A stretch of 64,000 bases of DNA from Tritrichomonas foetus (Eukaryota > Parabasalia > Tritrichomonadida > Tritrichomonadidae): assembly GCA_001839685.1 (NCBI GenBank), contig MLAK01001259.1, positions 104,235-168,234 on the forward strand, given 5' to 3'. This document shows positions 1 to 64,000 of the stretch, one piece after another (position 1 is the stretch's first letter; each line of letters starts with the position of its first letter). Below the pieces are notes generated by a model. That model worked only from the letters and a program-made list of their open reading frames with translations. It did not search any database and had not been told where the DNA came from. The position numbers and the translations under genes were made by a program.

Positions 1-292
1 ATTATTTAATTGTAATCCTATTAATAATATATAAATATTATAATTTAAAAATCAAGATACAGAGAAAACCAAATCCAAAAAAAAATTGTGAGAAAAAAAT
101 AAACCCCACAGAAATTTCTGAGAATTATTGAGATAAAAAGTGATTTTATAGCATTAATATCTTGATTATTTCTTATCATAAATCGTGCTTTTTATTATCA
201 TATGACCCTCCATCGAAAATTATAATGTTTTCCAAAATACAAAAATGAAGTATAAAAAAAATATTAATAATTTTGATATAAATAAAAAAAAT

Positions 293-480
293 TTAGGCAT
301 CAATGAGAAGATTACGAATGTTTTGCCATCTAAATGGCGAGTCATCAGAAAATTCACTTGGCATCGAGTCTGGAAAAAAACATATTGGATTCCATTTTTC
401 TTGATTTGGTCTTTCAATCGTTGTATCTGTATCCCTGCTTGAGAATGTGCTGTTGAGGACTGCCAGTCTATTTTCTTCAT
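293..480 (-). pseudogene. Small unknown ORF with an apparent one-base frameshift
   Basis: An ATG at 480 opens a short frame rich in Gln and Lys (residues such as QAGIQIQRLKDQ are visible). At a run of seven A on the + strand (374-380) the sensible reading moves to another frame. With one more base there, the frame continues through a balanced, charged tail ending in NIRNLLIDA and stops at 293, giving about 62 residues. Without it the frame runs into a T-rich, Phe-rich stretch that looks non-coding. A sequencing error in the homopolymer or a decayed gene would both explain this. I do not recognise the family. Confidence 0.3.
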
Positions 481-1517
481 ATACTAAAATTTTATGACAG
501 AAAAGATTTCAATACATTCATATTTGTCAAATGGAAATTGAATTAATTCAACATCACTGAGTTAAAACTATCAAAATTTTCGCGATTTTTAATTAAAAAT
601 CGATAGAAGAAGTGTAAATAGAATTATGGGAAGCAGTATTATAATCTTTGTGATTCTTGGAAAAAAAGCTTCTCACAATTTTTTTTTAGGCTTTCTCCAA
701 AATCGCTCTTTTTTCGGTTTAATTGTTGCAAAATTTCAAAACTATGAATAAATATGGCTCATAACTATAAAAAATAGATTTAACAATTGACTGAAAGCTG
801 TTCACCCGAAAACTGAAACAATAGCTTCTTCAGAATCATTTTCGAAATATTTTTGAATTCGGCCATTTGCGAAGTTTGCGATAAGGGAAATTTTCGTCAT
901 TCTTTTAGCTATTTGGGTTTTGATTTTTGACTGATGGNATTAAGTAATACTGATNATAAGGATCATTTNAGTGATTTCGTACGTTAAGACTATTTGGTTT
1001 GTATACATCTTAACAACATTCAATTTTTCCGACTGCCCTTAAACGTGCAATAGAAATATTCTGAATAAAAAAACTTTTTCCTTCGAACATTATCAAATCA
1101 TGATATACACCTTTATTCTAGAAGATTCTAGTAAAATCGAGTAACAAGATAATGAGTTTTTTAATTCAATTGAAAGTTTCAAATGTGAAAAATTATAACC
1201 ATAATGTTGTCAAAAATCAAACAAAATTCAAACTAATATTCATTGCCTATATTTTTATACAATGATAGTTCTAAATGGGAAGATACGACATTCTTATGTA
1301 TGGAGCTAATTTAATCATACTATTTCATCATAAAATCATACTGAGGAAGGAATTTGTGATTGTTGACAATCTTAACTTTTCTGTTTTTAATTGGTCACTT
1401 GCTTAATACAAAAATAAAATCTTGATGACACTTTTTTAGTTAACTTCATTGCACATTTTTATTCATTTTTGCCACTTTTTCTATGTTACCATTAACTTTT
1501 TACGTTTCGAAAATAAA
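481..1517. other. AT-rich spacer with three ambiguous bases
   Basis: No convincing coding frame on either strand. Single N bases lie at 938, 955 and 969. A YCAYTW-type initiator (CCATTA) lies about 25 bases before the next gene's ATG. Confidence 0.5.
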
Positions 1518-2159
1518 ATGTCCGAAAGCGAGCCACCAATGGGCAGCTGCCCCATTCTCCGCTACAAGCCAAATGACTTCGTCAAAGTTATCGAACCATA
1601 CTCAGAATGGTTCTTCCGCCTTGAAGGGATGCTTTTCTGGCGTCGTCCAATTCCAATGGCAATTCTTCTTGTCATCGTCGAACTTACATTCATCTTTGTT
1701 CGTGCCTCAGACCTCGGCCTTTTCTCAGTCCTTTCAATGATCATTGCCTTCAGGTACATCATTGAGCTTCTCTACAAACGATTTGGAGATTTAATTACAC
1801 AATTCCTCTTCCAGCCAATTGACGAAGGAAAAGAGGGAGAAACCAACAGAATATATCCAATCCTTCCATTCTGCCAGCGCGGTTCCTATCTCTGCTCAGT
1901 TATTTATATCAAAATCCAGGATTTCAAAAAAGCACTTAAAGAGAATTCCGCTAAGGCCAAAATGATTGCATTGGGTGCTTCAATCGGCGCCTTCTTCTTT
2001 TTCTGGGTTTGCGGAACATTCTGGCCAGTCTGCATCTTCGTCAATCTTGTTCTCCTCGCACCAGGTATTGTCATGCACCCACAAGTCTTCCCACATGTTG
2101 AGCCATTCATTCTCAAATTTGCATCTTCAATTGGATGCCCATACTGCCAGGCTCACTAA
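1518..2159 (+). CDS. Reticulon-homology membrane protein (RETREG/ARL6IP1-like)
   Basis: A 213-residue protein with two long hydrophobic hairpins, the layout of reticulon-homology domains that wedge into and curve the ER membrane. Hairpin 1 (about residues 42-85) follows a WRRPIP motif. Hairpin 2 (about 145-190) ends in LVLLAPGIVMHP, which resembles the second hairpin of FAM134/RETREG and ARL6IP1 proteins, where a WPG-like motif precedes His. A hydrophilic linker of about 60 residues separates them. I chose the ATG at 1518 because the frame upstream has no ATG. Codons are richer in G and C than in most neighbours, which suggests strong expression. No LC3-interacting motif is obvious. A role in shaping ER tubules is inferred from the fold only. 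Confidence 0.6.
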   Translation: MSESEPPMGSCPILRYKPNDFVKVIEPYSEWFFRLEGMLFWRRPIPMAILLVIVELTFIFVRASDLGLFSVLSMIIAFRYIIELLYKRFGDLITQFLFQPIDEGKEGETNRIYPILPFCQRGSYLCSVIYIKIQDFKKALKENSAKAKMIALGASIGAFFFFWVCGTFWPVCIFVNLVLLAPGIVMHPQVFPHVEPFILKFASSIGCPYCQAH

Positions 2160-2227
2160 GTAAATTCCAGTTATTGTTCAAACTCTTATTTTTTCATGAA
2201 TTTTGTAGTATTTTTCTGAATAATAGA

Positions 2228-2315
2228 TTTTTTCTTTGTTTTGTTTTCTGTTTTTCTTTGTTTTCTGTTTTCTTTTGTTTTCTGTTTTCTGTTTTCTTTT
2301 GTTTTTGTTTTTCTT
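2228..2315. repeat. Pyrimidine-rich TTTTCTG/TTTTGTTT low-complexity tract
   Basis: Imperfect tandem copies of TTTTCTG and TTTTGTTTT just after the reticulon-like gene. The tract probably lies in or near its 3' end. The rest of 2160-2656 holds no gene. Confidence 0.6.
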
Positions 2316-2656
2316 TGATTCATTTTTCAAGACTTGACATTGGTTATGATTTCTGTGTCTTATTGGCTTATTGTCTCAACTAAATTATGTTTCTCTTTGG
2401 ACCAACAGAAATCTGTGCAAATGCTTTTGCAGCTCTAGAATCTAACAAATACATTTTTATTTCTTATGTTAAGAGAGCAAATGGAAAATTTGACAACTAC
2501 CCTTTCGCCTTCCCAAGTTTATTTCAACCTACATTCTCTATGAAATGATAGTACCAATTGAGAGTTATTTCAATGAAATAAAAATAAGATTATAAGCAAA
2601 TGTGAATGTTATAAAATACGCAAATGTTCGAAAATACAAATTTTTTATCAATAGAA

Positions 2657-3322
2657 TTATGTATAAGGTTGGGTGTCTTCTTGAAAACTGACGTACTTCT
2701 GTTGTTCTTCTTTATCCATTTTCTGTTTTTCGAGATAACAAATGTACGCGCCTAGGAAGAGAAGTGCAGCCAAAAGAAGTAAGGCAGGCGAACTGCCCAG
2801 CGTTAATGAATTGATAAAAGATTCGACTGGAGCTTGACAATTTCCTCTATCAGGATAATTAGTATGACATTTTTCTGTCTCGCAACATTTGAGTTTATCT
2901 TCAATCAAAGTTTTCACTTCATCTGGAAGATCAGCATCATTGAAGATGTTTAAAATTTTCGAGATTAATTTAGATTTTGATATAAAAAGAACTATTGCTC
3001 CAATGACACAAATTGCACCATAAATAATAAAACTCCAAGCAAGAATCATTTTTGCTCTCTGCTTTCCACATTTGTATGCATACATTGAAAAAATGAATAA
3101 TGATCCTGCAAGCACATCAACAATAATAAAAAGAACAAAGAATCCTGTAAAAGCAGAATGCAAGCTTGACTTGGCGAAAAGAATGGTAATCGTGATGGAT
3201 AGAATCAAAACAGCACCAACAGTGGTACCGATGAGATATTTCATAAATCTTTTCTTAAGGAGGCGTTCAATACATTTTCTTCTTTTACTCCGCCGTTCTT
3301 GCTTGTTGGAACGAGTGCTCAT
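2657..3322 (-). CDS. Tetraspanin family protein
   Basis: A 221-residue protein with four hydrophobic segments: about residues 27-48, 57-80, 90-115 and 178-200. A short Lys/Arg-rich N-terminus precedes the first. The loop between segments 3 and 4 carries a CC pair (KLKCCE), then a single Cys and a second Cys (NCQ), matching the disulphide pattern of the large tetraspanin loop. The usual Gly after the CC pair is Glu here. Tetraspanins organise membrane microdomains; trichomonads have a family of them at the surface and in vesicles. The ATG at 3322 is the first in frame. The short acidic tail ends in QPYT. The family call is fairly safe; the partner proteins are unknown. Confidence 0.75.
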   Translation of the reverse strand: MSTRSNKQERRSKRRKCIERLLKKRFMKYLIGTTVGAVLILSITITILFAKSSLHSAFTGFFVLFIIVDVLAGSLFIFSMYAYKCGKQRAKMILAWSFIIYGAICVIGAIVLFISKSKLISKILNIFNDADLPDEVKTLIEDKLKCCETEKCHTNYPDRGNCQAPVESFINSLTLGSSPALLLLAALLFLGAYICYLEKQKMDKEEQQKYVSFQEDTQPYT

Positions 3323-3991
3323 AAAATGTGATATAAAAATTATACATTTCAAAATTTGAATGATTATTTTCACTTCAACATTCACAAAAAATCATGAGAA
3401 GAACTTTTTTAATGCTGGCATATTTGATTTTCTGAAGTTATTAAATGTCACCGAAGTCTGACAGGATCAACAACAACATCCTAATTTTTCGTTTTTAGAG
3501 TTAAGTATAGAAAACAAACTTCCCTTCATCTTCGCCTTACTACATAATAAATTAGACCTCTGACTCATTCTTTTTCTATTTTTTGGTTTAATTCTCTTCA
3601 AAGTTTTGGGAAAAGAACATGAAGATGTAGCCAGATCTCGTTTATATTTCCAACTTTTTCATATTAATGCTATAAAAAAGTTTTAAGACTTCTCAATTCT
3701 TTTGTGAAGTTATTTATGAAAAAGTTTCATAAATCAACAGAATTAAGAAGTGATGAGATAAAAAAGTAAGATCATAAGAAAAAAAACTTAGAAGTATCTT
3801 AAATGTTTGACGACATCATGAAATCGCCACAGGACGAACAAACAAATTAATTTTCTTTTCAATTCCTTAGTTGCATGAATGAATTCTAAAAATACAAAAA
3901 AACGTCACCAAGAGAATCAAATAATTTGATGAAAAGAATTCGATCAAAAAAATTGATACGAAAAAGCATTAAGGGCATATTGAATCAGTGT
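3323..3991. other. Spacer holding a nested hairpin
   Basis: No gene seen. Apart from the stem-loop listed separately the stretch is plain AT-rich DNA between two genes on the minus strand. Confidence 0.5.
3688..3751. other. Nested inverted repeats (candidate structured RNA)
   Basis: An outer pair of 13-base arms (3688-3700 and 3739-3751) is complementary except at one position. Inside it sits a perfect 10-base hairpin (3712-3721 with 3725-3734, loop of three). Such a two-level stem is uncommon even in AT-rich DNA. A GTGATGA string overlaps the right end. No RNA family is recognised. Confidence 0.4.
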
Positions 3992-4684
3992 TTACTTAAG
4001 GAGCTTGCCATATTCTGGACGGACGAGTGTGTAAGTGAGCTTCTTGAGCGCGACCTTCGGGAAATTCTTATTCATAAGCTGAACAGCTTGGCCGAATGTT
4101 TGGCCTGTGAGTGCTGTCTTGTATGGCCATGCGATGACGTAGCAGCCTGCGCCGATTGCGCCAGCGATTGCTGCTTCGACGGCCTTCTGGGCGGGGAAGT
4201 TTGGAAGCTGTGGGAGAAGCTTTGGAAAGACGCGTTGGTTGAAGTACTCATCAATGCCGTTCTTGCATGTGTGATAGCCGACATCGTTGAAAATTGATGA
4301 AACAAAGTTATCGTAAGGCTTTGCGTCCTTCTTTCGGCTGTTCTGGATGGGCGTGGCGAATACGCGAGTGAGGGCCCACATCGGGAAACCGGTGCAAGCT
4401 CCAAAAACGAGTGGATTTTCTTTGGATAATTTTGCGAAAGTGGCGGTTTGCTTCATTGTGTTCTTTGAATAGTCCTTGCAGACCTGTTGGATACCAGAGA
4501 TGACGCATGCATCTGAAAATGCTGGTGAGGCAAGTGAACCGACTGAGAGCTTGCCATCTTGAACGAGAACAAGGATTTCTCCAGCAACACCTGATGTGAA
4601 ACCACCGCAGAATGTTGCAGCATATGTTTTAAGTTGGCTTGGACATTGGCATGGCTTTTTCTCTGGTGCAGGGCTTTTCTTCAT
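3992..4684 (-). CDS. Unknown small protein with Gly/Ala-rich membrane-type segments
   Basis: A 230-residue basic protein starting at the ATG at 4684. The N-terminus is Pro/Lys/Cys-rich (with a CQC motif). It is followed by amphipathic to weakly hydrophobic stretches rich in small residues, for example CGGFTSGVAGE near residue 26 and AAIAGAIGAGCYVIAWPYK near residue 170. Small-residue repeats of this type occur in carrier-like and helix-packing membrane proteins. The codon choice is clearly more GC-rich than in the flanks, as in abundant trichomonad proteins. I cannot assign a family. An organelle membrane protein (hydrogenosomal, for example) is possible but only a guess. Confidence 0.55.
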   Translation of the reverse strand: MKKSPAPEKKPCQCPSQLKTYAATFCGGFTSGVAGEILVLVQDGKLSVGSLASPAFSDACVISGIQQVCKDYSKNTMKQTATFAKLSKENPLVFGACTGFPMWALTRVFATPIQNSRKKDAKPYDNFVSSIFNDVGYHTCKNGIDEYFNQRVFPKLLPQLPNFPAQKAVEAAIAGAIGAGCYVIAWPYKTALTGQTFGQAVQLMNKNFPKVALKKLTYTLVRPEYGKLLK

Positions 4685-5883
4685 TTTCGAAAGTGAGTAA
4701 AATTTGAGAGAATTTGAATTATTCTCAATTTACATAACTTCAATAAAATATTTTGTGAACTTTGCATCATTTACATCTGTAATCAACTTTTTGACAATAT
4801 TTTCTTCGAAATTTGAATCATTAAAAATCTCAAATTGATAAAAATGAAAATAGGTTTGTGATATTGAGAAATCACTACTCCAATTTCAATACTCCATTAC
4901 TTTTTTTGAATTCACATTGTTTACCCTTCGATCAAGGGAAAAATCTTAACGGCCGGATAATTCTCAATACCTATTTTTAGATCGAGTTATTCGGGATAAT
5001 ATATTATTTTAGACACGAAATAGTCCATGTCTCAGAAAATAGAAAACGATAACATTTTAATAGTTTATCCAAAACTTTTTAATATTGATTCAAAATTTTG
5101 AAAGAAAATTGAGAAGTCATTTAAATTTTGAATATAACAATTCATTGTTATTTTGATTCAGATCATTGCGATCAAGATTGATATATTTGTTTGACAAATG
5201 AATGAGGCGAGATTTTAATTTTCTTTAATCTTTCTTTCGTAATTTATAGTCACCCATGCCTCATTCAAATCGATGTCATCATTTTTTCATATATTTATCA
5301 ACAAAAAAAGATTTCACAAGCAGATTAAATAAAAGTAAGGCACCAATGATATAAACTTCACAAAAAGATGAATAATTGTCTTTTTTATGTCGAAGTTTAA
5401 ATTTTCCATCATAATGAATTTTTGATTTCATCTTTTGAGATTTTGTTAGATAGTTAGATAGTAACTCTATTTCTCAATTACTGAAACCCTTTTCATTATT
5501 CAAATTGTTTATGAAAAAAATGAATTGATTATCCAAGATTTATATGAAAAATACATAATTTTACTTGTTTAATTATGATAAATTCATCTGATAAAGTAGA
5601 ATATCTATATTGACAATGCATAGGTTTTCATTCATATGCTATAAATGATTGAAATAAGCCTTAACACGAATATCGTTCAATTTTAATGAATCAGTAAGTT
5701 CTGAATTACATGGTCCTGTATTTAAGCGTAAAAGAAGACCAAAAATCAATGTGTAATGATGAAATTCATAAAGTCAAATGAGATTTTTTTTCATATAAGA
5801 TTTCTTTCTTCACTTTTTCTGAATAAAGGTCAATTACCTTTTTAAACGATATCTATAAAAGAATTATAAACGGCAACCATAAA
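4685..5883. other. AT-rich spacer between divergent genes
   Basis: About 1.2 kb with no coding frame of note. It separates a minus-strand from a plus-strand gene, so it should contain both promoters. Confidence 0.5.
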
Positions 5884-8865
5884 ATGAGTTTTGTTCTTTC
5901 TCTCGGATCTTCAACAAATTCATCCTCTCCACAGAGTGAAAATCAAAATGTACCTGATAACGCATCGCGACCACACGCTGAAAAATCGAAGAGTTGCCAC
6001 TCAACTTCGCACGTTGAATCAGAACTTAAACGTCTGAAGCGCGAGAATAAAATGCTTAAACAGAAAATAATTTCTCTTCAGCAACAACAAGGTAACGATA
6101 ATCAAGAAAAAGAAGAAGAAGATATAAACGAATTATATCAAAAAGCTGCCAAAGAGTTGAAGCAAATGAAAGAGAACGAAGAAAATAATTCATTGAAAAT
6201 GACACGACTTGAATGCGATTTGCAAGATGCCAGACTCACAAATGATGAAATTAAAAACGAATCAGAAAAATTAAAACTTGAAATAAACAGATTGAATTCT
6301 TTACTCGAAGGAAAAGAAGGTCAGCCAATCGAAAATAAAGAAGATATCGAAGACGCACTTGCATTTGTCGAAAACATTATCGATGCGGAAACATCAGAAT
6401 TAAATGTCGTTTCCGGCCAAAGAGCTGAGTTTATTCGAATCATATCATCTCTCGAACAATGCAACGCCCGATATGACGATTTGCTTGAAGAGGCTAATTC
6501 AAAAATTGAGGAATTTAAATCATCTTCAAAATCGCTTCAAACAAAATTGGACGAAACTGTAAAGCATAATGAAAAAGAAAATGAAGATATTTTGAATAAT
6601 CTCATTAAACTGTCTCCAATTGAATATCAAGAACAATTGAAGGATTTTGAAGGAAAGCCAATCTCTGAAAAAATCATTGAACTTTTCAAATATGAACGAG
6701 AAAATAAAGTTAGCAAATCCGAAAATGGTGAAATGAAGAATAAATTCGAAGAAGAATTATCTGAGCGTGAAAAGGCAATGCTTGCACATCTTGAAAACGC
6801 TGTTCATTGCATTAAAATGATTGCTGAGTCATCTGCACATACTCAAACCGAAGATGAAAAAGAATATTGTGTGAATCAAGTTAAACAAATCCAAAAGTTC
6901 ATCAACCAACATGGTGGAATTAGTGAAATTTCCAATATCTTTGAATTCGATGAGCCAGAAGCACAAATTCAGTCATTGAATGAATTTATTGATAAAAATG
7001 AAACAAGTAAAACTCCAACAGTCGAACTTTACAACTTATTGAAAGGTGTGCTCGGAGTCAATAAGATTCTTTTCGCTAATATTGATAATTTAAGTTGCCA
7101 AAATAAAACTGATAAAAAGAAACTTAATAAAACCAAAAATGAAAGTAAACAACTATCAGCCAAATACGATCATTTACGTGAAAGAGTTGATGAAGCTACA
7201 GAAAAGATTCGTCAATGCATCGATGAACCAAGTGGTGAATTCTTCGCAATGATTGATAAATTAATTCAATCACACCAAGGAATGATTGTTGAAAATGACG
7301 ATCAGTGGCAAACAATAGAAAACTTAAACCGTGTTGTTGCTGAACGTCAAGGAAATGTACCAATGGCAAATGATCCAAACAATTACATGACGAATTCTCA
7401 AGAACCTGGAGAATCATCATTAATAGCATCAGGCGGAAAACGAGAAATGAAATATAAGAAAGCAATCGAAGCTTATAAGAAAAAAGTTATTCGACAAGCA
7501 AATGAGCTTGATGCTGCTTATAAACAAATCGATGCAGCTAATAATACAATTTCACAATTAAAGATTGATATACTTAAACTTGAAAATGAAAAACAAATGG
7601 CTCAAAGTGCTCAAAATGCACAACTTCAAAATGCTCTTGGAAGGAATGAGGATCTTAGAGCTGAACTCACTGAACTCAGAGAAAAGCAAAGCCAAAGCGA
7701 TAGTTATTCATCCATTTTCAATACAAAAGAAAAGGTTATGTCTTCTGAAATTACATCATTAAGGAATAGAATCACTGAACTAGAAGAACAAAATAGAGGA
7801 ATGCTTTCTGAACTTAAAGATAAAAGTTCATCACTTTCTGCTCGATATGAAGCTCAACTTCGCACTTTGAATAAAGACTTGAACGATACACGTAAAATGT
7901 TAACACAAGCACAAATTGATATTTCTGATCTTGAAAAGAATAAAACAAGTCTTCAACTTCAAATTGCCAAATTAAAACTTGCTGACCGAACAAAGGAATT
8001 GAAATTAAACCAAATGACAGAATTCTTTAATAACAAAGCTGCAACAGATGCTGCCAATTCTGAAGCAAAGCTTCTTGCCCAAAAAACTCGATTTGAAACA
8101 TTAATTAAAGAATTGAATGATGAGGTTCTCCATTGCAGCAAAGTTCTCAAAGAACTTCTCGAACAAAACTTTGATTCTGAAATCCCTAATGATGCAAAAT
8201 TAACTGAAATTACTGATGAGTTAGTTAAATCAATTCAAGAAATGAATGTTCATGAAGTTCAAGAATTGAAGCAAAATGCAGCCAAAATCCAATCTATTTA
8301 TGGTGTTGAAGAATCTCAAGGAATTCTTGACACATTTAATGGAATTAAACAACAAACAGACGATTATAAAGCTCAAATTGTTGAAAAAGATTGTCAAATT
8401 GAAAAATTAACGAAAGAATATGAAAATTCTCGCGCAGAAAATGCAAGAAATAATCATGTTCGGGCTGAGCTTAAATCATGGCAAAAATGGGCTTGTTTCA
8501 TGTATAGAAAAGTAACTAATGTTAAGTCAAAAGTTTCTACAGCTGACATACAAAATACACTAAGAGATGCTATTGTCAGTGCTGCCTGCCAGCGTCCATA
8601 TAAACAGAGAAATGAAATGTTGTTACAACAGAAAGCTGTACTTTTAGCTACAAGTGCCGGAAGTCTTTTTAATACACCATCAGAATATCCTATTTCTTCT
8701 TTCAGACCATTAATTCTTTTTGCTGCATTTAATGTCAGAATGATTGGTTTTGCACAGAAAAACAGAGGAGTTGAACAACAACAGAAAGAAGAAGAAAATC
8801 TTGATATGGCTTGTGAAAAAACTGAAAAAAAGAAATTAAAACCAATTATTCCAATATCAAAATGA
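5884..8865 (+). CDS. Long coiled-coil protein
   Basis: A 993-residue protein that is almost entirely predicted coiled coil. After a Ser-rich head of about 45 residues, long Glu/Lys/Gln/Leu heptads run from about residue 50 to about 880, interrupted by short breaks (for example near 505-520, where GESSLIASGG occurs). The last 110 residues are less regular and include a short hydrophobic patch (RPLILFAAFNVRMIGF) and a basic end. Such proteins in flagellates are often cytoskeletal, basal-body or Golgi-associated, but nothing here identifies a specific one. The ATG lies directly after a CCATAAA string that could serve as an initiator. Transcription ends near TAAA-type motifs just after the stop. 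Confidence 0.75.
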   Translation: MSFVLSLGSSTNSSSPQSENQNVPDNASRPHAEKSKSCHSTSHVESELKRLKRENKMLKQKIISLQQQQGNDNQEKEEEDINELYQKAAKELKQMKENEENNSLKMTRLECDLQDARLTNDEIKNESEKLKLEINRLNSLLEGKEGQPIENKEDIEDALAFVENIIDAETSELNVVSGQRAEFIRIISSLEQCNARYDDLLEEANSKIEEFKSSSKSLQTKLDETVKHNEKENEDILNNLIKLSPIEYQEQLKDFEGKPISEKIIELFKYERENKVSKSENGEMKNKFEEELSEREKAMLAHLENAVHCIKMIAESSAHTQTEDEKEYCVNQVKQIQKFINQHGGISEISNIFEFDEPEAQIQSLNEFIDKNETSKTPTVELYNLLKGVLGVNKILFANIDNLSCQNKTDKKKLNKTKNESKQLSAKYDHLRERVDEATEKIRQCIDEPSGEFFAMIDKLIQSHQGMIVENDDQWQTIENLNRVVAERQGNVPMANDPNNYMTNSQEPGESSLIASGGKREMKYKKAIEAYKKKVIRQANELDAAYKQIDAANNTISQLKIDILKLENEKQMAQSAQNAQLQNALGRNEDLRAELTELREKQSQSDSYSSIFNTKEKVMSSEITSLRNRITELEEQNRGMLSELKDKSSSLSARYEAQLRTLNKDLNDTRKMLTQAQIDISDLEKNKTSLQLQIAKLKLADRTKELKLNQMTEFFNNKAATDAANSEAKLLAQKTRFETLIKELNDEVLHCSKVLKELLEQNFDSEIPNDAKLTEITDELVKSIQEMNVHEVQELKQNAAKIQSIYGVEESQGILDTFNGIKQQTDDYKAQIVEKDCQIEKLTKEYENSRAENARNNHVRAELKSWQKWACFMYRKVTNVKSKVSTADIQNTLRDAIVSAACQRPYKQRNEMLLQQKAVLLATSAGSLFNTPSEYPISSFRPLILFAAFNVRMIGFAQKNRGVEQQQKEEENLDMACEKTEKKKLKPIIPISK

Positions 8866-11268
8866 TTTTAAATAATACAAGCTAAAGTATACTCATTATT
8901 TTAAGTAAAAATAAACGATTTAAAATATATATTCGTGATTTCAAATAAGTTTTCATATTATTTTCATTCAACTTTTTTTGACGATAAATTTCGAGGCCTA
9001 ATATCAGATCAATATAGATTACAATATAATTGAATCAAAATATACAGTTTCGTTGATAAATAGATTACACAATAATAGAAGCATTCGAATGTTTAACTTC
9101 TTCATGAAAAATCAGAAAATGAAAATTTTATTTTTTGTTGAGGAAGTTGTAAATTTTCAACCATACAGTAGGAGTATCAATAGAGATAAAAACTTCATTC
9201 ATTTTTTTTAGAATAACCAATAGAAACCAGAAAAACCACGAATTATTATTGATTAATCTGACATAAGATGGTTATTTTGTTAAATTTCTTCGAATTAGTT
9301 TTTCAGATCTTGTTATTTACATTTTTTATGATAAATTTGTATTTTGACAATCTTGTAGGATCAGCTTATGGTTGTGGTTGACGATTTCAATAAATTCACA
9401 CAAATAATCAACAGAAATTTAAATGAAGAAATAAATAACTTGATTGAACTTCAATCATTGAAGTGACTTTTTATTGAATTGAATTTTTATAATTCACAAA
9501 AATTTTTTTTTGAAATGTTTTTACCATCGGGAACTATTAGAAAATACCTTCATACCTGGCTAAATCAAAAGATGGGTGACTGGCGATGCTAATGATGAAC
9601 TATATCCATTATACTGTTTTTCTAATCTGGTTATATTGAAAAATCGAATCGGAGAAATTCTTCCAGAATGCGAAAACGATTTTTTTATTCGTAACGATTA
9701 TTATCTATGATTGACTATAATTGGAAAAGTAGAATATTTTTTGATTAAATTGAGTTAATTATCGATTTTTTGAATAAGAACATTTCACAAAAAGTTGAGT
9801 GATTATTACAAATAATATTTATTGAGTCTATAGACTTTCCTAATGTTATCACTTATATCGAGTAATACAACACAAACCTTTATTAGAATTTAAAAGAAAT
9901 GACACACAGAGAAAAAAATCACAACGTGATCTCCCATTCAAAATTCCACGAAAAAACGGAATTAACTTTTTCAGATGACGAAAAAAATTCGATTGAATGA
10001 ATTTTTGAATGGAGCATTGGTTGAGAACAAAAAGACTCAATAGAAAATTTTGTGTGAAGATACCTGAAAAAAAACGTTTATTTCTGTGGAAATCACTTCA
10101 AGAAAGGTGATTGTCTTTGAAGAGTGTAAGCATATAAAAATGCTAATCATATGCTGAATCAAATATCGCAATTAGTGCTTTTTATGAAATTTTGAAGGTA
10201 AACGTATTTTTATAGATTCAAATCTTTGTAAAGAAAATTTTAAATAAGATTTTATTTTTATTTCTGGAAAGTTCAAAATGAATAACTATGGCGATTCAGC
10301 TTTTTTAATTGATGAATTAAAGAGTCAATATTTAGGCTATTTAATATATATCTGTATTTTAGAATTAAAAAAAAGAAACAATCCGAAAAAAAAAGGAAAT
10401 AATTAAAAAATTCGATATGAGAAAATTTTAAGAAATTCAATATATATTGTGAGTATTCACAAAATCTAAAGAAAGAAAATGCCATATTCTGAGTGAATTA
10501 AGAGAGTGATGGCTTAGTAAATGAAGTATTTGTGGATATATTTCAAAATGAGAATATATAATTTAAAAAACATCATCTATCATAATCACCGAAGAAAAAA
10601 ACAGAGTTTTTATGAAATTATAAAAATTCTATATTGAAAGAATTTGCTAACTTTTGAATGATAAATTAATTAGTTTCTTTGAAAATCGTTGGATATTCAA
10701 AAATCTAAAGTAACCATCGATCATTCTAAAAAAAAAATTGAATGAAAAATTTCCATTTCGTATTTTTGAGTTAATAAAAAATAATTTTTTTCTCAAATAT
10801 TCAATTATATTAATTATTTAGTATCAAATCAAAATACGCCAATAGTGAATGACACCCTTCCTCTAAAGTCAACAAAGCAATCTCGAGAAAAAAATGGAGA
10901 AAAGATATCGATTGAAAACTGTTTTCGCACTATCAACATGTTCTCAAATATTTTGAAATAAAGCAAACTTTTTAATTCATTTTTTACTCATTATCCATTC
11001 AGAAAAAGTGACTTGAATGTGTGGGAAAAAAGAAATATTCGAAAGAAAAAGGGTTATTCAATCATTGAAAATTAAAGTAATTTTAATTTTTCAATGATTG
11101 AACATTTTGCAATTCATTAATATAATCAATCAATTCTCATTTTTCAAAGAAAAAGGAATATGTTTTGAATGTACCTATCATTTTTTATGAATTTTTCACA
11201 TTCTTGCTTTGTCTTGCCTGAAAAAATTGAAAAGGATAAATTCATATAAAATATCTAAATTATTTGAC
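8866..11268. other. 2.4-kb spacer with no recognisable gene
   Basis: A long, very AT-rich region with many stops in all frames; the short frames present are Phe/Ile/Lys-rich and look like chance. It holds one strong inverted repeat (listed separately). Confidence 0.5.
11057..11102. repeat. 20-bp inverted repeat with a 5-base loop
   Basis: The left arm (11057-11076) is complementary to the right arm (11082-11102) apart from one extra T in the right arm. It lies about 170 bp before the ATG of the Wee1-like kinase gene. It could form a hairpin or cruciform, or be a short MITE-like remnant. Confidence 0.6.
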
Positions 11269-12162
11269 ATGTGTGACTCCAACATCCCCATTCCTGACTT
11301 CGATTTCGATGATTACGAAATGATGTCGTTCGATGTCCCAATCAAAGGCTCACCGCAGTGTCGAATTCCGTGCGATATCAAAGAGATTGCAGAATATTTT
11401 GGCTTCAAGCTTGCTTCCGATGGCCCCATTAAAGGCACGAGCAACTCAAATGTGTACGAGGCATGCTCCATCAATACAACCCACAAATGCGCCCTTAAAG
11501 TGTGCGCGCACAAATATAGGATAACGAAAGAATTTGAGAACTTTCAACAGCTTCCGTCGAGCACTTATATCGTACAAAGCTATGACCTCTTTGAATACGA
11601 AAATTTGATACTCCTCCAGATGGAATTATGTGATGGCGATATTTATGGTGTGATGCTTGACGAGCCAGCCGTTTGGCACCTCATTTATGACGTCGCCTCT
11701 GCTCTCGATGTGATCCATAGTAGTGATTTCATTCACCTTGACGTATCGCCCTCAAATATTTTATCAAAAGGCGATGGCTTTAAGCTTGCCGATTTTGGAA
11801 CGCTGATTGAAAGTGGGACATTTGAGCCTGGCGATGAGGGGGCGGGCCCATACGCCTCGCCTGAAGTTTTATATTATCCTGGAAATCAAATCACCGGATA
11901 TCATGCTGTTACTCCGGCTGCCGACATTTTTTCGCTTGGTGTTGTTCTACTTGAAGTTTGTTCAGGAATTTTTGCGCCAAGGGGAGGAAATCCAAAATAC
12001 GATTAACTTCGAAGAGGAAAAATCAAACTCGGTACAGGTGCGTATGTTTGTAATTGTTCAAATGAGCTTGCTACCCTTGTAAATGCCATGTTGGATCCAT
12101 GCCCATTCAAACGACCAACGGCTGGTCAGATTATTGATTTCATTCGCTTCAAATTTGGATGA
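11269..12162 (+). pseudogene. Wee1/Myt1-like kinase interrupted by an in-frame TAA
   Basis: The frame from the ATG at 11269 encodes a kinase domain. It shows a Gly-loop region (KGTSNSNVYEA), the subdomain II Lys (CALKV), a catalytic loop HLDVSPSNIL, DFG (KLADFGT), an SPE-type P+1 motif (YASPEVL) and subdomain IX (DIFSLGVVLLEV). The HLD form of the catalytic loop is typical of Wee1/Myt1 kinases. In the canonical loop a Lys follows two residues after Asp; here it is Ser. A TAA at 12004-12006 stops the protein after 245 residues. The same frame then continues at once with clear kinase subdomain XI (LDPCPFKRPTAGQI) and stops at 12160-12162. A full protein would have about 296 residues. A single G-to-T change in a Glu codon would explain the stop. 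It is either a recent pseudogene, a polymorphism, a read-through or a base error. Confidence 0.7.
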
Positions 12163-13605
12163 TAATTTCGACAACGATAGGTTTTTGTAAATAATTCACC
12201 ATAACAAATGGTGAATTTATAATTATTTGATTTTGAGAAGGTTGGAGACAGTTATCACCGTGAACATTTAAGGTCAAATGGAAAGTCAAATTAACGAAAA
12301 GTGTTCACAATGTACTTTATATTAGAAAGGTCTTTATTTTAGACTTTTTGGGAAGACTTTGGATGATTTAATGGCAGAGATCTATGTTACAATGATTTTG
12401 ACAGTGTTGATTTCCACGAATACTTCAGAAATAGATATTTGTTATTTACATACTTGAATAATGTTCGACTTATTCTGGAGTTTTGTAATGACAAATATTC
12501 TAGAGCAGTTCTTTGTCGTTATTTTGATATGATAATTGCCACTTCATGTTCGATTTTCCAATCAAATTTTCGAATCATTGTTTTGGTTCAAATTTGAAAT
12601 CAAAATAACGGTTACTCATATATTTGCCATTAGAATATATCCTTTGTTAATATTAAACCTAGTTATTGATCATAAATTTGTATTTTCCTTTGTTGAATAA
12701 TCTTTTGCGAAAAAATCACACACAAACCAACAAAAGCTTATTCTTTCGGTCAATTTCTCTGAATGTTCTTGAAATAGCTTTGTACTTGCGAAGTGAAGGA
12801 TTTTCGATTGTTATTGATGATAATAAAATATTGCGAGCAGAAGACTATTTTAGATCATCTTGGATGTGCAATATCAGATAATAGATGTGGAAATAACCGT
12901 CATTTTAAGGCGAGTGGGTAAAAATAATATGAATCTTTGGAATGAAAGAATGAAAGGGAAAAATAATCTGTACGTTTACATATTTAATTTTTAACAGCTT
13001 TTATTCAAAATGTTGTTATCCTAAAAATATGCCAATTCTGAGAAAAGATGATCTGACTGTTTATATTCTCAATTTAATGTCAATTTAACGATACGGTATA
13101 GAATAAGTTAATGGATAATATTTAAATCATTCCCAAATAACATGAGAAAAAACTGGTCAAGGTTATAATCTTCTGTGAATGAATTTTTATGCAAGTTCAA
13201 TTTTATCTTTGTGTAGATAAATCAAGAGATTTAAAATAATTTGGGATGATATATTAAGGTAAATATTCAGTTTCTTATGAGTTGTGTAATTGTGAAGCGA
13301 AAGGACAAATAAAGGCCAAAAGTCACATCACATTTACACATTTTCTGTGTCAAAAATAAAAATCAAAGGTAAAAAAATCCTGCCGTATATTAAAAAATTT
13401 AAGGAATTTCATCATCTTCATCCAAAACAAGTGATTTGCTAAGAATCGTTGAGATTGTGTATCATAATTTAGGTTAAAAAACTATTGAATGACATTACCC
13501 GTTTTTCTGAAATTTATATAAAGTACTTAAAAAATTTCTATAACAGGAAACTTTTCCTGAATCTATAGAAAAAGCCATGCACGTTTAAAATATTTTCAGA
13601 AAAAG
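12163..13605. other. Spacer with possible gene debris
   Basis: No intact gene. An open stretch without an ATG at about 12365-12590 and another at about 12690-12885 (ending near SEGFSIVIDDNKILRAEDYF) read like protein-coding remains, but neither can be assigned. Confidence 0.3.
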
Positions 13606-14019
13606 ATGCAAAATCTCTCTTGTTCAAATCGAATGAAAAAAAGATCTATTGATAAGCTTCTCGATGAATCATGTGATGCGACAGAAATCATGAATTCTAT
13701 CATGCAGAAATTCAACATTCCCAAAGAGCAAAAAGCGCCAAAAGTTGTTCCACATAAATCCAAATATCGTGACAGTAAAGATACACAAACAGAATTATCG
13801 AATGACCAATTAGCAACAGAATGTATTTCTAACTGGATTTTTGGCCAGTCGCCAGATTTACACGAACTTCCAGCAGATTTGTCAATTTCCGAATCAAGCA
13901 GTCATGAAATTCATGAAGATCCGAAAATTGGACATGGTGTTGATGATGGATCATTTCTGAGTGATCCTGTTCTTCGCATTTTAAGAAAAAGGTTGCATGA
14001 AATAGAAAAATCCAAATAA
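13606..14019 (+). CDS. Small unknown protein
   Basis: A 137-residue hydrophilic protein from a clear ATG. The first 60 residues are basic (RMKKRSIDKLLDE, KVVPHKSKYRDSKDTQTE). The middle is acidic and Ser-rich (LPADLSISESSSHEIHEDP). The C-terminus is a short basic amphipathic helix (LRILRKRLHEIEKSK). The string DTQTE is common near coiled coils of cytoskeletal proteins, and CDATEIMNSIMQKF may form a helix. No domain is recognised. The codon pattern is coherent along the full length and the frame is closed by TAA, so I regard it as real, but short. Confidence 0.5.
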   Translation: MQNLSCSNRMKKRSIDKLLDESCDATEIMNSIMQKFNIPKEQKAPKVVPHKSKYRDSKDTQTELSNDQLATECISNWIFGQSPDLHELPADLSISESSSHEIHEDPKIGHGVDDGSFLSDPVLRILRKRLHEIEKSK

Positions 14020-14170
14020 ATTTGTGTTTAGATTCAATAAAGAAAAGCTAGAAAAATACCTTTAAAATAATTGCAAATTCTATCACTTTTTTTATGCCAT
14101 CATTCAGATGACTGGATCTTGTGTGATTGAAAACCAATTTTTTTCGACTACCTGTAATGATGCACTCTTA

Positions 14171-14250
14171 AGAAAAGAAAAGAAAGAAAAGAAAAGAAAG
14201 AAAAGAAAAGAAATAAAAGAAAAGAAAAGAAGGAAAAGAAGGGGAAAAAA
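14171..14250. repeat. AAAGA/AAAAG microsatellite
   Basis: Nearly continuous copies of AAAGA with occasional four-base units and a few G interruptions. It lies just beyond the 3' end of the sialidase gene. Confidence 0.85.
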
Positions 14251-14269
14251 GTGATTTCATTTTAATTTA

Positions 14270-15403
14270 TCAAAGTTCTTTCGCAGTTTTAGATGGTGGT
14301 GTGTACTTATCTTCACCATCAGTGATATATTCAAGAGAAACTCTCATGAGTGCCATTTCGTAGATGGCCCCAGTTGTTTCTTTCTCGAAATAAATCAAAA
14401 TGCTTCCATCATTGGCAATTTCAACAGCAGAATATGCGGAAAGTTCAAGATAAAGAGATTTTGTGTACTTCCATGTGTTTCCTTCATCGTATGAAATTTT
14501 GATGGTTAAGTTACGACGAGATGAAGAATGGTATTGGTTAGTATGAATGAGCCTGCTCTTGTCATAACCATCACGAACCGATGTGTATCTGTGAATGTCA
14601 CCATTGCAGCCTGGATCGATCATTTCTGGACGAAGCACTTCATGTTCCCATGATTCGCCGAGATTGTTTGAAATAACAAACTTTCGGGGCCTGTTTCTGA
14701 CTGACGCAAGGAGCGAATTGTTATCAAGTTGAACAACTTTGGTTTCATCACCAAGAGCGCACGACTGAGCACCAACGTGCCATGTTCTTCCAAGATCTTC
14801 TGTCCATAGTGTGTGGATTGGGTAACCACCAATGTTCGGCACTCTGGCAACTATCATAAACATTAGCTTCCCATCGCGGGTTTGAATGCCGGATCCCGAT
14901 ACAACAAAGGCAGCATTCCATGTCTTTCTAAAGACGTCAGTGCATTGCGACCCGTAGATCTGTGGCGTGAAGTCGATTGGATCTGACCATGTTTCGCCAT
15001 TATCGTACGAGATGCAGTAGACGTTCCTGATTTGGTTGGTTGGGGTCGACGACTGGAAGCGATTGCCTGCATTGAACACGCATAAAACGGCGCCCGTTTT
15101 TTCATCAATAAGAAGGGAGGGATCGCTGTAGCCGTAGTCCTTTCCTGTTCCCGCGATAATCAGCGGGCTGTCGAAAGTGAAACCGTCATCGTAACTTTTT
15201 CTGATAACTATTTGGATTGGCTGGGCCAGGTCAGCATTGCTGTCGCCACGCTTATCGCACGCGCAGATGATCGTTCCATTCTTGGCCTTGGCGATGGCTG
15301 GGATGCGGTAGTATTTGCTGCCATCCATGCCGGTCGTGTGAATCATGGTGATGGTTGGTTCTTCGATCGCTGATAATATAAGGGAAAAGAGATGAAAAAG
15401 CAT
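14270..15403 (-). CDS. Secreted exo-alpha-sialidase (GH33, BNR repeats)
   Basis: A 377-residue enzyme predicted to release terminal sialic acids from host or mucin glycans. A short hydrophobic leader (MLFHLFSLILSA) acts as a signal peptide. The sialidase signature RIP follows at about residue 33 (YYRIPAI), with the Asp-containing loop after CDKRGD. At least five Asp boxes are visible: SYDDGFTF, SYDNGETW, TEDLGRTW, SNNLGESW and SYDEGNTW. The likely nucleophile pair is Glu in GDETKVV (about 219) and Tyr in SAYSAVE (about 323). The length equals a bare catalytic propeller, with no lectin domain and no membrane anchor, so it should be soluble and exported. Trichomonads are known to secrete sialidases used on mucus. 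GC content is higher in the N-terminal half than around it. Confidence 0.9.
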   Translation of the reverse strand: MLFHLFSLILSAIEEPTITMIHTTGMDGSKYYRIPAIAKAKNGTIICACDKRGDSNADLAQPIQIVIRKSYDDGFTFDSPLIIAGTGKDYGYSDPSLLIDEKTGAVLCVFNAGNRFQSSTPTNQIRNVYCISYDNGETWSDPIDFTPQIYGSQCTDVFRKTWNAAFVVSGSGIQTRDGKLMFMIVARVPNIGGYPIHTLWTEDLGRTWHVGAQSCALGDETKVVQLDNNSLLASVRNRPRKFVISNNLGESWEHEVLRPEMIDPGCNGDIHRYTSVRDGYDKSRLIHTNQYHSSSRRNLTIKISYDEGNTWKYTKSLYLELSAYSAVEIANDGSILIYFEKETTGAIYEMALMRVSLEYITDGEDKYTPPSKTAKEL

Positions 15404-16480
15404 TTGAAAATTGCATTGAAAAGATTTGAGAGAATTCCAATTGGAGCATTGAATTCATATAGAGGAGAAACTTTTTGTAAAGAAAATGATGAATATGTAT
15501 TCAATTGTAAAAGCAATTCGCTCACAAATTTGTATATAAATATCTTTCATTCACAAACCCTTTTATGATACAAAGTTGTATTGAATTTGAGAAACTATAC
15601 AAATTTTTAATTGAATCGCTTCATTCAAAAATTGGTAATTGAATCTCCTTGAAATATCCATTTTTTTTCATGAACCATGTATTGTTACTATGAGATTTTT
15701 ATATCGAAAAAGACAAGTGGCATGATCTTCATATAACAATATCACAATGATTTCATTGCTTTCCACTTTCTTTGTTATTCATGAATTCTCAATTTTTTTT
15801 AAAAAAAGAGATTCACATATTAATATTTTATCACTTTTTAAAGTGAATGAACATCAAATTGAATAGTAAGTTGAATGAAAAGAGGAAGATGATACAAAAT
15901 CACATTTCATTTCTTGAAACAATTTCACATAAGTTTTGGATTCGGAATAATAAAAAAAATTGAGCTTTCATATTAATTGTTCAAAATGAAATCAAAATAT
16001 TTTTTGTATCCTTTTGTTGAATTGATTTGCTATTTTTTTTTTTTTTTTTTTTTGCCTTTGCGTGAATTGCAATTCGAAAATGCATGGCTTTTCAAAATAG
16101 GAAAAGTGCATTTTCGAAGGTATTAATGCCATATGAATTTAATCCCAAATGATAATTAAGGCAAAAAATATGAATCATTGTCTGGCATATTCGAATCTAA
16201 TAGTTAACAATTAATGGGGTAAATTATGTGAAGCCAATTTCCTGATAAAAAGAAATATTATCATTGGTGAATAGATGAAAAATAGTTGGAAATTGGAGTC
16301 ATTGAACTAGCGTCTAATGTAATTGATTTTGTTTTCTAAAACAAAATAAATAAAAATGGCGATATGGGTTGAAAAAATTGGTGATACAAACAAATACATC
16401 AAAATTTAAGATCATATTTGGTCAAGCGTTTTGTTCATTTGCTATGGATAAAAAAATATTCTGTATGCAAAACATTCAAA
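15404..16480. other. Spacer between divergent genes with a 21-base T run
   Basis: No gene seen. A run of T occupies 16033-16053. A TCATTT initiator-like motif lies about 50 bases before the ATG of the next gene. Confidence 0.5.
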
Positions 16481-17695
16481 ATGGTTGAATGCAATATTAA
16501 AAATGATTGGAAACTACTTATATCATTGCTTATATGCTTCGCATCTAGTATTACAATACTGATACTTACAATTGTTGTTGGAAAAACACCGAATTTCGAT
16601 TCATCAGAAAGCAAAATATATCTTATAAATGCTTCGGAAGAATCCAATCAATCATTAAATGGCGAAGAAAATTATATTCAAGAACTAGTAAAAATAATTG
16701 ACGCATCAATAGATAATCTAGAAATAATGGGAAGAGTGTTTAAATTTAATTTTACTTTAGATAATGTTTATAATGCTTTAGAAAGAGCTAGCCAAAGAAA
16801 AGTGAACATTAGAATCATTACCACTACAAGAACTTCTAACTCTACATTTATAAACCTAACAAATGTGAAAGTGCGCTATTTTCCTTGGGTACTTAGTTCA
16901 ATGAATATGTTATCAACAGATATGATTCTAAATGATAATGCTTCTTTTATGATAAGTGCTTCAATTTATGATTACTCTCGTTTTAATAAAACCAATGTTT
17001 TAGGTTTTCTTTTTCAATCGTCACCAAAAATTAGAGAAGATGCAATAAGATATTTCAATGTCGCGTGGCTGTCCTTAGATGAGTTGGATAAAAAAACATT
17101 ACCGCCATATACACGATTTTGGAAATCAAACTTACACGCGATATCAAATATTCATAATCCTATTATTTTTCATCATGAAAATGCGTATAAAGTTTTTATT
17201 GCCCAATCACCGAGTGAGTTTCAAGCACCAGAAAGGGATTTAACTGTTACTGCAACCAAAAATATCATTGATAATGCAAAAGTCCATATATTTATTTATG
17301 CAACAGTATTTTACTTAGAAAATGGTGACTTTACAGTTCATAATAGTTTGATCTCAGCAGCAAATCTTGGAATTCCAATATCTATACTAATATCCAAAAG
17401 AAGCAATTATAATTCATCTATTCAACAAGCTGCTATGATTGCATCTTTTCCAAATATTGATGTGAGAGTATGTAGTGATGATTTTGGAGTTCCTGATTTA
17501 TTAATTGTTGATGAAACACTTGCCTTTGTATCAGGGCCAGTAACAGGACCACTTTTCGGAGAATCACTTGGTTTAGAGGTTTTTATAGAAAATGCAGATT
17601 TGGTTAATAATATACAAAATATGCTTCGAAAACAATGGGACAATGCCACATTATTCAACGATTCAAGTGTTATTAATTGTGCTTTTAATCAATGA
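16481..17695 (+). CDS. PLD3/PLD4-like type II membrane protein with both HKD motifs lost
   Basis: A 404-residue protein. It has a short cytosolic head, one membrane span (about residues 11-34), then a glycosylation-rich lumenal or extracellular part, as in PLD3/PLD4. Two half-domains of the phospholipase D fold are recognisable by spacing. The first HxKxxxxD site reads STDMILND (from residue 145): His and Lys are Ser and Asp, and the GSxN that follows is ISAS. The second reads VPDLLIVD (from residue 337): His and Lys are Val and Asp, followed by SGPVT. Only the motif Asp survives in each. Phospholipase or nuclease chemistry by the usual route therefore looks impossible, and a binding role is more likely. 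The ATG at 16481 is the first in frame. A transposon sits 23 bp after the stop. Confidence 0.7.
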   Translation: MVECNIKNDWKLLISLLICFASSITILILTIVVGKTPNFDSSESKIYLINASEESNQSLNGEENYIQELVKIIDASIDNLEIMGRVFKFNFTLDNVYNALERASQRKVNIRIITTTRTSNSTFINLTNVKVRYFPWVLSSMNMLSTDMILNDNASFMISASIYDYSRFNKTNVLGFLFQSSPKIREDAIRYFNVAWLSLDELDKKTLPPYTRFWKSNLHAISNIHNPIIFHHENAYKVFIAQSPSEFQAPERDLTVTATKNIIDNAKVHIFIYATVFYLENGDFTVHNSLISAANLGIPISILISKRSNYNSSIQQAAMIASFPNIDVRVCSDDFGVPDLLIVDETLAFVSGPVTGPLFGESLGLEVFIENADLVNNIQNMLRKQWDNATLFNDSSVINCAFNQ

Positions 17696-17720
17696 TTATT
17701 TTTGGAAAGAAAATAAATTA

Positions 17721-17758
17721 CAGTCAAACTTCCTTATTTTCACCTCGTTTGTCAGATT
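17721..17758 (+). repeat. Left terminal inverted repeat of the transposon
   Basis: The sequence starts CAGTCAAACTTCCTTATTTT and continues to GTCAGATT. It is preceded by TA. It matches the reverse complement of 20534-20571 at 37 of 38 positions. The last eight bases (17751-17758) are repeated in inverted form at 17770-17777, giving an extra hairpin at the inner edge. Confidence 0.95.
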
Positions 17759-17841
17759 CGTATATGTCAAATCTGACATTATTAAAGGTCAAATTTTGCC
17801 CATCATTGAAAATTTATGGTCATAAAAAATTTCTATCATAA

Positions 17842-19678
17842 ATGAGTTTTCTTAGTCGACTTTTCTCATTCACCGAATTAGTTCAACCAGAAAAAAATAA
17901 TATCATACCATACTTTAACCCACAATGTCCATCCAAACCTCGACGAAAACGCATCAATAATTTTCGTAAATTATTATCAAACCCAACGAATGATGTTGCT
18001 TGCCAAACTGTTGCATCACAATTTACTAAGGCTAATACGCGACAAGCCAAACTAATACTTCCAGAAGTAAGAAATATCACAGATAATTTTGACAATTCTG
18101 TTGACAATTCTGCTGACAACTCTGTTGACAACTCTATTAATAAATCTAACCACGAATCTATTGACAAACATATTAATAATTTTAATGACGTATCGATTAA
18201 TAATTCTAATGAAAATATTAATTTGAATATAAACCTAATCAGTGAAGTAAAGAAGCCAATTAATAGAATTGCCGTATTAAACATTCCATTTAATGTCAAA
18301 AATAAACCAAAAAAATATACACTAAACCTAAAAAAAAATAATTTTATCAAATCAACACTAAATTTTAACTTTTTGGAAGGCAAAAAGATTTTGCAAAAAC
18401 TTTCGTCTAAAGAAAAATTGGAGTATGGGGAACTTCAAAAGATTAGTAATGAAACTCTCATTAACATTAATACATTAAAATCATGGCGCTACCAAATTTT
18501 GTCGAAGAAAAAAACGATAGCCAGTTTTTTGATTAATAAAAAGGGAGGAAGACATCGAATATTTTCAAATGCAGATGAACAACAGATCTTCAAAAGTATT
18601 GTGGAAAAAATGGATTGTTGTTTAGATATCGACGATATCAAAGACATAGCAATGACCCACTTTTTAAAAACAGAAAGAGATCGATTGTATCTTGAGAAAA
18701 TTAAATCATTGAATTTGACAACAGAAGAAGAAAAAAAGCAATTAAAAGATTTGATAGATTCAATGAGTGATCAGGAAGTTGATTCACTCATTGAAATCCG
18801 ATTTCATGGTTCTTATAAATGGATTCATAGCTTTTTACAAAGATACAATTTCTGTTTCACCAAGACTAAAACAAGTAAAGAAGGAATTATTGATGAAATT
18901 TATTCGCAGAACTATGTTATTAGTTTAGTTGAAGCTTTCCATCAATTTCCAACCAATAAAATTATCAATATAGATGAAACTTGTGTAAACTATGTTAATG
19001 AACCATTTCGTATGCTTTCAATTAAAGGAAAATCACATTCTGTCAATATTCCAACACAAAAACAAAGTTTCACAAGCATAGGGATTATTGATTCAGAANN
19101 NNNNNNNNNNNNNNNNNNNNNNNNNNNNNNNNNNNNNNNNNNNNNNNNNNNNNNNNNNNNNNNNNNNNNNNNNNNNNNNNNNNNNNNNNNNNNNNNNNNN
19201 NNNNNNNNNNNNNNNNNNNNNNNNNNNNNNNNNNNNNNNNNNNNNNNNNNNNNNNNNNNNNNNNNNNNNNNNNNNNNNNNNNNNNNNNNNNNNNNNNNNN
19301 NNNNNNNNNNNNNNNNNNNNNNNNNNNNNNNNNNNNNNNNNNNNNNNNNNNNNNNNNNNNNNNNNNNNNNNNNNNNNNNNNNNNNNNNNNNNNNNNNNNN
19401 NNNNNNNNNNNNNNNNNNNNNNNNNNNNNNNNNNNNNNNNNNNNNNNNNNNNNNNNNNNNNNNNNNNNNNNNNNNNNNNNNNNNNNNNNNNNNNNNNNNN
19501 NNNNNNNNNNNNNNNNNNNNNNNNTGAAGAAGAAGAAAATTACGAAGAAGAAAACTGTCATTATATTTTTGATGACTGTGATATTAAATTCCAGTATGAA
19601 TTAGATGAAGCAACTAATGAATTGGAAGATGATTGTTTCACTATTCAATGGAAAAAATTTATTAAAAAGTATAATTAA
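17842..19678 (+). CDS. DDE transposase (CENP-B/pogo-like), interrupted by an assembly gap
   Basis: The frame starts at the ATG at 17842 with an Asn/Ser/Asp-rich head of about 180 residues. Helix-turn-helix-like DNA-binding regions follow (about 190-330; motifs KGGRHRIFS and YKWIHSFLQRYNF). Then comes the first catalytic Asp in IINIDETCVNY (about residue 380), typical of pogo/CENP-B-type DDE enzymes. The gap 19099-19524 hides the second Asp and the third acidic residue. After the gap the coherent frame (Glu-rich, then DDCDIKFQYELDE and QWKKFIKKYN) ends at 19676-19678. It is not in phase with the first part if the gap is taken at face value, so the N count is probably only an estimate. The total would be about 610 residues. 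Activity cannot be judged without the missing core. Confidence 0.8.
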
Positions 19679-20533
19679 ATTAAAAAAACTTATCAACCAT
19701 TATTTATTATAACTTATTATAATTATTTTCATGATGCATTGATTTATTATCTTTAAAAACTTTTAAAACGAAAAGAAATTCAAGGAAGAAAAAAAAAAAA
19801 AAAATCAAAAGACTCCAACTTTTAAAATAAAATTGAATACAGTCAAAATCTTATTTGAATAGAAATTGCATTCAAAAAGTTTATTGACTAAAAATATCTA
19901 ATTAATTTCTTTCAATTTTGTGGATAATGATGAACGTTTAATAATTTGTATTCAAGAGTCATATTTACGTTTTTTCCTATCTGATGAGATTTATAATAAA
20001 TCAACAATAAATTAATATTTAGTATCATGAATTGTTATTATAATATAAAAATTGAAGTCTTTTTTGAAATTTTCAAAATCACATAAAATTTCGAAAATTA
20101 TTTTTTTGATTTTTTTTATGTCTTGAAAAACTTCAAACGGTATTCAATAAATTTTGCTTATTTTCATACTCGAATAAGCAAGGCGAGAAAAGTTGTAATG
20201 AATTAAGAAATGACATTTTCAGGTTAAAACATCACATTTGTGAATTTCATATTAATATTTATTTGCTCAGCATGATGGTTGTTATGATGTTAAAGTCGAT
20301 GTTAATTATTTTCAATCATTGATTGGGAAACCCCTCATTAAATAATGATGTAATTTTTCCAAAAATTAATTATTGTTTTATTGGTTGTCATAAAGATTCA
20401 ATTCGATAAACAAATGTAAATTTTTACTTTATAATATTTCTTGAAGACTCTATGAGTCTAAAAGCACAAATTTTGAATGAAAAAAAGTTAGAAAAAGTTT
20501 TAATAAACGTTTTTCTCACAAAAATTTGAATGA

Positions 20534-20571
20534 AATCTGACAAACGAGGTGAAAATAAGGTAGTTTGACTG
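20534..20571 (-). repeat. Right terminal inverted repeat of the transposon
   Basis: The mirror copy of the left end, with A in place of T at repeat position 11. It is followed directly by TA. The sequence inward of it does not resemble the left end. Confidence 0.95.
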
Positions 20572-20700
20572 TATATTTCATTGTTATTTCAAAAGAGAGT
20601 AGAACAAATCAAATAATATATTTATACATCAATCTTTAATGCAATTGTTGTGATATATTTTTCTAAATGTATGTTTTGAATCACTGATTTTCGCTCTCTT

Positions 20701-20848
20701 TCTCTTTTCCTCTCTATCTCTCTCTTTTTTCTTTTTCTTTTTCTCTCTTTCTTTTTCTTTCTCTCTCTTTCTTTTTCTTTCTCTCTCTTTCTTTTTCTTT
20801 CTCTCTCTTTCTTTTTCTTTCTCTCTCTTTCTTTTTCTTTTTCTTTTT
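20701..20848. repeat. Pyrimidine tract with a 20-bp tandem unit
   Basis: An all-pyrimidine run of C and T. From about 20741 to 20840 the unit CTCTCTCTTTCTTTTTCTTT repeats almost perfectly about five times. It lies in the spacer between the transposon and the first GNAT gene. Confidence 0.9.
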
Positions 20849-21006
20849 ATTGATTATAACTTCAACAAACAATAGTCACAAGGACATGTAATCTCTATTG
20901 TATTGAACATAAACACACTTTTCAATTACCTTTCAGAATATCAGTAAAAAAAAAAGCCAAAAATAAATTTGCCATGTGTTTTTTGGAGACTTTTACTAAT
21001 AAGTGT

Positions 21007-21492
21007 TTAAAACACAGGATACTCACCCAAAACTTTGAAACGGGCAAAACCACCAATGAAGAATCCCTGCCTTTTATAGAAAAGATTTCTTTCTTCGTCT
21101 TGTTCAGTTCCTGGTGATGGCTGAATCAGATACATTCCTTTAATGTTCTTTTCCTTGGCAATGTCATGAATTTTTTGGATGAGGGCTTTTCCTACACCTT
21201 TTCCTCGCGCTGCTGGGTCGACATACAGATCCTGAATTTCGGCCGTTTTTCCACCCATGGTAATAATTGGCGCGTATGTAACGAGGGCTGTTCCAACGCG
21301 TTTCCCGTCAATTTCGGCAATTAAAACTTCATTATGTTCTTTGTCTCTTAGAATTTCGTCATATGCTTCATCTGATCCGGGAACGTTCGGAAAGGGCTTG
21401 TCCATCTTGAAGCAAATTCTCATGATATCTCGTAAAGCGTTGTTGATGTAGTTAAAGTCATCTTTGCGTCCGTTTCTGATCGTCAGCGACAT
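21007..21492 (-). CDS. GNAT N-acetyltransferase, copy 1
   Basis: A 161-residue single-domain GCN5-related acetyltransferase. The acetyl-CoA motif A is LYVDPAARGKGVGKALI (R-G-x-G-x-G/A core), preceded by strand 4 (TAEIQD) and followed by a helix and strand 5 (KGMYLIQP). The motif FYKRQGF close to the C-terminus is motif B. The substrate cannot be told from sequence; small-molecule amines or protein N-termini are possible. It is a close paralogue of the gene at 22058-22528 (shared N-terminal GRKDDFNYI, EHNEVLIAE, GKRVGTALVT), so the two arose by tandem duplication. The ATG at 21492 matches the start of the paralogue; the open frame upstream lacks an ATG. Confidence 0.85.
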   Translation of the reverse strand: MSLTIRNGRKDDFNYINNALRDIMRICFKMDKPFPNVPGSDEAYDEILRDKEHNEVLIAEIDGKRVGTALVTYAPIITMGGKTAEIQDLYVDPAARGKGVGKALIQKIHDIAKEKNIKGMYLIQPSPGTEQDEERNLFYKRQGFFIGGFARFKVLGEYPVF

Positions 21493-21818
21493 TGTTGAGG
21501 ATTTGATCTTCGTGATTGAATTTTTCTTTTCAAATGCTTCAATTATTTGAACGATATCATTCAATATTTTTGAATACGTTTGAGTTAAAATTGTATTCAA
21601 AAAAAGTATTGTCTTTCTGAAAGTTCTGATATTTGTTCACGCCAATACCGCAGAACCTTTTTTATATTTTTGTGAATAAATAACATAATTAAGTGTATAT
21701 ATTTAGTAATTGAGCTTTATCACAATTTCTAACGATTTTAAAAGAAAAACCAGAAAATCATATTGAGGAATTAATTCCTATTAACTAATGTGCATAATAT
21801 TTGAATTTGGTTCTTTCA

Positions 21819-21899
21819 TTAAATGGAAAATTCATGCGTCATGATTTCTCGAACAGCCCCATTGATGAAACAGTAATCTTTTCGTCCATGTGTGACATG
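21819..21899 (-). pseudogene. Relic of a third GNAT gene copy
   Basis: A 26-codon stretch reads HVTHGRKDYCFING then AVREIM before a stop. This matches the N-terminal VRKGRKDDFNFISDAVRDIL region of the two neighbouring GNAT genes with one residue missing. No acetyl-CoA motif remains. It lies in the spacer between the two intact copies in the same orientation. Confidence 0.7.
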
Positions 21900-22057
21900 G
21901 AAATTTCTATAAACATTCAATTTTGATTATCCTTTTCAAAATTTCGGACCTATCAATAATGGCCGTACAACTTTTTCATTGAAATATAATCGAGGAAATA
22001 CTCAAAAAGTGAATTAATCAATTCATCGATGATTTATTTCGCGATTACTTTTTAGTC

Positions 22058-22528
22058 TTATTCTATTCTCATTCGACGACAGAATCCGCCGACTGTTAGT
22101 CCTTGGCGCTTATAAAACAGATTTCTCTCTTCATCGAGTTCCGTTCCTTGTTTCGGCTGAATCAGATAAACGCCTTTCAATTTCCTTTCTTTGGCAATAT
22201 TGACGATTTCCTTAATCAGCGCACTTCCAACACCAAGCTTTCTGGCGGAAGGGTCGACATACAAATCTTGAATTTCGGCGGCGCTTCCACCAAAAGTGAC
22301 TATTGGCTGAATTGTGACGAGGGCTGTTCCAACACGTTTTCCGTTCGTCTCTGCTATCAAAACTTCGTTATGTTCTGGATCTGCGAGAATTTTATCGTAC
22401 GTTTCTTCGGCGCCTTCGATTGGTGGGCCTTGTTCTTTTTCCCTGAAGCAAATTCGTAGTATATCGCGAACAGCATCGCTGATGAAGTTAAAATCGTCTT
22501 TTCGTCCCTTTCTGACTGTAACAGCCAT
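22058..22528 (-). CDS. GNAT N-acetyltransferase, copy 2
   Basis: A 156-residue paralogue of copy 1 with the same domain layout. Motif A is LYVDPSARKLGVGSALI; the first Gly of the Q/RxxGxG/A signature is replaced by Lys-Leu spacing compared with copy 1, but the GVG core is kept. The C-terminus is shorter and ends in basic residues (GGFCRRMRIE). A TCATCT initiator-like motif lies a few bases upstream of the ATG at 22528. The pair plus the relic between them form a small tandem array. The ligand pocket residues differ between the copies (PIVTFGG versus PIITMGG), which suggests different substrates, but this is inference. Confidence 0.85.
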   Translation of the reverse strand: MAVTVRKGRKDDFNFISDAVRDILRICFREKEQGPPIEGAEETYDKILADPEHNEVLIAETNGKRVGTALVTIQPIVTFGGSAAEIQDLYVDPSARKLGVGSALIKEIVNIAKERKLKGVYLIQPKQGTELDEERNLFYKRQGLTVGGFCRRMRIE

Positions 22529-22657
22529 TCAGATGAAATAAAATTTTTGAATACAACAATTGCATGTTTTATGAAAAAGTTTAATGTTTTCAGTGAAACT
22601 CAGAATTTTGAATAATTTACTCAGAAAAACATTGAATTTTTTGTTGTCAGATTTTTT

Positions 22658-23851
22658 TTATACTATCACTTTTTTAAGCACTGAACGAACAAGTTCTGGT
22701 GTGCCACAATTTCCACATCCAAATGGCTGACCTTTGTTTGTTTGTTCCATGACCATGTTTGTCACTTCATCGACATCATTTTCATTGATAGTCACTCCTT
22801 CCCAATCGGAGACTTTCTTTGCAATTCCGATTGAATCAATGAATTTATTCACATTTTCAAGAAACAGCCTTGCTTTATCTTCAACTGTTCCTTCATGCAC
22901 GTCGAAAATGAATTCAGCAGCAGCAGCAAATCTTTCTTTTCTTGCTTCAAATGTGTGTTCATAAAATACAGGCATGACCATTGAAAGTGTTGCACCATGA
23001 TCAATTCCATATTTCGCGGTAAGTCGGTCTGCAATATGATGAATTGAGAAGCATCCAAAACGACCAAGATTGAATAAAGTGTTTAAAGCAAATGATGCAC
23101 AAACGATCAATCTTTCATGAAGCTCCAATGAAGAATTGGGCTTGACAACTTCTGGACCAATTTCGACGAGTTCTTTCATGACACTAAACATGAAATTATC
23201 AAATAGCTTGTTTTCGTCAATTGGCGCCAAGACAAAATCAGCACAATGCGTGAAAGCATCAAAGACACCATTTCTGATTTGCTTCACTGGTAATGTCATT
23301 GTATATTTTGGATCAATTAATGAAAATTGTGGGTAACAATTCACATATCCAGTTGCGGCAGCTTTCCAATTGATTGAACGACGTGAGACAGAGAAGAAAT
23401 GATTCCATTCTGTTCCTGTTGCAGGAATGGTTAATACAGCACCAAAATATAATGGTGTTCCTTGGAACGATTTTTTGATGATAATTTCGTCCCAATAGTC
23501 AATATTTTCACCTTCATATGTTGCGGCAACTGCAATGAATTTGGTTCCATCAATGACTGAACCACCACCAACAGCTAAAAGTACGTCCGGTTTGAATTCT
23601 TTTACAACTGAAACGATTTCGACTAATCTGTCATATTCTGGGTTTGGAGGAATTCCACCTTCCCACCTCACTTCACATTTGAGTTTGCTGAGTGCATCAT
23701 TTACATCGCTTCGTGCGCCGTTCTTGTCAATGCTGCCTCCGCCAAAAAGGCAGAGAACTTTACTTTTTGGTGTGACGAATTTGTTGAGATGCTCTTTGAC
23801 TGCATCTTTACCGAATCCAATTTGTGCTCTATTTTGCCAAAGCCACTTCAT
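22658..23851 (-). CDS. Iron-type (group III) NAD(P)-dependent alcohol dehydrogenase
   Basis: A 397-residue protein of the iron-containing alcohol dehydrogenase family, closest in style to YqhD/butanol dehydrogenase. The N-terminus KWLWQNRAQIGFGKDAV aligns with the family start. Nucleotide-binding motifs LFGGGSIDKNG and AVGGGSVIDGTK are intact. Metal ligands are visible as Asp and His in GVFDAFTHC, the first His of IHHIADRL and the His of GIDHG. At the position where many relatives have a second His of the active site (GHEL) there is Asp. It would reduce aldehydes to alcohols in fermentative metabolism, in the cytosol. I chose the ATG at 23851 over the upstream ATG at 23989, because it fits the family length and has a TCATTTC initiator five bases before it. 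Confidence 0.9.
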   Translation of the reverse strand: MKWLWQNRAQIGFGKDAVKEHLNKFVTPKSKVLCLFGGGSIDKNGARSDVNDALSKLKCEVRWEGGIPPNPEYDRLVEIVSVVKEFKPDVLLAVGGGSVIDGTKFIAVAATYEGENIDYWDEIIIKKSFQGTPLYFGAVLTIPATGTEWNHFFSVSRRSINWKAAATGYVNCYPQFSLIDPKYTMTLPVKQIRNGVFDAFTHCADFVLAPIDENKLFDNFMFSVMKELVEIGPEVVKPNSSLELHERLIVCASFALNTLFNLGRFGCFSIHHIADRLTAKYGIDHGATLSMVMPVFYEHTFEARKERFAAAAEFIFDVHEGTVEDKARLFLENVNKFIDSIGIAKKVSDWEGVTINENDVDEVTNMVMEQTNKGQPFGCGNCGTPELVRSVLKKVIV

Positions 23852-23856
23852 TTGAA

Positions 23857-23863
23857 GAAATGA
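23857..23863 (-). promoter_or_regulatory. Initiator element TCATTTC
   Basis: Read on the minus strand, TCATTTC sits five bases before the alcohol dehydrogenase ATG. It matches the trichomonad Inr (TCA+1-Py-T/A). It predicts a transcript with a 10-base leader and supports the shorter protein start. Confidence 0.55.
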
Positions 23864-24199
23864 TGTGACCATTTCACTTGAGGATTTTTGTGAATGATTT
23901 TCTACTTTTTGATAACATACGATTTTTAACTTTTTAATTGTGCTCTGAATATTTTCCACAATCCACTTTTTGTTACACATCATTCTCATAAAAAGTCATT
24001 TAAAGGTGAATTTACTCGTCAGTATTTCACAAAATCATTCATCAATTTCTTATCCATTATTTATAAAGGTCAATTTTAACCAGGCAGATAAATTTGTTAG
24101 AAAAGTTATCTGATTCGTGTTTGAAAAAATCTCATTTGCGAATGCCTTTTTTCTTGTCATGAAGCTCAATTGATTTTTTTCAATCAATAAGTACCTAAG

Positions 24200-24625
24200 A
24201 TGTTCCGAGTAAGTAGTGAAATTGGTCGCTTCCAACATCCTAAGCAACGCATTTCCACACCTGGCGAGGCGAATCGGAACCCAGATAATCGAACATCAGC
24301 ACAACGCCAAAAATCTGATGAAGAGATAATTAAACAACAAAATAGAGAACTCATTCAACTAAAGGAAAGCTACACCAAACTTCGAGAACAATACCAGCAG
24401 GATAAAAGCAACACATCAATGAAGATTTTGGCACTCCAAAACGAACTCCGCGCTGAACAAAGACGAGTCGAAAAACTTGAAAATGAGCTTGAGGAACTCA
24501 TGCAGGCAGGTACCACCCAACCAGAACTGAGTGAGAAATCACCAAAAATCGTCGAAATTATTTTTGAGGTCATCCAGGAATATCACGAGAAGGTTTCAGC
24601 TCGCCGAAAACAATCTGATTATTAA
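24200..24625 (+). CDS. Small coiled-coil protein
   Basis: A 141-residue protein. A basic, Pro- and Arg-containing head of about 35 residues is followed by a continuous coiled coil (about residues 40-103; Gln/Lys/Glu/Leu heptads such as LIQLKESYTKLREQY). After a short linker comes a final helix (SPKIVEIIFEVIQEYHEKV). No domain is recognised. The spacing from the alcohol dehydrogenase gene, which is divergent, is about 350 bp. Codons are coherent and the start is the first ATG. It may be a cytoskeletal or adaptor protein. Confidence 0.6.
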   Translation: MFRVSSEIGRFQHPKQRISTPGEANRNPDNRTSAQRQKSDEEIIKQQNRELIQLKESYTKLREQYQQDKSNTSMKILALQNELRAEQRRVEKLENELEELMQAGTTQPELSEKSPKIVEIIFEVIQEYHEKVSARRKQSDY

Positions 24626-25075
24626 AGATAGCTATTAAATTACCAATTTTTATCAGGAATTCATACCCTTTTGTTAATGATAGACAATGCTTAGTCATCA
24701 CTTTTCGTCAGGTGAAGTAAATTGAATGGTTTACGTGACATTTCATTTCCTTTTCTTGATCTCCATGTTGATATTGCTTTCTATTCATGATAACTATGAT
24801 GTCATCCTACATTACTTTAGAATTTCATATCTAGTTTATATAAAACGAAAAAGTAATGTAATTCAATTTCATCTATCCAATCACATAGCCAAAATCTATA
24901 TCTTAACACACACAATGAGTCTTTTGGATTTCTGAGGAAAAAGAAAAAAACAACAGGACGAAATATCCGACAACTTCATTTTCTGTTGATGGTTACCAAA
25001 ACACTTTATAAACGTCCTCCTTTTTATTCGGTTTAGAAAAAGTTTGAAAAAGATCACGTTAGAAATTTCATCTCG
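24626..25075. other. Spacer before the NEK kinase gene
   Basis: No gene seen. A TCATCT initiator-like motif at 25068-25073 lies two bases before the kinase ATG. Confidence 0.5.
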
Positions 25076-28000
25076 ATGCAAAAATATGAACAAATAAAAA
25101 CATTAGGACAGGGTGGCTACGGAAAGGCCATATTAGCACGACGAAAATCCGATAAACAACAATTTGTTATCAAAGAAGTTCGCCTCACTTCTCTTGGTCC
25201 AAAGGATCGAGAAGATGCCATAAAAGAAGCAAAAGTTTTGGCCTCTTTGAAGCACCCATATATTGTCGAATACACAGAAAGTTTTCAGGAAAGAGGATGT
25301 TTATACATTGTTATGGGATATGCTGATGGAGGAGATTTATCAAAAAAAATTGAGGCCCGAGGAAATAAATTATTTACAGAAGAAGAAGTTCTACATGATT
25401 TTATTGAAATTGCACTCGCTATTAAATATATTCACAATCGTAAAATATGCCATCGTGATTTAAAAGGACAGAATATTTTTTTAATGAAAGATGGAACTGT
25501 AAAATTAGGTGATTTCGGTATCGCAAGAGTTCTAGAACATACTTTTCAAGTTTGCCGAACAAGAATTGGAACACCATTTTATTTATCACCTGAAATTTGT
25601 CAAGGAAGGAATTATGATATGAAAACTGATATTTGGTCACTTGGATGCATTCTTTATGAACTCTGCACTCTCAAGCACGCATTTCAAGCTGGAAACATGA
25701 ACCAGCTGTTAATGAACATTATCAGAGGAAATTATACACCAATATCTTCTCAATATTCACAAGATCTCAGAAATTTGCTTGATCGAATGCTCACAAAAGA
25801 ACCTGAACGTAGACCAAACATCAACCAAATATTGGCAGTTCCTTTTATTCAGAAAAGACTCAGTCAATATCTTGATAAAGAACTTCTAGAATATGAAATG
25901 AAACATACAATTTTGCATGGAAGAAAGCCTTTTGCTGCACCAACTATCATATTAAAGAAAGAGCCACCACCGCCTAAACCTAAACCTAAGCCACTACCAC
26001 AAAATCAACCAAAAAGAAGTTATTCTCGTGATTATAGCAGTGATAGCGATGATTACGATGATGAAAAAGCACGTCAATATCAAAAACAAAAAATGATGAT
26101 GTTAGAACAAATGTACAAAGAAAAACAACGTAAAATACAAGAACATGAAGCAGAGCTCGCTAGAAGAGCAGCAGCTCTCAAACAACAAGAAGCACAAATT
26201 GCAGCTCGTGAAAGAGCCATGAAACAACAAGCGAATAACCGGAATTATGACAGAAATTATTATGATGATGGTAACGATCAATCACGTGCATTTCTTGATC
26301 AAAGGAGACAAGCCTTAGCTAACAAAGAAAGAATGAGACATAACGAAATGTCAGGTTGTGCTGCAAGAGATGCTTTATGTAGTCAGTTTTCCAGTGATAG
26401 TGATGATGATGATTATTACAAGAAAAAAGGAAACCAAAGAAATAATAATAATAACAACAAGGGACGCCAACAATATGATTTAGATGAACAAAGAAGAGCA
26501 TTTTTCGAAAATCAAGCTCAAGTTCGTGCAAATCGTGAAAGAATGAGACAAGAAGAAATGAACGGAGGTGCAATGAAAGCTTTACTTCAACAAGCACAAA
26601 ACTCTGATTCTGATTATTATTCTGATGAATATGAGAAAAAGAAACCAATGTCAAAAAAAGAACTCCAACAACAAAAAGAAAAAGAAAAACTTGAAGCTAT
26701 TAAAGTTTACATGCGTGAACAAAGGCATCAACGATTAGTAAATCAAAATAAAGCACAAATGGCAGAAAATCCAAAACTAGCTCAACAACAACAACAGAAA
26801 AAATTACCACCAAAATATGAATATAGTAGTGATTATTATGATTATTATTCTGATACACCACCTCCACCAAAGAAGCAACAACCTGCCAAGCCAAAGTCTA
26901 AGCAAGAAATTGAACAAGAAGAAATAGCTGCTAGAAATGCTTACATGCGTGAACAAAGACACCAAAGGATAGAAAACCAAAAACGAATAGAGGCTGCTTT
27001 AAGGGCTGAAAAAGATGAGAAGTATAAACCATCTCAACCACCACCACAACAACAAAAACCACAACAAAAGAAACCACAAGATTACAGTGATTACTCTGAT
27101 TACGATGATGATCCTCCTCCTCAACCGAAGAAAGAAGTAAAAGAATTGAACTTAAAAGAACGAAACGATTTTGCGAGACAACAACGTCATTTAAGAAGGG
27201 AGTATGCTGCAAGAGCAGCTCAACAAGGTGCTATTAATATGGATCAAATCATCGCAGAGGAAGAAGCGAAACAAAGAGCCAATCCCAAACTTTTGGAAAA
27301 TAAACCCCCATCACCACAAGCAAATAATCAGCAAAATAATCAAGATTCCGATTCTGATGAACCTCCACCTCCACCAAAACCTAAAAGAGAATTGACTCAA
27401 GAAGAAAGAAATGCTTATATGCGTGAAGAAAGACATCAAAGAAGAAAAAATGCTGCTAAATTAAAGCAACTTGGTCCCATTGACATGGATGCTTTAATTG
27501 CCGAAGCCGAAGCCGAACAAAGAGCCAATCCAGAAAAACGGACAGATGCACCAAAACCTTCACAACAACAACAACAAAAAGCACCACCACCACAAGAACA
27601 ACCAAAACAAAAATCAAAACCAAAACCATCACAACAACAAATGCAAGTTGATGTGCCACAAATAGAAAATCTGCCACCAGTTGACGCCAAAAAGAGTGGA
27701 AGATTATTAAATCATCCAGCAAGCAGTCGAGGAAGTGAAGGAGATGCAACTTCTGCGATTAAAAGCGGAAGACTTCTTAACCCACGACCAGGAAACACAC
27801 GCGCGAATGATGATGGTGAAGTTACACCAAGAAGTGGACGTTTATTAGATCCACAAAAAACTGGAATTGGTTTAAGTAAAGTTTCAAGCTCAGCTGAGGC
27901 AAAGCCATCAGTTGCTGAAGCAAAGAGACAACGACAAAATCAACAACAGAACCAACAAAATCATAATAATTCTCCTATAAGTAATGGCGGATTTCTTGAT

Positions 28001-29611
28001 AAAGCTAAAATGAGAGAGCTTTTCCAAAAACAAAGAGAAGGAATTCGAAAGAATCATGATAAAATTAAAGCTGCTCAAGAAGGCTCAAGAGATCCAAACT
28101 TAATGCCTGCATCGTCAGTATCAGCAACTTCAACATCCAAAAAAATTCATCAATCAAAACCACGTCCAACATTTTCTGTCGCTAATGCAAATGGAACACC
28201 AAGTCTTAAAGAGCACAAATCAAGTCCAAAGTCGCATTCCTCATCCCATAATAAAAGTAATGATTCCAATAAAGATATACAACTTCCTCCAATTAACATT
28301 CAACAAGGCAATTCCCATTCTTCTAAATCAAATGAATCATCTGAAAAACGAGCGAAATCACCAAAAAGATCCTCAAATGCTTTCTCATCAACATCACCCA
28401 GGCACCATCATTCACCGAGAAATTCTCCACGGAATAATGCTAGTGGAACATCTCCACCAGTTAAAGAAGAAGACGAAAATGTAACTTCTCTGAAGAATAG
28501 CAGTCGTCCATCAAATCAGACATCACCACGTGAATCATTGAAATCAGTAATCAATTCAAATAACGAAAAACTGAATTCAACACGTGGTTCTTCAAATAAA
28601 AACGAGAAAAAATCATCAAGATCTCCAAGAGAATCAAAAAATGAAAGAGAGCCAAAAGAACCATCAAATCGAAGACACAGGAAACATTCCCCCTCAATTT
28701 CTGGAAACAGCACTTCTCCACTTTCTCCTCATTCAAAAGATTTATCTACAACTTCTTCCAATCGAAGATCATCTCCATCTAAAAGCCTATCTAGCACAAC
28801 CCATTCTCCAAGACACTCTTCACCATCTCACCGCGACAGTCGCAATCATGACAACAAATCTGACAACAAAACAGACACCAAGTCTGACACTCATGGAAAG
28901 CATTCTTCTAGGAAGATATCACCATCAAAGAGTAATACAATTAACCTGGAAAATAATGGAGGTAATAGCGCAAGGTCACGAAGATTACTTTCGAAAGAAA
29001 TTACAAATAATGTTGCCAAAACAGGAAAAATTGAAAATAATGTCGAATTCAATGACAATGATGTTGAAAATGGCGGTCCTAAACTTGATCTTTCAATGGC
29101 TTTAAATTCGAAATCAGCAAATGAGTTCCTTAAATCACGTTCAATCGTTCTCGAAAACTTAAATATCAACCTTGGTGATGAAAATGATGAAATCCAAAAT
29201 GAAAATCAAGAACAGTATGAAGAAGAAAACGAAGAAGAAAAGGAGCTTGATATTATAAGAGAAAGAGCTAATATTTTGAATGATGCTTTAGATATAAATG
29301 AAGATGAAGTCGAAGAAAAAGAAGATGAAGCGACTGAAAATGAACATAGTTTTGGATTCTATTTACAAAATAAGGTTTTGAATTTACCAATTGTAAGTGA
29401 TAGTGATTCACTTTCCTATCGTGCTGAAGCAATCCGAGCTTTCTTGGAACGAGAAATTGGACTTGACAATGTAATTGCATTGAAAAGAGCCGTTCTTGAT
29501 AATGCGAGTGATATTGTTGATAACATCTTAAGAGATCTTGAACCAGGAATTGTTGTACTTGCTCAACATTTGCTTATCCTTGATGAGAGTATAGAGAATA
29601 TGCCCATTTAA
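25076..29611 (+). CDS. NEK (NIMA-related) kinase with a 1,240-residue repetitive tail
   Basis: A 1,511-residue protein. The N-terminal kinase domain (about residues 4-262) has a Gly loop (LGQGGYGKA), VIKEV Lys, HRDLKGQNIF, LGDFGIA and GTPFYLSPEIC, all typical of NEK1-type kinases; it looks active. Residues about 290-900 form a low-complexity tail of Pro/Gln/Lys/Asp with repeated modules. Two copies of a RAFxxxRxxxxANxERMRxxEM unit are followed by four copies of a NAYMREQRHQR-like unit, two of which continue into MDxxIAEAEAxQRANP. Three SGRLL motifs (about 885-930) and one RRLL later recur. A Ser-rich region (about 1000-1300) and an acidic stretch follow. The last 80 residues form a conserved-looking helical end. 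NEKs in flagellates act on cilia, basal bodies and the cell cycle; the tail probably targets it. Confidence 0.9.
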   Translation: MQKYEQIKTLGQGGYGKAILARRKSDKQQFVIKEVRLTSLGPKDREDAIKEAKVLASLKHPYIVEYTESFQERGCLYIVMGYADGGDLSKKIEARGNKLFTEEEVLHDFIEIALAIKYIHNRKICHRDLKGQNIFLMKDGTVKLGDFGIARVLEHTFQVCRTRIGTPFYLSPEICQGRNYDMKTDIWSLGCILYELCTLKHAFQAGNMNQLLMNIIRGNYTPISSQYSQDLRNLLDRMLTKEPERRPNINQILAVPFIQKRLSQYLDKELLEYEMKHTILHGRKPFAAPTIILKKEPPPPKPKPKPLPQNQPKRSYSRDYSSDSDDYDDEKARQYQKQKMMMLEQMYKEKQRKIQEHEAELARRAAALKQQEAQIAARERAMKQQANNRNYDRNYYDDGNDQSRAFLDQRRQALANKERMRHNEMSGCAARDALCSQFSSDSDDDDYYKKKGNQRNNNNNNKGRQQYDLDEQRRAFFENQAQVRANRERMRQEEMNGGAMKALLQQAQNSDSDYYSDEYEKKKPMSKKELQQQKEKEKLEAIKVYMREQRHQRLVNQNKAQMAENPKLAQQQQQKKLPPKYEYSSDYYDYYSDTPPPPKKQQPAKPKSKQEIEQEEIAARNAYMREQRHQRIENQKRIEAALRAEKDEKYKPSQPPPQQQKPQQKKPQDYSDYSDYDDDPPPQPKKEVKELNLKERNDFARQQRHLRREYAARAAQQGAINMDQIIAEEEAKQRANPKLLENKPPSPQANNQQNNQDSDSDEPPPPPKPKRELTQEERNAYMREERHQRRKNAAKLKQLGPIDMDALIAEAEAEQRANPEKRTDAPKPSQQQQQKAPPPQEQPKQKSKPKPSQQQMQVDVPQIENLPPVDAKKSGRLLNHPASSRGSEGDATSAIKSGRLLNPRPGNTRANDDGEVTPRSGRLLDPQKTGIGLSKVSSSAEAKPSVAEAKRQRQNQQQNQQNHNNSPISNGGFLDKAKMRELFQKQREGIRKNHDKIKAAQEGSRDPNLMPASSVSATSTSKKIHQSKPRPTFSVANANGTPSLKEHKSSPKSHSSSHNKSNDSNKDIQLPPINIQQGNSHSSKSNESSEKRAKSPKRSSNAFSSTSPRHHHSPRNSPRNNASGTSPPVKEEDENVTSLKNSSRPSNQTSPRESLKSVINSNNEKLNSTRGSSNKNEKKSSRSPRESKNEREPKEPSNRRHRKHSPSISGNSTSPLSPHSKDLSTTSSNRRSSPSKSLSSTTHSPRHSSPSHRDSRNHDNKSDNKTDTKSDTHGKHSSRKISPSKSNTINLENNGGNSARSRRLLSKEITNNVAKTGKIENNVEFNDNDVENGGPKLDLSMALNSKSANEFLKSRSIVLENLNINLGDENDEIQNENQEQYEEENEEEKELDIIRERANILNDALDINEDEVEEKEDEATENEHSFGFYLQNKVLNLPIVSDSDSLSYRAEAIRAFLEREIGLDNVIALKRAVLDNASDIVDNILRDLEPGIVVLAQHLLILDESIENMPI

Positions 29612-30243
29612 GGATTATTTTATTTTTTTTATTGTTATATATTATCTAAAAATATTTAAATCTACATTTTTTTCTATTTCCGTAATTTTTTCAATGTATT
29701 CCATTGGATTCTGAATCGTAATCAACACCATTCAAAATCAAGAATATCGAATACTATATAAATTATTTATAAGATTAAAAAGGCAGGAAAATTTCTATAT
29801 ATATATTTGTTCATATCTTCAGAATTATTTCAGAATATCAGTCAATTTTTTAAAAATAATTATTCAAAATTTCAATCAAAACGGTAATAAATCAATAGAT
29901 TCTGTTTCAAGAAATCTTTGAAAATTTACTAGAAAAAGTTCACTAACATAGAAACATCTCTTAAGAAAAATTCGTATTTTCAAAGAAAATTAATTTATCC
30001 ATCATTATTCGGGAAATTCTGAATAAATCGTAACCTTGACATGAAATATATTGGCCTTTTATGCTTCTAACAATGATTCCAATGATAAATAATAATGTTT
30101 CATTGAAACCAAAAAAAGCGGCAAGATTTTATTCAAAAAGTTTATGATAAAATTTCGTTTCAACTTCGTTATTGAAAAAGTTTACCAAAACTTACCATTT
30201 TCAGTGAAAAATTTTCACAATTTAACTAAAAAAACGAGGATTT
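29612..30243. other. AT-rich spacer
   Basis: No gene seen between the NEK kinase and TTLL genes, which run in the same direction. Confidence 0.5.
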
Positions 30244-31527
30244 ATGGACGAAGAGACGAACAAGAAAATCGATATCGAAAACGTTAAATACCCCGTTGTT
30301 CATCGAGCCCTCAAGAAATTTCAATGGACACAGACAAAAGGTGATAAAAATGCACTAATCGTGTGGTGGGATGGACTTATTCCAAAAGAAGAGTTCTACT
30401 CATTCCTTCCACATCAAAAGATCAACAAAATACCAGGAATGAATATTTTGTGCCTCAAATGCAATTTTTTCCAAGCATTGAATCACATGAAAATATTATT
30501 TGATCAGTTTTTCAATTTCTATCCAACCACCTTCATCCTACCAATTCAATATCCAGAATTCCAAAATGAGCATTTAAAACTCACTGGAAAAAACAACAGA
30601 ACAGTGACTTGGATTTTGAAACCGAAAAGCGGTTGTGGTGGAAATGGAATTCGCCTTGTTCAGAATATTTTTGATTTGGCCAGTTTGTCACAACAGGCGG
30701 TTATTCAAAGATACGTTGAACCGTTTCTTCTTGGTGGTTATAAATTTGATTTTAGATTGTATGTATTAATCACAAATTTATCGCCTTTTACTGTTTATAT
30801 TTATAATGAAGGACTGACAAGATTTTGTTCACATATGTATACAAAACCAAATCAACTTAACATTGATGATAAATATTCACATTTAACAAATACTGCAGTT
30901 AATGTAGAAAACCAAAATAATAATAATAATATATTACAATTATTTTCATTAGTTTTATCTCAGATATGCAGAATTGACCAACGCGGTGAAAACATTTGGG
31001 ACAAAATTAAAAATGTTGTTATGCTTACTCTTGTGGCTGTATATCCAGAAATTCTAAAAAGTGTAGCAGACCATAATACTGATCGGCCCATTAAATATAA
31101 ATATTTCCGAGCGACTGATTCACCTGGTCCTCCATTGGATTCTCTTCACAAATATTTTCATCTTCTTGGAATTGACATAATGCTTAATAGAAAATTGGAT
31201 CCAATAGTACTTGAATTAAATGATCGACCATCACTTTGTGTAACGTTCAATATTGAAAGCGAAATGAAATCAAAACTCGTGTTAGATACGCTAAATTTAG
31301 TTTCTTCAAATGAAAAAGAAATTGGTGGATATGAGAAAATTTTACCAGTTGATTCGAATTCGCCTATCAGCACTGCAGTAAAAAACATGATTGCTAAATC
31401 CACAAAAACCGTGTCAAAGCGATTTTCACCTTTTTCATTTCATGGAGCTTCATCATCAAGAAGACTCGTCCCAAAGTCGAAACAGAGAACGATGGTTTTA
31501 CCGCCACTTTATAAGAGCACAATTTAA
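30244..31527 (+). CDS. Tubulin tyrosine ligase-like (TTLL) enzyme, probably a glutamylase
   Basis: A 427-residue ATP-grasp enzyme predicted to add amino-acid chains to tubulin tails. Visible family motifs: TWILKPKSGCGGNGIRLV (about 125-142, ATP-binding), QRYVEPFLLGGYKFDFRLYVLIT (about 156-180), YSHLTNTAVN (about 215) and LELNDRPSLCV (about 322, metal ligands Glu and Asn). The DFRLYVLIT string and the overall layout are as in TTLL polyglutamylases. The usual E-N-x-x-P-S motif is changed to E-L-N-D-R-P-S, a small deviation that keeps the acidic and Asn ligands. The C-terminus is short, basic and Ser-rich with no second domain. The likely site is axonemes, basal bodies or the pelta-axostyle. It sits near a NEK kinase, but the two have separate spacers. 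Confidence 0.85.
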   Translation: MDEETNKKIDIENVKYPVVHRALKKFQWTQTKGDKNALIVWWDGLIPKEEFYSFLPHQKINKIPGMNILCLKCNFFQALNHMKILFDQFFNFYPTTFILPIQYPEFQNEHLKLTGKNNRTVTWILKPKSGCGGNGIRLVQNIFDLASLSQQAVIQRYVEPFLLGGYKFDFRLYVLITNLSPFTVYIYNEGLTRFCSHMYTKPNQLNIDDKYSHLTNTAVNVENQNNNNNILQLFSLVLSQICRIDQRGENIWDKIKNVVMLTLVAVYPEILKSVADHNTDRPIKYKYFRATDSPGPPLDSLHKYFHLLGIDIMLNRKLDPIVLELNDRPSLCVTFNIESEMKSKLVLDTLNLVSSNEKEIGGYEKILPVDSNSPISTAVKNMIAKSTKTVSKRFSPFSFHGASSSRRLVPKSKQRTMVLPPLYKSTI

Positions 31528-31873
31528 ATTAATTTGTTGCTTACTGTTTGTTATTTATAAATATAATAGATTTTATATTTTCTCTATATTTATATTTTCT
31601 CTATATATCTATTTTCTTTATATTTATTGTATTTGTCAAGTGATCTATATATTGCAACAGATTTCTATACTGAAAATTGACATAGAAAAAACCCTTAGTT
31701 TTAAGGAAGGAATAATTAGAAAAATGAAAATATTAATATAAATCAAAGTTAACTCGACAGTAATAGTTTATAATCGTATTTATCACAATATAGAATATTT
31801 CACCATTGATTTGATTTGTATTGAATATTTAAAATTCCGCAAAATATCTAAAAAAAGACATCAATACATCTAG
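31528..31873. other. AT-rich spacer between convergent genes
   Basis: No gene seen. It includes short repeats of TATTTTCTCTATAT at about 31577-31612. Confidence 0.5.
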
Positions 31874-32908
31874 CTAGTTCACAGATATTGGTTCTTTATC
31901 ATCCCATTCGATATTGCTAATGCTTTCAGCCCAATCATCTAAGGATGTACTTATTTCAGCTTCAATAACTGTCACAGAACGAGGTTCTGTAGCACTATTA
32001 TTTCCACTAAAAGAACCGATATTCATAAAATGACAATTATTACAATAATAGTTATGATAACCATTAGAAAAACAATATGAATTGCAATTCGAACAATAAT
32101 TGTATGATCCATTGTTATAATTATCGCAAACATTTGTAGGAAAATTATTATAATTATTGAAAACATTATACGTGCTATTGGTCACATTTTGATAATTTGG
32201 GCTATAAGGTTGATAATTATTCATGAAAGTGACACAATTTGGACTATAAGGATAGTTGCTTGTATAATCAGAAGAATAGTTACATGTAGCATTTTGCATT
32301 GACTTTAGGTTTCTTTCATATTGACGATGAAGGAAAAGCCATCTGTTTTTGATAGTAATGTCTGTTCGATTCGGGAAGAATGCAGCAATAAGTTTCCACT
32401 TATGGCCATATTCTGCATATTTTTCATGGAGAAGGGCATCTTCTTCAGGTGTGAATGGCTCAGTTGATACTTCAGGTGCAAGGTAGTGCCTCCATCTCTC
32501 ACGACATTGTCTTTTATTTCGACCATCCATTTGAGCAGAAACAGTGTTCCAATCATCATCGCCGTATAATTCAATCAACGTTTGAAGTTTTTCATCTTCT
32601 TCTGGTGTAAACTTCGTTTTCTTATGAACTTTTATTACCTTCTTCTTAATTGCTTTAACTTTTTCGGTTGGAATATTATTGAAATCTGTCTTCTGTGTTT
32701 TATGTTTCAGATTATCTTTCGGACTTCCAAAATCAGGTCCAGAGAAGGATTCATAATCACCACTATCATGACTACTACAATCATTGCTCTCTGTATAAGC
32801 TTCACATTCACTATATTCATTTTTGCGGGAATAATTATTGTTGATTGTGAATGGCGAATTAAGGTTGCCATTGGCATTTTGGTTCTTTCGGGATGATCGA
32901 GTATTCAT
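31874..32908 (-). CDS. R2R3 Myb-type transcription factor
   Basis: A 344-residue protein with two Myb repeats (about residues 102-195). Repeat 2 reads KFTPEEDEKLQ ... WNTVSAQMDGRNKRQCRERWRHYL. Repeat 3 reads PFTPEEDALLHEKYAEYGHKWKLIAAFFPNRTDITIKNRWLFLHR. The tryptophan spacing fits DNA binding; the first Trp positions are Phe, as often seen in trichomonad Mybs. Trichomonad Myb proteins bind short AACGAT-like elements and control iron- and stress-responsive genes. An acidic, Ser-rich region precedes the DNA-binding domain. The remaining C-terminal half is an Asn/Tyr-rich low-complexity segment with several Cys residues, ending in an acidic helix (DDWAESISNIEWDDKE) that may be an activation region. 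The start is the ATG at 32908. Confidence 0.9.
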   Translation of the reverse strand: MNTRSSRKNQNANGNLNSPFTINNNYSRKNEYSECEAYTESNDCSSHDSGDYESFSGPDFGSPKDNLKHKTQKTDFNNIPTEKVKAIKKKVIKVHKKTKFTPEEDEKLQTLIELYGDDDWNTVSAQMDGRNKRQCRERWRHYLAPEVSTEPFTPEEDALLHEKYAEYGHKWKLIAAFFPNRTDITIKNRWLFLHRQYERNLKSMQNATCNYSSDYTSNYPYSPNCVTFMNNYQPYSPNYQNVTNSTYNVFNNYNNFPTNVCDNYNNGSYNYCSNCNSYCFSNGYHNYYCNNCHFMNIGSFSGNNSATEPRSVTVIEAEISTSLDDWAESISNIEWDDKEPISVN

Positions 32909-34160
32909 TGATGATTGTTAAAGATCGACGCGATTATGGATTTCTTTATAAAAAATGAAATGAGATCAAATATAATTGAAAATATCGAATAGTGTTTCCC
33001 TTAAATTTGAATTATGACTCAAATAGTTGAATGCATATTAATTTAAATTGAAATAATCTTAAATCATTTGTGTGTGAGTTTTCTGAATACTATCAAAAAT
33101 TAAATAAGACTAATTATTTTGAAAGAGATCAAGATGATTTTGAATATGTGCATCAAAAAATGAAGTATGAAAATAATTATTATATAATTTCGTGGTATCA
33201 ACTTTTTGAATATTTATTATTTTTACATTTTATGAGAGCTGTAACGCGATTATGTTCTCAATTACAAACACAAAAAGCTATTTAATTCAATATGATATAA
33301 ATAAGGTTGAATCACATAGAATTTTCTTGAGGATGTTTTGAATGATACTGCGATTTATGGAATAACTAACCAGAAAATGACATCTGGCTTAAAATAATGA
33401 TATAATGATGATATTAGACTATAAAGAAAAGGGCGACTTTCATCAATAACCATATTGAATTTTTTGAATGATCTTATAGAATATTTCTTATTTTCAATCA
33501 AATAAATATCAGAAATAAAATTGAGTTCAGTTATTTGATCTGAAGATTGGCTGATAGGTATTTGGTCAAGGTTACATTTCATGCTTAATGTGATGTAGTT
33601 AGTTTTATGAACTTTCTAGGTAGACTCATATGAATAAATTCTTCTTCATCTGAATCTTCATTTCATAATCAACTTGCTTAAACGGTCGCCATGAACAAAA
33701 AAATCCCTTGAATTTTCTTTACCTATTGAAATTTGAATAAACTTTACTCGATTATTAGAAATAAAATCATCAAGAAAATGATATATTCTCATCCTCACGA
33801 AAAAGTTAAGTGCTCTTGATGTACCCATTATCTAAATTCATCATTCAAAATTTGGATTTCTGGATATCAGCGTGATATTGGTATTGAGATTAATCAAATT
33901 CAGTGCGATATTTCAAGTTCCTGGTATGAATATTTAATATTCAATATTTTAGTATTTTAAACATTCATTAAAAACCAAAAAAATAAAGAAATTTCCCGTT
34001 TAGGTAATGATGAAATTTCTAAATCTGAAAAAAATTGGAAGAAACGAGATTTAAAGAGAATCAATCAAATCAGAATCAATGTAGAATATTATCAGTTAAT
34101 ATTTTCTTTATTACACAAGAAGTTTTCATAATCTCTAATATTTTATTTTCCCAAATTTTT
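32909..34160. other. 1.25-kb spacer
   Basis: No convincing gene. A 70-codon frame at about 33070-33285 has no ATG at its start and I do not count it. Confidence 0.45.
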
Positions 34161-35522
34161 TTATTTGGACAACATCTTCAGAACATTGCTTCCTCCTCCA
34201 TCTTCTTCTCCTTCCTGCGACTCCTTCTTCACTGTGAGGATGATATCAAGCGAGTAGGTGCTTAAATGAGGTGTCATTAAGTCGCCGAGGAAATTTTGAA
34301 GGTCTTCGGCAGTTTTTGGTTTCTCTTTTGAAATTTTCAGAATTGCCTGGTCAGTTGCAATCAAATTAGGAGCTTCTTCTTCAATTACTGCAATTGAATC
34401 TCTCCATTTTACTAATTCCATAATTATTTTAATTTCAGAATCACTTATTTCCGGATCAAGTTCAGCAATTGCCCTTGTTGCAGCTTCTGCTTCCTGCTGG
34501 CCGAAAACGTATGGCAAGCTTGGTAGGAAATATTCTTTCTTGAGAAAAACATTCGAATCAATATTTTTCAATTTATCATATGCAACTTGCGATAAATACC
34601 AAACACTTTGAGCTGCAATCAGTAGAAGTTTTTCATCTAATGGCCTGATCCGCCAATCAACAATACACTTTTTCAATGGCTCGACGATAAGGTCCTCAAA
34701 AAGTGAATCATCTGTACAAACATCCAAAAGTGAGGAAATATAAAGCGAGTGAGATTCAGCAAGTATTTGGAGATCTGATTCAGCGTCGTACATTACTTTC
34801 ACAATTTGCGGGTTCATTAACAAATCGTATAGAGGCTTCAAATTGGCACGAATTTTTAATATATCGAATACATAAACTTGATATTGAGGAGACATAACCA
34901 ACAGTAGCGAGCAGTATGGTCTGTATGTCCTAATTCTGTGATTCTGGCATGCAACAAATACGGGGCCGTTTGGGAAAGCTTGAATTAATCGATTGCAAAA
35001 TTCCATTTCGGCTGGAACGTCGCTTATGTAGTGGATTTTCGATATTTCGAGTTTCGGCGGATTCGGGTTTGATATGACTGGAAGTGAAGCGAGCGGTATG
35101 ATTTCTGGTTTCGGTGGTGGAATATTTGATGATATAACAAATTTTGGTGGTTTTGGAATATTTTTTGAATAGAATACTTCGAAATCGCCTATCTGACAGT
35201 GCTCAACATCCGCAGCAGCTTTGGCCTGATTTTGAGGAGGATTATCGAGAATGTCCAAATCTTTGGAATTTAACAGATTTGAAATGGCCCTGTCCCCATC
35301 GAGGAAGGCGTCCTCAGTTGGCTCGACTGGCTCGGTGAGAACGTGAGAAGTTAGCTGCGAATAGATATTTAATGTGCGATCCGAAAGAGCTGTCATTTTT
35401 TCGCGATAATCATCATCGAGCATCTTAAAACGAAAATCGAAATCTCGCGGAAGGCTGTTCGCAATAATTGTAAGGTCAATCAAGTCGTTCATGAATTCAT
35501 CTATTTCATCTTTGGGATTCAT
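34161..35522 (-). CDS. Rrp6-like exosome protein without exonuclease active site
   Basis: A 453-residue protein with the Rrp6/EXOSC10 layout: an N-terminal PMC2NT-like helical region (about 1-80), a DEDD-type exonuclease fold (about 165-325) and an HRDC domain (about 344-425). The family strings NHRIRTY, VDWRIRPL and AYDKL are clear. The catalytic residues are not. The first motif, normally D-x-E in VDLEHHSYR, reads VACQNHRIR (about 188). The motif II Asp is kept (YDAESDL, about 245). The motif III Y-x-x-x-D reads IAAQS (about 302). The segment between motif II and the WRIRPL string is also shortened. So four of five active-site residues are lost, and the protein is probably a structural exosome or Mtr4-type partner. 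A true Rrp6 should exist elsewhere in the genome. Confidence 0.8.
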   Translation of the reverse strand: MNPKDEIDEFMNDLIDLTIIANSLPRDFDFRFKMLDDDYREKMTALSDRTLNIYSQLTSHVLTEPVEPTEDAFLDGDRAISNLLNSKDLDILDNPPQNQAKAAADVEHCQIGDFEVFYSKNIPKPPKFVISSNIPPPKPEIIPLASLPVISNPNPPKLEISKIHYISDVPAEMEFCNRLIQAFPNGPVFVACQNHRIRTYRPYCSLLLVMSPQYQVYVFDILKIRANLKPLYDLLMNPQIVKVMYDAESDLQILAESHSLYISSLLDVCTDDSLFEDLIVEPLKKCIVDWRIRPLDEKLLLIAAQSVWYLSQVAYDKLKNIDSNVFLKKEYFLPSLPYVFGQQEAEAATRAIAELDPEISDSEIKIIMELVKWRDSIAVIEEEAPNLIATDQAILKISKEKPKTAEDLQNFLGDLMTPHLSTYSLDIILTVKKESQEGEEDGGGSNVLKMLSK

Positions 35523-35859
35523 GATTTCTTTTTTTGATGGTCAATCTTTTTGGCTATTCTAAGGTCAATTAATTTTGATTGTGACTCAAATTAATTCTGA
35601 TGGAATTCTATCAGATAATTCGAATTAATTCAATTACATTCAAATTATCCACTTTACATTATCAATAAATCTCCATTATTTAAGATTAATTTATAGTAAA
35701 AAGATTGTTTTTTTCATTTCATTAAGTAAATAGGATATAAAAATTAGATAATATGGCTAACATAAAAAGAAAAGATCGAGATACGCGTTAGAAATATTAT
35801 TGACATGTTACATAAAAAAAGGAGTCTTCTTTGTGCACTTCACTTTTGTCCATTTCCAC
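35523..35859. promoter_or_regulatory. Divergent intergenic region with initiator motifs
   Basis: Separates the Rrp6-like and ankyrin genes. TCACTT (35840-35845) and CCATTTCC (35850-35857) lie within 20 bases of the ankyrin ATG at 35860 and fit the trichomonad initiator. The open frame upstream of this ATG has no ATG of its own, which supports 35860 as the start. Confidence 0.5.
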
Positions 35860-38800
35860 ATGATTCATTTGGAGGAAAGAGATGAAGATAAGTTAGATAT
35901 ATCAAGTATTGGATTTTTACAAGATTCTCTTATTCAAATTACGGTCGATAATTTTGAGCATCAGATCGTTTCAATTCTTTCATCAAAGTATGTCAAATCA
36001 AAAAAACATATGTGTCAATTTCTTCACACTATTGATTGTGTGTGTTTGAGTCGACCACTTTTAGTGAATCTTTTGACAAAGCTTTTATCTTTCCTTTTGG
36101 ATTCAATAAAAGCTTTTTTCAGTTCAGATGAATTATGTTTTACTCTTTCACATAAAAGGATCATACTTTTATTATATGAAGAAAATATTATCAGCATTCA
36201 TTCAATTATCAAAAAATCATTCTCGGATTTTGAACTTTTTTATTATTTCTGTAAAGAAATTGAAGTTTTTGATATTAAATCTTACCAAAAAATTATTGAA
36301 GAAAATCAATGGCTTAAATATCGAATATCAAATTTGAAGTACGACGAATTTGAACAGCATCGCTCAAAAGGTGTAAATGATGATCCTTTAGCATTATCGA
36401 TTCGAAATGATGATCTTGACATGTTTCAAGCAATTCTTGAACAAACTAACTTAAAAATACATTCAAAGATTCCATTTTCTTTATTTGAAACAAGCTCTAT
36501 TGTCAATTTTCCAGAAAAAATGCCAACTTTAATTGAATATGCTGCTTTTTTTGGTTCTTTTTCAATTTTCAAATATTTATGGGAAAAGGACCCTTCTCAA
36601 AGTTCACCAAGATTAGCACACTTTGCAATTGCTGGTGGAAATGTTAAAATTTTGAATATTTTGGAAGAATGTAAAACTACAAACATTGATGAAAATTGTG
36701 TAAATACAGCAATTAGATTTAATAGAAATGATATAGTTGATTATTTACACTATCGCTATAATATTGACTTTTCTGGAACATCTTTTGCGTCAACTATAAA
36801 ATATCATAATTTTTGTTGTTTTGAACAAATTTTGGAAGAATTAAAAATTTTGTTTGATGAAAAAACTGGAAACGGTTGGAATCCTTTGCATTTTGCTGCT
36901 GAAAGTAATTCTTGTGAAATTGCTTCTTTTTTAATAAATAATTCTGCTGATGTTAATTCTACAACTAATCATGGAATTTATATTAAAAAATTTCATTTAA
37001 CACCGCTATCAATTGCCATTTGTAATGGAAATTATAATATTTTTCTTTTTTTACTATCAATAAAAGAAATAGATTTAAATATTCCTGACATTGAAGGTAT
37101 TTTATTTTGATTGGTTTATAGAACACCAATTCATTGGGCCATTATTAAACATGAAACTCAAATGGTTCAAATTTTATCAAACAAAGAAAATATTAATTTA
37201 AATCTTCTCACAAAAAACATTTTCATTTTCAAATTTATGGTGTTTTTCCTTTAAAATTTATTTCTCTCCACTTCATTTTGCTGTTTATTGTGAAACACTA
37301 GAAATTATTCAAATATTAGTTACATTAAATAAAGTAAATATTAACATTCAAGATTTCGATGGATGGACTCCTCTTCATTGGGCAGTTCATCAAAATCAAA
37401 TTAAAATAATCAATTGTTTATTATCTTTAGATGAAATTGATTTAAATATTAAAAATAAAAGCGACAGAAAACCATTCTTATTAGCAGTTGAATTAGAAAA
37501 TGTTGATTGTGCTAAAATTATTGGAAAACATCCAAAAACTGACATCAATACTAAAAATGAAAATGGTTTATCTGGTCTTCATATTGCTGGAAAAAACGGG
37601 AATTCTATTTTGTGTGAATTTTTATTAAATTTTGAGAATTGTGAAATAAATAGTCAAGATAAAAATGGATACACTGCACTTCACTATTCAGCATACTTTA
37701 ATAATTGCGATATTGTCATTATGTTAATGATTGATAGTCGTTCAGACTTAAATATACAAACGAATACCGGAATGACTGCTCTTCATTTCGCGACACTTAA
37801 AAATAATTATCATGTTGTTGAAGCTTTATTAAATTCGAGGAAAATTGATACCAATATTCAACAAAATGAAGGAATTGATTTTTTTATTTATTTGGTACCT
37901 TTACATATTGCTTGTAAAAATGGAAATTATTTCTTAGTAAGACTTTTAATGTCTATCGAGTTAACTAATGTAAATGCACAAGATGTGGAAGGCAGAACAC
38001 CTCTTCATTATGCTGTAATGAATAACCATTTAAATACTGTAATAGAGTTACTTAAATCTCCACAAATTAATGTAAATGCAAAACAAGCAGATGAATTAAC
38101 TGCACTTCATCTTGCTGCTGAAAAAAGATTTATGAATATTATTCAAGTTTTAATTCAAAATGCTGGAATTGATTTTTATACAAAATTGTCCAATGGATCA
38201 ACAGTTTTTCATGAAGCTGTTCGAAGTATGAATCTGGAATTAGTAAGAAATATTTTATCTACAAATTTTGATGTGAATTGTGCGGATGATTTTGGATGTA
38301 CTGCACTTCATATTGCTTGCCAAATTGGATTTATTGATTGCATTAAGTTATTACTTTTAAATGAAAAAATTGATGTTAATCTTCAACAAAAAGTTTTTTC
38401 TTTTCTTTTTTCATAATGTTCCAGAATTTTTTTAAAGGAGTCTTTCCATATTTTTTATAAAGTCCCTATCCATATTGCAATAGAAACAAGCAATGTTGAA
38501 ATTGTAAAGCTACTCTTATCAGATCAACGGATGAATGCAAATATAGCAACCAATGAAATTTATCTCACACATTAATGGCATTTGTGTTATTTGTTAATAT
38601 GACATCTCTACATTTTGCTTCTCTTGCAGGAAATGTTGAAATGGTTGAACTAATTTCTAATTTCCCTGGAATGGATCTAAATGCAAAAAATAGTATTTCT
38701 TTTAGTTGTTGTATCAAGTTAAAACAAATGTTATATGATGAAACCCCTTTACATTTAGCTGTTAAAAATAACCACATTGATGCTGCAATGTTGTTAGCTT

Positions 38801-38965
38801 CAAAGGAAGGAATCGATTTAAATGCAAAAGATTCGGTTTACTCATTTATTTTTATGAAGGAGTTCTTTATTTCATATTCATCAAAATCCAATGCAAGCTT
38901 TAATATCCAGAAATGAAAATGCTGTTACCATTCTATCACGAAATCCTGATTGTCATATTCAATAA
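35860..38965 (+). CDS. Ankyrin-repeat protein interrupted by 14 mini-inserts
   Basis: The N-terminal 300 residues are helical and of the type found before ankyrin repeats in trichomonad proteins (a TLIEYAAFFGS string is typical). About 18 ankyrin repeats follow to the end. Read directly, the frame breaks at 37108 (TGA) and again several times later. All breaks vanish if 14 AT-rich segments of 18-22 bp are left out; each lies in the D-x-x-G-x-T-P turn of a repeat. The remaining 2,829 bases form one frame of 942 codons that ends at 38963-38965 (TAA) with complete repeats, including a well-formed last one (DSEGQNPMQAL, then SRNPDCHIQ). Ten repeats have no insert. Ankyrin proteins of this kind are thought to bind protein partners; no enzymatic domain is present. 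Whether the mature mRNA lacks the inserts is unknown. Confidence 0.7.
36976..36996 (+). other. Ankyrin mini-insert A (21 bp)
   Basis: Begins ATTTAT and ends TTTCAT. It lies between GGA and TTA-ACA-CCG, so that removal gives NHG-L-TPL. Confidence 0.6.
37099..37119 (+). other. Ankyrin mini-insert B (21 bp) carrying the first stop codon
   Basis: Begins ATTTTA and ends GTTTAT, and contains an in-frame TGA (37108-37110). Removal joins GGT to AGA-ACA-CCA and gives IEG-R-TPIHWA. Confidence 0.65.
37219..37261 (+). other. Ankyrin mini-inserts D1 and D2 (20 + 20 bp) around a Gly codon
   Basis: D1 is 37219-37238, D2 is 37242-37261, separated by GGT. Both end TTTAT. Together they shift the frame by one; removing both gives TKNG-F-SPLHFAV. 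Confidence 0.65.
37874..37891 (+). other. Ankyrin mini-insert C (18 bp)
   Basis: Reads ATTGAT...TTTAT and keeps the frame. Removal gives NEG-LV-PLHIA. Confidence 0.55.
38393..38458 (+). other. Ankyrin mini-inserts E1, E2, E3 (22 + 19 + 19 bp)
   Basis: E1 38393-38414, E2 38418-38436, E3 38440-38458, separated by AAT and GGA. Removing all three gives QQKNG-KV-PIHIA. E2 is the least typical (it ends AAA) and its borders are the least certain. Confidence 0.55.
38558..38598 (+). other. Ankyrin mini-inserts F1 and F2 (19 + 19 bp)
   Basis: F1 38558-38576, F2 38580-38598, separated by GGC. Both begin ATTT and end TTAAT. Removal gives TNEG-MT-SLHFA. Confidence 0.65.
38695..38736 (+). other. Ankyrin mini-inserts G1 and G2 (20 + 19 bp)
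   Basis: G1 38695-38714, G2 38718-38736, separated by CAA. Removal gives NAKNSQDE-TPLHLAV. Confidence 0.55.
38836..38881 (+). other. Ankyrin mini-inserts H1 and H2 (20 + 20 bp)
   Basis: H1 38836-38855, H2 38862-38881, separated by GAAGGA. Both begin GTT and end AT. Removal gives NAKDSEG-QN-PMQAL and opens the frame to the final TAA at 38963. Confidence 0.65.
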
Positions 38966-39173
38966 AAATTCTCTCTCCGATGTTTCTTCAATTTATTGCT
39001 ATCATTTCTACATTTATCCAGTCTTTATTCAAATATAATGTTATTTATTACTTTTGTGAAAATTCATAAAATCTTTATATGCTAAGTTAACCTATTTAAA
39101 AATGCCAAAAAAGGATAAAGATAGTAAAATAAAATATAATTTACAAACATATACACGCAAGATATTATAACTT

Positions 39174-42100
39174 CTAAAATGGAAGCGCCTTTGGTATCAA
39201 TCTTGCATATGAATCTTGTGTGATCAAAGCCATTCCTCTAGTTTGAAGAATGTATTTCATTTCCAGTACACGTGTTTTGCATTGATAAAAAACTTCATCG
39301 AATTTTACATAAAATGCTTCACTCATTCTAATTTGATTCTTTGTATCGGAAATTGCTACAAAGTCAATTCCACGTTCACATGACCAAGCCGTCCATTTAT
39401 CAATTTCAAAATCGATTTTGACGCGTCGAATGATTTTTCCAACTAATGAGACTAAGAATAGCTCAGATCCAGAAGCTACCAAAATGTATCCAAATTCTGG
39501 TGTGATTAAGATTTTTGTTGGTTCAGCAGAAAGTTTAATAATGAAATTCAGAATTCCAGTATGATAAGAATAAACTGCTAATTCCGCATTTGATGTTCCA
39601 CAAGCAACAATTCCGAATTTTTGACTGAGAGCCATTGATGAAATATAATCAGTTGCAATATAACAAAAATGGAAATGTTCTTGAAAATCATGATGATCCC
39701 ATCCAATGATTTCTCCATTGATATTTGCAGCTGCAACCATGCTTCCAGATGATGCTAAACAATTAATATGTCGAATATCAATATCAACATTTGTAATCGA
39801 TCGTTCTTTCATTATATATAAAATATGTTTTATATCATCAATGGCAACATAACCATGCTCATATTCGCAAACAAAAAGGTTGGATGGAATTGATCCAATC
39901 GTTGTTGTTGATCGATTCAAAGGGGTTACAAAATCAAGACGAACGTTTAAAACAGCTCCTTCTTTAGTATAAGCCAAAAATTTAATAGCAGCGTATTCAT
40001 TTTCAACTATTGTTGCATTGACAATCTCCTGTTTCGTGTCAATAGCAACCGATAAAGTGGTATTAAATGTTGGTTGCCTTGACAGAAGAACCTTTTGAGG
40101 GTGAGGTTTATGAAAAAGCTGTGCAGGCATGTGTCCAATTTTTTTAAGGTTAGAAACAAGAGTTTCTGATTCAGAAACAGTGGCCATTTCTGAAAAAAGA
40201 ACGGTATTAAATACATTTTCTGAATGAAGGGCTCCTTTTTTCCGAGAGTTCACACCGAATATCATATCGATCCATTTATTCAAATACTGTGACACTTTTG
40301 GACTTTCTAGTAATTTTCTATGCATATAAATAAATTCTTCTTCATCTGAAGCCCACAATGGAAGTTCAAAATCACCAGTGAAGTAGAAAGGTGAAGTGAA
40401 AAATTCTGGAGTGAGTTCATAACAATTGGAAACTTTTGGAGATGAAGAACGATTATAACATTCTTGCATTGATTTAAATGTATCTTTGGTGAATCGAAGT
40501 TTCTCAATTTTCATATCTTTTGGAATAGAATTATAAGGCTCTATACGACTTAAATAATACGATACAAGGGTTGGTGTTGATGGCGCGAATAAATAAACAT
40601 GTGTTTGTTCTTTATTTTGAGCTGCAATTGGTTTCGATAGATCGCGATATTTGTAAATATTAAAATTATGATAATTATTACCTTCCAAATTTTCATTATA
40701 GCTGGACACAACCCATGGATATATGGGGTACATTGATGGATCATTGTAAGTTCTACCAGAAAAGTAATTCAAAATAATTAGGTATTCGAAATTTGAAAGT
40801 TTACCGTCAACCCATTGTTTCATGAAATTGGTTGATGCAAAAAAGTTTGCAGGTGAACAGGTTTGAACAAGTTGTGGATTAATGGTATTAAAGTTCGATA
40901 ATATTGTTTGTGCTTCAATTGGAGTGAAATCTACAAATATTGATGAACCATTTTTCATATAAAATTCAAGTGAATTTGGCCTATGATATCTCCATCTTAT
41001 GAAAATTCTTTTGATGTCTTTGAAATCAATTCTTTTTGTTGATTTGGCATTTATTAGTGAAATATGATTTGAAAAGAATTGGAAATATGATGGAATGACT
41101 TTCGTAAATTTAATTTGAACGCAAGTATATGCATCTTTTGGTATTTGAGGTAGGGGTGGTGGATCGATATTTGGAATCGGCGGATTATAAACTTTATTTA
41201 AAAACGGCATTATATAGGACGAATCAGATATAAATGAATGTTTATAACCTATTCGTCTATAAAGAGGATCGGACCATGGTGAATCTTCTTGCATTGACTT
41301 TTTCATTAATTTCTTTAAATCACGTGTAAATTTATATTCGCGATTATGCAATGCCTGAATAGCTGAGTCAATATGCATTGATGCAATAGCAATTTCATTA
41401 ATGTCTAAGCTTTGAAGCGCTTCTTTGGCATCATAGTCACTTTCAACAATACTTCTTCGAATTGAATCAATTATTGCTATATTTCGCTTATTATTACCAA
41501 TAGTAATTTTAGAACAGTATGATCCACATTTACTAATAAGATTTTCAATTTTTTCATTTTCTTCAAGTTTTCCATTTAATATTTTTTCGAATGTTTGTCT
41601 CCAAAAAACAATAGCATGATTAGGTGAATCTATTGTTTGGAGATAGGCTTTCATTATTTCATATAAATTTGAAAATAATGGTTTTCCATCACTTCCCAAC
41701 ACCAGGCCGAATTGATAATTATTGAACTTTTTTTGTTTAATGACTTCATTCAAAATCAATTTCAATGAATTTAAGCTTCTGTTTTGGTGTAATTCAACAT
41801 TCGTTTTTGAATTGCATTCCTTATTTATCATATCGTTTTGATTGCCGTCTGGAGTTTGTGGAGATCCAAGCCAAACAGTCTCAGGAATGTAGTAAGGTGA
41901 ATTCTGGAATTCTAAACGAAGTGCAGAATTAGGTGGATCATTTATTCTTAAAGTCATCATTTTTATGCATCTTAAAAGTATTCCTAGGGCAAGCTCTCGA
42001 TTTGATGTATCAATAAAATTACATGCAATTTTTGTCATGAACAGTCTTGCACTATCTTCTAAAGAATTATCGAAGATTCCTGCAAAAAGATCAAATGTAT

Positions 42101-45100
42101 TCAAAATAGAATCAATCGAATCAAAAATGTTATTTAAATATTCATCAACATTATATTGATCAACAACTACAACATTATATAGAAATTCAATAATATTATG
42201 ATGATCTTCAAGATTTAGTAATTTTGATAATAAAACAATTGGATAGGCACACCAATTTGGATCATACTTAAACATGATAGTGATATTTTTATCAATTTGT
42301 AATTTCGCTAAAAGAGTAGCAATTTTAGCTGCCTGCTGCGAACCCAAGTTCATTGCAATAAAAATGGATAAAGGATAAGAGCATGGATAATGACGAAGCA
42401 TTTTTGAGCACATATTAAAAAGTTCATCAGTAAAGTATAAATCATTCATTAATGAAATAATTGCATCATTATAATTATGTAAATTTCTTGGATCAGCCAT
42501 ACTATATAAAACTTTATAAGCATTAATAAATCTCATTTCTTGTTGTGGTTTAAATTGATGATAAGTTAGTCGGCAAACAGCAACGGGCATAGTAATATTC
42601 AATCGATTTCGTTGAATGATTTCTAAAAAGAGTGTTAATATTGAAAAAACTTGTTGTTGATCTTGACATGCTGCACAGTGACTAATTATTGTTCTTGCAT
42701 CATCCGGTGTAAATTTATGTGTGGCTGCTGTAAGAAGAAGCTTATTATAAGTTTGCCTGCATGATTCTATATCTAAATTTTCATCACGTGGTCTTTCAGA
42801 ATCAGGTGCACCTCTGATTAATTCGACTTCTATCGGTTTAAACCACAAATAGATTCTTGCAAGTGCAAGTAAATCAGAAAATGAAAAACATTTACTAACA
42901 ATTGATACACAAGATGGATATAAATTTTGTGCCCAATGTGTGAGAACTCTTAAGAAATGTGAACCCTCAGAATGTCCCCATATGTCAAAATTCATTAAAA
43001 TATTATAAACTAAAGCTTTTACAAGCGACGGATCATTTAAATTTTCCACAAAAGTGAAAAACTTCATATATAATGAATAAGTTAATGATTTCTGGGGACC
43101 TTTTACAAGCAAATTTCCAATTAAAGGAAAATATGGAAATTGTGATTTAGATTCAATTGTACAAAGTAATACATCCAATAATTCTTCAGAAAAATGAGGA
43201 GGCATTTCTGCGAAATATAAAAAAAATGGTGTCAAAATTCTTAAAACTTGTGGTTTTTTGAAATTTTCAACAATATTGTCATGTGCAAGCCATTCAATTC
43301 CATTTTTTTTCAATATGATATTTCGTTGTTGATTTTGTGTTGACTGTGCTCCACTAATACTAATTGGATTTAATGGTGGATAGCAGAAAAGTGGTGTTTG
43401 ATAAACATCACTCTTTCGACTACCTAGTTCACTTAATTCATTTAATTCTTCTCGGTCAAGAGCTTCATTATAAAATCGAAATGCGCCAATGTTACAAAGT
43501 GGCTCAATTGGTTCTCCACTTCCTGTTGGCGGCTCAGCAAGTCCACCAATTTGAACGACAAGTGGACCTTCAATTAATGGAGGTAAATCTAAATTAAAAG
43601 TAGCAGGTTGTGAATTATTTAAACCAAAAGAAATGGCAGATGAATTATCCTTAAATTGCTGCAGCATTAAAGTGACGCGAGTCCAAGTACATGATGGAAA
43701 TCCAGTATAAAGTGCAGCAAATGATGATCCGAGTGTAGAATTAATCCTACATACAATAGACGAACCTTGAACATATAATTGAATCTGGGTTCGACCATCA
43801 TCAGATATTTGAATAATCATTGGACGGCGATTGCAAATCATTGCAGCATGAACATCAGCAAACAAAAGGAACTGGAAAGTGAAGCCATAGTCAAGATCTG
43901 TCGATTTCAAACCTTCAAAAATAAAAACAGATTCTTCAATTCCAAGTGGTAACGACACAGCTGGTTCTTGGCATAAACGAGTAACTGTTGAGCTAAGCTG
44001 ATGAATTACTTCAGAAGCAAATCTTGGGAATTTGTGATCGCCTCCAGGAGCCATTAATGATATAATTCCAGAACTTACTTGTGGTGATGATTCATATGAC
44101 ATTATCATATTCAAAAGTGGAAGAACGTATTTCATTATATCTGTTTCTGACACAATTAAATTAAATTTACAACCACGAAATGTAAAACTATTTGGATAAT
44201 TCTTAATTAACTCAATTAATAAAAGATCGAGTTCACCTTGATGACATTGAGTGCAATTATATGCAGAATGTTGGCACAATTGTAAGAATAAACTAAGATA
44301 TTTCATTGTATCATCTTTTGTTTGGATTGTGGAAAACAATAAAATGGAAATTTTTGGTTCTTGCACGAAAAATGAAGCATTTACATTAACTGACCTACTT
44401 CGAGCCATCATTCCAATTAGTCCACAAACTGTAGCTTCACTTGGTGAAATACCATCTGATTTTCGGATAGCCACACTTAATTGTTGCATTTGAACATATG
44501 ATACTGAGTAGTTTGGTGATGATAAAAGCATTTGTGAATAAAGTTGAAGAGTTTGATCCAAAAATTTAATTGATGCTCTTACAGCCAAATACTTTGTTGA
44601 AGCTGTAATTAAAGATTCAAATTTCAATGGTAAATTTCGATTATGTATTATTGATTCATTAACTGTAAGTAAAAGATCAATTGCAACTGATTCATGCTCT
44701 TCATGGTCATCCATTGATGCACATACATCTATTATACCACAAATATATTCAATTGTTGGTACTAAAACTTCTTTTTCTTCGCCTTTAGATTTTGTAAGAA
44801 ATTGACGGAGAACTAAAATTACTGGTCGATGAAAATATGGATCAAAAATTCTTCCAAGGAAGCCACGAGTAAACACTGATGATGAAAAGCATCTGGCTGC
44901 AACAGAGGCATCTTCAATAATAGAAAAAAGGAAAATTAGAATAGTTGAGCGTGCTTGACTGATCTTTTGCAAGCCCTCTTTATCGCTTTGTGATGATAAA
45001 GTACTTAAATTACTAACAACATGAATAATTGATCCAAGTGTTGGTTCATCAGTTAATGACTCAAGATCAAATTTATCTAGATTTAAGTGTATACGACCAA

Positions 45101-46481
45101 TTACATCAGCAAAGAGATAAGGATGAACTTCAAGCTTGTGTAACAGTCTTCCAACATATTTTGGTGAATGTTTGGCAAGAATTAGAAGGGCGCTCTTACG
45201 AAGAAATGCAACTAATTCGAATTTTTCGTGTGGTTGAAAGATAGAAACACCAGGTAGGAAAACTAAATGACTGGTTATTTCGGAAAATATAGGCTCAGTG
45301 ATTACAACTTTAGTAACTTTATCTAACGAAAAAAGGAAAGAGATAAACAGTTCAAAAAAATGCTCTTTTTGTTCCGATGAATGAAGAATGTCTATAAATC
45401 CTTCAAAGAAGGTTGAAACATATGGTTGAAGAACTCGACTTAAAAGTGAAAATAAAATTTTCAGAGTAAAATTTTCATCATCACTTAATAAATCTTCATA
45501 AATGATTTGAACATGAAAATCAGAAATCGGAGGAGGATTTAAATCATTAGGCAAATTATGATGATCATGAATCTCTTCATTTTTATTACTTTCTGTATCA
45601 AGTTTGAAATAATCTTTTGAATCTGTTTTTGGAATTTTTAATGTTTCTGTTTTAACTGGTGAATTTTCAACCCTTGCCATAAAAAAGCGTGGAATATCAA
45701 AAAATGCTTCAAGTAAGCTGGCATCTTCATAAACAGAAGCCAAAGCTGCAAATAATCCCAATGTATTCACGTCATAAATGGTAAGCATTTGATGTAATGT
45801 ATTAACAATATATTCATAATTATATCCCATGTAATTATTTGGATTAGCAGAAATTTGAGCTGTCAACAAATCAGTTAAACTATGTATTGCGTCAATATTG
45901 CTATTTTTCAATAAATTTGAAATAATAATTGAAGCTGTATCAAGAAGTTGAGGATCTGGTCTTTCAAAAATAATTGGAATTAAAGAAACAGGAAAACTTT
46001 CATTTCCAAAAATGAAAAAATGTTGTGTTATATTGTTTAAACAGAAAAAATATATTTCTGGCCTTATATAATCTTGTGTAAACATCAACACTTGATTCAA
46101 AAGCATGTAATGAGGAATGATGTCTGACAAATCTGAACAACTAAGCCAATAAATTACATAAGATAGTGGAATTAAAATTATGTCTCTTGATTCAATTTGC
46201 TGCTCTTGAAAAAAATCAACACAAAAAAGTAAAATATTTGGATCAAATTGAATCAGATGTTGTGCCCTCGATAGCGCCTCAGGGTACGAGCAACCGTTTG
46301 ATAGTCTTCCTTTTATATCGAAAATCATTTGGCGATCAAAACACGGGAAAATGAAATTATTTAAAGGGGAATTTGGAATCGTGAGTGGTGGTCGTTTATT
46401 TGAAAACATAGTCAGGAGCGAGACAAATGGATTTTCATCACTGCCTTTGAGCGAAGACATGATGGAAATGCGTCGCGTCAT
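39174..46481 (-). CDS. Giant BEACH-domain protein (neurobeachin/LYST-like)
   Basis: A 2,435-residue uninterrupted protein. The N-terminal 850 residues and residues 1010-1780 are helical and armadillo-like. A concanavalin-like beta-sandwich lies near 865-1005 (GFTFQFLLFADV ... NIGAFRFYNEAL). A PH-like domain follows (about 1785-1870; TKVIPSYFQFFSNHISLI, KDIKRIFIRWRYHRPNSLEFYM). The BEACH domain (about 1885-2140) shows MKQWVDGKLSNFEYLIILNYFSGRTY, YPWVVSSY, LPLWASDEEEFI and WIDMIFGVNSRKKGA. A C-terminal WD40-type propeller occupies about 2190-2435. This is the standard architecture of neurobeachin/LYST/LRBA proteins, which act as scaffolds in vesicle traffic, lysosome size control and phagocytosis. 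Trichomonads have an expanded BEACH family. The LPPWA-type motif has Leu for the second Pro. Confidence 0.92.
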   Translation of the reverse strand: MTRRISIMSSLKGSDENPFVSLLTMFSNKRPPLTIPNSPLNNFIFPCFDRQMIFDIKGRLSNGCSYPEALSRAQHLIQFDPNILLFCVDFFQEQQIESRDIILIPLSYVIYWLSCSDLSDIIPHYMLLNQVLMFTQDYIRPEIYFFCLNNITQHFFIFGNESFPVSLIPIIFERPDPQLLDTASIIISNLLKNSNIDAIHSLTDLLTAQISANPNNYMGYNYEYIVNTLHQMLTIYDVNTLGLFAALASVYEDASLLEAFFDIPRFFMARVENSPVKTETLKIPKTDSKDYFKLDTESNKNEEIHDHHNLPNDLNPPPISDFHVQIIYEDLLSDDENFTLKILFSLLSRVLQPYVSTFFEGFIDILHSSEQKEHFFELFISFLFSLDKVTKVVITEPIFSEITSHLVFLPGVSIFQPHEKFELVAFLRKSALLILAKHSPKYVGRLLHKLEVHPYLFADVIGRIHLNLDKFDLESLTDEPTLGSIIHVVSNLSTLSSQSDKEGLQKISQARSTILIFLFSIIEDASVAARCFSSSVFTRGFLGRIFDPYFHRPVILVLRQFLTKSKGEEKEVLVPTIEYICGIIDVCASMDDHEEHESVAIDLLLTVNESIIHNRNLPLKFESLITASTKYLAVRASIKFLDQTLQLYSQMLLSSPNYSVSYVQMQQLSVAIRKSDGISPSEATVCGLIGMMARSRSVNVNASFFVQEPKISILLFSTIQTKDDTMKYLSLFLQLCQHSAYNCTQCHQGELDLLLIELIKNYPNSFTFRGCKFNLIVSETDIMKYVLPLLNMIMSYESSPQVSSGIISLMAPGGDHKFPRFASEVIHQLSSTVTRLCQEPAVSLPLGIEESVFIFEGLKSTDLDYGFTFQFLLFADVHAAMICNRRPMIIQISDDGRTQIQLYVQGSSIVCRINSTLGSSFAALYTGFPSCTWTRVTLMLQQFKDNSSAISFGLNNSQPATFNLDLPPLIEGPLVVQIGGLAEPPTGSGEPIEPLCNIGAFRFYNEALDREELNELSELGSRKSDVYQTPLFCYPPLNPISISGAQSTQNQQRNIILKKNGIEWLAHDNIVENFKKPQVLRILTPFFLYFAEMPPHFSEELLDVLLCTIESKSQFPYFPLIGNLLVKGPQKSLTYSLYMKFFTFVENLNDPSLVKALVYNILMNFDIWGHSEGSHFLRVLTHWAQNLYPSCVSIVSKCFSFSDLLALARIYLWFKPIEVELIRGAPDSERPRDENLDIESCRQTYNKLLLTAATHKFTPDDARTIISHCAACQDQQQVFSILTLFLEIIQRNRLNITMPVAVCRLTYHQFKPQQEMRFINAYKVLYSMADPRNLHNYNDAIISLMNDLYFTDELFNMCSKMLRHYPCSYPLSIFIAMNLGSQQAAKIATLLAKLQIDKNITIMFKYDPNWCAYPIVLLSKLLNLEDHHNIIEFLYNVVVVDQYNVDEYLNNIFDSIDSILNTFDLFAGIFDNSLEDSARLFMTKIACNFIDTSNRELALGILLRCIKMMTLRINDPPNSALRLEFQNSPYYIPETVWLGSPQTPDGNQNDMINKECNSKTNVELHQNRSLNSLKLILNEVIKQKKFNNYQFGLVLGSDGKPLFSNLYEIMKAYLQTIDSPNHAIVFWRQTFEKILNGKLEENEKIENLISKCGSYCSKITIGNNKRNIAIIDSIRRSIVESDYDAKEALQSLDINEIAIASMHIDSAIQALHNREYKFTRDLKKLMKKSMQEDSPWSDPLYRRIGYKHSFISDSSYIMPFLNKVYNPPIPNIDPPPLPQIPKDAYTCVQIKFTKVIPSYFQFFSNHISLINAKSTKRIDFKDIKRIFIRWRYHRPNSLEFYMKNGSSIFVDFTPIEAQTILSNFNTINPQLVQTCSPANFFASTNFMKQWVDGKLSNFEYLIILNYFSGRTYNDPSMYPIYPWVVSSYNENLEGNNYHNFNIYKYRDLSKPIAAQNKEQTHVYLFAPSTPTLVSYYLSRIEPYNSIPKDMKIEKLRFTKDTFKSMQECYNRSSSPKVSNCYELTPEFFTSPFYFTGDFELPLWASDEEEFIYMHRKLLESPKVSQYLNKWIDMIFGVNSRKKGALHSENVFNTVLFSEMATVSESETLVSNLKKIGHMPAQLFHKPHPQKVLLSRQPTFNTTLSVAIDTKQEIVNATIVENEYAAIKFLAYTKEGAVLNVRLDFVTPLNRSTTTIGSIPSNLFVCEYEHGYVAIDDIKHILYIMKERSITNVDIDIRHINCLASSGSMVAAANINGEIIGWDHHDFQEHFHFCYIATDYISSMALSQKFGIVACGTSNAELAVYSYHTGILNFIIKLSAEPTKILITPEFGYILVASGSELFLVSLVGKIIRRVKIDFEIDKWTAWSCERGIDFVAISDTKNQIRMSEAFYVKFDEVFYQCKTRVLEMKYILQTRGMALITQDSYARLIPKALPF

Positions 46482-46777
46482 TTTATTGGTACGATAAGTT
46501 CACAATAAGTAACAGCATTATTCAAATATTTGTTGAAATTTGAAAATGATTCAATTTATTGAATATATTCTATCGTTATTGTATCAAAAAGTTGAATATA
46601 GATATTTCTCAGAAAGGAAATTATTCATTTCAAAGAAATCTCCAAAAATGAAAGTTCATTCAATTTTTCTGAGCAATAGCATGAAGTCAACCAATGATAA
46701 CTTGAAGATAGGAAAAAAATAGTAAAAATTTGATTAATTTCATTTGTGGTTTAATAAATATCTAATTTATTTTCATT

Positions 46778-47593
46778 TTATTTTCCAAACATTTTTGCAA
46801 AAACTTGATTTTGTCGAGAAGCTTCTGGCTTTTCATATTCAATCAACTTTTTATTCAGTTCCTGGAAAGGTGGGCTGTTTTTTGTAACACCTAATCCAAG
46901 AAGTATTGCTTGTTTAGCTTGATCGAATTGTTTTAATTCTAGATGAGCCTCAGCTTTCCTCAAAAGAGCTCTTGCATCACCACTTTCATATTTCAATACA
47001 TAATCGGCCCGTTTCAGTGATTTGTTCCAGTTTTTCAATTTACCGTAACAAATTGAAAGGTTTCTGCACAAAAGAACTTTTAGTTGTTGTGACTCTTCAT
47101 TCACCCACTCATTCACAATGTGAAAGGCTCTGCGATAAATAGCAATTGCTTCCTCGTATTGTTGGTTCTGGAAGAATACTTTTGCTTCTTCTTTCATCTG
47201 ATTGGCGCATTTATCTGCATCAATAGCGTTATAAAATTTGGCTCTAATGTCAAAAAGTTCGATATCAAATTCTAATACCGCATTTGGAGGAATTGTCGGC
47301 TCTCGTCCTTTTGCGCCATATCCATATTCTGGATCGATGATAAAAGTTGATTTTTCACCAAGCTTCATTGATGAAACAGCAACAGTGAGACCATCGATGA
47401 CTTCATCTTTTCCAAGCGAAAATTTAAACTTCTTCTTGTTTTTTTCTGATGAATCAAAAACAACTTTTGTATCGCGAATTCTGCCTTCGTAAATAAGAAC
47501 AACTGTTTCGCCCTGCTTTGGTTGTGGGCCTGTTCCTTCTTTATGAATGGTCTTTGCGACCTTTCTGTCTGGAGTTACATAAATCAAACTCAT
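46778..47593 (-). CDS. FKBP-type peptidyl-prolyl isomerase with TPR repeats
   Basis: A 271-residue immunophilin. One FKBP domain spans about residues 5-112: GETVVLIYEGRI, FSLGKDEVIDGL, LGEKSTFIIDPEYGYG and IPPNAVLEFDIEL. The usual drug- and proline-pocket residues Tyr, Phe, Val-Ile and Tyr appear in place, although the common Trp (normally after VI) is replaced by Leu (VIDGL). A three-motif TPR region spans about 128-240 (AKVFFQNQQYEEAIAIYRRAF; CYGKLKNWNKSLKRADYVL; LRKAEAHLELKQFDQAKQAI) and would bind the EEVD tail of Hsp90 or Hsp70. This FKBP-TPR pairing is as in FKBP51/52-type co-chaperones, but with a single FKBP domain. It acts in the cytosol. The start is the first ATG (47593). Confidence 0.92.
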   Translation of the reverse strand: MSLIYVTPDRKVAKTIHKEGTGPQPKQGETVVLIYEGRIRDTKVVFDSSEKNKKKFKFSLGKDEVIDGLTVAVSSMKLGEKSTFIIDPEYGYGAKGREPTIPPNAVLEFDIELFDIRAKFYNAIDADKCANQMKEEAKVFFQNQQYEEAIAIYRRAFHIVNEWVNEESQQLKVLLCRNLSICYGKLKNWNKSLKRADYVLKYESGDARALLRKAEAHLELKQFDQAKQAILLGLGVTKNSPPFQELNKKLIEYEKPEASRQNQVFAKMFGK

Positions 47594-48280
47594 AACGTAC
47601 AAATGTTATCCGACCACTTATAAAAGTTCTGTTTTCTCATGATGCTCCATATCTTCATTTCATATCAAGCAATCCTTGTTTAACTATTAACATATGTTTC
47701 CCCAGTGGTGAATCCCCACTAAATTAAAATCATTTTAGTTTAATGTCGAAAAAAAATAGAAAATTTGGTTTTGATATTAAGTTTTATATTCTTTTTGACA
47801 TAGATTCATATTTGACAGTGGAAATAGTTCAAAACTAATGAATTATTTCATCAATGAGAAATTAGAAAAATTTGATCTTGAGTAAATAATAAATTTTCAC
47901 GAATCAACAGTGAATAAATTATTGAGAAAATGGTGGATGATGTGAATATTTCTTTTGATGAACTTATTTTAATGAGTTTAATGATTGAGTTATTCTAATT
48001 TATCTTCTTCATTCTTTATTCTTTGCAATATTCAAATATTTTGAATTGTGAATCATTTGTTTGTGTAAATGAGCCGTATTTTGTAAAATTAATACGACAT
48101 TCAAATATAATAATTGAAAAAAATTAAGTTCTTCAAATCTCCATAAATTTATTTATCAATCATATTTAAACAAATAATCTTTATTCATTACACATGGTTC
48201 AGCAAAATTTTGAGGAATCGAAAAAGTTTTGAATTCATTAACGTATAGACTAAGAATTACTAAAAAACGGTTACATCAAA
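47594..48280. other. AT-rich spacer between divergent genes
   Basis: No gene seen. It should hold both promoters. Confidence 0.5.
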
Positions 48281-49348
48281 ATGCTCGCTCTTCCCCTCTC
48301 GCAACGCTCTGAGCGTCCCACCACCTTCATTACTGAAATGAGGAATGCACAACGATATAGTGTATCTTCAAAATCCGCTTATCAAGTTCAGCAGTCGAAA
48401 ACTTTATCGATGCTACCTAAATTGGTCACCAAAAAGCCCACGATTCATCTGGAAGAGGTTGACCAATGCAAGTTGGATCATATTTATGAACTTTTAGCAG
48501 CAGAAATCATTGCTTTGAAAGCCGAAATTATGCCGATTCGTAATCAATATTTGCGCTTAAAAGATCATTTGCTTTTTCAGAATAGATGTGCTGCAAATTC
48601 AAAGGTTGTATTCTCTGAGCAAGTTCCCGAGCTTAGCGCTGCAATTGGAGAAGGCACATTTTCATCAATCATCAATCAATTTCAGGAACAAAGTGATTTG
48701 AATACTGAGGAAATGGTTGAATTGCATCAAAAATTATCCTCGTATTCAGTTATTAAACTTGCATGTGAAGTTGATACTGCACGTGAAGAACTTATTCAAA
48801 TGAAAAAAAATATTCAACAAATGAAAGATCAAACAGAAGATCTGCAAGCTAGAATTGCAGATATTAAAGAATCAAATATTCAGATTGAAGTGCAACAACA
48901 GAAAGACAGAATCAGACAATTAATTGTTGATGTTACTCGAGCTGAAAGCAAAAATGTTAAACTAATTAAACTCGAAGATCAACTTTCGAGAGAAGTTCCC
49001 GAAATTGCACCAGAAAATCAAGAAGCTTTTGATGAGATTCAAAAACTTTCTCTGCAATTGACAGAAAAGCGACAAATATATTTCCAAAAATGCAACGAAT
49101 TAATCGAAGTTCGAAACAAGCAAATGAGAGAAATCAGCAACCTCCAAAGATCCAAACAATCACAAAAACAAGCAAGATTCCAAATTGCTGAGCCATCATC
49201 CCAGCCAAGCAGGGCAAGAAAAGTTCCAATGCAAACCAATGAAAATGTTGGAAACGTGATTACTATAGACGAAAATGAAATTGAAGAAATCCCAGTTGAT
49301 ATTGATCAATATAAAAGTGAAAAAGAGTGGATTCATGTAGATGAATAG
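48281..49348 (+). CDS. Coiled-coil protein
   Basis: A 355-residue protein. The first 60 residues are basic and Ser/Thr-rich. Coiled coil occupies about 65-105 and 160-290 (for example EELIQMKKNIQQMKDQTEDLQARIADI and TRAESKNVKLIKLEDQL). The C-terminus is a disordered acidic tail ending EKEWIHVDE. The middle has a conserved-looking stretch (SEQVPELSAAIGEGTFSSIINQF), perhaps a globular hinge. I cannot name a family; structural roles in flagella or the nuclear envelope are possible. Start: ATG at 48281 with TTACATC just before it. Confidence 0.65.
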   Translation: MLALPLSQRSERPTTFITEMRNAQRYSVSSKSAYQVQQSKTLSMLPKLVTKKPTIHLEEVDQCKLDHIYELLAAEIIALKAEIMPIRNQYLRLKDHLLFQNRCAANSKVVFSEQVPELSAAIGEGTFSSIINQFQEQSDLNTEEMVELHQKLSSYSVIKLACEVDTAREELIQMKKNIQQMKDQTEDLQARIADIKESNIQIEVQQQKDRIRQLIVDVTRAESKNVKLIKLEDQLSREVPEIAPENQEAFDEIQKLSLQLTEKRQIYFQKCNELIEVRNKQMREISNLQRSKQSQKQARFQIAEPSSQPSRARKVPMQTNENVGNVITIDENEIEEIPVDIDQYKSEKEWIHVDE

Positions 49349-49556
49349 ATATTAAGTGATTTAAATGTATGAATTCAATATAATTATATAATTTTTATTT
49401 TTTATATTCCTTTTTACTTGATATTCATTTTTATATGATATTTATTAATCAAGAAAGTCATGTTACACTATATATATAAATTTAGACAGAAAGAAAAAAA
49501 CGAGACAATTCGTTTTGAAATGGAACTTTATTAAAAAATAAAAAAAGCAAAAAAAA

Positions 49557-51254
49557 TCACTCAATGTAGAAGAAGCACATATACCAACACCAGATTGTTG
49601 CAAGGAGGGCGAAGCAGAAGAATATTCCAATTGTTCTCAGCGCGTCCGAGTCCTTTACAAAGAAAGTGTCGAAGACCATCGACAGCTTTCCACTGTATGG
49701 CTCTGTTTCTTGCTTCTGAAATAAATTACCATTATCGTCAAGTTCAATAAATACAACATTGATCATACCCATTGTTGTTCCGTCTTCGTTGTATGTAATA
49801 TTGCTTGGGAGGCCGACGGAAACAGTCAAGTTCATTAATGTATAGAGCGGCGTTGATTTGGTGTTGAATCGCTTGTAGAAGAATGTCCATTGAGCTGTTG
49901 GATATTTTATGTTGTTGCTGATATGCCATGAGTCCAATGTTGCGTAGAAATTGGTTCCGAAATTATGATTAGCGTAATATGTACTGAAAGCGTTTCCATA
50001 TGTATTGAAAACGTAGGCAGCAACTCGTTCGTTTATCAAGTTGTTGTAGGCTGTAGGATATAAAGTTTTTCGGATTTGGCAGTAATCAATCTTTGATTGA
50101 TTTAATTGATCAAGAATTGTTTGGTTTGGTTCAAATGTAAATCCACATGCTGTTGCATTTCCTGGATCTGTTGTTTGTTTAATTCCACTCAATTGGATAA
50201 CAAATGATGAATTTACTCCGAAAAGAACGTTTTCATTATTGATTGTTAATGGTTGTCTTTGTAAGAGTGAATCAAATAATGTATCTGTGATTGGATAAAC
50301 AGCAACCATTAGAGGAACACCATAATAATAAGCCATATTGCCAAACTGAAACTCTTGGTTACCAGTCGTATCAATTGCACTTTCACTGAAGAATACTTGG
50401 TGACCGAAAACAAGGAAGTCGTTATTGCTAACTCCTTGGATTTTGGCATCTGCTGGATTGTTTGAACGAATGACTTGGAAGAATGAGACGTTTCCTTCTG
50501 TTGCATTATACTGGTATAAATATTGGACATAAAGAAGAACCTGATTTATCTGTGAGCTGAATGAGGAATCAATAGTGAAACCGCCTGATTCACCATTTCC
50601 AAAAATGATTGAATGGCCATCTCGGGAGCTAACATATTCAAGAAGAACAGAGTCCCTGATGTAATTTGCATACGGGTTTTGAGATGTGCTGTCCACTTTC
50701 GGAACCCTGCAGGTGTAGTTTGGATAGTTGACACCAAATCTGAATGGAACCATTGTGTTGCAGGTTGATGAGCCAACACCGACTGGCAAATATGTGATTT
50801 TTCCAACAGTAGTTTCAAATGGAGAAAGAAGTAAATAATCGCCAACTTGATATTCTGTCACATTTGGATCAAATCGAGTCGTATTGACTGGAATGTCTGT
50901 AATTTGGCTGAAGTTGTCGAGGCCGAAATCCTGTGGTGGGAAATTTATAATGGTTGAACCTGTGTCCTCGCCATCAACGACATAGCAAGTGACATTATTT
51001 ATCTCGATTTGATTGATCGCGGCAATATTTGGTTTGTCAATTCTGAATGATGGATCACATGAAATTTTAGCTGAGCCCAAACTTTCTGGCAAGCAAAAAG
51101 AAAAGTTCAAGGTTGATGGGCAATTTGGATCACAGCAACAGTAAGGATTACATTGATTCTGTTTTATAGCGCAGACACATGAATTGACATTTGTGAATGA
51201 TGCTTCGTTGAGGGAATGTGAAAAAAGCGGAAGGAGAGAAAGAAATAACATCAT
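49557..51254 (-). CDS. Tectonic (TCTN) family protein of the ciliary transition zone
   Basis: A 565-residue protein with a signal peptide (about residues 1-15), a long extracellular part and one C-terminal membrane span (about 540-562, TIGIFFCFALLATIWCWYMC). The Cys cluster after the signal peptide, CVCAIKQNQCNPYCCCDPNCP (with C-x-C and CCCD-x-x-C), is the hallmark of tectonics. The rest shows the expected Asn-glycosylated beta-rich sequence, including a GFTIDSSFSSQINQVLLYVQYLY stretch. Tectonics are part of the MKS module at the transition zone, gating membrane protein entry into cilia and flagella. Human TCTN proteins have about 600-700 residues, close to this size. It marks a flagellated organism. 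Confidence 0.85.
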   Translation of the reverse strand: MMLFLSLLPLFSHSLNEASFTNVNSCVCAIKQNQCNPYCCCDPNCPSTLNFSFCLPESLGSAKISCDPSFRIDKPNIAAINQIEINNVTCYVVDGEDTGSTIINFPPQDFGLDNFSQITDIPVNTTRFDPNVTEYQVGDYLLLSPFETTVGKITYLPVGVGSSTCNTMVPFRFGVNYPNYTCRVPKVDSTSQNPYANYIRDSVLLEYVSSRDGHSIIFGNGESGGFTIDSSFSSQINQVLLYVQYLYQYNATEGNVSFFQVIRSNNPADAKIQGVSNNDFLVFGHQVFFSESAIDTTGNQEFQFGNMAYYYGVPLMVAVYPITDTLFDSLLQRQPLTINNENVLFGVNSSFVIQLSGIKQTTDPGNATACGFTFEPNQTILDQLNQSKIDYCQIRKTLYPTAYNNLINERVAAYVFNTYGNAFSTYYANHNFGTNFYATLDSWHISNNIKYPTAQWTFFYKRFNTKSTPLYTLMNLTVSVGLPSNITYNEDGTTMGMINVVFIELDDNGNLFQKQETEPYSGKLSMVFDTFFVKDSDALRTIGIFFCFALLATIWCWYMCFFYIE

Positions 51255-51556
51255 CAATAATATAAAAAATAAACGTTGATGTAATGTTATGTGAAAAAAT
51301 TGTAATTACGTTTTATTTTTCAAAATTTTATATTTCATTCTCAAATAGAAAAAAGTGACTTTTTGAATCACTATTGATGATGATTCATAATAGAATGAGT
51401 GAAAAAATGATCAAAAAAGAATTCTTCATTCGCAAAAACATTAAACATAAAATAAAACATATTGGGAACTATTTTTTGGATAAAATGAAAAATATGCAAA
51501 AACTTATAATGTCGCTTTTTATAGAATTCTAAATGAAAATTCATTTTTATTTCCCT

Positions 51557-52665
51557 TTCTTCAATTCTCTCTTTCTCCAATTCTCTCTTTCTCCAATTCT
51601 CTCTTTCTCCAATTCTCTCTTTCTCCAATTCTCTCTTTCTCCAATTCTCTCTTTCTCCAATTCTCTCTTTCTCCAATTCTCTCTTTCTCCAATTCTCTCT
51701 TTCTCCAATTCTCTCTTTCTCCAATTCTCTCTTTCTCCAATTCTCTCTTTNNNNNNNNNNNNNNNNNNNNNNNNNNNNNNNNNNNNNNNNNNNNNNNNNN
51801 NNNNNNNNNNNNNNNNNNNNNNNNNNNNNNNNNNNNNNNNNNNNNNNNNNNNNNNNNNNNNNNNNNNNNNNNNNNNNNNNNNNNNNNNNNNNNNNNNNNN
51901 NNNNNNNNNNNNNNNNNNNNNNNNNNNNNNNNNNNNNNNNNNNNNNNNNNNNNNNNNNNNNNNNNNNNNNNNNNNNNNNNNNNNNNNNNNNNNNNNNNNN
52001 NNNNNNNNNNNNNNNNNNNNNNNNNNNNNNNNNNNNNNNNNNNNNNNNNNNNNNNNNNNNNNNNNNNNNNNNNNNNNNNNNNNNNNNNNNNNNNNNNNNN
52101 NNNNNNNNNNNNNNNNNNNNNNNNNNNNNNNNNNNNNNNNNNNNNNNNNNNNNNNNNNNNNNNNNNNNNNNNNNNNNNNNNNNNNNNNNNNNNNNNNNNN
52201 NNNNNNNNNNNNNNNNNNNNNNNNNNNNNNNNNNNNNNNNNNNNNNNNNNNNNNNNNNNNNNNNNNNNNNNNNNNNNNNNNNNNNNNNNNNNNNNNNNNN
52301 NNNNNNNNNNNNNNNNNNNNNNNNNNNNNNNNNNNNNNNNNNNNNNNNNNNNNNNNNNNNNNNNNNNNNNNNNNNNNNNNNNNNNNNNNNNNNNNNNNNN
52401 NNNNNNNNNNNNNNNNNNNNNNNNNNNNNNNNNNNNNNNNNNNNNNNNNNNNNNNNNNNNNNNNNNNNNNNNNNNNNNNNNNNNNNNNNNNNNNNNNNNN
52501 NNNNNNNNNNNNNNNNNNNNNNNNNNNNNNNNNNNNNNNNNNNNNNNNNNNNNNNNNNNNNNNNNNNNNNNNNNNNNNNNNNNNNNNNNNNNNNNNNNNN
52601 NNNTCTTTCTTCAATTCTCTCTTTCTTCAATTTTATCTTTCTTCAATTCTCTCTTTATTTAATTG
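51557..52665. repeat. 16-bp minisatellite with an internal assembly gap
   Basis: The unit ATTCTCTCTTTCTCCA repeats nearly perfectly about 12 times before the gap (51751-52603). After the gap come variant units with CTTCA in place of CTCCA and one with TTTTATC. Because the unit has no stop in some readings, open frames run on both strands (Arg/Lys/Glu on minus, Ser/Leu/Phe on plus), with a 16-residue period. These frames have no other protein features and I do not take them as genes. The gap length is unresolved. The array lies between the tectonic and YbjN-like genes. Confidence 0.9.
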
Positions 52666-52773
52666 TCTTCACATTGAATAAGATCATAAAGAGTAATATT
52701 CATAAAATGCAAGTTAATTTTAAATGTTGATGTGCACCATAAACAGAATAACTAACAAACCAAAATAGTACTT

Positions 52774-53220
52774 CTATACTTTTTCACTGGATCCCATTGC
52801 CTCTTCGATTGTACTGCCACTCATGATAGCTTGAATTGGATTATAGTAGCGTCGGCCAAAAATGACCGCTGATCGAAGAAAATTGTCTATAAATGTTTCA
52901 TTAAGATCAATTCCTTCAACATCAACAGAATGTCTATAACGTACTTCACCATCTTTCATATCAACCGCAAAGAATCCGATTGGAATTGCATAATTTATTC
53001 GGTTGGCAAAATCAGCCATTGTTGGCCTATATTTTTCAGGGCATCTTCTTTCATAAGAAAGCAACAGAATGATTCGATCATCGTCTTTAAATAAAATGGT
53101 GTATCGAAGTGATGCGACTTCATTCGTGGCAAATAGATAAATAACTTTCTTTTCAAGATCAACAGTATGTGTCCAGTTTTTGGCTTTCATATACTGAGAC
53201 CATCGCTCAATATTAGACAT
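52774..53220 (-). CDS. YbjN-like domain protein
   Basis: A 148-residue single-domain protein. Its core reads IGFFAVDMKDGEVRYRHSVDVEG and then LNETFIDNFLRSAVIFGRRYYNPIQAIMSGSTIEEA. This closely follows the YbjN pattern (a strand with DGEVRxRxSxDxEG followed by helices with a D-N-x-x-x-x-A and an RYYPAI-type motif). YbjN proteins are common in bacteria, with a type-III-secretion-chaperone-like fold, and their biochemical role is poorly known. A bacterial origin by transfer is plausible but the base composition is ordinary for this window. The start at 53220 is the first ATG in frame. No signal peptide or membrane segment. Confidence 0.7.
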   Translation of the reverse strand: MSNIERWSQYMKAKNWTHTVDLEKKVIYLFATNEVASLRYTILFKDDDRIILLLSYERRCPEKYRPTMADFANRINYAIPIGFFAVDMKDGEVRYRHSVDVEGIDLNETFIDNFLRSAVIFGRRYYNPIQAIMSGSTIEEAMGSSEKV

Positions 53221-53549
53221 TTTTTCCACGAAAAAGTATTCAACGGTTATTTGACCATTATTTGACCTATTTCCTAAAGCACCAAATAATCTAAAAAAAT
53301 ACACTTTTGATGAAGGCTCTCGGCAGATTCGTAAAAGACTATGATTGATATTTTATAGTGCTTGCTTTAAGAAAAAACATCAAGTTTAGCAAACCAAAAA
53401 AAACTAAATTTCTTTATCACAATCATTTATTATACACAATCAATAAAAAATCTATTTTAAAATATAATAAAATATATAATATCAACATAGTTCCGTAATT
53501 ATCATATGAGATCATATTACAATCATAATTTGATAATGACTGTAGAACG
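53221..53549. other. AT-rich spacer
   Basis: No gene seen between two minus-strand genes. Confidence 0.5.
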
Positions 53550-54740
53550 TTAGAAATCTGGTAGGACGGCGTTTGGAAACTCTTCAAGGTAGAGTCTTTT
53601 GAACTTTCGATAGATTTCGACGGCATTTTTATAGAAAACAGTATCAGGTGGATTAAATGTTTTACAGTTCTTACACATCAATGTTATATCTGTTGCAAAA
53701 ATCTCTGGTCGTTTATAGTAATCCTCAAATTTGGTAAGGCGGTTTTTAATTGACCATAAATCCATTGGTGAGTCAATATGGTCATAGTAATCCGGAGCAA
53801 TTTCATCAGTCACTGGTCTGTAAAACACTTCAGCATTTTTTGTATCAGCCATTAAATTTTGATGGATTCGATCAAGTTTATTTCTAATTGTTTCCATCTT
53901 TTCATCATAATTTTCAAGTAATTTTGGAATTCCTTCAGTTTTTACATTTGGTGCGCATTTCTGTACAATGTATGGTAGTGAAAGTGAGAGGTTTACAACA
54001 GCATGTGGTAAAGAAGGAATGTCTTGATCGAATTCTGGAAAAGGTTGACTTATTTGAAATCCTGTCTTTCTTGCTAAGAAATTCAATTGTTTTTTAAGAA
54101 TCGAGTCATATTCCATGTAATCAATTTCCGGATGAATCTTACAATGAACTAGCGTGACACCATCGTAATCTTTTATATAGCCCAGCCATTTCTCTGGCTC
54201 AAAACGAATCTCTTTTTCATCAAAACCTTGCTTTTTGAAATAAACAACTGCCTCGTTATCAGCGCAGGTCAAAATATCATGCATACCCTGTGATTGGATA
54301 ACACTTTTCAAGAAAGCCATAACAAAGCGGCCATACCCACGGTCCTGATGGTTCGAATCAACAGCCAAAAAAACGATTTCTATGAATCCTTGATCTGGAA
54401 ACAGGCGGGACGAAATTGCAGCCGTCACAACGCCCTCGTGAAGAATTGCAACTGATTCTGCATTAAGGTCGAAAACCAATCGAGTGATATAACATGAGCC
54501 CATATTTGGTAATTGCCGAACGAACAAATTTTTGACGTCAACAAGTGTCATTAAAAGCTGTGGATGAGCATCCAATTTGTTACGGCAAATTTTCAGTTGA
54601 GAGTCAGGATAATAATCGGAATATCCCATTGCTGCTTTCGGTTTCGTGTATATTTGAGAATAATGTCGATTTTCTGGATGAACTGCGCGATTTAAATAGC
54701 GGGGAGGACGATTGAACCATGGCAAATGGGGATTTTCCAT
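53550..54740 (-). CDS. GCN5: GCN5-type histone acetyltransferase with bromodomain
   Basis: A 396-residue protein. The acetyltransferase domain (about 65-210) contains IEIVFLAVD with the catalytic Glu, the acetyl-CoA loop QDRGYGRFVM, and ADNEAVVYFKKQGFDEKEI followed by WLGYIKDYDGVTLVHCKIHPEIDY; all are diagnostic for GCN5/PCAF. A C-terminal bromodomain (about 300-385) has FYRPVTDEIAPDYYDHIDSPMDLWSI and the acetyl-lysine-binding Asn in CKTFNPPDTVFYKNA. The protein is a compact GCN5 like the yeast one (439 residues), with no N-terminal PCAF extension. It would acetylate histone H3 in a SAGA-type complex in the nucleus. The start is the first ATG. Confidence 0.95.
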   Translation of the reverse strand: MENPHLPWFNRPPRYLNRAVHPENRHYSQIYTKPKAAMGYSDYYPDSQLKICRNKLDAHPQLLMTLVDVKNLFVRQLPNMGSCYITRLVFDLNAESVAILHEGVVTAAISSRLFPDQGFIEIVFLAVDSNHQDRGYGRFVMAFLKSVIQSQGMHDILTCADNEAVVYFKKQGFDEKEIRFEPEKWLGYIKDYDGVTLVHCKIHPEIDYMEYDSILKKQLNFLARKTGFQISQPFPEFDQDIPSLPHAVVNLSLSLPYIVQKCAPNVKTEGIPKLLENYDEKMETIRNKLDRIHQNLMADTKNAEVFYRPVTDEIAPDYYDHIDSPMDLWSIKNRLTKFEDYYKRPEIFATDITLMCKNCKTFNPPDTVFYKNAVEIYRKFKRLYLEEFPNAVLPDF

Positions 54741-55160
54741 ACGAATTAATTTTTATAAAAAAATCTCCAGAGATTTTGTTGAAATGTTATATGAAATCGC
54801 CCAAAATTGTAAACATTCATTTTTGATTCAACTTTTTAAAGCATTATATAGTCATTGATTGATAGAATCAGACCATATTATTGCTGAATCGAAAATTCTG
54901 GATTTTTCTCCCATGTCAAAATCAGAAAGTGTCCAAGGCATATCATGAGCAAAATAGTGGTATGTGATTCAAGTTAAATGAAAAAAAAACCTTTTGTTCA
55001 TATTCTTCTATCTTTTTTTCCCCTCAAATTGGAATAGACTAAAAAATGCACTAAATTGAACAATTTATTGCTTTAAAGAAGCTCAAAGAAATTCTATAAC
55101 GAAAAAGAAAATAATATTTTATTTTGTTATAAGCTACTATTATATGCTTTATTATATATT
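54741..55160. other. AT-rich spacer
   Basis: No gene seen. Confidence 0.5.
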
Positions 55161-55958
55161 TTATTGTTGATTTTGATTGACATTAAATCTGCGAGGTGAT
55201 CTATATTCGATTCTATCACTTACTGGAATAATACGAAGAGATTTATCATGTGGTGAATAAAACTCATCACCATGAAACAAATCATGTTTCTTACTTTCAA
55301 GAACAGCAATCTCACTTTCCTTGTTTATAGTTTGTCTCTGCTTTATTTCTTCTTCTTGAAATTCTTTCATTTTTTCATTTGCTGAAACAATACTTTTTTC
55401 TCTGATTGATATAATGTCAACATTATAAGGAGTGTTTGAATACATCATTTTGTATTTATTGTTGAGATATTCTTTATACTTCATTTCTTCTTTATTGAAC
55501 ATTTTTGATCGCTCTGGATATTCAACGGGTGTTACGTATGGTTCTATTCGGAATTTCTTCATTCCATAATTTTTGGTAGGAACGATAACTTTTGGTCGAC
55601 TTGAAATCATTTGTGGACATGATTTTCTCATTTGTGGATGTTTATTGATTTTGTATTGAGCAAAAGCAAATGGTTCGCTCATATAAGGTGATTTTAATAA
55701 GTTTGGATGTATCTCACTTAAATCGATTCCATATTTTTGCTGACACTCGTCATTTTTCTTATTGATACTTTCACTATTCCCTTTCTCTTGGTTGTTTGGA
55801 TTATTATCATCTGAATTCTCAAAATCATTATCTTGACAAATATCTGGTTCTTCTTTGTTTTTATCCTCTCCTTCGTTTCTGTCCTCTTCTTCGTCATCTA
55901 TTACTTTCAATCCATCGCAGAGAATGTTTGTCTTATTATCGACTTCTTCTTCAATCAT
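55161..55958 (-). CDS. Unknown acidic/basic hydrophilic protein
   Basis: A protein of 265 residues from the ATG at 55958. The first 80 residues are strongly acidic (Glu/Asp/Asn, for example DDEEEDRNEGEDKNKEE). The rest is basic and Tyr/Pro-containing, with strings such as SPYMSEPFAFAQYKINKHP and RIEPYVTPVEYPERSKMF and a helix near 195-240. An earlier ATG at 56048 would add 30 residues, but these come from a 19-base T run on the + strand (55982-56000) that encodes only Lys, so the shorter start is likelier. Nothing identifies the function. The repeated P/Y/R motifs resemble microtubule inner proteins or other axonemal linkers, which is only a guess. Confidence 0.5.
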   Translation of the reverse strand: MIEEEVDNKTNILCDGLKVIDDEEEDRNEGEDKNKEEPDICQDNDFENSDDNNPNNQEKGNSESINKKNDECQQKYGIDLSEIHPNLLKSPYMSEPFAFAQYKINKHPQMRKSCPQMISSRPKVIVPTKNYGMKKFRIEPYVTPVEYPERSKMFNKEEMKYKEYLNNKYKMMYSNTPYNVDIISIREKSIVSANEKMKEFQEEEIKQRQTINKESEIAVLESKKHDLFHGDEFYSPHDKSLRIIPVSDRIEYRSPRRFNVNQNQQ

Positions 55959-56048
55959 TGTAGTGTCTGCGATCTTTTTTATTTTTTTTTTTTTTTTTTT
56001 GATTATAATATAATGCATTGAATTCTTAGAAAACTTCGTGAAATCCAT

Positions 56049-56828
56049 AAAAAATTAATTCTGAAACAATACTCAAATAACCACAATTCTATAGATATTA
56101 TCCAACAAAATTCTATGAGATTTTCTGAGTGTAAAATATTCTCTTGATTCAATCAAGTTGATTGAAAAATTTATTACAACTTTCTGTCAAAATTCTGATT
56201 ATGGGTTCTATCTCAACTATTCTTTTTCACCGCCATACTTTTCATAAACATGACAGAAAAAATGATCTACTTTGAAAGAATGAGATTTGGGGCTATATGG
56301 TTAATAAAACTAGTGTTAACCAAATATGATGATATCGTTTTCAACAGAAAGACTGATTAGAGTAAAGCCTACAATTTCTATTATGGTCTTTTTCAATCAT
56401 TATTCCTAAATATATCTATATTCTATGGAAATTCTTATTTTTTCTGAATTATCTACAATAATTAATGATTATTGAAGATACTTTCAGACGAAAAATGATC
56501 CTTCAGATCAAGAATGTTTTGTAAATATGGAAACTAAATGCTAGAAAGTATAGGAAGACAATAACATTTCTTAAAGAATGGATTCCTCCTAAAAGTGATG
56601 TTTTTAAATTATGTAATATTTCTAATATAATATTTTTCTTAGCCATATCTACTTAATAAGTAGATAAGTAGTACTTATGTAGTAAGTTTTGTGAGAATAT
56701 TTTCTTTTAGGAGGATGAAATGGAAAAATCATTTTTTTTTTTGAGAGAATACAAAGAAAAAGTTATCAGAAGTAATCTCTCAATTTTTGACCTTCAATGT
56801 GCAAATCGCGTTTTTTTTACTGTAGAGT
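56049..56828. other. Spacer between divergent genes
   Basis: No gene seen. Near 56648-56686 the word AGTA/TACTT recurs in both orientations and can form small hairpins. Confidence 0.45.
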
Positions 56829-59345
56829 ATGAATTCCAAAGATCAGCGCACATATGCAGCGTTCATCTGTCTTGTAGACACCAAAGTGGATCCTCTAATA
56901 CAGTGCGGATGGGTTAAAAAGATCAGCCAAAAAGGAAAATTAAATGTTCGATTTTTTGCCTTCACAAAAACCGCACTTTTTATTTGCAAGCAAGGAGGAA
57001 TTGCTAGGACCCTCCGAATATCCAGTTCTCACGCATGGATAGATCTCGTAGAAATTGAAATGTTAAGTGAAAAATCATTTTCTTTTTCCTTCAAAGATAA
57101 AACTTCAAAGAATCCTTTAGATTCAAAAAGTGAGCATAAATATATTATCACTCGATCGTTTGTTCATGAAGACATTCAACATTTCATTTCACCAGTCCTT
57201 TCAACATTAATTTCTATTTTTCCAATGAAACAAAAAATCATTTTTAATTTTCTTGCTGAACGAAGCCGATTTCTTCACAACAATTCTAATTCCAACAATA
57301 ACGATACATCATCTGATGAATCCATTCATTATTTCCACAACAACTCGCAAAAATCTTCAAACAACTCATCAAAAAGAAACTCTGATCGAAACTTTAATCA
57401 TGGTTTTGAAACAATTGAAAATTTCAATGATTTTGATATTAAAAATAATGATTTTTTTATAGAATTTCTGCCATCAAAACCTTCACAATTTGTTTATTTG
57501 TTTATATCATCGTGTCATTCATTAAACTTACTGATTGATAAAACTTTGTGTAAACATTTTCGAAAAAAGATTCACAAAAAGAAACTAATTTCGTTTATTT
57601 CTGATGATTTTGATACCAATTCAAATGAAAAAGGGCTAGACTCGATTTTATTGATTCAATCGGCCTTTTGCCGAGCTTTAAAATATGCACAAAGCATTAA
57701 AACTTTAAAAGTTGGAGGAACCAATTTCCACCAATTGTTTGTAAATCTTTCTAAAGTTTTTGAAAAGAATTTTTTGATTGAAAATTTAATCATCAAAAAT
57801 TTCAATAATTCCAGAGATTCGCACAATCGAATGATTGACAATACTTCACAATTAGCAGAATTTGAGCAATTTTGTATCACTTTGAAGAATCAAAATTCAT
57901 CCAAACTGAAGCGAATTTCTTTTGAAACAGGAAAATTAACAAATTCGATGATTGAATGTATGTGTAATCATTCAAAGAGTAAATATTCTATATCATTTAT
58001 CAATTGTGAATTTGAAAATAATCATTATAATTCACTATTTGAACTTGTCCATCATATTAGAAAATTGAGAATTTGTTTGGATGATCACATTGTATCCAAC
58101 GAAATTTATCCTGATTTGCTCAAAAGTGTTGTTTCTTCGAAACTTAAAAAACTTTCTCTTATCAACATGAATATTGATATAGCCAATGTTTTTGAAATCC
58201 TAAATATTGCTATTAATCAGATAAATTGCACAAACAACAATATCACCAATAATATAAGTAATGAGTTAAATTTAGAATCAAATAATGAAAATAATCATTA
58301 TACAAATAAAGATCAGCCAGTTATAGAAATTTTTGAAAGTTACCTCGAAAAACTTGATCTTTCTGGAAACTATTGTTCAAATTTATTCACTGGTAATTAT
58401 TCATTACCAATATCACTCTCAAACATTAAGCTCAAAAATGTTCAATGGGAAGGAAATACATTTATTCAATTTCTTTCGACACAATCTTTTTCCACGACAA
58501 TGTCTCTCGATCTATCTCAAGCTAAATTCAATGGAAGCTATGACGATTTACCTTGTTCGCCACCTTCCCCAATGATATCAAAATTGAAATGGAATCACAA
58601 CCAAATAACACCTTCGATTTTATCATTCATTGAGCAACTCTCTTTTCTCGATGATGTATCATTCAACTACTGCGAAATATTGAACACATCTGAGAATGAT
58701 GACATTTTGAAATCGTTCGCACATTTTTTAGAAAAAGTTCATTTGACAAGCTTTTCTATCATTGAAACCCTTAAATCCTTCAAAACGAAGTCAATGTTTG
58801 CTTTACGAAGTTCTTTAATATTACATCCTACTTTGAAAAAGTTAAATATTTCAAAAAATTCGATTGGTGATGAAGGTCTGCCCATCTTGCGCGACATCAT
58901 TCTCCAAAGTGAATCTTTGGTTCACGTTTCGTTCGACTCAAGTGAAATTCAACAACCCTCTTCAATGATCACCTTTTTCAATGAAATTTTATCAACACAT
59001 CATCTTTTGCATCTATCGAAACCAAGAAATGACCTTTCACACCTAACTTCAAAGTCTTCGAAAAGTGTACGAAGAGAATTAAAAGATTCCTGGATGAATG
59101 TTGAATCAAAAATCCAGAAAAATACTGAAAATATTGAAAATTTTGTAGATATGTATTCAAGTTCAATAATTAATTCACTGACGACAGTTGATAGCTTTTC
59201 AATGGCTGAAAATTGTCCAGGCTCACTCTTTGAAGCAGACTGGAATGTTGAAATTGATCTTGGATATGATGAATCTGTTGAAATATGGGATACTATGCGT
59301 GACGAGTTTTCGATTAAAGCTTTAACTGGAATCACCATGAAGTAA
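56829..59345 (+). CDS. PH-like plus leucine-rich-repeat protein (CARMIL-like)
   Basis: An 838-residue protein. The N-terminal 140 residues look like a PH-type fold (GWVKKISQKGKLNVRFFAFTKTALFICKQ). An Asn/Ser-rich linker follows. From about 200 to 760 there is a long leucine-rich-repeat region of the ribonuclease-inhibitor type, irregular, with clear units such as LEKLDLSGNYCSNLF, TLKKLNISKNSIGDEGLPIL and LVHVSFDSSEI. The order PH-like then LRR is that of CARMIL proteins, which regulate actin capping protein. Trichomonads have many such LRR proteins. I see no capping-protein interaction motif in the short C-terminus, which ends in an acidic stretch. A scaffold role at the cortex or actin cytoskeleton is inference. 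Confidence 0.65.
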   Translation: MNSKDQRTYAAFICLVDTKVDPLIQCGWVKKISQKGKLNVRFFAFTKTALFICKQGGIARTLRISSSHAWIDLVEIEMLSEKSFSFSFKDKTSKNPLDSKSEHKYIITRSFVHEDIQHFISPVLSTLISIFPMKQKIIFNFLAERSRFLHNNSNSNNNDTSSDESIHYFHNNSQKSSNNSSKRNSDRNFNHGFETIENFNDFDIKNNDFFIEFLPSKPSQFVYLFISSCHSLNLLIDKTLCKHFRKKIHKKKLISFISDDFDTNSNEKGLDSILLIQSAFCRALKYAQSIKTLKVGGTNFHQLFVNLSKVFEKNFLIENLIIKNFNNSRDSHNRMIDNTSQLAEFEQFCITLKNQNSSKLKRISFETGKLTNSMIECMCNHSKSKYSISFINCEFENNHYNSLFELVHHIRKLRICLDDHIVSNEIYPDLLKSVVSSKLKKLSLINMNIDIANVFEILNIAINQINCTNNNITNNISNELNLESNNENNHYTNKDQPVIEIFESYLEKLDLSGNYCSNLFTGNYSLPISLSNIKLKNVQWEGNTFIQFLSTQSFSTTMSLDLSQAKFNGSYDDLPCSPPSPMISKLKWNHNQITPSILSFIEQLSFLDDVSFNYCEILNTSENDDILKSFAHFLEKVHLTSFSIIETLKSFKTKSMFALRSSLILHPTLKKLNISKNSIGDEGLPILRDIILQSESLVHVSFDSSEIQQPSSMITFFNEILSTHHLLHLSKPRNDLSHLTSKSSKSVRRELKDSWMNVESKIQKNTENIENFVDMYSSSIINSLTTVDSFSMAENCPGSLFEADWNVEIDLGYDESVEIWDTMRDEFSIKALTGITMK

Positions 59346-60014
59346 ATCAAAAAAAATACTGTTTGTTTGTTTTATAAACATAAATTTAACTTTCTTTTCC
59401 TTTCTTTATGTTTATCGAAAACTATCTCTTGATCCTTTATTAAATTAGCTATTGTGTGATCTTTTTTGAAAAGTTGTAACTTTATCATGGTAGGAAGAAA
59501 TAAGGTTCAGCATATGATGTTATAGTAAAATAATATTATTATCTAACAAATGGAAAAAAAGAAAATAAATGATCTTTAGATTTATATTTAATGAGAAAAT
59601 GAATGTTGTTTAGGGCTATCTACTGTCTTATTACTCATATTATGAATAAATTCCGGATTTTTATATAACATGGAAAAACAAACAGTTCAAAATGTCATCC
59701 TCATTATTGAAAGAAGCTATGTTTCTATAAGGATGGCTCGAGATGCATCACTGTGATGATTTGGAAAAAAACAAAAATGGATTTTTTAAAGTATTGCTAT
59801 CATTTATTTTGATGTCAAGAAAATGTAGCAAAATAAACAAAATATTAATTACTCAAAAATGCTACAATGTCGTTTTCTCATATGAATATTGTCATCTATC
59901 AGAAAATAGAGTCATATTGACATATATCATTAGTATTTATTGAATATTATTTTTTGTTTTTTCCGAAAGATCAGATGCTTAACGTACATTATTTTTTCCA
60001 ACTATTAAGTTTTA
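59346..60014. other. AT-rich spacer
   Basis: No gene seen between two plus-strand genes. A 66-codon frame near 59743 is probably chance. Confidence 0.45.
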
Positions 60015-60992
60015 ATGACCAGTTTATATGATAACGATGATAATTTCTCGTTTGCGTCATCATCATTCCGCGCTTCAAGAAATGGTTCATTCATGAATAC
60101 TTCAGGCGACTTCGACTCAGATGAAAATTCATCTTTAACAGAAATTGTTTCGACAAAGAACGATTTGAAAGTCAAATATTCGGCAGCTCTTCAAACAAAA
60201 GAAACGTACGAAAAACGCAAAAGACAGATAAATGAAAAGATTCAGGAAATCAATCGATCGGGAAAAATCTCGATGAGATTGCTCGACGAGAAAAAAAAAG
60301 AATTAACAGAAGAAAACGATAGACTTCAAAAAATTCTCGATGAAATGCCCACAGTTGAATTCCTTCAGGAAAAAGCCCGAACATTAAATGAAATTCTAGA
60401 AGCGAGCGTTATATCGGCAAATTCTTCAACGTTTCTTGATTCTTTAAAACTGCAAGAGATCGGAATTCTCGGAAGGGATGAAAGCCTTGGAATTCTTCAA
60501 GAAAGATTAAAATCAATGGTTGAACGTTTAAACTATTTAATGCTTGCCAAAGAAGAAAAGAAGCATAGTCCTTCACAAAATAGTGCTTACTTTGAATCAT
60601 TTCAGCTCAGGAAAAAAATCAATCTGATGCAAAAATCACATCCTGAATCAAAAACCCTTGCTCGATATCAATGCGAACAGCTAGAAGAATCTGTTTGCAA
60701 ACTAAGAGAGGAAGTTCAAAAACTTCGCGAGAAGCAGAAAATAAAGAACACTACACCTTTGATCCACCTGAAAGATCTTCAGCATGAAGTTGATTCTGCT
60801 GGCGGTGATCCGAAGAAATTGATATGCATTCGAGGGAATTTATATAAATATAATTCAACACTGTTTAATGTTGAGTATCGATTCAAAAGAATTTATGCAG
60901 TCACAAAAGAAATTGAGCTCCCGTTTGTTTCATTCATTAAAACTTTGATCAGTACACCGAAGTCATATAAAAGGATTCATTCACTTCGCTAG
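60015..60992 (+). CDS. Coiled-coil protein
   Basis: A 325-residue protein. After a Ser/Asp-rich head of about 45 residues (FSFASSSFRASRNGSF), coiled coil runs about 48-120 (KETYEKRKRQINEKIQEINRS then LLDEKKKELTEENDRL). Further helices follow at about 150-185 and 200-255 (ARYQCEQLEESVCKLREEVQKL). The basic C-terminus (PFVSFIKTLISTPKSYKRIHSLR) may be an amphipathic anchor. No family is recognised. The frame is closed and codons are coherent. Cytoskeletal or flagellar roles would be typical for such proteins in this group. Confidence 0.6.
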   Translation: MTSLYDNDDNFSFASSSFRASRNGSFMNTSGDFDSDENSSLTEIVSTKNDLKVKYSAALQTKETYEKRKRQINEKIQEINRSGKISMRLLDEKKKELTEENDRLQKILDEMPTVEFLQEKARTLNEILEASVISANSSTFLDSLKLQEIGILGRDESLGILQERLKSMVERLNYLMLAKEEKKHSPSQNSAYFESFQLRKKINLMQKSHPESKTLARYQCEQLEESVCKLREEVQKLREKQKIKNTTPLIHLKDLQHEVDSAGGDPKKLICIRGNLYKYNSTLFNVEYRFKRIYAVTKEIELPFVSFIKTLISTPKSYKRIHSLR

Positions 60993-61427
60993 AATTCTTG
61001 TTTGAAAGGAATAATGTTTTTCTTGTTTGTTTTGTTAAAATTCTTCCATATCAGTATTTTTCCTTTTTCCCTGGTTTTTCCGACATTTTAACTTTTGTTT
61101 CTTCAACACTATTATCAAGAATGAAACCTTCAGAAAATTGCTATCATATTATAAGAAATGGTTTATAGGTTTAACTACATAAAATTACGTGGAAAACTTA
61201 GAAAACACATTTGAACAACGATGATGATGTTTGGTTGTTATTGACCAATAAGAGCTAAGAAAAAGAAAGTAGAACGAAGAAAAAGAAAGTAGAACAAAAA
61301 AAGAAAGTAGAACTAAGAAACAATCAGAAAAAGAAAAAGCAATATCGAATAGAAAGTTTTAAATTCAAACAAAAAATATTACGCTGATGCTCAAGTGTAT
61401 ATATATATGTAGAAACAATTCGAAAAT
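60993..61427. other. Spacer between convergent genes
   Basis: Holds a short repeat array (listed separately). On the minus strand a 29-codon open stretch (about 61051-61140) ending KMSEKPGKKEKY reads like a protein tail, but it has no start and no domain. Confidence 0.4.
61258..61318. repeat. Three copies of AAGAAAGTAGAAC
   Basis: The word AAGAAAGTAGAAC occurs three times in about 60 bases with A/G-rich linkers. No function is evident. Confidence 0.7.
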
Positions 61428-64000
61428 CTAAACAACAATGAGTAATTCATATTCTTCACCTGACGGTGTTCTACATGTTTTCAGCTTTGTTGTATTCGAT
61501 ACTTTAAGTTCTTTCTTCTGTGAAGAATAATTCACAATTTCGGGCTTACAATTTACGAATCTTGCTTCACCAGCAAAGATAGCATCACTCTTAAAATCTG
61601 TTCTTCCGCATTTTTTATCAGTAAAGTAGTAATTCGGCTCTCTAACCTTAAAAAGTAACACGCAACCATGAATTTCATTTGCGTCATATTCTGTAGTCAG
61701 TTTTTGGATCATATTCAAAACATTATTTCCGAAATCAGAACAAACATCCAAAATTTTCCAAATAGAAAGTTTGGTTTCCCTGTTCATCATCATAATTATA
61801 AAGTCACTGCTTTCTCTCACACGACAAAAATTAACTTCATCTTGAAGTAGAGCGTCGCAGCCCGCTGAAACATCTTTTCGAAACTTATCAACAATGTTTA
61901 TGTCAGCTTTATCACACCATTCATTGAAACCAATGAGTTTGAAAAACAAAAGGAAAAATGGGCGACCGTTTGATTGAATTTCACATGGAAATGTTTGGTT
62001 TAATGGAAGAAATCGTGGATAAATCGAATAAAATAATCGATTCAATTTATTAAAGGTTTCAACTGATGCATTTGGTGGATCATTTGAGACAACGACTAAG
62101 ACATGATCCAAGATTTGTTCGTTTTTATAAAAAGGTGATAAAATTAAACTTTGTTCGTTTTTATTGAATGGAATAGAAACAGGTTGTGATTTAGTTTTTT
62201 TGAACATTTTAAAATTTCTCAGAATATCATTTTTTGAAGACCTTTCGATTTCGGCTTTTCTGAATGAATCTCCTACTTTTAAGCCAAGAGTTTGTTTGGC
62301 CAAATTTGTTTGATATTTGACCTTGAATTTTTCATCGAGGGCTAGAATGATAATAGGAATGTCATCGATTTCCCATTTGTCCTTATTCTCGTCAAAATGA
62401 TAAATTTCTTTTTGATCAGTTGAATTTGAATGACTATCATTGGAAAGCTCTTCTAAATTATCATGATTATCAATATCAATAAACTCATTGATGGTACTAT
62501 TATTGCTATTTGATTGATTATTTTTATTTCCCAAATTATTATTTAAATCACTACTCATGTGAAAATTCAATTGGTCGACATTTTGTCTTCCTTTGTGAAT
62601 TGTGTTGTTTTCATGATAAGATGAATGAGTAATTCTATTAAATAAATATTCTCCTGTTTTTTGCTCACTATACATAATTGGTTTAATTCTAAAAATAATC
62701 ATTTGTATAGTTATACAAGCAATAAGAAAAGTGAGTGAATATGTAAAAACTCGTTGATAGTGGAAAACTGTATGATAGGGAACAACTTTGTTTTCTTTTG
62801 TGGTAATGTCTATAATCTGTTTCACAACTTCGCGTGTTTTAGTTGCTGTTATTGTAAAATCAACAGTTGGGTCAAACATTACATTTCCAATTAAATTATA
62901 AAATGATTGTGGAAATTGAATAATTAAATCGTGTAAATTTGGATCTGATAGAAAATCGTTTGCATAGAATTGTGCTGTATTTATAAATTCGTCAGTATCT
63001 TGATATACAGCTGCAACTAAATTAACTGGAATTCTTTGTGCATTTGCATTGATTAAAACTTCGAGTCGGGCATTTTGGAGGTACCGGGTATTAAATTGAG
63101 AAGCATCGACTACTGCTGAAATCAATAATACGAATAAAGGCAAATAGATAAAGTTGATTAAAATTGTTAATGGATAACTTTTGAACACATTGAAATTTTT
63201 ATCGATCCAATATTTGTCAAATTGATTCAATTGTGGTTTGATTTTGCCAATTTCAATGATTTTTTGTTTTGGAATGAATCTGAACTTTTGATAAGATTGA
63301 ATCATATTTTTCCTCAATTTTATCAATGATAAAACAAACAAAAGAAAAGAAATAATTGAAAAAATACAATAGAAACTCGTTGAAGTATTATCTAAAATAA
63401 TTTGTTTTTCTTCAACTACCATTTCGAAAACATTGGTGAAATTTTGAAGTGTCTGATCATAAATCTTAATGAATGAAAAGAATACTTCATATGGAAAAGC
63501 ATCTGAATTGGTTAATTGGTCATAATAATTTTCAAATGATTTCGAAAAGCCGCTATCTATGTAATACTTATGAATTTTTGGTAATTCGGTAGTAACAGCT
63601 TTTCTATATCTCTGATAAAGCTCAGAAGGATCGCCAAGACGATCCTGTAAGTGAAAATCTAGAAATTCATATGTGAATGACAGAAAGTCTTCGTAAGCAG
63701 TACCTTGTCGCCTTTGTTTTAAGAGGTAGAATAAGGAAATAATTAAGAAAGCAACGAAAAATAAAAATGCAATCACTAACAAGATTTCATTAAGATTTAA
63801 ATATTTTTTCAATTTGGTTAAAACGCTTATTTTTCTTCTTTCTTGATAGTTATTATATAAATGACCTTTTCTATAATTTCTTCGATCATTCAAATTGATT
63901 TGATTGTTCATTTGATATGATTTATTATTTGGTTGATTGTTTAATTGATTATTTAATTTCACTTGATAATCATTTGAAGCTTTTCCATTATGATCTAAGT
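61428..64000 (-). CDS. Two-span PAS receptor with degenerate nucleotide-cyclase domain (5' end outside the window)
   Basis: The frame is open to the window end at 64000 and so lacks a certain start; the first ATG seen would be near 63911. Hydrophobic spans occur near 63780-63720, 63375-63310, 63195-63110 and 62745-62690. The long segment between spans would be extracellular. A PAS-like domain follows (about 62385-62060; IPIIILALDEKFKVKYQT). The C-terminal region aligns in outline with class III adenylyl/guanylyl cyclases of trichomonad receptors. LLFFKLIGFNEWCD replaces the usual LFIDIVGFTxWC, so the metal-binding Asp is Lys. The GDxY/F motif is replaced by ESSDF, and the later LG-x-x-x-N-x-A motif is missing. 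It should not make cAMP alone. It might be a sensor or a partner of an active cyclase. Confidence 0.7.
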   Translation of the reverse strand, partial: LDHNGKASNDYQVKLNNQLNNQPNNKSYQMNNQINLNDRRNYRKGHLYNNYQERRKISVLTKLKKYLNLNEILLVIAFLFFVAFLIISLFYLLKQRRQGTAYEDFLSFTYEFLDFHLQDRLGDPSELYQRYRKAVTTELPKIHKYYIDSGFSKSFENYYDQLTNSDAFPYEVFFSFIKIYDQTLQNFTNVFEMVVEEKQIILDNTSTSFYCIFSIISFLLFVLSLIKLRKNMIQSYQKFRFIPKQKIIEIGKIKPQLNQFDKYWIDKNFNVFKSYPLTILINFIYLPLFVLLISAVVDASQFNTRYLQNARLEVLINANAQRIPVNLVAAVYQDTDEFINTAQFYANDFLSDPNLHDLIIQFPQSFYNLIGNVMFDPTVDFTITATKTREVVKQIIDITTKENKVVPYHTVFHYQRVFTYSLTFLIACITIQMIIFRIKPIMYSEQKTGEYLFNRITHSSYHENNTIHKGRQNVDQLNFHMSSDLNNNLGNKNNQSNSNNSTINEFIDIDNHDNLEELSNDSHSNSTDQKEIYHFDENKDKWEIDDIPIIILALDEKFKVKYQTNLAKQTLGLKVGDSFRKAEIERSSKNDILRNFKMFKKTKSQPVSIPFNKNEQSLILSPFYKNEQILDHVLVVVSNDPPNASVETFNKLNRLFYSIYPRFLPLNQTFPCEIQSNGRPFFLLFFKLIGFNEWCDKADINIVDKFRKDVSAGCDALLQDEVNFCRVRESSDFIIMMMNRETKLSIWKILDVCSDFGNNVLNMIQKLTTEYDANEIHGCVLLFKVREPNYYFTDKKCGRTDFKSDAIFAGEARFVNCKPEIVNYSSQKKELKVSNTTKLKTCRTPSGEEYELLIVV

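What the first reader, a model, noticed from the sequence alone, without database searches (positions are those of the whole stretch)
35860..38965. Ankyrin gene whose frame is restored by removing 14 inserts of 18-22 bp
Read directly the gene has a TGA at 37108 and several frame changes. Each break falls in the D-x-x-G-x-T-P-L-H turn of an ankyrin repeat. Leaving out 14 short AT-rich segments (36976-36996, 37099-37119, 37219-37238, 37242-37261, 37874-37891, 38393-38414, 38418-38436, 38440-38458, 38558-38576, 38580-38598, 38695-38714, 38718-38736, 38836-38855, 38862-38881; 277 bp in all) gives one frame of 942 codons with complete repeats to the end. A decaying pseudogene would be expected to gather breaks at random places and of random kinds, not one kind of insert at one structural position. 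Possible explanations: ultrashort introns, ribosome bypassing, another form of excision, or a pseudogene in which an insert-bearing repeat was amplified.
Basis: partly seen in the sequence, partly recalled or inferred. Interest (0 to 1): 0.9.

Follow-up and report, generated by a model that had tools for sequence, protein, structure and literature searches.

The report
Ultrashort intron-like inserts in ankyrin loops
In the cattle parasite Tritrichomonas foetus, a set of ankyrin-repeat genes is cut by AT-rich inserts of about 20 bases at the tip of the repeat, sometimes between every codon of the tip, and the sequence evidence suggests that the cell removes them, perhaps as a new kind of very short intron.

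Summary
The genome is Tritrichomonas foetus. All 14 inserts are present: 18-22 nt, all starting (G/A)T, 13 of 14 ending AT. Similar inserts occur in ankyrin genes on 16 other contigs. Extra length in the D-x-x-G-x-T-P loop clusters at 17-22, 36-44, 57-62 and 80 nt, i.e. one to four inserts, often one codon apart. An end motif learnt from 18 single-insert loops, used alone on 24 held-out multi-insert loops, recovers the loop glycine in 13 of 24 (22 of 960 in shuffles) and gives no stop (241 of 960). Two paralogs carry a canonical GTATGT...CTAACAYRCAG intron in the same loop, one codon from a 19-nt insert, and coding downstream looks conserved by selection, which argues against decay. 58 of 59 modelled inserts lack AG, and take-off and landing codons never match (0 of 56), against ordinary GT-AG introns and T4-type bypassing. 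Best reading: a new class of ultrashort RT-AT introns multiplied at the ankyrin beta-turn. No RNA data were available: removal is inferred, not shown.

The parts
35860..38965 (+). DUF3447 + ankyrin-repeat gene of T. foetus interrupted by 14 inserts
   Evidence: (Ank_2 8.8e-20 and 3.5e-49, DUF3447 1.4e-9 in the two uninterrupted pieces tested)
36976..36996 (+). insert 1 (21 nt, AT..AT), loop boundary 7|8
37099..37119 (+). insert 2 (21 nt, AT..AT), 7|8; contains the TGA at 37108
37219..37238 (+). insert 3 (20 nt, AT..AT), 6|7
37242..37261 (+). insert 4 (20 nt, GT..AT), 7|8; codon GGT stands between inserts 3 and 4
37874..37891 (+). insert 5 (18 nt, AT..AT), 7|8
38393..38414 (+). insert 6 (22 nt, GT..AT), 5|6
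38418..38436 (+). insert 7 (19 nt, GT..AAA), 6|7; single codons AAT and GGA on either side
38440..38458 (+). insert 8 (19 nt, GT..AT), 7|8
38558..38576 (+). insert 9 (19 nt, AT..AT), 6|7
38580..38598 (+). insert 10 (19 nt, AT..AT), 7|8; codon GGC between 9 and 10
38695..38714 (+). insert 11 (20 nt as given; GT..AT if 38693-38714), 5|6 region; borders ambiguous
38718..38736 (+). insert 12 (19 nt as given; 17 nt if 38718-38734), 6|7 region; borders ambiguous
38836..38855 (+). insert 13 (20 nt, GT..AT), 5|6
38862..38881 (+). insert 14 (20 nt, GT..AT), 7|8; codons GAA GGA between 13 and 14

Best explanation
The inserts are ultrashort introns of an undescribed type: 17-22 nt, T-rich, beginning RTT (GT or AT) and ending TTNAY, mostly AT. 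They are removed from the pre-mRNA one by one, so that single codons between two inserts stay in the message. They spread in the ankyrin family by duplication of repeats and genes and by repeated gain at adjacent codon boundaries of the beta-turn loop, where small errors of excision would be tolerated. Shown: their existence, recurrence, ends, sizes, positions, the codons between them, the canonical intron in the same loop of two paralogs, and conserved coding downstream. Inferred: removal at the RNA level, by the spliceosome, with a 3' border just after a branch-site-like A instead of at AG; the way they spread.
For: Similar inserts in other ankyrin genes. Of 61 displaced loops among 309 repeat bodies, 17 have 17-22 nt extra, 15 have 36-44, 6 have 57-62, 1 has 80; of these 39, 18 are multiples of three; of the other 22, 20 are multiples of three, as ordinary in-frame variation or mis-anchoring would give (cluster limits drawn by eye). 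Ends learnt from 18 single-insert loops without phase constraint: (G/A)TTTTT and TT[TAC]AT. Ends alone on 24 held-out multi-insert loops: G7 in 13 of 24 (9 of 19 without the window's loops) vs 22 of 960 shuffles and 314 of 4800 random parses; stops 0 of 24 vs 241 of 960 and 640 of 4800; phase 0 in 42 of 56 inserts vs 893 of 2240. In the 35 of 42 loops that pass an end-score filter, 59 inserts: +1 G or A 59, +2 T 58, -2 A 57, length a multiple of three 12. L047: D4|19|E|19|N|21|G|21|W. Paralogs L040 and L044: GTATGT...CTAACACACAG (542 nt) and GTATGT...CTAACATGCAG (89 nt) at 6|7, then one codon (D7), then a 19-nt insert at 7|8 in both; L040 has a further 19-nt insert at 5|6; at two other homologous loops one paralog has an insert and the other is intact. 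Downstream of that loop: 31 codons dN 0.33, dS 1.14; 367 codons dN 0.57, dS 1.28. Codon-model scan: 20 of 24 frame switches lie, by my reading, in ankyrin loops and the other 4 at N bases.
Against: No RNA or peptide evidence. 58 of 59 inserts lack a terminal AG, which all 63 T. vaginalis introns have (section of PMC12316389 read). A one-codon exon between two 20-nt introns seems sterically hard (my judgement). Phase 0 is far commoner (56 of 59 filtered, 63 of 74 unfiltered with codon scores; 42 of 56 by ends alone) than in T. vaginalis introns (25, 9 and 19 in phases 0, 1, 2), which hints at a codon-aware step or descent from few insertions. The inserts seem confined to one family and one loop. 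10 of 24 multi-insert loops were reached by at least one of 40 shuffles. dS is near saturation, and for a 40-codon piece it could not be computed; a separate start of translation downstream of the inserts is not excluded.
Confidence: 0.62

Rival explanations
1. Each interrupted loop is removed as one longer intron of 17-90 nt, from the first RT to the last AT; the codons that stand between inserts are not in the message and the loop is one to three residues shorter.
For: Avoids single-codon exons. The longest case (L047, about 90 nt) is within the 56-196 nt of long T. vaginalis introns.
Against: The codons between inserts are the ones the loop needs: G7 recovered by ends alone in 13 of 24 against 2.3% in shuffles and 6.5% in random parses, and no stops. 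Lengths cluster near multiples of 20 nt. In L044 a complete canonical intron ends three bases before a 19-nt insert.
Confidence: 0.13
2. Excision by another route: a non-spliceosomal RNA enzyme, or removal from DNA in an expressed copy.
For: Almost no AG; restriction to one gene family and one loop in the loci seen; strong codon-boundary bias.
Against: A canonical intron shares the loop in two paralogs. None of 59 inserts starts TA, so no Paramecium-type IES border (that border is recalled). The sequenced DNA of cultured cells carries the inserts (PMC5399258, main text read).
Confidence: 0.1
3. Programmed ribosome bypassing: the mRNA keeps the inserts and ribosomes skip them, as in T4 gene 60 or Magnusiomyces mitochondria.
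For: Most inserts are in phase 0; single codons between inserts are natural for a ribosome; [quoted passage not shown]
Against: The codon before the insert equals its last triplet in 0 of 56. A few loops parse best in phase 1 or 2 (3 of 59; 11 of 74 unfiltered). Fourteen hops in one gene would be very inefficient outside relaxed mitochondrial decoding (my judgement). The neighbouring canonical introns are unexplained.
Confidence: 0.07
4. Pseudogenes in which one insert-bearing repeat was amplified.
For: Ankyrin arrays grow by repeat duplication (recalled); the genome has at least 200 Ank_2 matches; many frames are short (28 of 150 listed Ank_2 rows under 200 aa against 4 of 150 listed LRR_5 rows).
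Against: Frames between inserts stay open and ankyrin-like; insert lengths are not frame-keeping while the codons around them are; coding downstream of an insert shared by old paralogs is conserved; canonical introns and inserts share a loop.
Confidence: 0.08

Closest known systems
Type B introns of Trichomonas vaginalis (23-25 nt, 24 known)
   Same: Same phylum; ultrashort; T-rich; start GT. From the published positions (last A of CTAA at -8, one base deleted in the shortest) the distance from the 5' end to that A is 17-18 nt by my arithmetic; here the near-invariant penultimate A lies 16-21 nt from the start, most often 18-19 (section of PMC12316389 read).
   Different: All 63 T. vaginalis introns are GT-AG with a branch site fused to the 3' motif, and multiple introns per transcript are absent; here 58 of 59 lack AG, 14 of 59 start AT, and up to four lie in one 12-nt loop.
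Stentor coeruleus introns (15-16 nt) and Bigelowiella natans introns (18 nt cited in PMC12316389)
   Same: As short or shorter; Stentor introns are very AT-rich (passages of PMC9505925; passage of PMC12316389).
   Different: Stentor introns mostly start GU and end AG. That they are not tied to one protein loop is recalled.
Bypassed blocks of Magnusiomyces mitochondria and the T4 gene 60 gap
   Same: Many short blocks that break frames and are skipped (passages of PMC5009743).
   Different: Mitochondrial or phage; T4 uses matched GGA codons, which have no counterpart here (0 of 56).
U12-type introns (features recalled)
   Same: Can start AT or GT and need not end AG.
   Different: Only 2 of 59 inserts have A at +3 as RTATCC would need; far shorter. 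Branch motif not tested.

Membership tests
Ankyrin-repeat / DUF3447 proteins of trichomonads | Pfam matches above curated cut-off | tested here: met
   Ank_2 71.5 and 165.7 bits (cut-off 27.3), DUF3447 38.2 bits (cut-off 26.9)
GT-AG spliceosomal introns | GT at the 5' end | tested here: inconclusive
   44 of 59 GT, 14 AT, 1 GC; unfiltered 50 of 74 GT, 19 AT
GT-AG spliceosomal introns | AG at the 3' end | tested here: not met
   1 of 59 ends AG, 49 end AT; unfiltered 1 of 74 and 61 of 74
GT-AG spliceosomal introns | Absent from mature mRNA | not testable with these tools
   No transcripts held; the listed hits of protein searches show no spliced product of these genes
T. vaginalis type B introns | 23-25 nt, CTAA at -11 to -8, AG | tested here: not met
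   Lengths 17-22; A at -2 in 57 of 59; AG in 1 of 59
T. vaginalis type B introns | Poly-T body | tested here: met
   T 60.5%, A 24.7%, G 7.6%, C 7.1% in 59 inserts
Type A trichomonad introns (the neighbours in L040 and L044, not the inserts) | GTATGT start and CTAACAYRCAG end | tested here: met
   L040 4632-5173 and L044 1631-1719
[quoted passage not shown]
   0 of 56; not strict in yeast mitochondria
Paramecium-type IES | TA at both borders (recalled) | tested here: not met
   0 of 59 start TA
Pseudogene | Relaxed selection, random lesions | tested here: not met
   dS near saturation

The most novel reading that the evidence does not exclude
T. foetus, and perhaps its near relatives, has a mode of RNA excision that needs no 3' AG: it cuts out 17-22-nt RT...TNAY segments whose 3' border lies one base past the branch-site-like A, and it can do so four times within one 12-nt ankyrin loop, leaving single-codon exons. 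Because it is confined to the binding loops of ankyrin repeats, skipping or keeping single codons could diversify those loops.
Probability: 0.3. Interest if true: 0.97.

Novelty: new variant of a known kind. Interest (0 to 1): 0.87.

Why it matters
If the inserts are removed as introns they would be, to my knowledge, among the shortest introns, an ultrashort class without AG, and an extreme packing of introns and single-codon exons. It would test how small a spliceosomal intron can be and how a 3' border is chosen. It also means that T. foetus ankyrin gene models can be cut short: deposited TRFO_10537 ends with the read-out of such an insert.

Tried and rejected
Viral contigs for relatives of P0001: no relative. 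Protein searches for a spliced product: none seen (71 hits, best 35% identity, the window's own protein not among them; 120 of 5035 listed; 120 of 1717 listed). Of the 191 proteins end within 21 residues of a loop start (16 of 71 and 10 of 120); some have insert-like tails (P0001, P0009, P0051), a weak hint of such inserts in other species, since contig ends are not excluded. LRR_5 and kinase loci could not be cut out, so only listed frame lengths were compared (150 of 200 Ank_2 and 150 of 166 LRR_5 matches listed). Two listed LRR_5 rows and one kinase row have in-frame stops; kinase matches force long frames, so LRR_5 is the fairer control. The codon-model scan is insensitive: it missed the frame changes of the window's own gene. 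It also showed in-frame stops in two frames without ankyrin bodies (L021, L023).

Seven of 42 failed the end-score filter. By ends alone 10 of 24 multiple and 5 of 18 single (training) loops were reached by a shuffle; L033 4670 and L048 1536 do not fit at all. 100 of 309 bodies had no clear left anchor. My first repeat regex found too few repeats and was replaced.

Papers: the rows listed by searches (open-licence PMC text; lists capped, for example 15 of 280 and 25 of 45) show no title or abstract on ultrashort or AG-less inserts in Tritrichomonas ankyrin genes; subscription papers are not covered. The KV-1 genome paper gives introns averaging 175 bp, range 5-898, at most two exons per gene (passages of PMC11415386).
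Full report
What it is. The window is C863:104235-168234 of a 63.7-Mb genome in 1064 contigs. A protein named TRFO_10537 of Tritrichomonas foetus matches that genome at 100% over 373 of 373 residues, so the genome is T. foetus; that the TRFO tag marks the strain K assembly is recalled. The strain K draft is an Illumina and 454 assembly of 68.5 Mb annotated with a bacterial pipeline (PMC5399258, main text read). The gene at 35860-38965 encodes a DUF3447 domain and ankyrin repeats.

Check of the observation. All begin A or G followed by T, and 13 end AT. In loop numbering N1 x x D4 x5 x6 G7 x8 T9 P L H they lie between codons 5|6, 6|7 and 7|8. Where two or three share a loop, the codons between them are GGT, AAT and GGA, GGC, CAA (ambiguous loop), and GAA GGA.

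It is not confined to the window. A repeat profile built from these loci found inserts of similar size and ends in other ankyrin genes. Over the window and L021-L050, 309 repeat bodies were examined: 148 had an intact loop, 100 had no clear left anchor, 61 were displaced. Of the 61, 39 fall in four clusters (17-22, 36-44, 57-62 and 80 nt; 17, 15, 6 and 1 loops; limits drawn by eye) and 18 of the 39 are multiples of three; of the other 22, 20 are multiples of three (one window loop, 37894, was mis-anchored there, its true excess being 18). The extra length thus comes in units of about 20 nt. In the 80-nt case, L047, every codon boundary from D4 to x8 is interrupted: D, 19 nt, GAA, 19 nt, AAC, 21 nt, GGT, 21 nt, TGG.

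Held-out test. End motifs were learnt from 18 single-insert loops (three of them the window's), with insert position free in all phases: 5' (G/A)TTTTT, 3' TT[TAC]AT. Used alone, without coding information, on 24 multi-insert loops (five of them the window's), they gave glycine at position 7 in 13 of 24 (9 of 19 outside the window), no stop in 24, and 42 of 56 inserts in phase 0. Dinucleotide shuffles gave 22 of 960, 241 of 960 and 893 of 2240; random parses of the real loops gave glycine in 314 and stops in 640 of 4800. Loop by loop the ends are less decisive: 14 of 24 were never reached by 40 shuffles, 10 were. With codon scores added, all 42 loops give 74 inserts: starts GT 50, AT 19, others 5; ends AT 61, AA 7, AC 3, TT 2, AG 1; phases 0, 1, 2 in 63, 8, 3. 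The 35 loops that pass an end-score filter hold 59 inserts on 17 sources including the window: G or A at +1 in 59, T at +2 in 58, A at -2 in 57; ends AT 49, AA 5, AC 2, TT 2, AG 1; lengths 17-22; 12 a multiple of three; phases 56, 2, 1. The filtered figures are sharpened by the model and filter; borders in single-insert loops are mostly fixed by the codons.

Where they are not. A codon-usage scan of both strands of the window and L021-L050 found 24 frame switches: 20 by my reading in ankyrin loops, 4 at N bases. Labelled coding was 54.5 kb in 34 groups with an ankyrin body and 134.2 kb in 97 groups without. The scan is insensitive and missed the window gene. Among listed rows of family searches, 28 of 150 Ank_2 rows lie in open frames under 200 aa, against 4 of 150 LRR_5 rows (rows from one gene are not independent).

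The paralog pair. L040 (C574) and L044 (C331) share five collinear repeat pairs in the list and a C-terminal region. In loop A, L044 reads D N A, a GTATGT...CTAACATGCAG intron of 89 nt, codon GAT, a 19-nt insert, then R T P L H; L040 reads D N, a 19-nt insert, codon TCA, a GTATGT...CTAACACACAG intron of 542 nt, codon GAC, a 19-nt insert, then R T P L H. In the next loop L040 is intact (D K N G F) and L044 has a 20-nt insert (D R, insert, N G F); in the one after, L040 has a 20-nt insert and L044 is intact. So inserts come or go precisely, and share their positions with canonical introns. Downstream of the shared insert the protein is conserved: 31 codons dN 0.33, dS 1.14; the last piece (367 codons, 41% identity) dN 0.57, dS 1.28; a 40-codon piece, which on the L040 side runs into the loop C insert, had dN 0.45 and a saturated dS. 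These ratios are rough, and a separate downstream start is not excluded.

Mechanism. Decay is disfavoured by the frame-keeping codons and the conserved downstream coding. Bypassing of the T4 kind is disfavoured because the codon before the insert never equals its last triplet (0 of 56), although several Magnusiomyces sites also lack perfect matches. An ordinary GT-AG intron does not fit the missing AG. What fits is an intron built of a 5' RT, a T-run and a branch-site-like TTNAY at its very end (48 of 59 end YTNAY). The distance from the 5' end to that A, mostly 18-19 nt, is close to the 17-18 nt implied by published T. vaginalis type B introns (my arithmetic). I therefore suggest introns whose 3' border has moved up to the branch site. 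What stays uneasy: single-codon exons, the phase-0 bias, and the restriction to one loop, which may reflect spread by repeat duplication, tolerance of imprecise excision at an exposed turn, or a use of the variation.

Known relatives. T. vaginalis has 63 active introns, all GT-AG (PMC12316389, one section and passages read). Stentor has 15-16-nt introns, mostly GU-AG (passages of PMC9505925). Magnusiomyces mitochondria have 81 bypassed blocks (passages of PMC5009743). None of these combines the features seen here.

Noticed in passing
L042 1-2760 (C448:66800-69559): An ankyrin gene in which 14 repeat bodies lack an intact loop while a few are intact; inserts of 17 to about 60 nt, with ends TTAAC, TTGAC and CTCAT besides TTTAT.
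   Followed up: partly
L050 (C853, TRFO_10537): The deposited protein ends EHGVFLNMLI, the read-out of a 20-nt insert by eye; ankyrin coding continues behind it in another frame.
   Followed up: partly
L040 4632-5173, L044 1631-1719: Canonical type A introns (GTATGT...CTAACAYRCAG) in T. foetus ankyrin loops; L046 near 1485 has CTAACATCAG followed by GAT and a 19-nt insert.
   Followed up: yes
window 19099-19524 and 51751-52603: Assembly gaps (N runs), the first inside a coding region.
   Followed up: no
window 39174-46481 (-): Uninterrupted 2435-codon BEACH-domain gene beside the interrupted ankyrin gene.
   Followed up: no
proteins P0001, P0003, P0009, P0051, P0058: DUF3447-type proteins that end shortly after an ankyrin loop start with insert-like tails; may mark such inserts in other species.
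   Followed up: partly
window 35884-37107: The window's own ORF was not among the 71 protein hits, so this gene seems missing from the deposited proteins within the length limits of the search.
   Followed up: no
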